DNA of 41,283 bases from a virus. Location: the IMG/VR virus record IMGVR_UViG_3300036790_000238, positions 1 through 41,283 of that record. The stretch is one strand, 5' to 3'. The notes beneath the pieces are model-generated. The model did not search any database and was not told the DNA's origin. It saw nothing but the letters and a program-made list of their open reading frames with translations. Every line of letters begins with the position of its first letter. Positions within the stretch are counted from its first letter, which is position 1. Shown one piece after another: positions 1 to 41,283 of the stretch. The position numbers and the translations under genes were made by a program.

Positions 1-127
1 AGCAGGCGTGAACGGCGTGGATCGCCGATACGCATCGGATCGTCTTCGTCGGATTCCATCGATTTCAGGACGGCGTACATATCTGGGGCTGCGGAGATGA
101 GGTGTGTGTTGGCCTCATGGACGCCGC
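1..127. repeat. Terminal direct repeat, left copy
   Basis: These 127 bases are identical to the last 127 bases of the window (41157-41283). A gene on the minus strand reads without interruption through the join, so the molecule is circular or circularly permuted. The length equals the largest k-mer of common de Bruijn assemblers, so I read it as an assembly overlap rather than a biological terminal repeat. Confidence 0.93.
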
Positions 128-314
128 GGTCACGCGTGGACCGCCACCGCTGAGAGCTGTCCCTGCGGTCTTTAGTCGTTCCAGTCTCCGCGATGACGAA
201 CTCAGAGCAATCATCAAACCATGCGCCTTCCCTGAACAACTCAAGCCAAAGACCTGAAGATGTGGAAGCCTCGCGAATTAGCCACGGCCCGGGCGTAAAC
301 TTCTCATCAGCCAC
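1..314 (-). CDS. Conserved phage protein with KFTPGPW N-terminus (5' part; continues at window right end)
   Basis: A GTG start at 314 opens a frame that runs through the circular join and stops at 41123, giving 115 residues in total. The N-terminus carries the KFTPGPW motif, and a later EANTHLISAAPDMY stretch matches the NA.LIAAAPD.. signature seen in many phage and bacterial hypothetical proteins of this type. It ends with a basic segment (RRSRLLVALEKARG). The start overlaps the stop of the upstream gene by a few bases, so it is translationally coupled in the leftward early operon. The function is not known; no catalytic residues are apparent. The family recognition is from memory of the motif pair. 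Confidence 0.8.
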   Translation of the reverse strand, partial: MADEKFTPGPWLIREASTSSGLWLELFREGAWFDDCSEFVIAETGTTKDRRDSSQRWRSTRDRGVHEANTHLISAAPDMYAVLKSMESDEDDPMRIGDPRRSRL

Positions 315-738
315 GCCCCACCCCCTTCGTAGCCGCGTATCCCCCCGGCCCTTCTCCGTCCAGCGCCTGCGGAGTGATTTCAGCCAAAGCCCTGCGGATC
401 ATGCCTGCTGTCTCCTCAGCCGACAGCTTCGTCGGTTTGGCATCCAGCCATGCTAAAGCCGCTTCCAGTGCCAGACGGATGCGTCTCTGCCTCAACATGC
501 CATCGGTTCTGGCGATCAAAGACATCTGCTCAGGCGTGCGCTGAACAAGATCGTCGGCCGATACCGCTCGATAGCGGCGCTTCGATCCATCAGGGCACTC
601 GAAGAAAGCGTGCTCGTTGCGAGGCTTCCCGCAGTTAAAACACGCCAGCCATTGCCTCGCCTCTGATTCCTGTCTCTGCTGCTCGCCCAGCCATGCCACC
701 ACGATTGGGTTGATCGGCGCTTCAGTGCGTTCCATCAT
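307..738 (-). CDS. Hypothetical protein with a Cys motif
   Basis: This is a 143-residue soluble protein. A GGAGG sits a few bases before the tandem ATG-ATG start, which overlaps the end of the Tad2-like gene. The N-terminal third contains CFNCGKPRNEHAFFEC, which looks like a small zinc-binding knuckle. A helical, Arg- and Ala-rich C-terminal half follows. I do not recognise the family. It sits between the anti-Thoeris candidate and the KFTPGPW gene in the early operon. Confidence 0.7.
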   Translation of the reverse strand: MMERTEAPINPIVVAWLGEQQRQESEARQWLACFNCGKPRNEHAFFECPDGSKRRYRAVSADDLVQRTPEQMSLIARTDGMLRQRRIRLALEAALAWLDAKPTKLSAEETAGMIRRALAEITPQALDGEGPGGYAATKGVGRG

Positions 739-925
739 TTGCCTCCTCCACAATCTGCCAGTCATCAGCGAGCAATTCATTCGTCAGTATGTTAGTTCCT
801 ACGCCAGTTTCATCCATGACCGATACGAAGCCCGGAGGCGTGTAAAAGAAGCTATTTTTCCATATCGCACGCTTCACCTTTTTGCCTTCCTGCATCCACC
901 TCACCGCCTGCTTGATATCAGCCAT
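722..925 (-). CDS. DUF2829/Tad2-like protein, candidate anti-Thoeris factor
   Basis: The 67-residue protein has the DUF2829 layout. An amphipathic N-terminal helix ends in GKKVKRAIW (residues 14-22), then come beta strands, then the closing LLADDWQIVEE block (51-61). DUF2829 includes Tad2, a phage protein that binds the cyclic-ADPR-type signal of Thoeris defence so that the effector is not activated. The small size and the aromatic and acidic residues of the LADDW end fit. It lies in the early operon just after an RHH gene, a usual place for anti-defence genes. The family assignment is by pattern only, and other DUF2829 members have unknown roles. Confidence 0.65.
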   Translation of the reverse strand: MADIKQAVRWMQEGKKVKRAIWKNSFFYTPPGFVSVMDETGVGTNILTNELLADDWQIVEEANDGTH

Positions 926-950
926 CTCTCTGCTCTTTCCTCTCTGTGTG

Positions 951-1088
951 CTACCGGGGTGCGTAACGGTTCAGGTACGCCAGCACGATCTGACGGATCA
1001 GCTTGCCCACCGACATATCTTTGGTGGCTGCGCAGGCGTCCAGTCGTGCGCGCATGTCGGCGTCGAGCAGCAGGTTGAACGCCTTCAT
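951..1088 (-). CDS. Ribbon-helix-helix DNA-binding protein (45 aa)
   Basis: This short protein begins MKAFNLLLDADMRARLD and continues MSVGKLIRQIVLAYLNR, the strand plus two helices of an Arc/CopG-type RHH protein. It starts at an ATG whose ATGA overlaps the stop of the 86-aa gene upstream. Proteins of this class usually repress their own promoter. The repeated ATGCAT hexamers at 1355-1367, just before the operon's first gene, are a plausible operator. The next gene, the Tad2-like protein, begins 25 bases downstream. Confidence 0.8.
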   Translation of the reverse strand: MKAFNLLLDADMRARLDACAATKDMSVGKLIRQIVLAYLNRYAPR

Positions 1089-1345
1089 TTAACCTCCGCG
1101 CGGCGCAGGTAAATGTAGAGCCATTCTCCGATTGTCTTGGTTGAAGCCACGTATCCCGGCTTGAGACGTGACATCCTGTAAGAAAGGGTCTGCCGCAGAG
1201 AGCCGTACTGTTTTGCGGTTATGGGAGGCAGTCGCACAGCTTGGCCTTCTTTCAATTTCAGGACCTGGGCGAGAATAGGGTCCCATTGCCTCCGCCCCGG
1301 ACCCAGGTCAGGCAACTTCACGATTTCTCCGTCTGCAAAAGCCAT
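1085..1345 (-). CDS. Hypothetical protein, first gene of leftward operon
   Basis: I placed the start at an ATG preceded by GGAGGAGGT, giving 86 residues (MAFADGEIVKLPDLG...). An upstream in-frame ATG lacks comparable spacing. The C-terminal half (TAKQYGSLRQTLSYRMSRL...TKTIGEWLYIYLRR) resembles a small DNA-binding or winged-helix style segment ending in basic residues, but I do not recognise a family. It is the promoter-proximal gene of the early operon and couples by ATGA to the RHH gene, so the two may act together in regulation. That pairing is inference. Confidence 0.7.
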   Translation of the reverse strand: MAFADGEIVKLPDLGPGRRQWDPILAQVLKLKEGQAVRLPPITAKQYGSLRQTLSYRMSRLKPGYVASTKTIGEWLYIYLRRAEVK

Positions 1346-1354
1346 ACCTCCTCC

Positions 1355-1374
1355 ATGCATCATGCATAGCGCAT
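1355..1374 (-). promoter_or_regulatory. Repeated ATGCAT hexamers, candidate RHH operator
   Basis: Two palindromic ATGCAT hexamers (1355-1360 and 1362-1367) are separated by one base, with a related GCATGTGC just beyond. They lie immediately before the Shine-Dalgarno of the first leftward gene. RHH repressors bind short tandem or inverted sites of this kind, and an RHH gene is second in the operon. A weak TTGCGC/TATGCA promoter pair on the minus strand overlaps the site. Confidence 0.4.
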
Positions 1375-1460
1375 GTGCAGGAATCGCGCAAGCGAATTCT
1401 CACTTATTTTCGGCACCTGCGGTAACCGGCGCGAACGGGAGGATATCGTCGCATGGCCGG

Positions 1461-1488
1461 GTTGACACAAACCCGCATCTGAGTCAAC
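1461..1488. promoter_or_regulatory. Inverted repeat GTTGAC...GTCAAC in divergent control region
   Basis: A perfect 6-base inverted repeat (arms 1461-1466 and 1483-1488) supplies a TTGACA -35 element on the plus strand (1462-1467) and a TTGACT on the minus strand. It lies between the leftward operon and the tRNA cluster. The matching -10 elements are weak, so it may be an operator or a pair of opposed promoters. The rest of 1368-1628 shows no gene I can support. Confidence 0.4.
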
Positions 1489-1628
1489 ATTGGAAGCGCG
1501 GGGTTGGCTACGCAGAGACGCTTGCCTAAGCATCAACCGCCTCAAAGTCGCAAACCCGCCGCCCCGCGTATTTTTTCCGATCTCTTATGAACTTGAGCAG
1601 CGCAGACCGACCACGACCGCTCACCCAT

Positions 1629-1706
1629 CCGGGTGTAGCGCAGTCTGGACAGCGCACTCGCCTCGGGCGCGAGGGGTCGCAGGTTCGAATCCTGTCACCC
1701 GGACCA
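1629..1706 (+). tRNA. tRNA-Pro(CGG)
   Basis: The acceptor arms are CCGGGTG and CACCCGG with discriminator A and encoded CCA. The anticodon stem CTCGC/GCGAG closes a 7-base loop CTCGGGC with anticodon CGG, and the T arm carries TTCGAAT. The C1-G72 pair and A73 are proline identity features. It reads CCG codons. First of four tRNAs. Confidence 0.93.
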
Positions 1707-1713
1707 ATTCTTT

Positions 1714-1788
1714 GGGGATGTGGTGCTAACGGGAGCATTCCGGTTTCGCACTCCGGCGGTCAGGGTTCAATTCCCTGCATCTCCACCA
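1714..1788 (+). tRNA. tRNA-Ala(CGC)
   Basis: The acceptor arms GGGGATG and CATCTCC contain the G3-U70 wobble that marks alanine tRNAs, followed by A73 and encoded CCA. The anticodon loop TTCGCAC gives anticodon CGC. The pair next to the loop is a T-T mismatch, which leaves a four-pair anticodon stem. It reads GCG codons. Confidence 0.85.
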
Positions 1789-1826
1789 AAACGCGAACTA
1801 CGCGAACAGCCACGGCTTAAAAGCGT

Positions 1827-1903
1827 GCTGGCGTAGCTCAATTTGGCAGAGCAGAACTCCCGTAAAGTTCAGGTTGCAGGTTCGATGCCTGTCGCCAGCC
1901 CCA
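1827..1903 (+). tRNA. tRNA-Thr(CGT), with unusual C33 and C73
   Basis: Acceptor arms GCTGGCG/CGCCAGC, D stem GCTC/GAGC, anticodon stem GAACT/AGTTC and T stem GCAGG/CCTGT all pair. The loop CCCGTAA places anticodon CGT at 34-36, but position 33 is C rather than the near-universal U. The discriminator is C, with CCA encoded after it. It would read ACG codons if functional. Confidence 0.82.
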
Positions 1904-1905
1904 GA

Positions 1906-1979
1906 GCGGCCATCGTCCAACGGTAGGGCTTTGGTCTTCCAAACCAAGTATGCCGGTTCAAGTCCGGCTGGCCGCTCCA
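1906..1979 (+). tRNA. tRNA-Gly(TCC)
   Basis: The acceptor arms are GCGGCCA and TGGCCGC with discriminator T and encoded CCA. The anticodon stem TTGGT/ACCAA closes loop CTTCCAA with anticodon TCC, and U73 fits glycine. It lies two bases after the Thr tRNA and reads GGA codons. Confidence 0.92.
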
Positions 1980-2007
1980 ATGCATCCAAGCGGGCGAGAG
2001 GTAGAAC

Positions 2008-2169
2008 ATGCTGACGCTCGTCTTTCTGGTGTTCTTTCTGGTTCTTGAAGCCCTCGCGGCTTTCTGGCAGCCCAATCCGCCGCGCGTCAACCTGATTGCG
2101 GCCGGGCTGGCGTTTCTGGCGCTGGCGCTGATTTTCGGATCGGCCGGGGTGCATCCGCTGTTGCGCTGA
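2008..2169 (+). CDS. Small two-helix membrane protein (53 aa)
   Basis: The protein starts MLTLVFLVFFLVLEALAAFW, which forms one transmembrane segment. A short polar turn (QPNPPRVN) leads to a second hydrophobic segment (LIAAGLAFLALALIFG). A GAGAGG lies at good spacing before the ATG. It sits between the tRNA cluster and a secreted protein. Small two-helix proteins in this position can be holin-like or membrane-targeting early proteins, but nothing in the sequence decides this. Confidence 0.75.
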   Translation: MLTLVFLVFFLVLEALAAFWQPNPPRVNLIAAGLAFLALALIFGSAGVHPLLR

Positions 2170-2423
2170 ATCCGTGGTAGAGTGGAGAGGCAGCGGCGCT
2201 CAGGTCGCGCCTGAGTGACAATTCTGATCGAAAGAACCAGCGAAAGCGTGGATGGAGCATTCCTGGTAGCCGGACGCGGCGAAAAATCAGGTCAGACGGA
2301 CGGATCCCTCCAGTTGTAACGGTTCAGCCTGCGTGATGCCCGCAGGGATGAGAGGGTCAGTGGTTAGTCCCCATCGGTCGGCAACGCTTGCAGGAGCGAC
2401 CCGGCCCGCTGCATTGAAATCCA
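2170..2423 (+). other. Non-coding stretch with hairpins after the tRNA cluster
   Basis: No convincing gene is visible on either strand. A 6-bp hairpin CTCAGG/CCTGAG (2199-2215) has no U-tract. A second, CCTGCG/CGCAGG (2328-2346), can compete with ATCCCT/AGGGAT (2304-2309 with 2344-2349). The stretch may be the 5' leader of the next gene or a structured RNA. Confidence 0.4.
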
Positions 2424-3173
2424 ATGATCCTCGCCCTTCTTATCGCCCAGCTGGCCGTCTCCGCAACCCCGCTCTCTGCCCCGATCTCGCTTCAGGGCAT
2501 CGTTGCTCCAGTAACAATCCCATCCAACGCCGTCTCTTATGCCTCGCTGGAGCGTCAGACAGGCTGGACAGGCGATTCCGGCTCTGACGTGGCTCCTCAC
2601 CCTCCGACAGCCTTTGCAATCGTTCCTGCAGGCGGTGGAGGCGCAACAATGACCCTTCAAACAACGGGCACGGCAGGGATTTATACAGGCTGGATGGCGA
2701 AAAAGACTGTTGCAGTCTCAGGAACGCACGATTTGCTGCGCGCAACGTATGAATTCACAAGCGTTACCGGGATACAAGCCTGGGAAGTAGGCCGACGCAA
2801 GACGAATTCCGCAGGCATCACGGACAACGGCCAGACGCAGCTCGTTCCGATTGCCGGCTCAAAGCTCGAATTCGACATCGTGCCCTCTAGCGCAGGCGGC
2901 TGGAAGGATACAGGCTGCAGATTCCCCGCATTCACGGCGAACACGCTCTACGACGAAGACCTCTACTTCGTGAGCGATTCCAACGGCGCGTTATCGCTGG
3001 AATACGTGAGCCTGAACGGCTCGATCTGCATGATTCCACAGTCATTGCAGCATATTGCCGGCATAGCTAAAGGCTGGTCAAAGAACGAGATGGTAGTAGC
3101 TTTCCAGCCTGACGCGAATCCGAAGGCTATTGCTTACGGGGCGACGGTGACGATGAGCGCGTGGACGTGGTAG
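2424..3173 (+). CDS. Secreted beta-rich protein of unknown function
   Basis: The 249-residue protein begins with a hydrophobic run (MILALLIAQLAVSA) followed by small residues, which fits a Sec signal or anchor, although the n-region lacks a positive charge. The mature part is rich in Ser, Thr, Gly and aromatics in alternating patterns, typical of a beta-sandwich such as lectin-like or glycan-binding domains. I cannot name the fold. An in-frame stop lies just upstream at 2415, so this is the first possible ATG, although there is no strong ribosome site. It lies outside the late operon and looks like an accessory (moron-like) gene. Confidence 0.65.
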   Translation: MILALLIAQLAVSATPLSAPISLQGIVAPVTIPSNAVSYASLERQTGWTGDSGSDVAPHPPTAFAIVPAGGGGATMTLQTTGTAGIYTGWMAKKTVAVSGTHDLLRATYEFTSVTGIQAWEVGRRKTNSAGITDNGQTQLVPIAGSKLEFDIVPSSAGGWKDTGCRFPAFTANTLYDEDLYFVSDSNGALSLEYVSLNGSICMIPQSLQHIAGIAKGWSKNEMVVAFQPDANPKAIAYGATVTMSAWTW

Positions 3174-3376
3174 AGTCGTGTCAGAGTAAAAAATCAGTGG
3201 ATACCAGCGAATCGGAAATCGCGGAACGTTGGGGCTATCGCCTTTTTCGCGATCTCTCAAATTCACGTCGATACCGAGAGCTTTTGCGAAGTCTTCATAT
3301 TGACGGCAGGTCTCAGCAAATAGATTCGATTCGAACTGCTGCTCTTGCTGATGAATCAGAGGCTCATAGGACCTGA
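3161..3376 (+). CDS. Doubtful ORF overlapping the end of the secreted-protein gene
   Basis: A GTG-started frame of 71 codons reads a charged, helix-like stretch (SEIAERWGYRLFRDLSNSRR...). The opposite strand is also open and protein-like here, third-position GC is low, and no ribosome site precedes the start. It may be a decayed or spurious frame. From 3377 to 3594 I see only a strong hairpin and no gene. Confidence 0.25.
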   Translation: MDVVESCQSKKSVDTSESEIAERWGYRLFRDLSNSRRYRELLRSLHIDGRSQQIDSIRTAALADESEAHRT

Positions 3377-3397
3377 AGATTGGTGAAGGGCCTAACC

Positions 3398-3442
3398 GGG
3401 TGGACTCTCTAGAACTTTGACAGGGTCGAAGAGAGTTCGCCC
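3398..3442 (+). other. Long RNA hairpin
   Basis: Arms 3398-3410 and 3430-3442 pair over 13 positions, two of them G-U wobbles. The 19-base loop can extend with TTGAC/GTCGA. TTGGTTCT follows on the plus strand. This could be a terminator for the secreted-protein transcript or the core of a small RNA. Confidence 0.5.
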
Positions 3443-3594
3443 TTGGTTCTGCGGCCCTCTCAAGCGCCATTTGCCACCGTTAAGCATAACAGTCAGTTTC
3501 GCGACTCAGGATAGAAGCGGAGGCGCATGGTTGCGACTCAATCGAACCTTTGGAGGCGGCGCTTCATCGAACAGAGCTAAACAGCAACTTCCTC

Positions 3595-3622
3595 TTGCAT
3601 TCCAGCCTGTCTGCGGTAGAAT
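3595..3622 (+). promoter_or_regulatory. Candidate sigma70-type promoter, leaderless
   Basis: TTGCAT (3595-3600) and TAGAAT (3617-3622) are 16 bases apart. The GTG start of the following gene begins 7 bases after the -10, so transcription would start on or near the start codon. The -10 matches five of six consensus bases; the -35 matches three. Confidence 0.4.
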
Positions 3623-3628
3623 CCGGCT

Positions 3629-3817
3629 GTGGAAAGCAGCTTACGCAGATTTACAATCCAGTTCACTTCGGGTGAGACTCGAGTCATCGAGGGCCACCAA
3701 ATCAGTTTTGGTGACGGGTTTGCCGTGGTGATTCACTTTGGCGACAATGCCGATGCCGATCGGGCTGTATACCTCCCTGTCTTCCTGATTGCCAGCATTG
3801 AGGACCTGCGGTTGTGA
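3629..3817 (+). CDS. Small hypothetical protein (62 aa)
   Basis: The protein (GTG start, MESSLRRFTIQFTSGETRVI...) reads as alternating beta strands with a conserved-looking FTSGETRVIEGHQISFGDG and ends ASIEDLRL. It may be a small beta-barrel. There is no Shine-Dalgarno; a -10-like TAGAAT lies directly upstream, which suggests leaderless translation. It converges on the minus-strand Ig-like gene. I do not recognise the family. Confidence 0.6.
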   Translation: MESSLRRFTIQFTSGETRVIEGHQISFGDGFAVVIHFGDNADADRAVYLPVFLIASIEDLRL

Positions 3818-3823
3818 CGATCC

Positions 3824-3854
3824 GCGAAAAGAGGCCCCGACCGAAGCCGGGGCT
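3824..3854 (-). terminator. Intrinsic terminator with UUCG tetraloop, for the leftward Ig-like gene
   Basis: On the minus strand, CCCCG...CGGGG arms close a C(UUCG)G tetraloop and are followed by CTCTTTT. This is a textbook rho-independent terminator. It sits 20 bases past the stop of the minus-strand gene. The plus strand lacks a T-tract, so it should act leftward only. Confidence 0.8.
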
Positions 3855-3874
3855 GGGAGAACAGTCGGGCAAGC

Positions 3875-4345
3875 CTAACTGAAATTGATTTGCGCGCTTA
3901 CGGTGCGGCCGGTAGCTGCCGTGACGGTATCGGTATTCTGAGCGGTCAGCGGTGGGGTTGCGGTTCCATCCTGGTCGGTGAACACGCCGCCTGTGCCTGT
4001 GACAGTGACCGAGCCGGCTGAGACGCCAGTAATAGTCGCTGTGCCGTCGCCGTTGTCCACAAGCGTTGCCACAGTCGTATTGTCGATGGTGTAAGCGGGT
4101 GGAGTTGAAAGAGTTGCGCCTGGAGTGACGGTAGTGCCGTCAGCTTCGAGCGGAACGAAGGTTGCGGTCAGCGTTGATCCGACCGCCTGCGTGCCGGGAT
4201 TTGCCATAAAGCCTCCGAAACGGATTTCCGCCGAAGCGGTGTGGTGGGTGAGATGGTAAAGGATTCTGCGGAACAAAAGCCCGAGTTCGTGAACCTCTTT
4301 GCTCAACTTCGCGATCTCGGCGAGTACAAGACGGTCGCGGTTCAT
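3875..4345 (-). CDS. Ig-like (BIG2-type) domain protein, possible dual start
   Basis: The long form (156 aa) starts MNRDRLVLAEIAKLSKEV, a helical tract of about 45 residues. It continues into an Ig-like repeat region (ATLSTPPAYTIDNTTVATL, DGTATITGVSAGSVTVTGTG), typical of bacterial Ig-like group 2 folds that decorate virions or bind glycans. An internal in-frame ATG at 4207 has a stronger ribosome site (CGGAGG, 4-base gap) and would make a 110-aa form with the Ig-like domain alone. A TATATT -10 lies at 4355-4360. It is the only leftward gene between 1629 and 28245 and has its own terminator, so it is an independent unit. Confidence 0.75.
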   Translation of the reverse strand: MNRDRLVLAEIAKLSKEVHELGLLFRRILYHLTHHTASAEIRFGGFMANPGTQAVGSTLTATFVPLEADGTTVTPGATLSTPPAYTIDNTTVATLVDNGDGTATITGVSAGSVTVTGTGGVFTDQDGTATPPLTAQNTDTVTAATGRTVSAQINFS

Positions 4346-4391
4346 GCCGCAAAGAATATAGCACCCTTCCCAGCCCATCGGGGATAATTGC

Positions 4392-4420
4392 TTGACACCC
4401 CACATTCATTGCGTTAGCGT
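4392..4420 (+). promoter_or_regulatory. Candidate late-module promoter
   Basis: A perfect TTGACA (4392-4397) is followed after 17 bases by TAGCGT (4415-4420), a weaker -10. It lies between the divergent Ig-like gene and the first rightward gene of the terminase cluster, where a promoter is expected. Confidence 0.5.
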
Positions 4421-4437
4421 TACGGCGTACGCCACCC

Positions 4438-4788
4438 ATGCTGTGCGGTTCCGAGCGCCGAATTCAAGGCTCGGTCCCCTTCATGAATAACAACCGTGTC
4501 TTCAATCTGACCCGCGGCTACTCACTCAAGCATAAACAGGCTCTCCGAGCGGTGGACCAGTGTTCAGCGACCTGGATCGAGTTCGGTATATCGATTCGCG
4601 ATCTGACGCTGGCAGAAGCAATTGCAGCCAGAAATGCTCAGGCGAAGCTGCAGGAAGCGTTTCCGCTCACAGAAATTCCCGGCCTTCGCTACGAAGCTCC
4701 GGAAACCAAACGCGATTCAGAGTTCTGGGAAAAGCGCGTAGAGGCGATTCGCGCTACTGGCGCGTTTGTTTCTAATGCGATTCAGTGA
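4438..4788 (+). CDS. Hypothetical protein at the head of the late module
   Basis: The frame encodes 116 residues from ATG 4438, or 101 from an internal ATG at 4483 (MNNNRVFNLTRGYSLKHKQA). Neither has a clear Shine-Dalgarno; 4438 lies about 12 bases after a predicted transcription start, while the internal start gives a more protein-like N-terminus. The protein is helical and charged, with WIEFGISIRDLTLAEAIAAR resembling a small DNA-binding or adaptor segment. I do not recognise the family. Its stop falls inside the palindrome that precedes the RHH gene. Confidence 0.6.
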   Translation: MLCGSERRIQGSVPFMNNNRVFNLTRGYSLKHKQALRAVDQCSATWIEFGISIRDLTLAEAIAARNAQAKLQEAFPLTEIPGLRYEAPETKRDSEFWEKRVEAIRATGAFVSNAIQ

Positions 4789-4809
4789 GACATATGCTAC
4801 AGTTGTCTC
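4787..4809 (+). promoter_or_regulatory. Perfect palindrome at the RHH gene start, candidate autoregulatory operator
   Basis: GAGACA and TGTCTC arms (4787-4792, 4804-4809) flank 11 bases that include a TATGCT -10-like element (4793-4798). The palindrome ends exactly at the ATG of the RHH gene. A bound repressor would cover both promoter and start codon. The site is upstream of the terminase genes. Confidence 0.55.
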
Positions 4810-4932
4810 ATGGCGACTCTTAATCTTCGCGGCGTTCCAGATGGAGTTTACAGGTGGCTGAAAGTACGATCCGCTGAGGCTGCTTTGACTCTCAGGCAAT
4901 TCTGCATCGACTTGCTCAGGCAGAACGAATGA
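4810..4932 (+). CDS. Ribbon-helix-helix (FitA/CopG-like) protein, 40 aa
   Basis: The short product (MATLNLRGVPDGVYRWLKVR... then ...LTLRQFCIDLLRQ) fits the FitA/Arc pattern: an N-terminal strand, helix A and helix B. No toxin partner follows; the ATGA overlap leads directly into the terminase small subunit. The palindrome over its promoter and start suggests autoregulation and, through coupling, control of the packaging genes. The 40-residue length is minimal but adequate for an RHH dimer. Confidence 0.7.
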   Translation: MATLNLRGVPDGVYRWLKVRSAEAALTLRQFCIDLLRQNE

Positions 4933-5321
4933 TTGACTGGACTCCTGAACTCGAAGACAGCATCGTGGAAGCGCTGGTCACTGAATCTCTCCGCAAAGTG
5001 TGCAGCCATAACAGCAATCTGCCCGATCGCACAACGATTCAGCGCCACATCGCGCAGAACGAAGAGTTCGCAACCAGATGCGCGCGCGCGAGAGCTGAAC
5101 ACGCGCGCTACCGCCTTGAAATGGTTGAAGATGACGTTGACACTTGCGACGCTGAGAACGCGCGGGCGGTTCAGGTGAAAGTCGGTTTCGCTCAGTGGCT
5201 TGCAACCCGGTTGCTGTCAAAGGAATACGGGGACCGGACCGAGTTAAGCGGCCCCGGGGGCGGCCCAATTCAAGCGGAAATCACCATCAACCTCGTGGAA
5301 ACCAGTGGCAATCGAGGTTGA
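4929..5321 (+). CDS. Terminase small subunit
   Basis: The 130-residue protein precedes the large subunit, overlaps it by 17 bases, and has the Sf6/P22-type plan. It has an N-terminal helix-turn-helix region (TIQRHIAQNEEFATRCARAR), a long helical middle with acidic residues, and a short C-terminal beta tail (EITINLVETSG). Small subunits recognise the packaging site and stimulate the large subunit. The assignment rests on position, size and domain plan. Confidence 0.8.
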   Translation: MIDWTPELEDSIVEALVTESLRKVCSHNSNLPDRTTIQRHIAQNEEFATRCARARAEHARYRLEMVEDDVDTCDAENARAVQVKVGFAQWLATRLLSKEYGDRTELSGPGGGPIQAEITINLVETSGNRG

Positions 5322-6594
5322 TTTCCCGAAGGAACTCGTCTTTCTCTTCGAGCACCATCCATTCAAGGTTTTGTATGGTGGCCGAGACGGCGTAAAGAGC
5401 TGGTCGATTGCTCAGGCGCTGCTGCTGTTAGGTACAGGCAGAATGCCAGGCTGGCCCGCTCCGCTGAGAATCCTGTGCGGCCGCGAAACGATGGACTCGA
5501 TTCGGGAATCGGTGCATCAGTTACTCAGCGATCAGATAGCTCGGCTGGGCCTGGACGACTTCTATCATGTGCTGCAGTCAGAGATTCGCGGACCAGAGTC
5601 GCACCGCACCGAGTTTGTATTTGCTGGCTTAAGGAAGCAGACGGTTTCCTCGCTCAAGTCTTACGAGGGAATCGACATCTTCTGGGGCGAGGAAGCGAGC
5701 ATGGTCAGTCGGCGCAGCCTGACGATTCTGCTGCCCACGATTCGCAAGACCGGCTCAGAGATTTGGTGGAGTCTGAATCCGGATCTCGAAACTGACCCCG
5801 TTTATCAGGATTTCGTCATCAATCCGCCCAAAGGGGCGAAGGTTTGCAAGACTTCCTACCACAACAACAGATGGCTGAGTCCTGAATCGCGGCAAAAGAT
5901 CCAGACGCTGCAGGCACGCGATCCTGATACTTTTCACCACGTTTACGAAGGTGCCACGCGCTCAACAGTCGAAGGCGCGATCTACAAAGCAGAGATTCAG
6001 GCAGCGGAGAATGCAGGCAGGATCAGAGCCATTCCGCACGATCCGATGATGCCGGTCGATACCTTTTGGGACCTGGGATTTGCAGATCGGGTGGCGATCT
6101 GGTGTGCGCAGAGAACGCCTTTTGAGATTCGCGTGCTGCGCTACTTTGAAGGCGATCATCAGGCTATCGACTACTATCTTAGAGAGATGCAGACCTGGGG
6201 ATACGTCTTCGGGACGTGTTTCCTGCCCTGGGATGGCGGGACAAAGAGTCTGGGAACAGGCAAGTCGATTGAAGAGATTATGCGAGCCAAAGGTTTCAGG
6301 GTTCGCGTCAATCGGCAGCTGAATGTAGCGGACGGCATCAACGCAGTGCGGACGATCTTCCCGCAACTCTATTGGGACGCGGTTCTCTGCGCTGATGGGC
6401 TGCAGTATCTCAGGCGTTACCAGTGGGGCCCGGCAACGGCTTTAGGAGTTCCGCGCAGCCAGCCGTTGCATGACGACGCTTCGCATCCAGCGGACGCGCT
6501 CAGGACGCTTGCGGTAGGGATTCAGGAGCCTGAAAGGGAGCGGCAACCCATTCCGCATCAGGAGTTTTACGGCTCAGATGGATGGATGGCATGA
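5305..6594 (+). CDS. Terminase large subunit (ATPase-nuclease)
   Basis: The 429-residue motor protein starts at GTG. The ATPase half has Walker A GGRDGVKS (residues 26-32), Walker B IDIFWGEE (123-130) and coupling motif WWSLNP. The nuclease half has TFWDLGFADR (about 253-262), PWDGG (309-312) and HDDASHPADAL (389-399), which supply the RNase H-like acidic residues. It cuts and packages DNA through the portal. The family (PBSX/P22-like terminase) is typical of headful packaging, which fits the circular assembly. Confidence 0.95.
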   Translation: MAIEVDFPKELVFLFEHHPFKVLYGGRDGVKSWSIAQALLLLGTGRMPGWPAPLRILCGRETMDSIRESVHQLLSDQIARLGLDDFYHVLQSEIRGPESHRTEFVFAGLRKQTVSSLKSYEGIDIFWGEEASMVSRRSLTILLPTIRKTGSEIWWSLNPDLETDPVYQDFVINPPKGAKVCKTSYHNNRWLSPESRQKIQTLQARDPDTFHHVYEGATRSTVEGAIYKAEIQAAENAGRIRAIPHDPMMPVDTFWDLGFADRVAIWCAQRTPFEIRVLRYFEGDHQAIDYYLREMQTWGYVFGTCFLPWDGGTKSLGTGKSIEEIMRAKGFRVRVNRQLNVADGINAVRTIFPQLYWDAVLCADGLQYLRRYQWGPATALGVPRSQPLHDDASHPADALRTLAVGIQEPERERQPIPHQEFYGSDGWMA

Positions 6595-6618
6595 GATCGG
6601 AAGCTTAAAGGAGACATC

Positions 6619-7032
6619 ATGGGACGTTCGACCGCAGCGGGTTCGCCCGTCATCGCGCATCAGGGTTCGTTTGACAACTCGGCAGCCAAAGACCTGCGTG
6701 ACGCCTTTTGTCAGGGCGATTTCGCTATTCTGACCGGAAGCGCCGATGTTCTGGCGTTTCCCGGCAATACGCAGCTCAACGGCTCAGGAATCGATGCCTG
6801 TACGCTGGCGACGCCGCTCTCGGGGCATCAGCCTGCTGGCGACGATGGCAAGACGCTGTTTGTGATGGACAACGGCGGCCACGCGCATACCATCACGACC
6901 GCGGCAAACGCAATTGTGAACTCCAAGCACATTCTGACGTTCAACGGCACGGTGGGCAGCAACGTCACTTTGATGGCGATGTCGGGCGTCTGGGTGGTGG
7001 TTGGAACGGCGCTGGGCGTCGCAGTCAGTTAA
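6619..7032 (+). CDS. Beta-rich virion-associated protein, putative decoration or head fibre
   Basis: The protein has 137 residues, with AAGGAG before the ATG. The C-terminal half (GKTLFVMDNGGHAHTITTAA...GSNVTLMAMSGVWVVVGTA) resembles trimeric beta-prism or barrel tips of phage fibres and decoration proteins. It lies between terminase and portal, where several phages keep capsid-decorating proteins. The role is inferred from composition and position only. Confidence 0.6.
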   Translation: MGRSTAAGSPVIAHQGSFDNSAAKDLRDAFCQGDFAILTGSADVLAFPGNTQLNGSGIDACTLATPLSGHQPAGDDGKTLFVMDNGGHAHTITTAANAIVNSKHILTFNGTVGSNVTLMAMSGVWVVVGTALGVAVS

Positions 7033-7042
7033 GGGAGGAATC

Positions 7043-7252
7043 ATGGCAAAGCTCAACGCAGCAGCGCGGCGCAGCATTCCGAAGAGCGAGTTTGGGCTGC
7101 CAGGCTCGCGCAAGTATCCAATGCCGGATAAAAGTCATGCCGCGAACGCGAAAGCGCGCGCTACGCAGCAGGTTGCAGCTGGCCATCTGAGTTCTGGGGC
7201 TGCGGCGAAGATACGGGCGAAGGCTAATCGCGTTCTGGGCGGTGGAAAATGA
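7043..7252 (+). CDS. Small basic phage protein (PKSEFGLPGSRKYPMPD motif)
   Basis: The 69-residue protein has GGGAGG before the ATG. The segment IPKSEFGLPGSRKYPMPDKS followed by HAANAKARATQQV matches a short family found near capsid genes of many phages (S.FALP..R.YPI.D..HA..A..R). It is basic and Ala-rich, so it may bind nucleic acid or assist the head. Its function is not established to my knowledge. Its stop overlaps the next start (ATGA). Confidence 0.7.
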   Translation: MAKLNAAARRSIPKSEFGLPGSRKYPMPDKSHAANAKARATQQVAAGHLSSGAAAKIRAKANRVLGGGK

Positions 7253-7590
7253 GGAAATGGCTCGGATTAACGTTTCTGCTGCTGGCGTCTCCCCTCTTTG
7301 CCGCCCCGCTGACCATTCAGGTGACAATTGGGGCATCCGCTACTCAGTTAAGCTCGACAGTGCAGAAATGCAGCTGGTTTGCGGTACAGAACAACGCAGC
7401 CCACACTATCCGGATCGGCGATTCGACTGTTACGAGTTCGCGAGGAACGGTTTTGCTGGCCGGGCCTGGGGGTGGAAGCTGGCAACCGCCTCTGACTCAG
7501 CCTGCTACGGCGTTCGATCTGTCGCAGTGGTATGTGGCTGGCACGCAGAACGATGTGGTTGACGTGATGTGCTACACGGTGAACTTCTGA
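7249..7590 (+). CDS. Signal-peptide-bearing small beta-barrel protein
   Basis: The 113-residue protein begins with a classical Sec signal (RK, hydrophobic LGLTFLLLASPL, then LFA before the cleavage site). The remainder (LTIQVTIGASATQLSS...NNAAHTIRIGDSTVTSSRG) reads as a compact beta-barrel like phage head-decoration or fibre domains. Without the signal I would call it a virion protein; with it, the product should enter the envelope. It overlaps its neighbours on both sides, so it is a genuine operon member. Confidence 0.7.
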   Translation: MRKWLGLTFLLLASPLFAAPLTIQVTIGASATQLSSTVQKCSWFAVQNNAAHTIRIGDSTVTSSRGTVLLAGPGGGSWQPPLTQPATAFDLSQWYVAGTQNDVVDVMCYTVNF

Positions 7591-7742
7591 TGGCCTGGAC
7601 CGCTCCCAAAATACAGGCGTTGCTGCTCAAGCTGCCTAGCCCGGCAAAGAACGGCCCCATCGGAGTCAAGACGCATCCGGTCTATACCTCTCCGCGCGCT
7701 CTGGCGGCTGCTTCACAGGGCAGCGGGTTTGGGAAGCCGTAA
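7590..7742 (+). CDS. Small phage protein (50 aa), paralogue of the next gene
   Basis: The start overlaps the previous stop (TGATG). The N-terminus MAWTAPKIQALLLKLPSPAK matches the plan of the next protein (MPWTRKQVKLLLSQYSPLNP), which suggests a tandem duplication. The middle and C-terminus (VKTHPVYTSPRALAAASQGS) diverge. The role is unknown. Confidence 0.65.
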   Translation: MAWTAPKIQALLLKLPSPAKNGPIGVKTHPVYTSPRALAAASQGSGFGKP

Positions 7743-7894
7743 TGCCCTGGACGCGGAAGCAGGTCAAGTTGCTGCTGTCGCAATATTCGCCGCTCAATCC
7801 GGCGCAGAAGTCCAAGATGCACCGCGAGTTACATGCCGACCCGGCAATGGGCCATGCGAAAAAGGGAAGTCAGGAGCTCAAGAAAAATGGCTAA
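7742..7894 (+). CDS. Small phage protein (50 aa), SPLNPAQKSKMHRELHADP motif
   Basis: The protein is 50 residues; the ATG overlaps the TAA of its paralogue. The SPLNPAQKSKMHRELHADPA segment with MGHAKKG recurs in small proteins beside phage portal genes. It is basic and helical, and the function is unknown. Its 3' end overlaps the next gene by a few bases. Confidence 0.65.
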   Translation: MPWTRKQVKLLLSQYSPLNPAQKSKMHRELHADPAMGHAKKGSQELKKNG

Positions 7895-8168
7895 AAAAGA
7901 GATGCGCAGGATGGAGATCGAGCCCGCGGAGAATGGCGGGCACACGGTCACGCACCACTACCGCGAGGCAGTGGGCAAGGGCGGGATGAGCGGTTCATAT
8001 CAGGAGCCGGAGCAGCACGTCTTCGGGGCGAACGAAGGCCACGAGATGCTGGCCCATGTCGCCAATCATCTGGAGATTCCGGAGATGGAAGACGACGAAG
8101 AAGACGAGCCTGAAAAGCTGAGCCACGAGAAGGCGTCGAAAATCCGCGAAAAGGCCAATGCCCGATAA
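7887..8168 (+). CDS. Conserved small head-module protein
   Basis: The 93-residue protein has AGGAG upstream. The core (IEPAENGGHTVTHHYREA, EPEQHVFGANEGHEMLAHVA) resembles a short phage family of unknown role that lies just before the portal. A highly acidic stretch (MEDDEEDEPEK) follows and the end is basic. It overlaps the portal start. Confidence 0.65.
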   Translation: MAKKEMRRMEIEPAENGGHTVTHHYREAVGKGGMSGSYQEPEQHVFGANEGHEMLAHVANHLEIPEMEDDEEDEPEKLSHEKASKIREKANAR

Positions 8169-10221
8169 CGGATTGCCGGAAGATGATGATTTCATGGGCC
8201 TGGCGCGCAAGCGATTCGCCAGCGCCTATGAGGATGAGAAAGAGCTAAGGACCGAGTTTGTCAACGATCTGAGGTTCGCATCTCCGGGCGGAGAAGGCCA
8301 GTGGGACCCTCAGGTCAAGTTGCAGCGCGAGCAGGCCGGCCGGCCTGCAATGGCGTTCCCGCGGTGCCATACATTCGTGCAGCAGGTCGCGAACGAGGCG
8401 CGGCAGAACAAGCCGCAAATCAAGTTCGCGCCCGCTCTCGATGCCGACAAAGAGACAGCGGAGATTTACGAAGGCCTGGCGCGGCACATTCAGTACGACT
8501 CTGATGCTCAGATTGCTTACGATACAGCGGTTGAGTACAGCGCTGGTGGATCGTTCGGATACTACAGATTCCTGACCGAATACGCCGACGACGATACCGA
8601 CGATCAGGATTTGAAAGTTGTTCCGGTTCTCGATCCTCTGATGGTGTATGGGATTCTGGTTCCGACCTGCTTCCACCGCGCTCCGAAATACGCTTTTGTG
8701 ACGGTGGACATCCCGAAAGAGGAGTACAAAGTCCTTTATCCGAAGACGGAACTGGATTCAATTCCCTGGGAGGAGGCGGAACGGCGCGGGAACGGCTGGG
8801 TAGGTTCAGACTACGTTCGCATCGCCGAATACTGGTGGGTGACTGAAGGCAAAGGCAAGCGCGCCAAGCCGAAGGTTAAGGTCTGCAAGATCAACGGATT
8901 CGAGATTCTGCCTGACAGTGAGACAGACTGGGCTGGATCATCGATTCCGATTGTCCCCGTTTTAGGTAAGCAGATGATCATCGAGGGCAAGCCCAAACTC
9001 TACTCTGTGGTGCGGCCGCAGAAGGCTGCCCAGCAGCTGATCAACTATTCAAAGTCGAGGATCGCGGAAACGCTTTCGACGTCGCCCATCTCTCCGTTTA
9101 TGGTGGCGGAAGGCCAGATTAATGGTTATGAGAAGCAGTGGGCGAATCTCAATACTCAGCAGACGCCGTTTCTGACTTACAAGGTCGTGGACAATTCCGG
9201 GCGAGAGGTTCCTCCGCCCGCCCGGCAGACCTTCGAGCCTCCTATTCAGTCGCTTTCCGCGTTTGTGGCGCAGGAGGTAGACGACATGAAGGCCACGACA
9301 GGGATTTTCGACGCTTCGCTGGGGCAGAATGGCAACGAAACCAGCGGACAGGCCATTGCGCGGCGTCAGCAGCAGGGCAATCTGACCACGATGCACTTCA
9401 TGGATAACCTGTCGCGCTCGTTCCGGCAGGGCGGCGACATCATCGCTGAGATGATTCCGCTGATTTACGACTCAGCCCGCGAGATTCACATCCTGGGCAT
9501 CGACGAAGCGCCTAAAGTGGTGCAAATCAATAAGGAATATCAGGACGAGACAGGCCAGACCAAGATGCACGACATGACGAAGGGCAAATATAAGCCCATC
9601 GTGACAGTCGGCAAAGCCTTTGATTCCAAGCGCATGGAAACCTTTGACACCATGCAGCAGGTTCTGGCTACGCAGCCCGGGTTGCTGAACGTAATTGGCG
9701 ATATTTTCTTTGCGAACTCTGATCTGGCCGGCGCGGATCAGTTGGCGGAGCGGTTTAAGAAGATGCTCCCGCCGCAGTTGCAGGACAACCCCTCGGCAGT
9801 GCCGCCTGAGGCGCAGGCTGCGATGGCGCAGGCACACCAGCAGGTACAGGCGTTACAGGCCGAACTGCAGAAGGTGATGCTGGAGCGGCAGGGGAAAGTA
9901 ATCGAGCACCAGGGCAAGATGCAGCAGATTCAGACTCAGGCGCAGGCCGACATGAGCCTGGAGAAGATGAAGCTCGAAAACGCCTTGGCGATCGCTGAAG
10001 TGGAAACGAAGGCGCAGAACCTGAATGAGCGCATGAAGGCCGTCGAGGACATGATGAGCCAGTTCCACTCTCAGGCTCACGATGTGGCAATGCAGGCCGC
10101 AGCGGCTCAGCAAGCCCAGGTTATGGCGCAGCAGCAAGCCGCGAGTCAGTCGGCGCAGAGCGCGCAGGATGCGGCCCAGCAGCCTGCAGCGCCGAATGGT
10201 GCCACACCGCCTCAAGTTTAG
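8158..10221 (+). CDS. Portal protein, P22 gp1-like
   Basis: The 687-residue length is close to P22 portal (725). The N-terminal half has the clip/wing type region with conserved-looking GRPAMAFPRCHTFVQQVANE and AVEYSAGGSFGYYRFL. The last 130 residues are a Gln/Ala-rich coiled coil, matching the long barrel of P22-type portals. It forms the dodecameric DNA gate to which terminase and the tail adaptor attach. Neighbouring scaffold and coat genes support the call. Confidence 0.9.
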   Translation: MPDNGLPEDDDFMGLARKRFASAYEDEKELRTEFVNDLRFASPGGEGQWDPQVKLQREQAGRPAMAFPRCHTFVQQVANEARQNKPQIKFAPALDADKETAEIYEGLARHIQYDSDAQIAYDTAVEYSAGGSFGYYRFLTEYADDDTDDQDLKVVPVLDPLMVYGILVPTCFHRAPKYAFVTVDIPKEEYKVLYPKTELDSIPWEEAERRGNGWVGSDYVRIAEYWWVTEGKGKRAKPKVKVCKINGFEILPDSETDWAGSSIPIVPVLGKQMIIEGKPKLYSVVRPQKAAQQLINYSKSRIAETLSTSPISPFMVAEGQINGYEKQWANLNTQQTPFLTYKVVDNSGREVPPPARQTFEPPIQSLSAFVAQEVDDMKATTGIFDASLGQNGNETSGQAIARRQQQGNLTTMHFMDNLSRSFRQGGDIIAEMIPLIYDSAREIHILGIDEAPKVVQINKEYQDETGQTKMHDMTKGKYKPIVTVGKAFDSKRMETFDTMQQVLATQPGLLNVIGDIFFANSDLAGADQLAERFKKMLPPQLQDNPSAVPPEAQAAMAQAHQQVQALQAELQKVMLERQGKVIEHQGKMQQIQTQAQADMSLEKMKLENALAIAEVETKAQNLNERMKAVEDMMSQFHSQAHDVAMQAAAAQQAQVMAQQQAASQSAQSAQDAAQQPAAPNGATPPQV

Positions 10222-10259
10222 TTCACGCCTGCTCGGCGCAAGAGCACAGAGGGAACACA

Positions 10260-11210
10260 ATGGAACAGACGCCAGCGGCATCGTCACCCGCAGAAACACC
10301 TGATGTATTCAATGGGCAGCAACCCAGCCTGAGCGAGTTTTCTGAGTATCGCGAGACCGGGAAGGCGCCTGAGCGGTTCAAACCGGCCGAAAAAGCAGAA
10401 TCGGCCCCTGCTGACGCGCCGGAAAGCACGGTGGACGCAGAAGAGAAATCCCAGGAGCCTCCGCAGAAGGGCGCTGAAAAGCGCATCAAGCAGCTTCTCG
10501 CGGAAAAGAAACAGGCTATCGCCGAAAAAGAGGACTTACAGCGCCGACTGGACGCTGCAAAACCGGGCGTAACGGCGGACCCGCCCCCCGTGCAGGCCAA
10601 ACCTCCCGCTGAACCGGCCATTGAAGACCAGAACCCTGACGGAACTCAGAAATACAAGACTTACGAGGATTTCGTTAAGGCTCAGGCGCGATGGGAAGCG
10701 AAGCAGGAATTTGCCGAGCAGCAGCAGGCCCTCGAGGCTCGCCAGACTCAGCAAAAGGCGCTGGAATCGCTCCAGACCAAGTTGGACGATGCCCGCTCGC
10801 GGTACGACGACGCTGATCAGGTCATCTTTCCAGCGGCGGAACAGATTCGGACGGCCCACATCCCGCTGGCGATCAAAGAAGTCATCGCCGGCTCGGATGT
10901 GTTCCCGGACCTCTGTTACGTTCTGGGCGAAGATTCGGCAGAGTTTAAGAAATTCATTTCATTGGCACAGGCTAACCCTCGTGCTGCACTTGCTACCGTT
11001 TTCGAGTACGAAAAGGGGATCAGGGAGCAGTTCAGGAAGCCTGAACCTGATGGCGGAGTGGCTCCTGCCAGAAAAACCGCAGCTCCGAAGCCTGCTGTCC
11101 CAGTTGCGGGCGGCGGTTCCAGAGCTTTTGACGTGAGCGACGAAAGCCTTTCCCCGGAAGAATGGGCGCGCAAGCGCACTGCCGACCTGAAAAGGAGGGG
11201 GAAAGGTTGA
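10260..11210 (+). CDS. Scaffolding protein, P22 gp8-like
   Basis: The 316-residue protein is acidic and disordered at its start, then carries two coiled-coil stretches (AEKRIKQLLAEKKQAIAEKE and a Gln-rich block) and a basic C-terminus (EEWARKRTADLKRRGKG). Scaffolds of the P22 type are about 300 residues with a helix-turn-helix basic coat-binding end. It lies between portal and coat, as in P22. There is little direct sequence identity to judge by. Confidence 0.82.
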   Translation: MEQTPAASSPAETPDVFNGQQPSLSEFSEYRETGKAPERFKPAEKAESAPADAPESTVDAEEKSQEPPQKGAEKRIKQLLAEKKQAIAEKEDLQRRLDAAKPGVTADPPPVQAKPPAEPAIEDQNPDGTQKYKTYEDFVKAQARWEAKQEFAEQQQALEARQTQQKALESLQTKLDDARSRYDDADQVIFPAAEQIRTAHIPLAIKEVIAGSDVFPDLCYVLGEDSAEFKKFISLAQANPRAALATVFEYEKGIREQFRKPEPDGGVAPARKTAAPKPAVPVAGGGSRAFDVSDESLSPEEWARKRTADLKRRGKG

Positions 11211-11230
11211 GGGCGCTCAGGAGCACTTAA

Positions 11231-12433
11231 ATGGCTAACAGCCTTCTGTCGCCCACCATCATCACGCGTGAAGCTCTGCGTATTCTTCACGCGAGCCTGA
11301 ACTTCATCGCCAACTGCGATAAGCAGTACGATGATCAGTTCGCCAATTCCGGCGCGTCGCCGTCCGGCAAAATCGGTCCTTCGCTTTACGTCCGCATGCC
11401 GAACCAGTACACCGTCCGTACCGGCGCGACGATCTCTGTGCAGGACACCACCGAAACCAGCCAGGTCATCACCGTCTCGACCCAGAAGGGCGTGGATACC
11501 ACCTTCACGTCTCAGGACCTGACGCTGACCATCGATGAATTCAGTGAACGCTACCTCAAGCCGGCCATGTCGGTTCTGGCTACCAACATCGAAGCCGACG
11601 CGCTGAATATGGTGCTGGATGTCTATAACGCGGTCGATGACAACGCCAACCCCATCACTTACAAGGACGTGGCGCTGGGTCGGAAGCTGCTCAACTACTC
11701 ACTGGCTCCAGACGATGGAGAGCGGGTCGGGGTCATCGCCTCGACGCACGTTCCTTCCTACCTCGACGCCATCAAGGGCCTCTTCAACCCCCAGGAAGGC
11801 GTGGCGCGGCCGTATCTTACCGGCAAAATCGGTAAGGTCAACAACATGAACTTCTACGAGAACACCGTCATTCCCACATTCCAAACCGGAACCGCGGCCA
11901 TGGTGACGGGGTATACGGTGACGGCGAACCAGTCGGGCTCGACCATCACCATCCAGACCGGTACCGCGACCTTCCTCAAAGGCGATATCGTGACGCTGGC
12001 TGGATGCTATGCGGTTCACCCTGAAACCAAGGCGAGCCTCGGTTACCTTCAGCAGTTCGTCGTGACGGCGAATTCCGGTGCCAGCGCAACCTCGCTGGCT
12101 ATCTCACCGGCGATCGTCATCTCGGGAGCTGCGCAGAACGTAACCGGCTATCCCACGACCACTGGAGCAGTGACCAAGGTGGGCGGGGGGGCTTCGGCGC
12201 TGTATTCGCAGTCAGTGCTGTTCCATCCCGAAGCGTTCGCTTTCGTGACGGCGGATCTGGTCGATGTGACCAAATTCGGCGCATGGGGAGCACGCGAGGT
12301 GATGGACGGGATTTCGATGCGTATTGCCCGGCAGTACGACATCGTGAACGACAAAATCCCGTGCCGCATCGATGTGCTGTACGGCTACAAGACGCTCCGG
12401 CCGCAGCTGGCCTGCCGCGTCATTGCCCAGTAA
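11231..12433 (+). CDS. Major coat protein, P22 gp5-like
   Basis: The 400-residue product has the P22-coat N-terminal pattern (LLSPTIITREALRILHASLN, GPSLYVRMPNQYTV). The HK97-fold middle is interrupted by a beta-rich insertion (TGYTVTANQSGSTITIQTG), corresponding to the I-domain of P22 gp5. It ends with the RQYDIVNDKIPCRIDVLYGY block common in this family. It follows the scaffold, with AGGAG before the ATG. It builds the icosahedral shell. Confidence 0.95.
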   Translation: MANSLLSPTIITREALRILHASLNFIANCDKQYDDQFANSGASPSGKIGPSLYVRMPNQYTVRTGATISVQDTTETSQVITVSTQKGVDTTFTSQDLTLTIDEFSERYLKPAMSVLATNIEADALNMVLDVYNAVDDNANPITYKDVALGRKLLNYSLAPDDGERVGVIASTHVPSYLDAIKGLFNPQEGVARPYLTGKIGKVNNMNFYENTVIPTFQTGTAAMVTGYTVTANQSGSTITIQTGTATFLKGDIVTLAGCYAVHPETKASLGYLQQFVVTANSGASATSLAISPAIVISGAAQNVTGYPTTTGAVTKVGGGASALYSQSVLFHPEAFAFVTADLVDVTKFGAWGAREVMDGISMRIARQYDIVNDKIPCRIDVLYGYKTLRPQLACRVIAQ

Positions 12434-12454
12434 CTTCAGACGAGGAGAAAATCA

Positions 12455-12694
12455 ATGGCAATTGGAAAGCAACTCAGCGACAACAACTCGTCTGGCACCG
12501 CACTTGGCCAGTCGTCCGCCGACACCATCGGCTTCTACGGCACCACCCCGGTAGCGCAGCGTTCAGCCTCGATTCAGGCCGCCTCCGTGGTTTCCGTGTC
12601 GTCCAACATCACGATTGCCGCCAGCCTCACGGCGTGGATCGTGGAAGTCACAGCGACCCTCACAGGATTGGGTCTCTGGGCTGGACACTCCTAA
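12455..12694 (+). CDS. Small protein paired with coat (GFYGTTPVAQ family)
   Basis: The 79-residue protein begins AIGKQLSDNNSSGTALGQSS and contains DTIGFYGTTPVAQR, a signature I associate with small proteins encoded right after coat genes. It has a strong GAGGAG ribosome site and shares the coat transcript upstream of a terminator-like hairpin, so it is probably made in large amounts. A virion or decoration role is inferred. Confidence 0.75.
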   Translation: MAIGKQLSDNNSSGTALGQSSADTIGFYGTTPVAQRSASIQAASVVSVSSNITIAASLTAWIVEVTATLTGLGLWAGHS

Positions 12695-12706
12695 ACAACA
12701 GGGAAT

Positions 12707-12737
12707 GGGGCGGCTTCGGTCGCCCCGTTTCACGGGG
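12707..12737 (+). terminator. Terminator-like UUCG hairpin overlapping a second hairpin
   Basis: GGGGCG (12707-12712) pairs with CGCCCC (12721-12726) around a C(UUCG)G tetraloop and is followed by GTTT, a weak U-tract. CCCCG (12723-12727) can instead pair with CGGGG (12733-12737), just before the glycosyltransferase ATG. The two folds exclude each other, which suggests attenuation between coat and the downstream genes. Confidence 0.6.
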
Positions 12738-12741
12738 TCGA

Positions 12742-13440
12742 ATGAGCAAGAAAGTCGTATTCTGCACGCCTGCGCTCGATTCTCCTATTGAGCCCTATTT
12801 CGAATCGATGAAGGCTTCGCTTCCGCTGCTCGAAGAAGCCGGATGGGAGCACGCCTACGCTGCTCAGCGCGCCTGCCCCTACATCAGCGCGGCAAGAGCT
12901 AACATGCTGCGCTCCGCTCTGGACGCCCGGGCAGATGTCGTTGTGTTTCTCGATTACGACGTTTCATGGAGGCCGGGAGATTTGCTCAAGTTGCTCGAAA
13001 CGGAAGGCGACGTAGCGGCTGGAACGTATCGATGCAAGACGGAAGACGGTCCGACAGCAGAGTTTTACATGGGAACGTGGGAAACGAATGCCGACTTCAC
13101 GCCTCAGGTGCGGTCCGATGGCGCTATCAATGCTCGCCTCATTCCGGCGGGATTCATGAAAATCACCGCGGCTGGAGTCGATAAGTTCATGATGGAATAC
13201 CCCGAGCTTTGTTATGGCCCGATGTACCACCAGTCCGTAGACCTGTTCAATCATGGCGTCCGCGACCGCATCTGGTGGGGCGAGGATTATGCGTTCTCGC
13301 GGCGCTGGAAAGAGAAGTGCGGCGATATCTGGATCGTGCCGGACCTGAGCGTCGATCACCACGCTGGCGGCAAGGTCTATAAAGGCAACCTGCATCAGTT
13401 TCTGCTGCGCCAGCCGGGAGGAAGCCTCCATGAACCTTAA
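12742..13440 (+). CDS. GT-A fold glycosyltransferase
   Basis: The 232-residue protein has the nucleotide-sugar-binding DYD motif (71-73, in VVVFLDYDVSW) and a late WGEDYAFSRRW (179-189) plus DHHAGG, as in small family-2-like glycosyltransferases of phages. No membrane segment is seen, so it acts in the cytosol. Its place between coat and the tail adaptor suggests modification of a virion protein; modifying host glycans or DNA is also possible. I chose the ATG at 12742 because the open frame further upstream only overlaps the coat and 79-aa genes. Confidence 0.82.
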   Translation: MSKKVVFCTPALDSPIEPYFESMKASLPLLEEAGWEHAYAAQRACPYISAARANMLRSALDARADVVVFLDYDVSWRPGDLLKLLETEGDVAAGTYRCKTEDGPTAEFYMGTWETNADFTPQVRSDGAINARLIPAGFMKITAAGVDKFMMEYPELCYGPMYHQSVDLFNHGVRDRIWWGEDYAFSRRWKEKCGDIWIVPDLSVDHHAGGKVYKGNLHQFLLRQPGGSLHEP

Positions 13441-13564
13441 AGAGATTGAAGAAAAGCAGGCTGCGGACCTCAGCACGAATGCATGGCTGAGGGAAGTGTG
13501 TCTTCAACTGGCGAAGCTGAATGAGAAGCGCGGCCCTGGGCGGCCGCCGCAGGGCTCGAAATGA
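13430..13564 (+). CDS. Small protein with AT-hook-like end (44 aa)
   Basis: The helical N-terminus (MNLKEIEEKQAADLSTNAWL) is followed by a C-terminal RGPGRPP, close to the AT-hook core RGRP. It overlaps the glycosyltransferase by 11 bases and the next gene by ATGA. It may bind DNA or help at the head-tail interface; the role is unknown. Confidence 0.65.
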   Translation: MNLKEIEEKQAADLSTNAWLREVCLQLAKLNEKRGPGRPPQGSK

Positions 13565-14310
13565 CAGCAACAAATGCCATCTCGGTTGCCGCGCTCGATC
13601 TGATCAACAGTGCCCTGCGGCTGCTGGGCGTGCAGGCGGCTGGAGAAACTCTGCCCATCAGCGATGCTAACGACTGTCTGGTCACGCTGCAACAGATGAT
13701 CGACGCATGGAACGCTGACCGGCTGGCGATTTTTACCACCACATCCAACGATTTCCCGTTTGTGCTCGGCACGCAGTCTTACACGCTGGGTCCGGGAGGG
13801 AATTTCGACATTGAGCGTCCGGCGCGCATCGACGGGATGAGCGCGATTCTTCTGACTAATCCATCTAATCCCGTCGAAGTGCCGATTTACATGTGCTCGG
13901 TAGACTACTGGCAGGTCGAGATTCCGGTAAAGGTGGTCAACTCGTCATTTCCTCAGGTTTGCTATGACGATGGCAACTTCCCGCTCAGAACGCTGAATTT
14001 CTGGCCTATTCCGCAGTATGAGCAGAACAGCGTCCGAATCTATAGCTGGCAGCCCCTGACCTCTCCTGGCGCTCTGAATGCAGCGATCACCTTTCCGCAG
14101 GCATATTCCGAGGCTTTGCGGTTCAATCTGGCCGTGCGGCTGGCTCCTGAGTATGGCGCGCAACTCTCGCCGGTCATTCAGGCTATCGCCGTGAGTTCGC
14201 TTGCGGCTATCAAGACGATGAACGCGCCTGACTTAGCCCTGCGTTCAGACCTGATTGCTTCTCCGGCTGGCTATAACTACAAAGCAGACCTGTTCGGGAT
14301 TCCTTACTGA
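13561..14310 (+). CDS. Head-tail adaptor, P22 gp4-like
   Basis: The 249-residue protein opens with two helices typical of the gp4 tail accessory family (ALDLINSALRLLGVQAAGET, CLVTLQQMIDAWNADRLAIF). It then has beta-rich and helical parts including QAYSEALRFNLAVRLAPEYG. It follows coat and precedes gp10, as in P22. The adaptor closes the portal and starts tail assembly. It is longer than P22 gp4 (166 aa), as in many environmental relatives. Confidence 0.85.
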   Translation: MTATNAISVAALDLINSALRLLGVQAAGETLPISDANDCLVTLQQMIDAWNADRLAIFTTTSNDFPFVLGTQSYTLGPGGNFDIERPARIDGMSAILLTNPSNPVEVPIYMCSVDYWQVEIPVKVVNSSFPQVCYDDGNFPLRTLNFWPIPQYEQNSVRIYSWQPLTSPGALNAAITFPQAYSEALRFNLAVRLAPEYGAQLSPVIQAIAVSSLAAIKTMNAPDLALRSDLIASPAGYNYKADLFGIPY

Positions 14311-15770
14311 TGCGATTCGGATTCTGCGGATCGAGTTATACGTCGCGCTCCACTGCGGTGGCAGATGAAGAGATGATCAATCTCTTTCTGGAGACGCTGG
14401 AGTCTCAGGGAACGATTGCGCCAAAGAAGGCATATGGAGGGGCGACGGCTGGGCCGATGCAGATCCTCTACTACACGCCCGGCCTGAGCGTGTTTGCTAC
14501 GATTCCCAGTCCTACGAGAGGATCGGTGACGAACGGAGTCAGAACGTTCTCTGTGGGCGGCGCCTCTCTGGTTGAACTCTTCGCAGACGGCACGCAGACC
14601 ACACGCGGCGCGGTGGTTAACGACAATCTTCCGGTTTCGATGGTCTTTAACCCCATCCAGTTGTTCATCGTCTCCGCCGGGCACGCTTACTGCCTTGTCC
14701 TGGCGACGAATGTGCTCACCGAGGTTACCGCCCAATTGCAGGGCACGCCGATCAAAGGAGAGTTTTCAGACGGCTACTTTATCGCTCTGCTCGCTCCGAA
14801 CATCCTGCAGTATTCCAATCCGCTGGACGGCACAACGTGGGACGCGAGCTTCATCGACGAAGTCTCCGTGTTCCCTGAGGCAGTAACGTCGATCATCTGC
14901 AATCACCGCGAACTCTGGGTTTTCGGAGGCAGGCACTTCCAGCCCTACCAGGATACGGGGTCAAACAATATCTTCGACGTGATTCCCGGGGCCATGATGG
15001 AGACGGGCAATCTGTCAACCTTCGGACCGTGCCGCGTCGATAACACAGTCTTCTGGGTGGATGAGAGCGAGCGTGGAGCGTTCTCGGCATGGCGGGCGAA
15101 CGGCTACAGCCCGGAAAGAATCTCGACGCACGCTGTGGAACTGGCGCTTTCCTCCTATGCCAACACGGCGAACCTGGTGTCTTATGCCTACCAGGAAGCT
15201 GGGCACCTCTTCTGGGTGCTGTACATCCCCGGCGCGCCGTGCAGCTGGGTTTATGACGTTTGCGAGGGACTGTGGCACAAGCGCGCGTCCTTCGTCAGCG
15301 GAGCATACGGGCCGCACTTCAGTTGGAACCATGTCTTTGCGTTCGGCATGCACCTGGTAGGGGACTGGAATACCGGCAACATCTATCAGATGAGCATGGC
15401 AAACCTCACCGACAACGGCGCGGCGATTCGCAGACTTCGCCAGGCTCCCACAGTTGACGATGAAAAGAAGTGGATTCTTCACACTCAACTGACTATCGAC
15501 TTCGAGACCGGCCTCGGTCCTCAACCCCCGTTCACGGATGGCGACGGAAATCCCCGGCAACCGCAGGCAACGCTGAGCTGGAGTGATGACAGGGGCCGGA
15601 CATGGGGCAACGATCACATTCTCAACTGCGGATTCGCCGGCCAATACAGCACAAGGGTCGTACAGAGACGGCTGGGAAGGTCCAGAAACCGCGTTTACAG
15701 GCTCGTGATGACCGATCCCATTGCGTGGGTGGTTACTGATGCCTACCTGGATACGGTGCCGAGCGTATGA
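14310..15770 (+). CDS. Packaged-DNA stabilization protein, P22 gp10-like
   Basis: The 486-residue length is close to P22 gp10 (472). The start MRFGFCGSSYTSRSTAVADE with ...NLFLETLESQG matches the gp10 family's opening, where the phage lists its tail hub strands. The protein is beta-propeller-like with repeated hydrophobic and aromatic strands. It forms the hexameric hub below gp4. Start and stop overlap both neighbours. Confidence 0.88.
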   Translation: MRFGFCGSSYTSRSTAVADEEMINLFLETLESQGTIAPKKAYGGATAGPMQILYYTPGLSVFATIPSPTRGSVTNGVRTFSVGGASLVELFADGTQTTRGAVVNDNLPVSMVFNPIQLFIVSAGHAYCLVLATNVLTEVTAQLQGTPIKGEFSDGYFIALLAPNILQYSNPLDGTTWDASFIDEVSVFPEAVTSIICNHRELWVFGGRHFQPYQDTGSNNIFDVIPGAMMETGNLSTFGPCRVDNTVFWVDESERGAFSAWRANGYSPERISTHAVELALSSYANTANLVSYAYQEAGHLFWVLYIPGAPCSWVYDVCEGLWHKRASFVSGAYGPHFSWNHVFAFGMHLVGDWNTGNIYQMSMANLTDNGAAIRRLRQAPTVDDEKKWILHTQLTIDFETGLGPQPPFTDGDGNPRQPQATLSWSDDRGRTWGNDHILNCGFAGQYSTRVVQRRLGRSRNRVYRLVMTDPIAWVVTDAYLDTVPSV

Positions 15771-16603
15771 GCAGCCCAAATCTGGTCGTTTCGCCCACGA
15801 TTTTGCAGGTCCCGGTTATCGACCCAAAAAGTGGGCGAGCGACGCCTATTTTCACCAAATGGCTGATCGCCGTAGCGAAGTCGCAGAAGACAGTCGTACT
15901 TTCGTTTGACCAGTCTGGCAATCTGCAGGCTCCCGTAGGGGCTCAGGCAACGCTGGCGGTACGTGGGATCGCCCTGACGACGCTGCTGGATCACCTGACG
16001 AATGTGGGGCTCCTGGACACTACCGACAGCATTGCGGTTGACGGGACAGGGCATCCTCTGGCGGGCGGAAAAGCCGCTTATTCCGCACTGGTCGTTTCCG
16101 CGCCAACAAGCGGTCAGGTTTTAGGCTGGAATGGAGCCAACTGGGTTCCTGTCACGCTCGCGGCAGGCGGAGTGACGCAGATCATTGCCGGAACCAATGT
16201 CTCCATCAGCCCCTCAGGCGGTACCGGGGCAGTTACGATCAACGCGGCGGGAGGAAGCAGCGGAACTCCCACGGCGACTGTAGGGCCAGCGGCCGGAACG
16301 GTCGGAGCAGAGACGCCTTCCGCAACGCTGGCTGCCGGCTCGACTGATTCGCGGGGACAGATTCAGATCGTTACCGGGACCGGACCCACCACAGGCATTC
16401 TGGCAACCATCAATCTTTCGGCTGCAGTTGGGTCTTTCGTCCTCATTTCCCCGGCCAACGGAGCCGCTATCGCAGCCGGCGGAGTAGCAAGCCAGGTATC
16501 GGCCCAGATGGTGACCTCGAGCGAGTGGACTCTGACAGCAGACCCGAACGCGACGCAGGCAGATGTGAATTTCATGGCATGGAATTATTGGGTGATTGCG
16601 TGA
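15767..16603 (+). CDS. Tail needle or fibre-like protein in the gp26 position
   Basis: The 278-residue protein has a helical start (PIFTKWLIAVAKSQKTVVLS). A Gly/Ala-rich fibrous middle (SAPTSGQVLGWNGANWVPVT, TQIIAGTNVSISPSGGTGAV) follows, as in trimeric tail fibres. The C-terminal beta knob (GQIQIVTGTGPTTGILATIN to MAWNYWVIA) resembles fibre tips. P22 encodes its needle gp26 directly after gp10, so a needle/plug or receptor-tip role is likely. Sequence alone does not separate needle from fibre. Confidence 0.7.
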   Translation: MSSPNLVVSPTILQVPVIDPKSGRATPIFTKWLIAVAKSQKTVVLSFDQSGNLQAPVGAQATLAVRGIALTTLLDHLTNVGLLDTTDSIAVDGTGHPLAGGKAAYSALVVSAPTSGQVLGWNGANWVPVTLAAGGVTQIIAGTNVSISPSGGTGAVTINAAGGSSGTPTATVGPAAGTVGAETPSATLAAGSTDSRGQIQIVTGTGPTTGILATINLSAAVGSFVLISPANGAAIAAGGVASQVSAQMVTSSEWTLTADPNATQADVNFMAWNYWVIA

Positions 16604-16812
16604 CGATACGGTCTCGAGTTCTTGAAGTGGTGCAGCGAGAAGTGAGCGGAGTCGTCCTGCCCTCGACTCAGCTTGACCGGCTGGGACTTGATTCGCTGGA
16701 GACATTGAACCTGTTTCTTATGCTCTCGAAAGAGGTTGACGATATTCCCGACTCCGAGATTCCTAATCTACAGACGGTCGGCGACATCATCGGCTATCTG
16801 GAGCGCCAGTGA
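16600..16812 (+). CDS. Acyl carrier protein
   Basis: The GTG start overlaps the previous stop (GTGA), giving 70 residues. The phosphopantetheine site LGLDSLE places the modified serine at residue 32. The four-helix plan fits: helix 1 RSRVLEVVQREV, helix 2 from DSLETLNLFLML, then IPDSEIPNLQTVGDIIGYLE. Such proteins carry acyl groups as thioesters after a host phosphopantetheinyl transferase attaches the arm. It overlaps the GNAT gene by GTGA, so the two are co-translated. A coding place inside the virion operon is unusual. Confidence 0.88.
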   Translation: MTIRSRVLEVVQREVSGVVLPSTQLDRLGLDSLETLNLFLMLSKEVDDIPDSEIPNLQTVGDIIGYLERQ

Positions 16813-17279
16813 CCTCGATTCAGGTTGAAAGCTGGGAAAAAGCCTTTCCTGATATCAAAGCCCTGTTTCCGGGGCACTGGAAAGAACTGGCGATGTTTCA
16901 GGAAGATATCCCGCTGGGCATCGATGAAGAGAAATATGCGGCGCTGGACAAGGCCGAAATCCTTCTTATCCTCACCGCACGCTCCGAGGGGAAGCTGGTT
17001 GGGTACTACTTCTGGTTCGTCATGCCGCACCCGCATTACTGCACGGCAGGTCCTATGGGGCTGACAGATATGTACTATGTGTTGCCTGAATATCGCGGCG
17101 GGACAGGAGCCAGGTTGTTCATCGCCAGCGAGACTGAGTTGCGGAAGCGGGGCGTCATCAAGGCGATCACCAGCTGCAAGTTGAGCGAAGACCATACAGC
17201 TTTTCTGGAATGCCTGGGATGGACCTGGAGCGATAAAACTTTTGTGAAGCTCCTGAAGGGGGAAAACGGATGTCCGTAA
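16809..17279 (+). CDS. GNAT-family acyltransferase
   Basis: The 156-residue protein has the GNAT core. A strand (GKLVGYYFWFV) is followed by HPHYCTAGPMGLTDMYYVLP and the pyrophosphate-binding loop RGGTGAR (96-102). GNATs of this general type, with the HPHY segment, recur in podovirus virion regions, with an unknown substrate. Here it is coupled to an acyl carrier protein, so the donor may be acyl-ACP rather than acetyl-CoA, as in HlyC-type or LuxI-type GNAT-fold acyltransferases. The neighbouring ejection proteins are candidate acceptors; this is inference. Confidence 0.85.
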   Translation: MTSIQVESWEKAFPDIKALFPGHWKELAMFQEDIPLGIDEEKYAALDKAEILLILTARSEGKLVGYYFWFVMPHPHYCTAGPMGLTDMYYVLPEYRGGTGARLFIASETELRKRGVIKAITSCKLSEDHTAFLECLGWTWSDKTFVKLLKGENGCP

Positions 17280-18460
17280 CCGGCGGAATTCTGGCGGGCG
17301 TAGGGCTGGCGGGCAGCATCGGTGCCGCAGCTATCGGATCAAACGCGTCGCAGAACGCGGCGAGCACACAGGCCAATGCGGCTGACCAGGCGGCGCAACT
17401 TCAGTATCAGGCTTCGCAAAATGCGCTCGGATTCCAGGAGCAGGAATTCAATCAGAGCCAGGCCAACCTTCAGCCCTGGCTGCAGTCTGGCGCGGGTGCT
17501 TTGTCCAGCCTCGATTACGGGCTGGGCATCACTCCGCAGGCTATTGGGCAAACGAACTCGGTAGGGAACTTTACCGCTCCGGCGTCTTCGACCGCGGCGG
17601 CTCCGACCAATATCGGTTCTACGGTTCCTCGACCGTCTCCGCTGACTACGGGGCCTTCGGGTATCCAGTCTCCGAGCGGCGGACCTATTACGGCTCCGGG
17701 AGTCGGGAGTACGCTTCCCGGCGCACCGGTATCGACTCCGGTGAAACTCGGTTCGGCTGGGACGGCGGCTGGAACGGCTGCGACTCCTGTTACCGGCACC
17801 CCAGCCTCTCCGGTGGGCACAGCAGGCGCGAATCCGGCAGCGGGCGGGATGGGATATGGCTCCCTGCTGGCGTCCTATCCTGGGGGTCAGTTCACGGCTC
17901 CCACCGCTGCCCAGGCTGAGCAATATCCCGGCGAGCAGTTCATGATGCAGCAGGGCAACCAGGCCATTCAGCAATCGGCTGCTGCGTCCGGGGGTCTGCT
18001 GACAGGCGGGACGGCAAAGGCTCTGGACCAGTATTCTCAGGGTCTGGCATCGACCGACTATCAGAATGTCTACAACAACACGCTGGGAAGTTACGACACC
18101 AATTACAACGCCTTCGAGAACAATCAGGCAAATAGCTACAACCGGCTGGCATCGCTCGCCGGGCTGGGGCAGACGACTGCGCAGCAACTTGGATCGCAGG
18201 GGCAGTCAGCCGCCAATGCGGTAGGGAGCAATCTGCTGGGAACGGCGTCGGCGATGGGGCAGGACTACCAGAACGCCGCCGCTGCCAATGCTTCCGGATA
18301 TGTCGGCTCAGCGAATGCCTGGGGCGGGGCTCTCAGTGGGTCCAGCGGCAGCCTGCAGAATCTCCTGCTTCTGCAGCAATTAGGGCTCGGAGGCAATCTG
18401 GGCACCTCTGCCAGCAATCTTGACAACTTCGCGTCATCCGTAGGGGGGGTATTAGGCTAA
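17270..18460 (+). CDS. Ejection protein, P22 gp7 position
   Basis: The 396-residue protein opens with a hydrophobic glycine-rich stretch (GGILAGVGLAGSIGAAAIGS) of the kind found at the N-terminus of phage DNA-transfer proteins. It then has Gln/Ala-rich helices and a long low-complexity Pro/Thr/Gly middle (about residues 90-200), followed by more Gln/Asn-rich helices. Proteins of this type are packed in the head and injected to build a channel across the envelope. The call rests on composition and gene order (after the needle position, before gp20-like). Confidence 0.65.
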   Translation: MSVTGGILAGVGLAGSIGAAAIGSNASQNAASTQANAADQAAQLQYQASQNALGFQEQEFNQSQANLQPWLQSGAGALSSLDYGLGITPQAIGQTNSVGNFTAPASSTAAAPTNIGSTVPRPSPLTTGPSGIQSPSGGPITAPGVGSTLPGAPVSTPVKLGSAGTAAGTAATPVTGTPASPVGTAGANPAAGGMGYGSLLASYPGGQFTAPTAAQAEQYPGEQFMMQQGNQAIQQSAAASGGLLTGGTAKALDQYSQGLASTDYQNVYNNTLGSYDTNYNAFENNQANSYNRLASLAGLGQTTAQQLGSQGQSAANAVGSNLLGTASAMGQDYQNAAAANASGYVGSANAWGGALSGSSGSLQNLLLLQQLGLGGNLGTSASNLDNFASSVGGVLG

Positions 18461-20031
18461 TGGGAACGATTCCTCTGCCCGCTTTGCACGTCAACCCTCC
18501 AGCGCCTGCTCCCGATCCGCTGGAGCAGTATGGACGCCTGATGTGGCTGCAGAACATGCAGCAGCAGCAGCAGACCAACCAGCAACTGCGTCCGCTGCAG
18601 ATTCAGGCCGCTCAAACCGCCGCCCAGCAGGGCACCCTGGACGTCCAGAAAAGCCAGCAGGACCTCAGGGACCAGCAGGGTATCGCCAACTGGTTCAAGA
18701 ATATTGATCCGAAAGCTGACCCTGCATCAGTTACCGATCCTGTCGCAGTAGGGAGAACTCTCGCGCAGCAAGGCGTTTCCGGAGGCGCGATTATGAAGGT
18801 TCAGGCCGGAATTCTGCAGCAGCATCAGACCCTCGCGACCCTCACCAAGGACGAGCTAACAAACAAGCAGACGATTTCTGACAATCTGGCCAACGGAATC
18901 AACGGAGTTATTGGCGAGACTGATCCGGCCAAGCGCACCGCCGCCCTTACTCCGCTGATACAAACGGCGGCCCAGAGCGGATTGCTTCCTGTTCCGGCTG
19001 CGCAGCAGATGCTCGCCAACCCCGGAGCCATCACGGATGACCAGTTAAAGCAATTCCAGAAAGGCCTGGGGGTCAGTGCTGCATTTACTCAGGCGGCGGC
19101 GCGCCAGACTTCAGCGCAAACGGAAAAAGACAAGCTTGCGGCTTCGATGAACCCACAGAGTTCTCTATATGCCCCCTCAGCAGCTTCCGTGTCGTTGGGA
19201 ACCGCTCCCGGCGCGGCTCAGATTCAGGCAGGGCAGAGCGCGCAGGCCGCGAGGACCGCTGGCGCGGAAGAGTCCGCTCGCCTGCCAGGAGAAATGCAGC
19301 TCGCCGCGCAGAGACAGGCCCTGATGCAGGGCGATCCGAAGGCCGCTGGCCATCTTCTGACAACGGGCGAAGCGACGCTCTCGGAATTAAAGACGCGGGG
19401 GGCCACGCCGCAGTTTATTGAGCAAGCCCTGCAGGCGGCTAGCCAGGAAAGCGGCGGGAAGTACAACGCGATGCAGGCGGATGCGGCGTTTCAGGTCGCC
19501 AAATCTCAGGCGAACGTGGCCTTTTTTGGCTCCTCGAAGTCCCTCACCGATCCTGGAGGGACGCTGGACCAGCTGGCTCAGGTCGGGAAGACTATCCCGC
19601 AGAACCAGATTCCGGCGTTCAATTCCGTCGCGGACTGGGAAAAGGCTGCTACCGGCAGCGGTCCGCTGGCGCACTACGCTGCTACGGCGCTGGGCGTCGC
19701 GGATGACTATGCCAAGGTGATGGGGGGTGGCCAGGGAAGCGATACATCCCGCCTGCAGGCTCTCCAGATCATCAATAAGAACCTCAGCCCTGAAGGCCGA
19801 GCGGCTGCAATTGACGGCATCCGCAACGCCGTCACGTCTCAAACGAATTCTCGCATCGGCGCTAATCCTATTTTGCAGAGGATGTATGGGAACGGGACCG
19901 GACAGCCAACCCAGCCGAGCGCGCCTTCCTCGGCACCTGCCTCTTCGCAGTCTCCGAAGATGGATCAGGTAAAGACCTTTCCGAACGGCAAGGTGGGCAA
20001 GTGGGATGGAACCGGCTGGGTGGCTCAGTAG
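18460..20031 (+). CDS. Ejection protein, P22 gp20 position
   Basis: The 523-residue protein is strongly Gln/Ala-rich and helical (WLQNMQQQQQTNQQLRPLQI), lacks membrane segments, and ends with a Pro/Ser-rich linker plus a compact FPNGKVGKWDGTGWVAQ tail. Its start overlaps the stop of the gp7-position gene. Size, composition and order match the second of the three P22 ejection proteins (gp7, gp20, gp16), although I see no specific motif. Confidence 0.6.
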   Translation: MGTIPLPALHVNPPAPAPDPLEQYGRLMWLQNMQQQQQTNQQLRPLQIQAAQTAAQQGTLDVQKSQQDLRDQQGIANWFKNIDPKADPASVTDPVAVGRTLAQQGVSGGAIMKVQAGILQQHQTLATLTKDELTNKQTISDNLANGINGVIGETDPAKRTAALTPLIQTAAQSGLLPVPAAQQMLANPGAITDDQLKQFQKGLGVSAAFTQAAARQTSAQTEKDKLAASMNPQSSLYAPSAASVSLGTAPGAAQIQAGQSAQAARTAGAEESARLPGEMQLAAQRQALMQGDPKAAGHLLTTGEATLSELKTRGATPQFIEQALQAASQESGGKYNAMQADAAFQVAKSQANVAFFGSSKSLTDPGGTLDQLAQVGKTIPQNQIPAFNSVADWEKAATGSGPLAHYAATALGVADDYAKVMGGGQGSDTSRLQALQIINKNLSPEGRAAAIDGIRNAVTSQTNSRIGANPILQRMYGNGTGQPTQPSAPSSAPASSQSPKMDQVKTFPNGKVGKWDGTGWVAQ

Positions 20032-21663
20032 ATGCCATATCTCGACGCGAACGGCAACCCGATTTCCTCGCCAGCAGCCTCTTCGCCGAAGGTCTATCTC
20101 AATCCGGCTACAGGAGAGCCGGTTGGACAAGGGCAGTCGCCGGGATTTTTCAAGTCGATGCAGAATTCTGTTGACCAGACCCTGAACGCGCCTCCCACGG
20201 ATTCAGGCTGGCGCGGGGAAGTCGAGAACTTTGGCCAGACGGCGGCCAAAACCCTGCTCGCTCCGGTTCTTCACCCCGTCCAAACGCTTCAGGGCGTGGC
20301 TAACGCTGCCTCCGGACCCGTCCCCGGACTTGCGCCAGCCATTGATGAGGCTACTAACCTGCATGACGCTTACCAGCAGGGAGGGACTCCCCGCGTCCTG
20401 TCTACGGCAGCCGGCCAGGTCGCTGGAGGAGCACTACAGGGCGGTTTGATGAAGGCGGTTCCTGAAGTCGCTTCGACTGGAGCCAGTGCGGTTCGGTCCG
20501 CAGCCGATGCTACCGGTCTGATGGATGGCCCTCCAGAATCGCTGATGACGCAGGCCATGCGGGGGAGTGTCAATAAAAATAACGTCAACTGGGCCTCCGA
20601 CGTGAAACAGGCCGTTCCGCTGATGAAGTCAGCCGAGCCTCAGATCGGGCGTCCGATTCAGGGCATTGACGACGCACTCGCCGCGGCGAAGACGGCAAAA
20701 CAGTCAATCTGGCAGCAGTATCAGGCGCGGCTCAACAACGCGGGCGGGCAGAGCGCCACAATCGACGGCAACGAGATTGCCGATGCGATGCAGAACAGCG
20801 TTGATAAGCGAACCGCGCTCCAAAACCCTCAGTTAGCGGACAAAGTGAAGCAAATTGCCGACACCTATCGGCGTCCGATACCGGTTCAGGAGGCAGAGGA
20901 GTTTCTGCAGTCGGCAAACCGAGACCTGACTACCTATTATGCGAAAAACAAGGTCGGGCAACAGGTAGCCCAGGCCGATCCGGAGACTGCCTACCAGGTG
21001 GCCGAGACAGGCGCGCTCCGAGACGCTCTTTATTCGAAAATGGACGACCTGACCGGTCCCGGGTCTGCGCAGTTGAAGCAGGCTTACGGGTCCCTCAGCA
21101 ATGTTCAGAAGGTGCTGGCCGACAGGCAGCTCGTCGCCGCGCGGCAGGCTCCTCAGACGCTCCCTGAGCAACTCGGCTTTCTTCGCGGAGTCGGGAAAAT
21201 CGCGAAAAGCGCCGCCAACATGGAATTTGGAGACGCCGCAGAAGGCGTTGGAAACATGGTCGGCGCGCGCTGGCTGGCTGCGCGGAACTCCTCCGACGCC
21301 ATGATTACGCGGGCGTTTCAGAATGCTCCGCAGGCTCAGCCCTTCCCCGCATCGCAGTTCCGCCCGCCTCTCCCGGTGGGGCACCAGCTTCCAGCCCAGA
21401 GCGGTGCTCCAACAATTCTTCCCTACAACCCGCAGATGACCCCAGGGGAACAGGTCGCAGCTGCCATGCAGGCCGCTCGTCAAAACCCTCAACTCGCGCT
21501 TCCTGCGTCCGCTGGACGCGGGGCACCCACAATTCTGCCGACCAGCGCGATGACAGCCGGGGAAAAGTCTGCGGCGCTGATGCAGTACCTGCGCCAGCGA
21601 CAGCAACTCGCGCTTCCCGCCAAGGCTTCTCCTCTCCTCACGCCGCCGCCGCCGCAACAATAA
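20032..21663 (+). CDS. Ejection protein, P22 gp16 position
   Basis: The 543-residue protein follows directly on the previous stop. It starts PYLDANGNPISSPAASSPKV, a motif echoed at the end of the preceding protein (FPNGKVGKWDG), then has helical Gln/Ala-rich stretches and a Pro/Ala-rich end with two copies of a GAPTILP...MT.GE....A repeat (about 460 and 500). No transglycosylase motif is evident. Its place before the tailspike matches gp16, the P22 protein that crosses the membrane first. Confidence 0.6.
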   Translation: MPYLDANGNPISSPAASSPKVYLNPATGEPVGQGQSPGFFKSMQNSVDQTLNAPPTDSGWRGEVENFGQTAAKTLLAPVLHPVQTLQGVANAASGPVPGLAPAIDEATNLHDAYQQGGTPRVLSTAAGQVAGGALQGGLMKAVPEVASTGASAVRSAADATGLMDGPPESLMTQAMRGSVNKNNVNWASDVKQAVPLMKSAEPQIGRPIQGIDDALAAAKTAKQSIWQQYQARLNNAGGQSATIDGNEIADAMQNSVDKRTALQNPQLADKVKQIADTYRRPIPVQEAEEFLQSANRDLTTYYAKNKVGQQVAQADPETAYQVAETGALRDALYSKMDDLTGPGSAQLKQAYGSLSNVQKVLADRQLVAARQAPQTLPEQLGFLRGVGKIAKSAANMEFGDAAEGVGNMVGARWLAARNSSDAMITRAFQNAPQAQPFPASQFRPPLPVGHQLPAQSGAPTILPYNPQMTPGEQVAAAMQAARQNPQLALPASAGRGAPTILPTSAMTAGEKSAALMQYLRQRQQLALPAKASPLLTPPPPQQ

Positions 21664-21674
21664 GGAAACTCGAA

Positions 21675-24566
21675 ATGCTCAAAAGGCTCATCCAATTCGC
21701 GCTCGTGTTGTGCGCCTCGGTCGCCGCGGCTCAGACCGCTCAGCCGCTCCTGCAGCCGCAGCAGCACTTCGTCAACGCGGCTGGATCGCCATGCGCCGGT
21801 TGTCAGTTGTTCTCCTATGCCGCAGGAACGACGAATCCACTGGCGACCTATACGGATTCGACCGAGGGCTCGCAGAATACTAATCCCATCATCCTCGATC
21901 CCTCGGGGGCCGGGAGTATTTGGCTCGGAGCGTCATCCTATAAATTCATCCTTGAAGATGCCAATGGAACTGTTCTGTGGACAGTAGATAACGTCGCCAG
22001 CATCGGGCTTCTGATCAGCGGCGGCCTGGCGAATTATGTTCCTATTGCCGGGGGCACGATGACGGGGCCGCTGGTCACGAAAACGATTGATGGGGCACTA
22101 AACGCTTCCTCGTGGCAGTCGTCTACTGGCAGCAACAACGGGATTTCGCTCTCGATCGCAGACTGCCTGACCTACAGCTATGCATGCCAGGTTTTGGCTC
22201 CGGCTCTTTATGCCCAGACCGAGGCGCAGCCGTGGGGAGGCTTTGAAGGCACGGTAACTACGAACGTCACCGGGCCGAAGTCTTCTGATCCGCTGGGATG
22301 CGTGGTCGATCAACGCTGGGCCTCTCCGCAGGTTGTCTGCAATCAGGGCCTGCCGCTGGACTCCAGCGGGCGGTTTCTCATGGCTCCGTGGGGAATCGTG
22401 CAGAACGCTCTGTCGATGGGGCAGTCCCTGAGTCCGCACAACATCAACGCCCTGATTCAGGCTACGCAATGGATGGGCGGACGAGATTTCCCGACGAATC
22501 TGAGCACAGACGAGAGCACGCTGAACGGCCTCACGGTCAATACGAACATCTTCACTCCGACGAATAACGACAATGTCCAAATCGCCTCGCGCTCCTGGTC
22601 TCCGGCAGACAACGTTGCGGTTGGTATCAGCGCATCTGGTGTCGGAACGACTCTGGGCCAGAATGAGGGCACGGAAGTTCGCTACCGGATGGGCGAGACG
22701 GGAAACATCAGCCAGGTCACCCTCAGCGGTGCCCCGACCTGCGGCGTGACCTGCACGATGGCAGGAACTCAGACGGCGGGGACGACAGGAGCGTTTGGCG
22801 AGGAACTGCCGTGGATTGACCTGAATCAGGGCTATTCGACCAGTTACGTCGCGTCGATTTCCTCCGATACCGTCACCGGAAACGCTTCTACGAATTGGGA
22901 CTCGGTGTATGGAACGAGCAACTGTGTAACGACCACGACGGCGGCTATCAAGAATCCCGGCAGCACCAATTCCTTCCCTCAGACAAATGTGACCATCTCC
23001 GTGGCTTCCTCGACCGGCTGTACCGCCGCAGCAGCCTATGCTTTCGACAACGCTGGGGACGCGAAGTGGCAGGGCTTCCACATCACCTCCATCCCCGATG
23101 GTACGCACATCATCGTGGATAGGGTCTACTACCCGATTCAGAGCGGAGCGACCATCGCACAAGGCGGTTTGACCGGGTACGGATTCGACATGGACGCAGA
23201 CAATGTGTGCGGAGGAGCTGGAAACGGTATCAGCACTGGCGGGGCAGACTCGGCTATCCAGTCGGGCCTCTGTGTCAAGAATCTGTTCCCCATCGTCAGC
23301 AACACGACAGGCGATATCCTGACGGCCTACGGCGGTCCTTTTCTCACGCTCTTAGCCAACGGTCGCGCTTATCAGTCGATGGGAGGTTCCGGAGGCTCCG
23401 CAACTGTAACCATCAGCGGCGGCGCGGCTGTATCCTGCACGGCTACCGGAGGAACTGGATACATCAGCGCCCAGGACCCGCCGCAACTCACGATCTCAGG
23501 TATCACTTACACCACGGCTCCGGTGATTTATGTCAGCGGCACGTCCGGAGGGGCGTTGAGCGCCTGCACAGTCGCGACTGCGGGTTCAGGAATCAGCGGA
23601 AGCGCGGCAGTGGCGGTCACGACCAGCAACCCCTACCACATCTATCCGCTGGCAGAGAGCGTACAGAACTACAACGCCACGACCGGGAAGATGGACGCCT
23701 CTGCCCTGGTAACCATGCCCTGGACCGGAACAGTCAGTTCCGGAGATGTGGTGGAGCAGCAGCACTACTTCAACTACAAGGCGACAGGGTTTGTGATGAA
23801 CGCCGTGGCCTCTGCGTGGCAGCACTATGGTCAGAAATTCGGCGGGAATCTGACTTTGTCAGGCGTGTGGGGAGGCAACGACTACGCGTTCCAGGTGACG
23901 AACAATGCCGACCCGTCCGTCTACAGCGGTAGTCCCCTGCAGCAGCCATACGTCATCGGACGCGGCCAAATGACTACACCGTGGGGATATTTCCTGAATG
24001 GCCAGTACAGAAACGGCATATTGTTGACTGTCCCTCCATCCGGGGGAAGCAACAGGACCGGGGCTGTGGTTGTCGCATGCGGCGTTTACTGCGCGTTGTG
24101 GACCAGCAGTTATAACGTCCTGACGGTACAGAACTCGAACGATTCCAACTTTGCTGAGGATGTGCTGCAATACAACCCATCAACTCAGGCATGGTACTGG
24201 ACTACGGGAGCTGTCCTGGCGAACGGCGGTAGCCCGTCGCATCATATATCGTTCGACCCAACCAACAGCCTGGAAGTAGACGGAAAGGCTCCCTGCTACA
24301 GCGATGGGACCAACTGCCCCACGACCGCTTATACCGTGTCCTGGACGCCATCAGCGGCGACAGTATCGGCGTGTGTCGAGCAGACCGTCACCGTAACCGG
24401 TGTGGTGACGACCAGGCAGGTTGGGGCCAGTCCTCCGGGGTTTGTAGGCACGCATGTATGGATTGGCTCGGTGCGGCCATCTTCGGCAAATACGGTTTCG
24501 GTAGCATTTTGCGCCGATGCAACGGGCGGCACTCCGCCTTCAGGTAACTGGCTGTTCAGACAGTGA
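21675..24566 (+). CDS. Tailspike or tail fibre with Sec signal peptide
   Basis: The 963-residue protein starts with a canonical signal peptide (LKRLIQFALVLCASVAAAQ; cleavage after AAA). Immediately after comes a phage fibre head-binding type domain (CQLFSYAAGTTNPLATYTDS, NTNPIILDPSGAGSIWLG, SYKFILEDANGTVLWTVDNV). A long Gly/Ser/Thr-rich beta region follows, then a C-terminal cap (WTPSAATVSACVEQTVTVTG, NTVSVAFCADATGG) of the type that ends other fibres. It occupies the P22 gp9 position, last of the virion genes. A fibre with a secretion signal is unexpected because tails assemble in the cytosol. Confidence 0.85.
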   Translation: MLKRLIQFALVLCASVAAAQTAQPLLQPQQHFVNAAGSPCAGCQLFSYAAGTTNPLATYTDSTEGSQNTNPIILDPSGAGSIWLGASSYKFILEDANGTVLWTVDNVASIGLLISGGLANYVPIAGGTMTGPLVTKTIDGALNASSWQSSTGSNNGISLSIADCLTYSYACQVLAPALYAQTEAQPWGGFEGTVTTNVTGPKSSDPLGCVVDQRWASPQVVCNQGLPLDSSGRFLMAPWGIVQNALSMGQSLSPHNINALIQATQWMGGRDFPTNLSTDESTLNGLTVNTNIFTPTNNDNVQIASRSWSPADNVAVGISASGVGTTLGQNEGTEVRYRMGETGNISQVTLSGAPTCGVTCTMAGTQTAGTTGAFGEELPWIDLNQGYSTSYVASISSDTVTGNASTNWDSVYGTSNCVTTTTAAIKNPGSTNSFPQTNVTISVASSTGCTAAAAYAFDNAGDAKWQGFHITSIPDGTHIIVDRVYYPIQSGATIAQGGLTGYGFDMDADNVCGGAGNGISTGGADSAIQSGLCVKNLFPIVSNTTGDILTAYGGPFLTLLANGRAYQSMGGSGGSATVTISGGAAVSCTATGGTGYISAQDPPQLTISGITYTTAPVIYVSGTSGGALSACTVATAGSGISGSAAVAVTTSNPYHIYPLAESVQNYNATTGKMDASALVTMPWTGTVSSGDVVEQQHYFNYKATGFVMNAVASAWQHYGQKFGGNLTLSGVWGGNDYAFQVTNNADPSVYSGSPLQQPYVIGRGQMTTPWGYFLNGQYRNGILLTVPPSGGSNRTGAVVVACGVYCALWTSSYNVLTVQNSNDSNFAEDVLQYNPSTQAWYWTTGAVLANGGSPSHHISFDPTNSLEVDGKAPCYSDGTNCPTTAYTVSWTPSAATVSACVEQTVTVTGVVTTRQVGASPPGFVGTHVWIGSVRPSSANTVSVAFCADATGGTPPSGNWLFRQ

Positions 24567-24574
24567 GGACTCCC

Positions 24575-25645
24575 ATGAAGAAACTCGCAATCATTCTCGG
24601 CGCAATTCTGACGGCCTCGGCCTCGGCGCAAATCAGCCAGCCTGGCGGAGGCGGCGTGTCCGTCACGTCTTCCACCAGCGACCTGACGCTCTCGCCGAGT
24701 CCTCTGACCGGGACAGGGACTATTGACTTGAATCTGGCGAATGCTAATAACTGGTCAGCCAACGCCTCTTTCCCTACAGTGAACATTGGCGCAACCGGAA
24801 CGCCTGCTATTGGAGCGGTTCAAGTTACGCAGAGCAGCGGTCCGGCGTTCACGACCTTTCCCGCTTACACGGGGGCGCTGGGATATATCAACGGCGCGGG
24901 TGCTGCTGGCTTCGGTCTTCTTTTGGGAGATACCAACGCTAATTCTGCTGTATTGATCCAAAATAACTCTAATGGGAATTTCTATATCGACAATCTGACA
25001 AACACAACCGCTTCTATCATTGCGACTATCAATAAGACAAACGGGGGATACTCAGCGAGCGGCGGTGGCAGTTTTCAAGGAGGCGGTGTTTCAGGCAACA
25101 CCCAGTTAAGTGCAGTAACGATTGAAAGCGGTTATGATGGTACGACTACTTCTGCAATTGGAGCATTAACATTACGCGGTGCGAATAACTCCAACGCCAG
25201 TGGAACCAGCGCTAGCTCAATCTTTGAGCCGGGAGCTGAGACAGGAGGAGGTTCTCAGGGTACGGCGCTGATGAATGAATCATCGACGACAGCCTCTGTG
25301 TTGAGCGCGACGTTTGAAGTTGTATCTCAGACAACCACAGCAGATCAGGTAGCTGCGACTGCTTTAGGAGCACTTACAGGCGTCGTGGGAATTGCACAGA
25401 CGGCAGGCGGGACGGCGACTCAACTTTATGTCGCTAGTTACGGTAAGACGAATGTCCGATTCGACGGCACTCCTGTCATTGGCGATACTGCTTGCGCTCC
25501 GCCTCCGACTACCGGTACGGCGGGATTGGCTCACGACAACGGGACGACGGCCTGCACTACGTCATCGCTGGTTGGAGTCGTCACGGGACAGGTCAGCGGG
25601 ACCGGCTCCGGGGCGACAGCGACCGTGCTCCTAAAATTGCAGTAG
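24575..25645 (+). CDS. Second fibre-like protein with signal peptide
   Basis: The 356-residue protein begins KKLAIILGAILTASASAQ, a clear Sec signal. I used the ATG with GAGGA upstream. The rest is Gly/Ser/Thr-rich beta sequence (DLTLSPSPLTGTGTIDLNLA, TPAIGAVQVTQSSGPAFTTF) resembling phage fibre shafts, ending in a strand-rich GVVTGQVSGTGSGATATVLL cap. Codon third positions are less GC-rich than the neighbours in the middle (about 24940-25480), which hints at a recently exchanged segment. It is probably an accessory adhesin. Confidence 0.72.
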   Translation: MKKLAIILGAILTASASAQISQPGGGGVSVTSSTSDLTLSPSPLTGTGTIDLNLANANNWSANASFPTVNIGATGTPAIGAVQVTQSSGPAFTTFPAYTGALGYINGAGAAGFGLLLGDTNANSAVLIQNNSNGNFYIDNLTNTTASIIATINKTNGGYSASGGGSFQGGGVSGNTQLSAVTIESGYDGTTTSAIGALTLRGANNSNASGTSASSIFEPGAETGGGSQGTALMNESSTTASVLSATFEVVSQTTTADQVAATALGALTGVVGIAQTAGGTATQLYVASYGKTNVRFDGTPVIGDTACAPPPTTGTAGLAHDNGTTACTTSSLVGVVTGQVSGTGSGATATVLLKLQ

Positions 25646-25663
25646 AGGAAAGGTTCCCAAGCG

Positions 25664-25906
25664 ATGCCAGGCAGGCGATTTGAGGACATTGATTTGAGCG
25701 AATGCCCCAATACCGAGACGGTGAAGAAGCACGATGAAGATCTCTATCACGGGGACGCGCGCAAAGCTGGCATCACGACCCGGATGGAGCAAGTGGAGGA
25801 TCGAATGGATTCATTCAGCGGTAACGTCAACAAGATGGTCTGGGCTATTGTGGCCGTCGCGCTCGCCGTTCTGGGCGAGATCATTCAGAAGGCCCTGGTC
25901 CACTAA
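25664..25906 (+). CDS. XhlA-like membrane protein, lysis region
   Basis: The 80-residue protein has a charged coiled-coil half (ITTRMEQVEDRMDSFSGNVN) and a single C-terminal transmembrane segment (MVWAIVAVALAVLGEIIQKA). This plan matches haemolysin XhlA-type accessory proteins that associate with holins. It is followed at once by a two-helix membrane protein. It could also be a spanin-like or tail-associated protein. Confidence 0.65.
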   Translation: MPGRRFEDIDLSECPNTETVKKHDEDLYHGDARKAGITTRMEQVEDRMDSFSGNVNKMVWAIVAVALAVLGEIIQKALVH

Positions 25907-25919
25907 AAAGGAGAACGAC

Positions 25920-26237
25920 ATGAGCACGTCTATTGTCCCACCGCCCGACCGCCCCAGCGTCACTCTCACGGCAGAGCAGTTCGATGAACTGATGGCCAAG
26001 AAATCCCCCAAAGCTGCCCCGCAATGGTGGACCGCGTTCACCGCAAAAGTCGCAGCGACAGGCGGTTGGAAGCATGCCATCTGGATCACCTGGCTCGGAG
26101 TCGGAACCGTGGTCGCGGCTGACCCTGCCGCTCATCAGGCGTTTCTGACTCTGTGGGCGCATGTTCCCAAGTGGGCGGTTGACGGCGTGGCCATTGCGGC
26201 TCCGATTGCGGCCTACTTCATCAAGCCGACACAGTAA
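25920..26237 (+). CDS. Putative holin
   Basis: The 105-residue protein has AAGGAG upstream, a polar N-terminal half, and two hydrophobic segments (HAIWITWLGVGTVVAADPAA and WAVDGVAIAAPIAAYFI) separated by a short loop. Small two-helix proteins directly after an XhlA-like gene and upstream of the endolysin are typical holins. No family motif confirms this. Confidence 0.55.
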   Translation: MSTSIVPPPDRPSVTLTAEQFDELMAKKSPKAAPQWWTAFTAKVAATGGWKHAIWITWLGVGTVVAADPAAHQAFLTLWAHVPKWAVDGVAIAAPIAAYFIKPTQ

Positions 26238-26296
26238 TCAAATACACACTTACTTTCCGCCCGTTTGTGGTGTATCGTAACCGCGAAAGGAACCGC

Positions 26297-26674
26297 ATGA
26301 AACGACTGATTGGCACCATCATAGGCGCGGCGCTGCTGCTGCTCCCGCTTTCCTGCTCCAGTTTTGAGCGCACCACGTTTCAGACGCTCTCGGCGACTCA
26401 GGCCACGCTCAATTCTTCGCAGGCTCTCTACGAGACCGGCTGCCCGGCTCCGGCTGGCGTGACGGGATGCATTCCGCACGATCAAATCGCGTTCACAGCG
26501 ATCACCAAAGCCAAGGCCGCAGACGTTCTGGCGGTCAACGCCATGGTCGTCTACGAGCAGGAGAAGGCGACATCTTCGTCTGCATCCGTGCTGCTTGCGC
26601 AGGAGCAGGTTGTGCTGTCCGAACTGGCGCAGATTCCGTCGCTGCTGGTCGCCATCAATACGCTGAAACAGTAA
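26297..26674 (+). CDS. Putative lipoprotein in the lysis region
   Basis: The 125-residue protein starts KRLIGTIIGAALLLLPLSC, a lipoprotein-type signal whose Cys lies at residue 20, although the residue at -3 is Pro rather than Leu. A short helical domain with two further Cys (TGCPAPAGVTGC) follows. It could be an outer-membrane spanin subunit or another envelope protein. It is longer than typical Rz1. A 59-base gap precedes it, with weak TATCGT (-10 like). Confidence 0.6.
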   Translation: MKRLIGTIIGAALLLLPLSCSSFERTTFQTLSATQATLNSSQALYETGCPAPAGVTGCIPHDQIAFTAITKAKAADVLAVNAMVVYEQEKATSSSASVLLAQEQVVLSELAQIPSLLVAINTLKQ

Positions 26675-26683
26675 GGAGACCCT

Positions 26684-26941
26684 ATGCCACTCGCATCCGA
26701 TGTCCAGGCCGCCATTGCCGAAGCGCAGAGTATCGCTGACGCCGCCGCGAAGGCGGTAGAGACCTATCTGCCCGGAGAGGCAATACCAGCCGCTGCAATC
26801 GCTGGCGTGGTCGATTTGACCTCCCTGCTGGCCCAGAAAGCCGTCGCAACCTTCTCCGCAGCCTCAGGGACGCCCATCACCGCAGAAAGCGTGATGGCCC
26901 TGCTGCCCAATCCTGCTCCGCTGACGCCGCCAACGGCCTGA
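26684..26941 (+). CDS. Small Ala-rich protein (85 aa)
   Basis: The ATG has AAGGAG at ideal spacing. The protein is helical and alanine-rich (ASDVQAAIAEAQSIADAAAK) with a mildly hydrophobic middle (AIPAAAIAGVVDLTSLLAQK) and a Pro-rich tail. It lacks a clear membrane segment or signal. It lies between the lipoprotein and a secreted protein; its role is unknown. Confidence 0.65.
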   Translation: MPLASDVQAAIAEAQSIADAAAKAVETYLPGEAIPAAAIAGVVDLTSLLAQKAVATFSAASGTPITAESVMALLPNPAPLTPPTA

Positions 26942-26950
26942 AAGGTAGCC

Positions 26951-27451
26951 ATGAGAAAGTTCTGCAATCTGTTTGTTTGCTTCGCCTACGCCGTCCTGTT
27001 CGGTGCAGCCTCGGTTGGATGCCATGCGCAGGTACCGCCCAACCCAACGGCCTACACCTGTCCGGCGACCACCGGCACGCTCTACACGCCGCTGAATCAG
27101 TCCACTCCGGCGACGGGCCTGACGTACACCGACTCCAAGCCAACCGCAGGGCAGTACTGCTACATCGTGGAATCTGAAATCGGCGTGCAGGTCAGTTTGC
27201 CGTCCAATACCGCTGGATCGTTCACCACCAGCGGAGCCAATTCCGTGATCCTGACATGGCAGGCTCCCTCGAGCGGCCCGACACCGGCAGGCTATTACCT
27301 GAGCCGCGCGCCTGCGGTGCTCGTAACCTTGGGAGCGCCTACCGTCGTGGCTGGTAGCGTGGCTGAAGTGACCCCCCTGCTGCCTATTCCTGAGCCCACA
27401 GTGGCCTCTGTAGCCCCTCCGGTCCATTTGACGGCACGGATGGGTGACTGA
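26951..27451 (+). CDS. Secreted protein with fibronectin-type-III-like domains
   Basis: The 166-residue protein has a signal peptide (RKFCNLFVCFAYAVLFGAAS, cleavage near CHA-Q). The mature part looks like Fn3-type sandwiches: TGLTYTDSKPTAGQYCYIV is a closing strand pattern and NSVILTWQAPSSGPTPAGYY opens the next. It sits inside the lysis region, so it may decorate the envelope or virion rather than cause lysis. Confidence 0.65.
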   Translation: MRKFCNLFVCFAYAVLFGAASVGCHAQVPPNPTAYTCPATTGTLYTPLNQSTPATGLTYTDSKPTAGQYCYIVESEIGVQVSLPSNTAGSFTTSGANSVILTWQAPSSGPTPAGYYLSRAPAVLVTLGAPTVVAGSVAEVTPLLPIPEPTVASVAPPVHLTARMGD

Positions 27452-27532
27452 GTGTGGTGGGACGCCCTGTACGCCTTTCTGGGTGCAGCGGCGTTCGTCG
27501 TGGGCGTTTCGCTGCTGGTGCGGAGGGGATAG
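27452..27532 (+). CDS. 26-aa single-helix membrane peptide
   Basis: A GTG start overlaps the preceding stop by one base, and the frame ends directly at the endolysin ATG. The product (MWWDALYAFLGAAAFVVGVS then LLVRRG) is one transmembrane helix with a positive end. The position and shape suggest a pinholin-like or antiholin-like peptide, but it is very short. Confidence 0.5.
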   Translation: MWWDALYAFLGAAAFVVGVSLLVRRG

Positions 27533-28033
27533 ATGGCCGCAATCTCAGCCGAACTCGCTGGCGGAGCCGATAGAGTCGCCTTCCTTGACCTCATCGGCTT
27601 CTCGGAGGGAACCAGCAGCAGCCCCATAACGCAGGATGGAGGGTACGATGTCATCGTCTCGGGAATTGACGGTCCTGGTCGCTTCGATAGCTATATTGAC
27701 CATCCTTTTGCTGACGGTCGCGGCCCCGTGGTTGTCCGCGAAAGTCCTCTGTTGGAGAGCACGGCGTCAGGCCGCTACCAAATCCTGCTCCGATGGTGGC
27801 TGCCCTACAAAGCCCAGCTCGGACTGACGGACTTCTCTCCCATCTCTCAGGACCGTGTAGCGCTGCAGCAGATGCGGGAGCGCGGCGCTATTGGACGGCT
27901 GATCGAGAATGATGTCCAGGGAGCAATCGAGGCGTGCTCGAATATCTGGGCTTCGTTCCCCGGCAACGATTACGGGCAGGGCGGAAAGTCGATGGCCGAA
28001 TTACTGGCGAAATACGAGGCTCTTCTTGCGTGA
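27533..28033 (+). CDS. Endolysin, lambda R-type lytic transglycosylase
   Basis: The 166-residue protein closely follows lambda R. It has AFLDLIGFSEGT (catalytic Glu at 25), GYDVIVSG, YIDHPFAD, STASGRYQILLRWW, DFSPISQDRVALQQ and CSNIWASFPGNDYGQ. The family cleaves the glycan strands of peptidoglycan by forming 1,6-anhydro ends. It has no signal peptide, so it needs a holin to reach the wall. GGAGGGG precedes the ATG. Confidence 0.93.
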   Translation: MAAISAELAGGADRVAFLDLIGFSEGTSSSPITQDGGYDVIVSGIDGPGRFDSYIDHPFADGRGPVVVRESPLLESTASGRYQILLRWWLPYKAQLGLTDFSPISQDRVALQQMRERGAIGRLIENDVQGAIEACSNIWASFPGNDYGQGGKSMAELLAKYEALLA

Positions 28034-28245
28034 TTACCACACTGGGCTGCTACGTCCTGGCCTCTGCTGTGAGCCACCTCAGGCATCAGGTAAGCGCGAC
28101 CCGGATCATCAACAAGCTGCTGGCTGAGGCGGAGTCTCAGGGCACCTCGCCCCGGGTTATGGAGATGGCGCGTCTCTACGGCTACCGGAGGCAGAGGCTG
28201 GGGAAGCGTTATCGCATCACGGCTTCGAATCTGGAGGAAGGCTGA
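28030..28245 (+). CDS. Small protein after the endolysin (71 aa)
   Basis: The GTG start overlaps the endolysin stop (GTGA). The N-terminus (ITTLGCYVLASAVSHLRHQV) is only mildly hydrophobic. The C-terminal half is strongly basic (LYGYRRQRLGKRYRIT). Position would suit a spanin subunit, but no clear membrane helix is present. It is the last rightward gene; the leftward RNA ligase ends 17 bases away, with no obvious terminator between them. Confidence 0.6.
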   Translation: MITTLGCYVLASAVSHLRHQVSATRIINKLLAEAESQGTSPRVMEMARLYGYRRQRLGKRYRITASNLEEG

Positions 28246-28262
28246 AGCACGGGTCTAACTGT

Positions 28263-28908
28263 TTAGAAATCCTTCGTTTTAAGCTTAACGATGAGGCGAT
28301 GGCCTTTCTTGTCAAAGAGTGCCTCTATCGGACGCCCCACCAAGCCTTCAGCGTCAAACATGGAGCAGGAGGCCATCGACTTGAACCCCTCTTTGACCAT
28401 TGCCGTAGCCTCTTCCAGCGCCATCTCTCCGATAAGAGGAACCGCTGCGATTCCCAGTTTGGCCGCCACATCGCGCATATTTTCATCAGACAGCCACCAG
28501 CCCCCCAAGGCTGAATTGACGGTGTCGATTACGAATACATCAAACAGGATTAATTTCTTGGTGGGAGAATACAGACCGCCCCCTTTCTGTATTCCTGCGC
28601 CATAGCCTTCCCCGTATAGAATCACGTCTTGTCCGTCCGGAAATGTGGAGCGTAATTTTATCGACTGTGATATTTTCGCTGAGCCAACGAATAAGTTCTG
28701 CGTGCATCTGGGCGTTATCCGTCTTTCCGCCAAAGATAAGCTTCTCCGATTTCCAAATTGCTCGGATGTTGGTGCCGTCGATCTTCTCCGTCCATACCCA
28801 AGACTTTATCGCCCCGTAGATGCGGTTTTTAAGGATCAGTTCCGGCTTAAGGCGATGCGTCTTTTCATCGCGCTCGTAGAGTGTTTCAATCTTGTGATAC
28901 TCGCTCAT
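28263..28908 (-). CDS. RNA ligase, split by a frameshift
   Basis: Two frames together make one nucleotidyltransferase ligase. Frame 1 (from ATG 28908, GGAGG upstream) has the nucleotidyl-lysine motif TEKIDGTN (Lys 42) and runs to WLSENITVDKI. Frame 2 continues DGQDVILYGEGYGAGIQKGG, ILFDVFVID, FDAEGLVGRP and the final lysines VKLKTKDF (motif V). A single-base shift near the ATTTCC run at about 28640 would join them into 214 residues. RNA ligases of this type repair broken RNA such as cleaved tRNA. It may be an assembly error, a programmed +1 shift or a true mutation. Confidence 0.85.
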
Positions 28909-29149
28909 CCTCTCCTCCATCCCGCCACCCTTTTTCCCGCAGCCGGTCTAACTCACGCCGCAGCGCATCGGCCTCGTTCGCGCTGGCCAGCCGCTCCCCA
29001 GCCAACCGGTCTACCTCCGCCTTCAGGGAGGCGATGGAGGCGCGGGCCTCGATCAGTTCGCAGGCCATTGCATGCGTCTCCCCATGGCAGAGCCACGGTT
29101 CATGGGCAGATTCAGCAATCCTCTGCAGCCGCTCAGGGGTGAGTGTCAT
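28886..29149 (-). CDS. Coiled-coil protein (87 aa)
   Basis: The start overlaps the previous stop by ATGA. After TPERLQRIAESAHEPWLCHG the protein becomes a long helix (SLKAEVDRLAGERLASANEA, ALRRELDRLREKGW), a likely dimeric coiled coil. Small proteins with this two-part plan are common in phage early regions; the function is unknown. It overlaps the RNA ligase start. Confidence 0.7.
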   Translation of the reverse strand: MTLTPERLQRIAESAHEPWLCHGETHAMACELIEARASIASLKAEVDRLAGERLASANEADALRRELDRLREKGWRDGGEDERVSQD

Positions 29150-29346
29150 TGGGTGCCTCCAGGCATAGTAAGCAGCTTCTTCCGGCACGACGCGCTCAGG
29201 GAAGCAAATGAGCCCGCCTCCAGCGTCTTCTCCCGGTTGATCGAGCCATCCTCGTTGCGGTAGCGGGCTATCAGGGGCCCGAAGTCGCAGCCTCGTGTTG
29301 CCGCACAGAAGCCGTGCAGCCAAGCCATAAATTCGGCGTCAGTCAT
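29146..29346 (-). CDS. Small hypothetical protein (66 aa)
   Basis: The protein starts MTDAEFMAWLHGFCAATRGC, with GGAGG upstream and an ATGA overlap with the zinc-ribbon gene. The AEFMAWLHGF start is a pattern I have seen in short phage proteins, with no known function. The rest is polar with one more Cys. Confidence 0.65.
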   Translation of the reverse strand: MTDAEFMAWLHGFCAATRGCDFGPLIARYRNEDGSINREKTLEAGSFASLSASCRKKLLTMPGGTQ

Positions 29347-29588
29347 GGTGCCTCCGTCTTGGGTGCGCCAAATACTGATTCGCATGGTTGGCTACGTTGT
29401 TCCCGTAGGAGCAAAGCAGATTGAAGGCTAGCGCTTATCCGATCAATGCGCTCAACATTGCACCTGAAGCACCAGTTACCCCAATGTTTTCCGACGCACC
29501 CCGCCATTCCGCACCCCCAGCACTTTACGTTGGGTCGAATCGCATTCGAAGAGTGGCGGGGATTTTTATACGCGAGAAGTTTAGTCAC
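29343..29588 (-). CDS. Zinc-ribbon microprotein (81 aa)
   Basis: I chose the GTG at 29588 because CGGAGG lies six bases upstream. After a basic start (TKLLAYKNPRHSSNAIRPNV) comes KCWGCGMAGC...CFRC, a four-to-five cysteine zinc ribbon, then a helix. The role is unknown; it belongs to a set of Cys-rich small proteins in this operon. Confidence 0.7.
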   Translation of the reverse strand: MTKLLAYKNPRHSSNAIRPNVKCWGCGMAGCVGKHWGNWCFRCNVERIDRISASLQSALLLREQRSQPCESVFGAPKTEAP

Positions 29589-29589
29589 T

Positions 29590-29865
29590 TCACGCCTCCG
29601 TTCTCCGGTTGGGAGCCGTCGCGAGGCGAAGGGGTGCGAATGGTTTACGCACGGCGCGCATTCCATCCTTCGCCTCTTGCAGAATATTCTCGTAGGCCAT
29701 CTCGACAGCCTCTTCTCCAGACAAGCCGTAGAGCTTTTCCCCCTTGCGGCGCAATTGGTCCGGACGCATGTATTTGCTGATTCGATAGAGAGCGGCATAC
29801 ATCTGCGCATAGTCCTGCGAGATGCGCTCGATCTGCGCGCCAGTCAGCATCTTGGCTTGGCTCAT
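29590..29865 (-). CDS. Hypothetical helical protein (91 aa)
   Basis: The ATGA overlap with the upstream gene fixes the start at MSQAKMLTGAQIERISQDYA. The rest is helical and charged (YRISKYMRPDQLRRKGEKLY, GEEAVEMAYENILQEAKDGM) with a basic tail. It has no Cys motif or membrane segment. I do not recognise the family. Confidence 0.68.
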   Translation of the reverse strand: MSQAKMLTGAQIERISQDYAQMYAALYRISKYMRPDQLRRKGEKLYGLSGEEAVEMAYENILQEAKDGMRAVRKPFAPLRLATAPNRRTEA

Positions 29866-30350
29866 ACCTTCTCCTTGGGCGACTGGGCTGGTTTGCGGTG
29901 GCAGGTGCATCTGCACTCCACGCGGCAGAACTTACAGGATTTGCGGCAGGATTCATGTTGTTCATGAAAGCACGCCGTGGACAGATAGCTGTGCTGAGGT
30001 TGCGGCTCTGCCGGTTTGGCGATGGCCGCGATTCCATTGACGACATGCCGCATGCTGTGCGCATTGAGCCGCGTGAACTCTGGATCGCCCAGGAGAGTTC
30101 TGCAACGGTCGAGGTTCGGTAGCGGGAAAGCTTCAAGCGGATAGGCCTCGCACCAGTCGCTGATTCGATGCAGCCGCTCCTCGGAGTTCTCCAGCCTCTG
30201 CTCCAGTTCGGTTATCTGGGCCTCGGCGCGGAGGCGGCTTTCCGTCTCGCCGACGGCGATGCGATCAGCAATCGTTGGCCATGTTGCAGATGTCCCCAGT
30301 TTCTGATTAACTAAATCTTTAGCCTCATGCTCGAAGTCGCGCTCACTCAT
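29862..30350 (-). CDS. Coiled-coil protein with Cys-rich tail (162 aa)
   Basis: The protein starts MSERDFEHEAKDLVNQKLGT. It has a coiled coil (ESRLRAEAQITELEQRLENS) and ends with a dense Cys/His tail (CFHEQHESCRKSCKFCRVEC, then RCTCHRK) that could bind two zinc ions. A DNA-, RNA- or protein-binding role is plausible. Start and stop overlap both neighbours. Confidence 0.7.
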   Translation of the reverse strand: MSERDFEHEAKDLVNQKLGTSATWPTIADRIAVGETESRLRAEAQITELEQRLENSEERLHRISDWCEAYPLEAFPLPNLDRCRTLLGDPEFTRLNAHSMRHVVNGIAAIAKPAEPQPQHSYLSTACFHEQHESCRKSCKFCRVECRCTCHRKPAQSPKEKV

Positions 30351-30741
30351 GGTCGGCGTCTCGCGCCCGTCTTTCTTCGAGGGTTTCATGCGGGCCGGCG
30401 TGCCCACTTCGCTTCCCGCACCCATAATCCCGCGCGATCACAGCGCCACAGCGTGGTGCCAATCGATCCTCCAGTGTGGCCAGCCGCGCCGCATCCTGCG
30501 CCCTCTGCCACTCGCACGCCGCCCCCACAATCACGCTCAGCCGCCACTCCCCGGGAAAGCCTGCCCGGCCCTCGTTGATCGCGTCCAGCGCCTTCCCTGC
30601 TGCCTCCATTGCGCCCTTAGGCGGCCATACCCAGCCGCAATCGCACTCCCATCCATCCCCGCCAACCGGACGCATAGGCTCTCCGCACGCGTGGCAAGCA
30701 AGGTTTACTTTCTGGCTTACTGCGCCTTCAGGTGTGGTCAT
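30343..30741 (-). CDS. Zinc-ribbon protein (132 aa)
   Basis: The N-terminal ribbon (CHACGEPMRPVGGDGWECDC) is followed by a helical part (EWRLSVIVGAACEWQRAQDA) and a second Cys pair near the C-terminus (RCGAVIARDYGCGKRSGH). The N-terminal ribbon resembles restriction-alleviation or Lar-type zinc ribbons in spacing, but that is only a loose likeness. ATGA couples it to the upstream gene. Confidence 0.7.
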   Translation of the reverse strand: MTTPEGAVSQKVNLACHACGEPMRPVGGDGWECDCGWVWPPKGAMEAAGKALDAINEGRAGFPGEWRLSVIVGAACEWQRAQDAARLATLEDRLAPRCGAVIARDYGCGKRSGHAGPHETLEERRARDADHE

Positions 30742-31250
30742 GGTGCCTCCTGGCTACCAAACTGCACGCTGGCGAAGGCGTGAGGCCGCCCTCCACATGT
30801 CAGTGGCGGAAGGTTAGATTTTCGGCAATTCATCACATTTTCTCTAGTGATATATTCACCACAAAAAATGCACTTCTCCGCGTTCTCTTCGATAATCATC
30901 CCGTGCTCAAACTTGTGTTCGCTCATATTTTTCCGGTCTGCGGGTCCGATGCGGCCATCAACTTCTTCGATTGCCCAAATCGGGCTGCCCGCGTTTCCTT
31001 CGATTGAAAGTTCCATTGAACAGCCCCACTTTCCTTCCGTGGCGACAGCAGCGCCGCGATCCCGGGCTCTCCTCTTTGCGTTGGCGATCGCATTTGCAAT
31101 CACCATTAGAATTGCTGCCGCTAAAGCTACTGGACCCATAAGAGTTACCCAGACCATCCAGGGTGGCTGCGGGTCTTCCTCGGTGGCGAGAATGAGCCAC
31201 ACTGCCGCGATCCCGGCTACGAACCATGCGCCTACCAGAAGGGCGGTCAT
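30738..31250 (-). CDS. Membrane protein with cytosolic Cys-rich domain (170 aa)
   Basis: Two transmembrane segments (ALLVGAWFVAGIAAVWLILA and VTLMGPVALAAAILMVIANA) are followed by a basic stretch and a soluble domain with CIFCGEYITRENVMNCRKS and a later C, a possible zinc site. An internal Met (MSEHKFEHGM) could start a shorter form but lacks a ribosome site. The role is unknown; possibly membrane-targeted host takeover. Confidence 0.65.
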   Translation of the reverse strand: MTALLVGAWFVAGIAAVWLILATEEDPQPPWMVWVTLMGPVALAAAILMVIANAIANAKRRARDRGAAVATEGKWGCSMELSIEGNAGSPIWAIEEVDGRIGPADRKNMSEHKFEHGMIIEENAEKCIFCGEYITRENVMNCRKSNLPPLTCGGRPHAFASVQFGSQEAP

Positions 31251-31402
31251 GCTTTCTTGCCCATCTCGTCAGCAAGCATGATTCTGAAATACTGGCTCAC
31301 GGTGATGTGGCCCTTCTTTGCCGTTCGACGCACCCATGCCGCCTCAGAGGTGGACAGGCGAATCCGCACGCTTTCCGGGAACTGGATTGGACGTTTCTTC
31401 AT
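31247..31402 (-). CDS. Ribbon-helix-helix protein (51 aa)
   Basis: I chose the internal ATG giving MKKRPIQFPESVRIRLSTSE because longer forms overlap RusA without sense. SVRIRLSTSEAAWVRRTAKK and GHITVSQYFRIMLADEM match the strand-helix-helix plan of CopG/MetJ-type regulators. This is the third RHH gene in the genome. No toxin partner is adjacent. It is probably a transcription regulator. Confidence 0.72.
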   Translation of the reverse strand: MKKRPIQFPESVRIRLSTSEAAWVRRTAKKGHITVSQYFRIMLADEMGKKA

Positions 31403-31427
31403 GTTCCACAGCGTACACCGGGATCGA

Positions 31428-31856
31428 TCAGCCGTCAACACGTTTGACGTGAATTTCTGCGCGTTCCACGCCGTCGTACAGTTTCCTCGTCCAGATTTCG
31501 ACTACCTGCCCATCATCATGGAAACCTACCCCGGTGAGAGCATCGAGCGTGGCGCGCAATAACTTGTCGATATCCGGTTTTCTGGCAGGCAGGCGATGTT
31601 TTCTGGAAAGGCTGTCCGGGCGGCGCAGATAGAAATCCACCGCCACGGATACCGGAACGTGCTTTTCAGCAAAAGGTAAATCGATTTGCATGTCTCTGAG
31701 AGCTACGATGGCGCAGCGCGTGACTTCCGACCTATACGGCGTTAGTTTGGGGTTCGCTGAGGTCACCAGCGCCTTCCCGTTCACCACGAATGCTTTCGTG
31801 CTGCCCTGCGGTTCGGGCCGGATGTACGCTGTAACGCTGAATCCGTTCACGTTCAC
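31428..31856 (-). CDS. rusA: RusA-type Holliday junction resolvase
   Basis: The 142-residue protein has the RusA hallmarks: PQGSTKAFVV, DFYLRRPDSLSRKHRLPAR, then KPDIDKLLRATLDALTG (Asp 95 and 97) and HDDGQVVEI (Asp 114-115). These acidic residues bind the metal that cuts four-way DNA junctions. It pairs with the ERF and YqaJ genes in a recombination set. GTG is the start; a second GTG lies six bases on within an AACGTG repeat. Confidence 0.92.
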   Translation of the reverse strand: MNVNGFSVTAYIRPEPQGSTKAFVVNGKALVTSANPKLTPYRSEVTRCAIVALRDMQIDLPFAEKHVPVSVAVDFYLRRPDSLSRKHRLPARKPDIDKLLRATLDALTGVGFHDDGQVVEIWTRKLYDGVERAEIHVKRVDG

Positions 31857-31914
31857 GTTCTCTCTCCTCGTTCAGTCTCTGCCTCAGAAGGTGCGCCATC
31901 TCCAAAGCAGTCAT
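31732..31914 (-). CDS. Small charged helical protein (60 aa) overlapping rusA
   Basis: The ATGA overlap with the C5 methyltransferase stop supports translation from MTALEMAHLLRQRLNEERER. The C-terminal half overlaps rusA in another frame and looks like a shadow, so the product may be mainly a coupling leader for RusA. The helical, Arg/Glu-rich start is encoded partly by an AACGTG tandem. Confidence 0.45.
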   Translation of the reverse strand: MTALEMAHLLRQRLNEERERERERIQRYSVHPARTAGQHESIRGEREGAGDLSEPQTNAV

Positions 31915-32636
31915 GCAGAAACTTCGCAAAGGCGTGTGGCATAGTCGGCGACGCAGGCCGCGAGTTCGCGCGGAATGGTGGCGGCGCGTGCGGTCGCGTC
32001 TTTGCGCGCTTGACTGCTGCTGGAAAAGCATCTCGTCCCAGTTGGCCCGTTGTAGTCTTCGCAGCGAATACGCTGGTATTTGTTGCGCTCAGACTTCACA
32101 TCCAGACCTAATCGCTTTATCTTCTCCAAGACAGATCCAGGAAGAGCGCGGAAGTCGCCTTTTTTGCTGATCCCTTGGGGCATCAAGGGCGGCACGCCCG
32201 TGCCCCACAGGTAGAACGGCCCGCAGTGATTCACCGCCTGCCCCACAAACTTCTGCGCTGGCCGCACGTTCTCCATGACATAAGGAACGCCCGCAGCCTC
32301 GCACAGCGCCCGCGTGTGGTTAAAGAGCTTAATGCCCATCTCGGGATATTTGGGGTTGGGGTGGAAGTGCTTCATGCCGTGCACGCTGAATTCTTCGCAG
32401 GGCGAGCTGGCGCAGATGAAGTCGAATGTACCCAGCATGAAGTTTTGGTTCGCCATGCTCACGTCGATCTCGCCAGATTCGACTCGCGCTGTCAAAATGT
32501 CAGCCTGGAGGAACTGGCAATCGCATGGTATCTCTGGCGGCTCAACCAAATCCACGCCCACCACATCCCAGCCACGCTCTGCAAAGGCGCGCCCCCAGCC
32601 CCAGCGGCCAGAAAAAAGATCAAGAAGTCTAGGCAT
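31911..32636 (-). CDS. DNA (cytosine-5) methyltransferase
   Basis: The 241-residue protein has motif I LLDLFSGRWGWGRAFAERGW (SAM binding), motif IV ASSPCEEF with the catalytic Cys at 80, and motif VI MENV (121-124). It is shorter than typical Dcm enzymes, and I cannot place motifs VIII-X with confidence. It likely masks phage DNA from host restriction. A frame extension to ATG 32687 exists but has a poorer start. No matching restriction gene is nearby. Confidence 0.88.
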   Translation of the reverse strand: MPRLLDLFSGRWGWGRAFAERGWDVVGVDLVEPPEIPCDCQFLQADILTARVESGEIDVSMANQNFMLGTFDFICASSPCEEFSVHGMKHFHPNPKYPEMGIKLFNHTRALCEAAGVPYVMENVRPAQKFVGQAVNHCGPFYLWGTGVPPLMPQGISKKGDFRALPGSVLEKIKRLGLDVKSERNKYQRIRCEDYNGPTGTRCFSSSSQARKDATARAATIPRELAACVADYATRLCEVSA

Positions 32637-32691
32637 TGCCCCACACTCCGTCTTCCCACGCTTCCCGTACCAGCCGCTCCGCTTCATTCAT
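32629..32691 (-). CDS. 20-aa micro-ORF ahead of the C5 methyltransferase
   Basis: The frame (MNEAERLVREAWEDGVWGNA) starts at an ATG with AAGGAGG five bases upstream, overlaps the previous stop by ATGA, and ends across the methyltransferase ATG. That strong site suggests it is translated, at least as a coupling leader for the methyltransferase, which lacks its own good ribosome site. Confidence 0.5.
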   Translation of the reverse strand: MNEAERLVREAWEDGVWGNA

Positions 32692-32894
32692 ATCAGCCTC
32701 CTTCCCATCTCCCCTACCGCCAGCAGCACTCTCCGCGTTGTCTCATCCAGCGCCAGCAGCCTCTCTACGCCGTGGCGCTTGATGACTCTGTGGTCGCAGC
32801 CATACCACTCAGCCAGCATGTGCGCGGCCCAGGAAGCTGCCTTGGGACGGCGCCCCCTCTGGTCCCTTATGGCGAGGTATTGCTCTCCGCTCAT
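32688..32894 (-). CDS. Small protein between two methyltransferase genes (68 aa)
   Basis: It is ATGA-coupled to the upstream methyltransferase. The sequence (MSGEQYLAIRDQRGRRPKAA, AAHMLAEWYGCDHRVIKRHG, ETTRRVLLAVGEMG) resembles a small helix-turn-helix or DNA-binding segment. It could help target the methyltransferase or regulate the operon. I do not recognise the family. Confidence 0.65.
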   Translation of the reverse strand: MSGEQYLAIRDQRGRRPKAASWAAHMLAEWYGCDHRVIKRHGVERLLALDETTRRVLLAVGEMGRRLI

Positions 32895-33907
32895 GCTGAC
32901 ACTTCCTCCGTCGTGGCATCCTGCGTATAAACTTCGTTGCCGAACAAATCAGCCTGTTCCGCGACCTCGTTCCATTTGGCCGCTTGCATGTTGCGCAGCA
33001 TTTGCTGGTAGTAGGAGGGTTTCAACTCAACGCCAACTCCGCGCCTGCCGTTCACGAGTGCTCCGTAAACCTCACTCCCCACGCCTGCGAATGGAGTGAG
33101 AACCGTCTCTCCGGGGTTTGACCAGAGCGTGATGGCCCGCTCGATCACGTCCAACTGAAGAGGGTGAACATGCTTCTCATCTTCCTCGTCACGCGCTTGG
33201 CGAAAAGGTAGAACCCGATCAATACGCACATCATCCCAGAAAGCAGAAGCGTATTGCCGCCAGATCCAGTGAGAAAAGCGGTTCTCAATCTGGTTACCTT
33301 TCCAGCCGCGGTATCGCAGCAGTTCAGCCGGCATCTTGCGCTCACCGGCGTAGTGTAGGAGGCCATGCGGATGGGCAATGGGAATCGGATTGTCGCCCTT
33401 GCGACGAAACACCAAAAGATAATCGGCGGATGCCACGGAGCAGCGCGAAGAATCATCTACAATGGTCTTGTGCGCTAAATTCTTGGCCATCGTCCGATTG
33501 CGGACGCCGAGCGGCTCTTTCCATATGACGTATCGCGCGATGTAGTTGAATCCTTCTGCCTCGTGGGCGCGAATGATGTCGCCGGGAAAGTCTGTCAGAT
33601 AGTCCTTTCCAGAATTACCGGATGGCACGTCCATACAATGCACCGCCGTCATACGCCCCGGCATTGTTACTCGATACAGTTCCCGAATAACGAAAGTGTA
33701 ATGCTTAAAGAACGCCGCATAGTCGAGGCTGTTGGATAAGTCTCGGTCACTTGAACTGTAGGTGTATAGGGCTCCGGTCGAGGTCGCAAACGGAGGTGAA
33801 TAAATAGAGAGATGGACCTTCTCCGCGGGGAGGCTCTGCATCAACTCGATGCAGTCTCCGTTGTAGACAGCGTAATTGCCGGTGACTTCCTGTTGGGCTA
33901 TAGCCAT
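32891..33907 (-). CDS. DNA N4-cytosine/N6-adenine methyltransferase
   Basis: The 338-residue protein starts with YNGDCIELMQSLPAEKVHLS leading to catalytic motif IV SPPF (37-40). The SAM-binding motif I sits near the C-terminus (GETVLTPFAGVGSEVYGALV), an order typical of the beta-class N4/N6 DNA methylases. It modifies bases outside the ring. It overlaps the helicase stop by 10 bases with GAGGAGG before its ATG. Helicase plus methylase pairs of this kind are common in phages. Confidence 0.92.
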   Translation of the reverse strand: MAIAQQEVTGNYAVYNGDCIELMQSLPAEKVHLSIYSPPFATSTGALYTYSSSDRDLSNSLDYAAFFKHYTFVIRELYRVTMPGRMTAVHCMDVPSGNSGKDYLTDFPGDIIRAHEAEGFNYIARYVIWKEPLGVRNRTMAKNLAHKTIVDDSSRCSVASADYLLVFRRKGDNPIPIAHPHGLLHYAGERKMPAELLRYRGWKGNQIENRFSHWIWRQYASAFWDDVRIDRVLPFRQARDEEDEKHVHPLQLDVIERAITLWSNPGETVLTPFAGVGSEVYGALVNGRRGVGVELKPSYYQQMLRNMQAAKWNEVAEQADLFGNEVYTQDATTEEVSA

Positions 33908-35292
33908 GGCGGAGCCTCCTCCTGAATTTCGTATTTCACATTGCGATCGATGCGCAGAGAATTTCTCATCTGTTCGACCAACGCGTCAAACATGCGGTCC
34001 GCCGCCGCCGATTTCCGCTGAAGGTTTTCAAGGACCGACTTCTCGCCTTCAGTGGTCACGATATCGGCGGTGACGTGGCGTTGCTGGCCAAACCTCCAGA
34101 AGCGGCGCACCGCCTGGTAGTATCGCTCAAAACTGTGCGACGGAAACGTAACTGTGTGGTTGCAGTGCTGCCAGTTCAGTCCCCATCCCGCTATCTTGCT
34201 TTTGGTGACGAGGCGGGGAACCTGGCCGGAAGAGAAGGCCATGAGCTTCTCTTCTTTTTCCTCCTCGGAATCGGCGCCAGAGACTTGAACGCAATCGGTG
34301 ACCAATCTCTCCAGCAGGTCGCCCTCATCGTTCAAATGGCACCAAACAACAGACGCCTCGTGCTCAGAAGCTAACTCTGCGGCCTTCTCGCACCGTTCGC
34401 GAATGGTGCGCCTGCGCTCGCTCCTCTGCTCTGTCAATCCGACCGCTGGCAAAGCGAATAGCATTCCCGACGGCAACTCTTCCGTTACAACCAGGTGACT
34501 CCTTTCCTGCAAGGGTGGAAGCGTGAAACGGGAATCGTCGCATCCGAGGTCGGATGGCCTGCGGATGGCTCTAGCCCATGAGCACACCCATTGCCAGAAC
34601 GGCGTCTCTGCGTGGCCCTTAAACCTCCACTTAGCGCCTTCGTCCAGTTGCGCAAAATTCTTGCGCTTGTTCCGGTACACCATAGGCCGGATGGTATTTT
34701 GGTCGTTCTTAAAGAACCGCATCAGCATATCCATATAGCCGAGTTCCCCCAGCGCCTCCGATGAGGTTCCCAGCTCTATGTAGTCGTTGGGCGCGGCCGT
34801 TGCCGTACAGAGAAGCCGGTAGGGAAGACGGCGCATGAACTCCGTTATTTCTTTGCGGCGAACACCTTCGAAAGACTTCAGAATGGAAGATTCATCGCAC
34901 ACAACTCCGGCGAAGTCCTTCCAGTCGAATAAGTGTAGTTTTTCGTAGTTAGCAAGAACGATCCTGGCATCCGCTGGCAGCTCTCCATGGGAGCGAAACG
35001 TCTCGATTCCAAACCTATATCCCTCGCGCTGCGTCTGAGCGGAGACAGCAAGAGGTGAAAGGATGAGGACGCGACGATTTGTATGCCGCACCACGTTTTC
35101 CGCCCATACTAACAACTGCGCCGTCTTACCCAACCCGCAATCCTCCAGGAGGGCGGCGCGGCCCTTTCTTATCGCCCAGTCTGTAAGGTCCGACTGGAAG
35201 TCAAACAGAAAGTCCGGCATCCAGCACGGCGCGAATCCATCCATTGAGACGCGCTGCGATTTTTGCGCGAGGAACTCCGCGTAAGGCGTCAT
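33898..35292 (-). CDS. SF2/SNF2-type helicase
   Basis: The 464-residue ATPase has Walker A CGLGKT (52-57), a DES Walker B (CDES, 132-135), motif III CTATAAPN (162-169), and C-terminal motifs (GWGLNWQHCNHTVTFPSHSF, QAVRRFWRFGQ) with the arginine finger. The family moves along DNA and displaces proteins; phage versions often precede a DNA methylase. It is ATGA-coupled to the loader-like gene. Confidence 0.9.
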   Translation of the reverse strand: MTPYAEFLAQKSQRVSMDGFAPCWMPDFLFDFQSDLTDWAIRKGRAALLEDCGLGKTAQLLVWAENVVRHTNRRVLILSPLAVSAQTQREGYRFGIETFRSHGELPADARIVLANYEKLHLFDWKDFAGVVCDESSILKSFEGVRRKEITEFMRRLPYRLLCTATAAPNDYIELGTSSEALGELGYMDMLMRFFKNDQNTIRPMVYRNKRKNFAQLDEGAKWRFKGHAETPFWQWVCSWARAIRRPSDLGCDDSRFTLPPLQERSHLVVTEELPSGMLFALPAVGLTEQRSERRRTIRERCEKAAELASEHEASVVWCHLNDEGDLLERLVTDCVQVSGADSEEEKEEKLMAFSSGQVPRLVTKSKIAGWGLNWQHCNHTVTFPSHSFERYYQAVRRFWRFGQQRHVTADIVTTEGEKSVLENLQRKSAAADRMFDALVEQMRNSLRIDRNVKYEIQEEAPPWL

Positions 35293-35849
35293 GCCGCCGC
35301 CCTGCACTGGCAATCCCGCACCTGCAACGCGCCGCTCGGCAGCCTGTCCACAAGCACAGCGCGCCCCCGACATACAACACACCAGCGCTCCGGAACCTGA
35401 ATCGTTCCCGCCTCCGCCTGGTTTCTCCATGCCACCCACATCGCAAATAGCCCCGGATGGTTAGCTCTGATCGGGTCCAGCACTGCCGACCTGTCTTTGC
35501 CTGAGGCGATCTCTTCGTCGACGTACTGGTTCAGCTCAAAAGCCTCGCGGTAGCGCTCGACAGTCCACTCCACGTCTTTGGGGTAGCGGATTCCCAGTTC
35601 TGCCTTGCGGCAGGCTTCCAGCATCTCGCCGAGCGATGGGAACTTTGACCCAAACTGTGCTGGCGCTGATCTCTCCACGGCGATGCAGGCTTTATCAATC
35701 GCCCTTTCCGGGAATCCAGAGAGAGACGAAGCATAGGCGTCCAGGCTCTCAGGCACCGGCGCTGCCCTGAGGCTGGCAAGCACCTGCAGCCTCCTCGCGA
35801 TCCAGCTTTTCGATGGTTTCTCGTGTGATTCTTTCATTTCGCGTTTCAT
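35289..35849 (-). CDS. Replication accessory protein, possible helicase loader
   Basis: I used the second Met (MKREMKESHEKPSKSWIARR) because GGAGG is about 11 bases upstream; other nearby Mets are possible. The protein has LDAYASSLSGFPERAIDKAC and FPSLGEMLEACRKAEL, the helical pattern of phage helicase loaders that match a DUF1376-type initiator. A C-terminal CVVC...CQC pair may bind zinc. The first 100 bases overlap the initiator gene. Confidence 0.6.
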   Translation of the reverse strand: MKREMKESHEKPSKSWIARRLQVLASLRAAPVPESLDAYASSLSGFPERAIDKACIAVERSAPAQFGSKFPSLGEMLEACRKAELGIRYPKDVEWTVERYREAFELNQYVDEEIASGKDRSAVLDPIRANHPGLFAMWVAWRNQAEAGTIQVPERWCVVCRGRAVLVDRLPSGALQVRDCQCRAAA

Positions 35850-36633
35850 AGTGCCCATTCCCTCCGTTCGTGTTCCGCATTAGCGGCTTGCCAAATCGGT
35901 CTAAAGGCCCGGCCCGGTAACTGCCCAGCGACTCAATCCACGTTCCCGGACGCTCGGCATGGTTCACGTCCGAACGGGCGCGCTGCTCCAAAAGCCGGTG
36001 CACTCCCTCAGCGGTGAGTTTTGGGTTTGCCCCCAGCAGCATCCCGAGAGCTTTTCCTTCGCGGCCATTCCAGTCCGGGTCGGCGGAGTTCTTTGCCTGG
36101 AAATAAGCGAAGATCTCCGCCTTGCAGGCGACGTGTCGAGGATCAGACGAGTGCTTCGTTTCGCCCCTCGTGCGAACAGCACGAGAAGGCTTTTGCTTTT
36201 GTTCTTGTTCTTCTGTCTTTGTACTTGTCTCTGTCTCTGTCCGCCCGCGCGCGTGTGTCCTGTGGGTGGAATTTTGCGATGCTTCGGAGGGCCGCAAAAT
36301 TCCACTGGGCGGAGACTTATGTCCTCTAAATTCAGATATATTGCGCGCCCGGCTCCATTCTGCCCTTTGAACATGGTTCACATAGCGGTTGCGCACGCGC
36401 GTGAAGTTCTCCAGTATTTCGTCTTTAAATTCCGACCAGCGCGTAAACAAGCCGGACAATCGGGCAAGGTTCCGGTCATCCATTGGCAGCGATCCTTCGG
36501 GCGATTCCCACTGGGCCATAAGGAGCATGTGGTACCCGCGGTAAGCCCCATCGCTCATGGCCTGGACAGTCAGCGATCCCCGCCAGCGGTCAATCCTGTG
36601 CGGATACCAATCCCGCCATTTCGCTGGAGGCAT
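35749..36633 (-). CDS. Replication initiator, DUF1376 (YdaU-like)
   Basis: The 294-residue protein has the DUF1376 N-terminal winged helix: WYPHRIDRWRGSLTVQAMSD, GAYRGYHMLLMAQWESPEGS, LARLSGLFTRW and RNRYVNHVQRAEW. A basic low-complexity linker (TETETSTKTEEQEQKQKPSR) and a helical C-terminal domain follow. The family sits at phage replication origins in the role of lambda O, recruiting a helicase. An origin may lie in this gene; I see no obvious iterons. Confidence 0.85.
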   Translation of the reverse strand: MPPAKWRDWYPHRIDRWRGSLTVQAMSDGAYRGYHMLLMAQWESPEGSLPMDDRNLARLSGLFTRWSEFKDEILENFTRVRNRYVNHVQRAEWSRARNISEFRGHKSPPSGILRPSEASQNSTHRTHARGRTETETSTKTEEQEQKQKPSRAVRTRGETKHSSDPRHVACKAEIFAYFQAKNSADPDWNGREGKALGMLLGANPKLTAEGVHRLLEQRARSDVNHAERPGTWIESLGSYRAGPLDRFGKPLMRNTNGGNGHYETRNERITRETIEKLDREEAAGACQPQGSAGA

Positions 36634-36818
36634 CAGCTCTCCATCCCATTCTCATCGGTCAGCGGGAAGCCTTCCAAAGCGTCTGCGAACGGGTTGTCGG
36701 GGGCTCGGGCCAGGTGGCCAGCCAGCCAGTCAGCACGGCGCAAGCTGGCGCGCAGCGTATCGAGCGGCACAGGAATCTCATCGAATGGTGGAATGTCGGT
36801 TTGTTCAGAGTCGATCAA
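36633..36818 (-). CDS. Small acidic protein upstream of the initiator (61 aa)
   Basis: The TGATG overlap with the initiator shows the end is real. I favour a TTG start with GGAAAGGG five bases upstream, giving MIDSEQTDIPPFDEIPVPLD. A GTG at 36935 gives a longer but poorly supported Arg-rich form. The body (TLRASLRRADWLAGHLARAP) is helical. The function is unknown. Confidence 0.55.
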   Translation of the reverse strand: MIDSEQTDIPPFDEIPVPLDTLRASLRRADWLAGHLARAPDNPFADALEGFPLTDENGMES

Positions 36819-36843
36819 TGGGCCCTTTCCAAGAAGGCGGCCC

Positions 36844-36867
36844 GGGAGAGTCCTTGGAAACTCTCCC
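36844..36867 (-). promoter_or_regulatory. Perfect 8-bp hairpin upstream of the replication genes
   Basis: GGGAGAGT and ACTCTCCC arms flank 8 bases in the leader of the small acidic gene. There is no U-tract, so it is not a standard terminator. It may be a regulatory hairpin or an operator. Confidence 0.45.
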
Positions 36868-36931
36868 TGACCTAACCACCGGCCGCTAAACCGGGGGCTG
36901 AATACCGCTCGGGGGCGGGTGAACCATAGTC

Positions 36932-36952
36932 GCACATCGCAGTTGCGTGTGC
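36932..36952. promoter_or_regulatory. Nested inverted repeats, candidate operator of the replication genes
   Basis: GCACA/TGTGC (36932-36936, 36948-36952) encloses CGCA/TGCG (36938-36941, 36944-36947). The site lies in the roughly 150-base gap before the replication genes; a TTGCAC -35-like element is on the minus strand. The weak -10 makes the promoter call tentative. Confidence 0.4.
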
Positions 36953-36971
36953 AAGCGGCTAGTTTGGAGTT

Positions 36972-37196
36972 TCATGGGCCGACCCAAAGATCATGGTTGA
37001 TGGCTGGCATTCCGCATTTCGTGCAGACGGAACTATAGCACCCACCTCCCATGTCCCGGCAGCCCTGAAAGTCGTGGCCGCACGGACCATCGGGGCACTC
37101 ACACTTGCAGGTGGGGCGGGAGGGCCCGCACACGTGCATCGTTAGCTTCGGCTCTGCGTCGCTCGTGTCTGACAATTCCTCTCTCGATTCGCACAT
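36972..37196 (-). CDS. Cys-rich zinc-binding microprotein (74 aa)
   Basis: The protein contains eleven cysteines, including VCGPSRPTCKCECPDGPCGH, GCRDMGGGCYSSVC and CTKCG, likely two zinc sites. A GGGGG precedes the start. It has no family I recognise and is among the densest of the Cys-rich early proteins. Confidence 0.7.
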   Translation of the reverse strand: MCESREELSDTSDAEPKLTMHVCGPSRPTCKCECPDGPCGHDFQGCRDMGGGCYSSVCTKCGMPAINHDLWVGP

Positions 37197-37219
37197 CTGG
37201 CCCCCGCTGTACAGTCATC

Positions 37220-37399
37220 TCATCTGTTAGAGGGGGTGATTTTATCCCTGAGGCGTCTAAGGATTATTCTTTGGCCTATCCCGTAGCTAGTCGAAGAGCA
37301 CGTTTCCATCAACTTCTCAATCTCGCGACAAATTCGCATAAATTCAGAGTTCGTCCCGGTAGCGAAGGCTGCGTCCAGATCGAATTTCATGTCGCTCAT
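37220..37399 (-). CDS. Small hypothetical protein (59 aa)
   Basis: It is ATGA-coupled to the gene before it, with GGAGGAG upstream. MSDMKFDLDAAFATGTNSEF leads to helical ICREIEKLMETCSS and a basic end (RIILRRLRDKI). The function is unknown. Confidence 0.65.
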   Translation of the reverse strand: MSDMKFDLDAAFATGTNSEFMRICREIEKLMETCSSTSYGIGQRIILRRLRDKITPSNR

Positions 37400-37536
37400 A
37401 ACTCCTCCTCTATTTTCGCCAACTTCTCTGCCTCACGGCGAAAGTTCGCCTCAGAAAGTGAATGCCGCCAGAGACGCTGAGGCACCGGAGCCCTGCGCGG
37501 GTCAAGACTGCGGGTGTACGGGGCATAGAATGCCAT
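37396..37536 (-). CDS. Small hypothetical protein (46 aa)
   Basis: ATG at 37536 opens MAFYAPYTRSLDPRRAPVPQ and a helical end (SEANFRREAEKLAKIEEEL). The stop couples by ATGA to the next gene. Its first 35 bases overlap an alternative 25-aa frame. The function is unknown. Confidence 0.6.
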   Translation of the reverse strand: MAFYAPYTRSLDPRRAPVPQRLWRHSLSEANFRREAEKLAKIEEEL

Positions 37537-37579
37537 TCCCGATTACAGTCCCACAAGTGCATGTCATGGAAGGCTTCAC
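37502..37579 (-). CDS. Possible 25-aa Cys peptide
   Basis: A GTG overlapping the preceding stop (GTGA) opens MKPSMTCTCGTVIGNGILCP then VHPQS, with C.C...C..H zinc-ligand spacing. It is short and overlaps another candidate, so it is weakly supported. Confidence 0.35.
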   Translation of the reverse strand: MKPSMTCTCGTVIGNGILCPVHPQS

Positions 37580-37734
37580 CCCCTCCCCTGCGCCGGTAGC
37601 GCGTCAATTCTCGATACGAATTCCGCCTCGCGGCAGATCGGATGCACTCTCATGCAGCGCTCGCAGACACGCCTGGGCCCCTGTTGCGTTTCTATCTCGT
37701 ACTCAGCCGGGGAGCCGCACAGGTCGCAGATCAT
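37576..37734 (-). CDS. Zinc-ribbon microprotein (52 aa)
   Basis: The protein MICDLCGSPAEYEIETQQGP continues RRVCERCMRVHPIC, a complete CxxC...CxxC ribbon. It is ATGA-coupled upstream and GTGA-coupled downstream. Too short for a named family; probably a nucleic-acid or protein binder. Confidence 0.72.
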   Translation of the reverse strand: MICDLCGSPAEYEIETQQGPRRVCERCMRVHPICREAEFVSRIDALPAQGRG

Positions 37735-37952
37735 TTGGAACGCCGTTCAGCGTCACATGGGCCGCATTGCATATCGGACTGACGGGCGACTTCGATCCCA
37801 ACGCGATCCATACCTGAGGCCCACCGTGCGCCCTTAGCGACCTCCGCCCGGAATAGCTTTCGATACCGGGCATCGTCTCCATCTTGCGGTTCCACTATCG
37901 TCATCTGAACCTTTCCGTGCTCACAAAAAAATCGGCGGGTCATCACGTCCAT
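37731..37952 (-). CDS. Small hypothetical protein (73 aa)
   Basis: TAGGAGG lies eight bases upstream of MDVMTRRFFCEHGKVQMTIV. The C-terminal MQCGPCDAERRSK has a CxxC pair. It follows the exonuclease by 12 bases. The function is unknown. Confidence 0.68.
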   Translation of the reverse strand: MDVMTRRFFCEHGKVQMTIVEPQDGDDARYRKLFRAEVAKGARWASGMDRVGIEVARQSDMQCGPCDAERRSK

Positions 37953-37964
37953 TTGTCGGGCCTC

Positions 37965-38738
37965 CTATGGCGTCGGCATTTCGTCTGAGATGAAGTCGCA
38001 GTTTGAAGCAAAATCCCGCGAAGGGTCGTATTCTGCCGCCGGCTGTTCGTCTTGCGGCATGATGTCGAACACAGTGGGCGGAAGCCCGCGCTGGGCCACC
38101 GCAGCCTCGATTTCAGTGTGAAACTTCTGCGCCTCTTCTTCGATCAGGGCGATGGTTGACTGGCAGTCTGAGCGATGGAAGCGGAACTTCACCAGTTTCA
38201 GCGCATCAGGGAAGTGCGGATTGAAACTCGCCAGATCCCACCAGGTTCGCTCTGGGAAACAAGTCAGATTCCCCAGCACCTGCCACTTGTACTCCTCCAC
38301 CATCGCCATCGGATCGCTGAGGTAGGAGTCGTGGACCATCTCTGTCGGGGCCTTCAGTTCAACCCCACCTGACTCACCGCAGAGTCCATCCGCGCTTGCG
38401 CCGAACCAGTCCCATTCGTAGTGCAGGGCAAAGCCTACCGTGTCCACGACCTGCTGAGTGTCCGCCTCATACAGCATCCTGGCATAGGGCTCCCGCTCTG
38501 CTCCCTCCATCATGGCCCGGCTGGTAAAGTGATTTACTGCCTGCTTTGTAATGCGCTCCACAACTAATTCGCGCCGGTACGTTTCTTTTGCGGCCGCTTC
38601 GGTTCCGGCTGGACCACGGGAACTGCCCCGGCTGATCGGTGGCGCCATCATATCTCCGAGCCGGGAGCCAGTTATACGGCCTCGCCTGGCGGCAATCCAC
38701 ATATCGCTTTGCTGCTGGCAATGAAACAGACGGCTCAT
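37965..38738 (-). CDS. YqaJ/lambda-Exo type recombination exonuclease
   Basis: The 257-residue protein has the family's start (QSDMWIAARRGRITGSRLGD), RAMMEGAEREPYARMLYEAD, and the PD-(D/E)XK core SADGLCG (Asp 117) with VELKAP (Glu 127, Lys 129), then EYKWQVLGNLTCF. It digests duplex ends from 5' to 3' so the partner annealing protein can load. It overlaps the ERF gene by ATGA, which supports the pair. Confidence 0.9.
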   Translation of the reverse strand: MSRLFHCQQQSDMWIAARRGRITGSRLGDMMAPPISRGSSRGPAGTEAAAKETYRRELVVERITKQAVNHFTSRAMMEGAEREPYARMLYEADTQQVVDTVGFALHYEWDWFGASADGLCGESGGVELKAPTEMVHDSYLSDPMAMVEEYKWQVLGNLTCFPERTWWDLASFNPHFPDALKLVKFRFHRSDCQSTIALIEEEAQKFHTEIEAAVAQRGLPPTVFDIMPQDEQPAAEYDPSRDFASNCDFISDEMPTP

Positions 38739-39493
38739 TTCGGCCCCCTGCGCAGCGCCTTGAGCCGCGCATCTCTGGCTGCGGTAAATATTGTCATCGC
38801 CTTGTAATCCGGCTGACCTTTGCACGCTCCCTTAGCCGCAGTGGTCGCCTCAGTCCACCGTTTCATGCACTCTTCGGCTGTGCCTGAGCCCTCGATAGAG
38901 GCTACCCAGTCATGGCCTTCGCTTTGTGTCACCCCTTCAGGCTCGGTAGCTTCCGGATCGGAGCCATAAACGTGGACGCCACAGGAAGCCAGCAGGGTGT
39001 ATTTCTCAAGATAGGAGGTTGTCGATCCGACGCCTTTCAGGGTGTCTTTCCCTCCTGAGGTGTCAGCCGGAGCCGCAAGGGTCGAGCCCTCCTCCTCATA
39101 AGCCGTCCCTTTGAGCCGGAGGTAGCAGGTAACGCGAATCCTCCCATCGGGCAAATCTGTGGACTTGTACCTGTAGGTAATGCCGTGTTCGAGCAGAGCC
39201 TTATTCAGCGGGGTTGCCACATCCTCCAGCGCCACCGCCTTATAAAGCAAATCGCCAGTCTTGGTCGTAATGGAACGCTCACGGACGATGACCGGCATGT
39301 GGTCGCGAAAGGCCGCCATCGCCTCAGAAAACGCGATCTTGTCCTCGCGGTCCTGAATCTGCATCTGTAAGGCGGCCAGCCGCTCAATCACGTCAATCGA
39401 GCCTTCCCTTTCGATGGCCAGTTGCAGCAGGTCCATCGGCGTGGTCTTGTGCGTCATAACCCCGTGGTTCACGGGCTGAATGTCAGTGCTCAC
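38735..39493 (-). CDS. erf: ERF-family single-strand annealing protein
   Basis: The 252-residue protein matches P22-type ERF: LQLAIEREGSIDVIERLAAL, AFSEAMAAFRDHMPVIVRER, LYKAVALEDVATPLNKALLE, HGITYRYKS, APADTSGGKDTLKGVGSTTS and YLEKYTLLASCGVHVYG. ERF anneals complementary strands and, with the adjacent exonuclease, recombines or circularises phage DNA. The start is GTG (GTGA overlap). It stands in for the missing host RecA step. Confidence 0.92.
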   Translation of the reverse strand: MSTDIQPVNHGVMTHKTTPMDLLQLAIEREGSIDVIERLAALQMQIQDREDKIAFSEAMAAFRDHMPVIVRERSITTKTGDLLYKAVALEDVATPLNKALLEHGITYRYKSTDLPDGRIRVTCYLRLKGTAYEEEGSTLAAPADTSGGKDTLKGVGSTTSYLEKYTLLASCGVHVYGSDPEATEPEGVTQSEGHDWVASIEGSGTAEECMKRWTEATTAAKGACKGQPDYKAMTIFTAARDARLKALRRGPK

Positions 39494-39867
39494 AGCGTCT
39501 CCTTCTTCGGTACAGGCTTGCCGCCCGCATGTTCAAGACAATGGCAACCCAGACAAAGAGTCCTGAGGTTAGCCGCGTCCCATGATCCCCCGGCACCGCG
39601 GCTTTGAATGTGAGCCAGATGGCCGCTCATCCATCCTCCCCTCTCCCAAAGCACGCCGATATGGCACCTCTGGCAGCGGTAGTGATCGCGCTCAAAGACT
39701 TCCAGGCGAACTGCTTCCTTCTGCTTCCTCGTCAAGGCTCCTCGCCGCAACTTCGATCGAACGGCACGGATTCTAGTGCGTCTGAGCACGTTGCTCCCTC
39801 TCGTACAGCGCGAACCATTCCTGAGCGATGCGGTTCCAGCCCCTGTCCGGCTCGCGCTATCGCTCAC
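39490..39867 (-). CDS. HNH endonuclease
   Basis: The 125-residue protein has a basic N-terminus (about residues 20-50), a zinc pair CQRC (65-68), then HLAHIQSRGAGGSWDAANLR with His 83/86 and Asn 100, and CLGCH (105-109). This is the beta-beta-alpha metal HNH fold. It may be a small nicking or recombination nuclease, or a mobile homing enzyme. The latter is less likely because there is no intron or intein beside it. It is coupled to ERF by GTGA. Confidence 0.85.
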   Translation of the reverse strand: MSDSASRTGAGTASLRNGSRCTRGSNVLRRTRIRAVRSKLRRGALTRKQKEAVRLEVFERDHYRCQRCHIGVLWERGGWMSGHLAHIQSRGAGGSWDAANLRTLCLGCHCLEHAGGKPVPKKETL

Positions 39868-40103
39868 GGTTTGCCTCCCCACGCCATACTGCAGAGCTCC
39901 CACGCGATACAGGCCACCCCGCCCAGCATGAGCAGCTTGAGCGGCCAGTCCTCCAGCTCTTTCCTGAGGGCCTGCCTGAATAACGAGGCCTGTTCCGAGC
40001 AGCCGGGAAGCGAGCAGCGTTCATTTTTCTGCCGCTCATCCCACAACGCACAGGGGCCGCACACGCCCTGATAGAGTTCAGTTCCGCAGTCAGGGCAGTT
40101 CAT
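39864..40103 (-). CDS. Zinc-ribbon protein with C-terminal membrane helix (79 aa)
   Basis: MNCPDCGTELYQGVCGPCAL is followed by CSLPGC, together a zinc-binding start. The C-terminus (LKLLMLGGVACIAWELCSMA) is a single membrane helix. ATGA and GTGA overlaps on both sides secure the ends. The function is unknown. Confidence 0.7.
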   Translation of the reverse strand: MNCPDCGTELYQGVCGPCALWDERQKNERCSLPGCSEQASLFRQALRKELEDWPLKLLMLGGVACIAWELCSMAWGGKP

Positions 40104-40432
40104 TTCATGCCTCGTTTCAGGTCGGCAAGGACGGCCTCTTCGCGGGCGAGGATGCGTTTGAATGGTTCTTCGCACCCACAGCTTTCAACTCCGCAAGCCT
40201 CATGGGCGTACTTCAAGGAAATCTCGACGAACTGGATCTCTTCCTCCACCTGCCGAATCTCTTCAAGGCGAGCGCGAGTGAATTCGGCAGCATCGGTCCA
40301 AGAATAGAAAATGCGTCCCCGAATGGGAGCACACGGGAACCTCGCCTGGAGGGAAACGCAGCCCTCAAGGGGTCGGCCATGGACATGCACATTCCCCCAA
40401 CTATCACGCACGAACTTCTCGTCGTCCGTCAC
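40100..40432 (-). CDS. Hypothetical protein (110 aa)
   Basis: I used the GTG at 40432 (GGGGGAGG two to three bases upstream; GTGA overlap). DEKFVRDSWGNVHVHGRPLE is followed by FYSWTDAAEFTRARLEEIRQ and a helical end with ACGVESCGC. It may bind zinc through the Cys cluster. Unknown family. Confidence 0.65.
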   Translation of the reverse strand: MTDDEKFVRDSWGNVHVHGRPLEGCVSLQARFPCAPIRGRIFYSWTDAAEFTRARLEEIRQVEEEIQFVEISLKYAHEACGVESCGCEEPFKRILAREEAVLADLKRGMK

Positions 40433-40557
40433 GGCCTCCCCCTCCTCAATTCCTCCGTGCTGAACACAAACCACAGATCCACCGCCTTCAGCAGGATGGG
40501 CTTCCACCACCATGCCAGCAGCAGCCCGGTAACCACGCCGATCAGGAACCAGAGCAT
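40429..40557 (-). CDS. Small membrane protein (42 aa)
   Basis: The ATG lies within the preceding gene's end. The product starts MLWFLIGVVTGLLLAWWWKP (one membrane helix with Trp anchors) and finishes FVFSTEELRRGRP. It overlaps both neighbours. Its role is unknown. Confidence 0.6.
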   Translation of the reverse strand: MLWFLIGVVTGLLLAWWWKPILLKAVDLWFVFSTEELRRGRP

Positions 40558-40763
40558 GAATCCTCCGTTTTCGCCTTGGGCAGTACGGCGCTAATTTGCC
40601 CCCAGCAGATTTCGCACCACATTCGAGCAGCGTCTTCGTATCCCAGTGAAGTACCGCTGACTTTCGCCTCTACCCAGCGGAGCGGAAGAGGTTGACCCGC
40701 AAGGCGCGTCTGCTCTTGCTGCGCCAGGCATCGATCGCATTGATAAACGACTCTGCGCCCCAT
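40542..40763 (-). CDS. Zinc-ribbon protein (73 aa)
   Basis: MGRRVVYQCDRCLAQQEQTR is followed later by MWCEICWGQ, a CxxC pair at each end of a ribbon. GGAGGAGG precedes the ATG. The segment EAKVSGTSLGYEDAAR lies between the pairs. It overlaps the preceding gene's open frame by 173 bases, so one of the two ends is questionable. Confidence 0.7.
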   Translation of the reverse strand: MGRRVVYQCDRCLAQQEQTRLAGQPLPLRWVEAKVSGTSLGYEDAARMWCEICWGQISAVLPKAKTEDSCSGS

Positions 40764-40935
40764 CCTCCTCCTCCAGGCAGTCGTCGCACACCAGACCGCC
40801 AAATCGTTCGCTCCATCCTGCGTTATCCAGATCGATCCCTGGGAACAGACATTCCCAGTTAGCGCACCAGCCGGGATTGTCGCTCTCGTACTCTGCCGGC
40901 TGCCAACGGGTTTCGGCGTTGACGAGGCGCATCAT
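40591..40935 (-). CDS. Cys-rich protein with dubious C-terminal half
   Basis: The ATGA start with GGGGAGG is sound, and MMRLVNAETRWQPAEYESDN then CANWEC...LVCDDCLEEED reads as a zinc knuckle (CxxxxC...CxxC). After about residue 57 the frame overlaps the next ribbon gene and becomes Ser/Arg-rich shadow sequence. A frameshift that truncates it or fuses it to the next gene is likely. Confidence 0.6.
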   Translation of the reverse strand: MMRLVNAETRWQPAEYESDNPGWCANWECLFPGIDLDNAGWSERFGGLVCDDCLEEEDGAQSRLSMRSMPGAARADAPCGSTSSAPLGRGESQRYFTGIRRRCSNVVRNLLGAN

Positions 40936-41126
40936 CGCGGCCTCCCCATGTTCCAAAGGACCACAGCATTGGCAGCGGAGAATGAGCTGTTTATCCAGAA
41001 CAAACAGAAATAGACGAAACCAGAAGCCGTGACTGCCTCGCTGTGGGCAAGTTTCACGGCGAAATATATGGCGACCAGCCCGCAAATGACGGCGGCCACG
41101 ACGTTAATCGTCCCATTCCTCATCAC
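40932..41126 (-). CDS. Two-helix membrane protein (64 aa)
   Basis: A GTG or the following ATG starts a protein with two transmembrane segments (INVVAAVICGLVAIYFAVKL and SGFVYFCLFWINSSFSAANA). AAGAGG precedes it, and ATGA couples it downstream. The role is unknown; it is one of several small membrane proteins in this operon. Confidence 0.65.
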   Translation of the reverse strand: MMRNGTINVVAAVICGLVAIYFAVKLAHSEAVTASGFVYFCLFWINSSFSAANAVVLWNMGRPR

Positions 41127-41283
41127 AGGTTGCCTCTTGCCTTTTCAAGAGCGACCAGCAGGCGTGAACGGCGTGGATCGCCGATACGCATCGGATCGTC
41201 TTCGTCGGATTCCATCGATTTCAGGACGGCGTACATATCTGGGGCTGCGGAGATGAGGTGTGTGTTGGCCTCATGGACGCCGC
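41123..41283 (-). CDS. KFTPGPW-family protein, C-terminal part (continues from window start)
   Basis: This is the 3' part of the gene that starts at 314. Bases 41157-41283 repeat 1-127, and 41123-41156 add the last codons (ALEKARGNL and stop). The stop overlaps the start of the two-helix membrane protein (TGATG). The uninterrupted frame across the join supports circularity. Confidence 0.8.
   Translation of the reverse strand, partial: GVHEANTHLISAAPDMYAVLKSMESDEDDPMRIGDPRRSRLLVALEKARGNL
41157..41283. repeat. Terminal direct repeat, right copy
   Basis: Exact copy of bases 1-127. Collapsing the two copies gives a circle of 41,156 bp in which the KFTPGPW gene is intact. Confidence 0.93.

Follow-up and report, generated by a model that had tools for sequence, protein, structure and literature searches.

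Within the 41,283 bases of the IMG/VR virus record IMGVR_UViG_3300036790_000238 (hereinafter, the window, meaning the whole stretch of DNA that was analysed), a gene for an acyl carrier protein (ACP) and a gene for a GNAT acyltransferase form one translationally coupled unit that is embedded in the virion operon, directly before the ejection genes. Phage GNATs in this position, isolated phage ACPs, acylation of the HlyC type and the FeeM/FeeL system are already known; what is new is a GNAT of this position with a dedicated ACP. The pairing suggests, without proving, that an acyl group is attached to a protein that is injected into the host. In the literature searched, which comprised papers available without subscription, we found neither a phage ACP-GNAT pair nor acyl modification of podophage ejection proteins, and a review of ejection proteins mentions no acylation.

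The plus-strand operon of the window encodes, in order, the terminase, portal, scaffold and coat proteins, an adaptor of the SU10/P22-gp4-like type, the gp10-like Hc3 head closure protein, a needle-position protein, the ACP, the GNAT and three ejection-position proteins. It thus runs in the order of phage P22 (4, 10, 26, 14, 7, 20, 16), with the ACP and GNAT genes filling the slot of P22 gene 14, between the needle-like gene and the gp7-like ejection gene. The features that are relevant here are as follows:

15767-16603, plus strand: needle-position structural gene, an open reading frame with a weak match to phrog_9627 (6.9e-7); same position in L018 and L020
16600-16812, plus strand: ACP, 70 amino acids, GTG start, PF00550, 15 distinct orthologues
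16690-16698, plus strand: D31-S32-L33, the predicted 4'-phosphopantetheine attachment site, invariant columns
16809-17279, plus strand: GNAT acyltransferase, 156 amino acids, GTG start, PF00583 and phrog_1249
16875-16877, plus strand: His23 codon of the GNAT, helix 1, invariant in 39 family members
17067-17069, plus strand: Asp87 codon of the GNAT, strand E82-91, invariant in 39 family members, candidate general base
17270-18460, plus strand: gp7-like ejection protein, candidate substrate, phrog_598 (DNA ejection, E 4e-21), N-terminus MSVTGGILAGVGLAGSIG
18460-20031, plus strand: second ejection-position gene, an open reading frame that is gp20-like by position
20032-21663, plus strand: third ejection-position gene, an open reading frame that is gp16-like by position only

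Both the junction of the needle-position gene with the ACP gene (16600-16603) and that of the ACP gene with the GNAT gene (16809-16812) are GTGA overlaps, and the gp7-like gene starts inside the GNAT gene with an overlap of 10 bases. Tight gene overlaps of the GTGA kind usually reflect translational coupling. Elsewhere in the operon, an additional plus-strand gene lies between those for coat and adaptor (12739-13437). It matches phrog_1574, a family of unknown function, with an E-value of 9e-17, and its product looks to us like a glycosyltransferase, in which case the virion operon would have a second enzyme for modification.

A direct search returned one close viral relative (L001), in which the GNAT is 75% identical to that of the window and the ACP, in the same overlapping position, only about 40%. 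A wider search yielded 80 GNAT loci, and an ACP model run on these and on the GNAT-bearing loci of named phages identified an ACP gene directly upstream of the GNAT gene in the window, L017 (the same as L001), L018, L019, L020, L021 and L031. These seven GNATs formed one clade in the first tree (support 99/98), and in this first set the model detected an adjacent ACP beside none of the 85 GNATs outside the clade. Searches with a profile of the clade then added nine viral loci (L104-L112) and two bacterial ones, from an Acidobacteria metagenome-assembled genome (L113) and from a prophage of Acidicapsa dinghuensis (L114), with an ACP in every one. Thus, the ACP lies directly upstream in 18 of 18 loci of this GNAT subfamily, which amount to 15 distinct loci as L106-L109 are identical here; given this regularity and the invariant DSL motif, the pair cannot be put down to chance. 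In the enlarged tree, the 15 GNATs paired with an ACP again form one clade, with lower support (80/87). A divergent second ACP-GNAT pair occurs in one further bacterial genome, from the same order (L291; G160:C79:8395-8832, minus strand); its GNAT falls outside the main clade, with unsure placement, so that a second gain of the ACP, or loss in the neighbours, is possible. Separately, the record of L054 contains an ACP-like match (G031:C1:33546-33671) away from its slot GNAT, which has no adjacent ACP.

The reality of both genes, including the DSL serine at residue 32, and the GTGA overlap in the gp14 slot had been noted in the preliminary description and are borne out by the domain matches (PF00550, PF00583, phrog_1249) and by the coordinates together with the P22 gene order; the check proposed there, ACP-GNAT adjacency in relatives, whose absence had been named as a refutation, had the opposite outcome and revealed the strong clade-wide linkage described above. 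The accompanying remark on the lack of an ACP in most phages is fair, although some phages do have one (phrog_5934; Alteromonas phage R22Y, PMC11705849).

The Acidicapsa prophage (G051:C10, about 635,000-675,000) is syntenic with the window from the terminase to the ejection genes, and its second ejection-position protein is 48% identical to that of the window. This synteny points to Acidobacteriota, a phylum of soil bacteria, as the likely hosts, and short-tailed viruses of Acidobacteriota are likely to be the group that carries the pair. The Acidicapsa dinghuensis lysogen is a cultured system bearing the ACP-GNAT pair. A phosphopantetheinyl transferase of the AcpS/Sfp family (PF01648) scores above the cut-off in both Acidobacteriota genomes with the pair, so that loading of the phage ACP is possible.

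Judged by its sequence, the product of 16600-16812 is an ACP with an intact predicted phosphopantetheine site. The window ACP matches PF00550 with an E-value of 2.2e-6 (28.3 bits against a curated cut-off of 20.8), and a profile of 7 ACP relatives matches solved ACPs, the best being 2ehs (E 6e-12). Individually, 13 of the 15 distinct ACPs match PF00550 at E <= 0.01, with weak scores in some relatives. Only four columns are invariant across the 15 proteins (mean column identity 39%), and three of these are D-S-L; given that the relatives are merely 23-46% identical to the window ACP, selection is keeping the attachment site intact. All 15 are acidic, with net charges between -6 and -10 (-6 for the window). 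Many are short, at 57-63 amino acids, with 6-7 residues missing after the DSL helix (L017, L018, L113, L114, L019, L020, L105, and L106), whereas the window ACP is of full length and has no such deletion.

The window GNAT matches PF00583 above the cut-off (E 1.6e-5) and phrog_1249, annotated as 'acetyltransferase' (1.4e-8). Its AlphaFold2 model (pLDDT 94.6) is closest in Foldseek to 7n1l, a RimI-type ribosomal-protein-alanine N-acetyltransferase of Brucella (E 6e-10, TM about 0.7), with aminoglycoside acetyltransferases also among the nearest solved folds, and the best solved match of the family profile is the N-alpha-acetyltransferase NAA30 (7l1k, E 3e-5). The predicted fold and the profile thus point to N-alpha-acetyltransferases of the RimI/NAA30 type. 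In the 39 family members compared, seven residues do not vary (H23, G65, Y66, H76, Y77, D87, and R96), and the GNATs paired with an ACP additionally display a one-residue insertion (G81) along with M88, Y89, and S122, features that are absent or rarer in the ACP-less GNATs. The CoA loop of the window protein, RGGTGA, is one residue short, and the RxxGxG motif is kept in the clade members L019, L020, and L031. Two further candidate signs of a specific ACP-GNAT relationship were dropped. A basic ACP-docking surface was sought via net charge, which did not differ between GNATs with and without an ACP; and the correlation of ACP and GNAT distances (r 0.57) fell to a partial r of 0.21 after correction for gp7, leaving no specific signal of coevolution.

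GNATs of the same family without an ACP are encoded immediately ahead of an internal virion protein or an ejection protein in Zobellviridae of Vibrio, oyster-associated phages, the Pseudomonas phages GP100 and PfAn1, and others. Slot GNATs being widespread, it is the ACP that is the novelty: the GNAT is the old, common part, to which one lineage has added the ACP. Other observations on these loci include further putative modification enzymes, namely a gene product resembling Asp/Asn beta-hydroxylases whose gene adjoins the GNAT gene in the slot of PfAn1 (L004:7401-7994) and cupin-like proteins, by sequence reading, in the slot of two other phages (L199:1885-2367; L201:1788-2258), as well as the Limnohabitans phage DC33 (L013, PQ492659.1), which is filed under Inoviridae yet has 39 kb and a GNAT of the tailed-phage type, so that its taxonomy looks wrong.

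As for the substrate, the gene downstream of the GNAT offers a hint. The gp7-like protein of the window, for which a search against named phages returned no match, starts with MS-TGGI-, and its first 20 or so residues are hydrophobic and membrane-prone. Throughout the clade, the overlapping or adjacent downstream protein begins with MS[VL]TGGI[LMI]AG- or a similar MS/MG-hydrophobic stretch (that of L031 being poorly readable), and a hydrophobic start is present in all 14 of the ACP-bearing loci scored. A start of the form M-[S/A/G/V/T]-hydrophobic, the hydrophobic stretch being uncharged, occurs in 39 of 49 genes downstream of a GNAT as against 9 of 422 other genes from the same loci; the loci being related to one another, the p-value calculated for this contrast is too favourable. 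However, homologues of the PfAn1 ejection protein from four phages without a slot GNAT also have hydrophobic N-termini, which makes the feature a trait of this class of ejection proteins and not a diagnostic one; accordingly, as a GNAT-specific substrate mark the M-[S/A/G]-hydrophobic N-terminus is only suggestive. In the P22 group, the gp7 proteins encoded beside DUF2824 start with ML- and contain early charges. On this moderate evidence from sequence comparison, an N-terminally modified ejection protein would be the most economical target, with a lysine or another virion protein also possible.

Taken together, a GNAT that resembles N-alpha-acetyltransferases and an overlapping ejection gene whose product has an MS-hydrophobic N-terminus make acylation of an ejection protein, as envisaged in the preliminary description, plausible, with the donor, the chain and the target being what we infer. 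The specific tie to enzymes of the HlyC or LuxI type that had been suggested at the same time is not supported: neither HlyC (at E <= 1) nor Autoind_synth or another synthase family of Pfam matches the window GNAT, and none of the HlyC, LuxI, and FeeM types is among its top 50 Foldseek matches, and membership in these groups was rejected on these grounds.

We tentatively propose, as a possibility somewhat short of an even chance, that the GNAT receives an acyl group from the ACP and uses it to acylate a virion protein made along with it, the likeliest being the gp7-like ejection protein. From what is known of ACP biology, the arming of the phage ACP would fall to a host phosphopantetheinyl transferase, and its charging either to the fatty-acid synthesis of the host or to an acyl-ACP synthetase. 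The GNAT, to go by its fold, the operon and the candidate substrate, would then transfer the acyl group from the ACP to the virion protein before packaging; the likeliest acceptor would be the N-terminal amine of the gp7-like protein, on the serine exposed after removal of the methionine. The acyl group would ease the entry of this protein into the host envelope in the following round of infection. In the ACP-less relatives, the slot GNAT might perform an equivalent step with acetyl-CoA or acyl-CoA. Counting against the use of acyl-ACP, the fold and the profile single out no enzyme with this donor. RimI and NAA30 are users of acetyl-CoA, and the normal CoA loop kept by several clade members likewise speaks against this donor.

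The most elaborate version of this proposal, which we consider rather unlikely, is a complete protein-lipidation module, in which a dedicated, often shortened ACP would pass a fatty acyl group to a RimI-like GNAT and thence to the N-terminus of the first ejection protein, which would give a virion with a lipidated, membrane-seeking injection protein. If true, such a module would be a phage counterpart of HlyC-type toxin activation on a different branch of the GNATs. More generally, the coupling of an ACP-GNAT unit to ejection genes bears on how the ejection proteins of podophages cross the host envelope.

A serious alternative, albeit a somewhat unlikely one, is that the GNAT is an ordinary acetyl-CoA-dependent acetyltransferase acting on the N-terminus or a lysine of a virion protein, whereas the ACP has an auxiliary function of its own, feeding host fatty-acid synthesis or diverting it, and is linked to the GNAT by no more than a common operon. 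The abundance of slot GNATs without an ACP, the proximity of the GNAT fold to acetyl-CoA enzymes and the lack of specific covariation between the two proteins are all in its favor, and ACPs of phages have been described as auxiliary metabolic genes (PMC11705849). Nevertheless, an independent metabolic gene would not be expected to be fixed upstream of one GNAT subfamily, in overlapping frames, in 15 diverged phages, and the many ACPs of 57-63 amino acids, shortened after the DSL helix, look specialised rather than like general fatty-acid carriers. A role of the GNAT in host metabolism has also been proposed for roseophages (PMC6918029); for the window GNAT such a reading is less likely, the gene being fixed at the ejection genes.

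The P22 counterpart of the slot GNAT raises another option. P22 gp14 (DUF2824, PF11039; L115:8911-9363) is annotated as a 'virion stability factor', and a title-level search of the literature on DUF2824 found none on its fold. Comparison of the slot GNAT profile with the gp14 family by hhalign detected no similarity, and homology at the profile level was rejected; the folds agree nonetheless. An AlphaFold2 model of the family, built from the homologue of Sodalis phage phiSG1 (L202:2501-2965), which aligns with the P22-type copies, has the GNAT topology (pLDDT 88), and its top 50 Foldseek matches are, as far as described, acetyltransferases or GNAT-type proteins. Thus, going by the models, the slot seems to hold GNAT-fold proteins both in phages of the window type and in the P22 group. 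The annotation of gp14 together with this predicted fold would accord with a GNAT-fold protein that serves assembly or virion stability, and with the ACP as its non-catalytic partner in folding or stability or as an allosteric sensor of acyl supply. We regard this as quite improbable, considering that the invariance of H23, H76, D87, and R96 in 39 members suggests catalysis and that of D-S-L suggests a need for the prosthetic group.

Synthesis of a small acylated molecule by the pair, a lipid or signal as in the LuxI or FeeM/FeeL systems, is very unlikely: an ACP beside a GNAT-fold synthase is indeed the FeeL/FeeM arrangement, but the searches with synthase families and the top 50 fold matches gave no such enzyme, and the relatives inspected have both genes within the late virion operon, where the ejection genes are. 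The idea that the ACP reading frame is unexpressed or encodes something else, which the weak Pfam scores of some relatives might encourage, is by far the least probable and already largely refuted by 15 distinct orthologues with an invariant DSL motif and with frame and overlaps kept, and by the match of their profile to solved ACPs.

The acylation of a virion protein by an ACP-GNAT pair, as proposed here, can be set against several known systems. RimI and NAA30, which provide the best fold match (7n1l) and the best profile match (7l1k) of the window GNAT, respectively, differ in being acetyl-CoA users that are not paired with an ACP. FeeM/FeeL, an N-acyl amino acid synthase, is likewise a GNAT-fold enzyme that has an adjacent ACP of its own; it sits in a biosynthetic cluster, whereas the window pair belongs to a virion operon, and no sequence match between the two was seen. 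The toxin-activating acyltransferases HlyC and CdiC combine a GNAT-like fold, an acyl-ACP donor and an acylated target that acts on the membrane of another cell (PMC8339906, PMC8510554), and acylation of the HlyC type uses the host ACP (PMC8339906). Residues H23 (helix 1) and D87 (fourth core strand) of the window GNAT recall the His/Asp pair of CdiC, H37/D107 (PMC8510554); the likeness is one of position, the pair is shared by ACP-less members, and D87 may simply be the usual base of a GNAT. In contrast to several GNATs of the window clade, which keep RxxGxG, HlyC and CdiC are described as being without typical CoA elements (PMC8339906), and, as noted, these enzymes are missing from the Pfam and top 50 fold matches of the window GNAT.

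Phage ACPs annotated as auxiliary (phrog_5934; gp30 of Alteromonas phage R22Y, PMC11705849) share the ACP fold and the DSL motif with the window ACP; the one inspected in a Rhizobium phage lies, unlike that of the window, away from the virion genes and beside a MazG-like gene. The slot GNATs of other phages (phrog_1249; Zobellviridae, PfAn1) have both the family and the place, after the tail or head-closure genes and just before a gene for an internal virion or ejection protein, in common with the window GNAT and differ in that none of the 85 outside the clade adjoins an ACP. P22 gp14, which is distinguished from the window pair by the lack of profile similarity and of an ACP and by a neighbouring gp7 that starts with ML- and early charges, nevertheless resembles the window GNAT in its slot between gp26 and gp7, its similar length and its predicted GNAT fold. 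Seen in the light of an ACP-GNAT unit coupled to ejection genes, P22 gp14 and the slot GNATs found so widely become candidates for enzymes that modify the virion, as opposed to metabolic genes with no relation to it.
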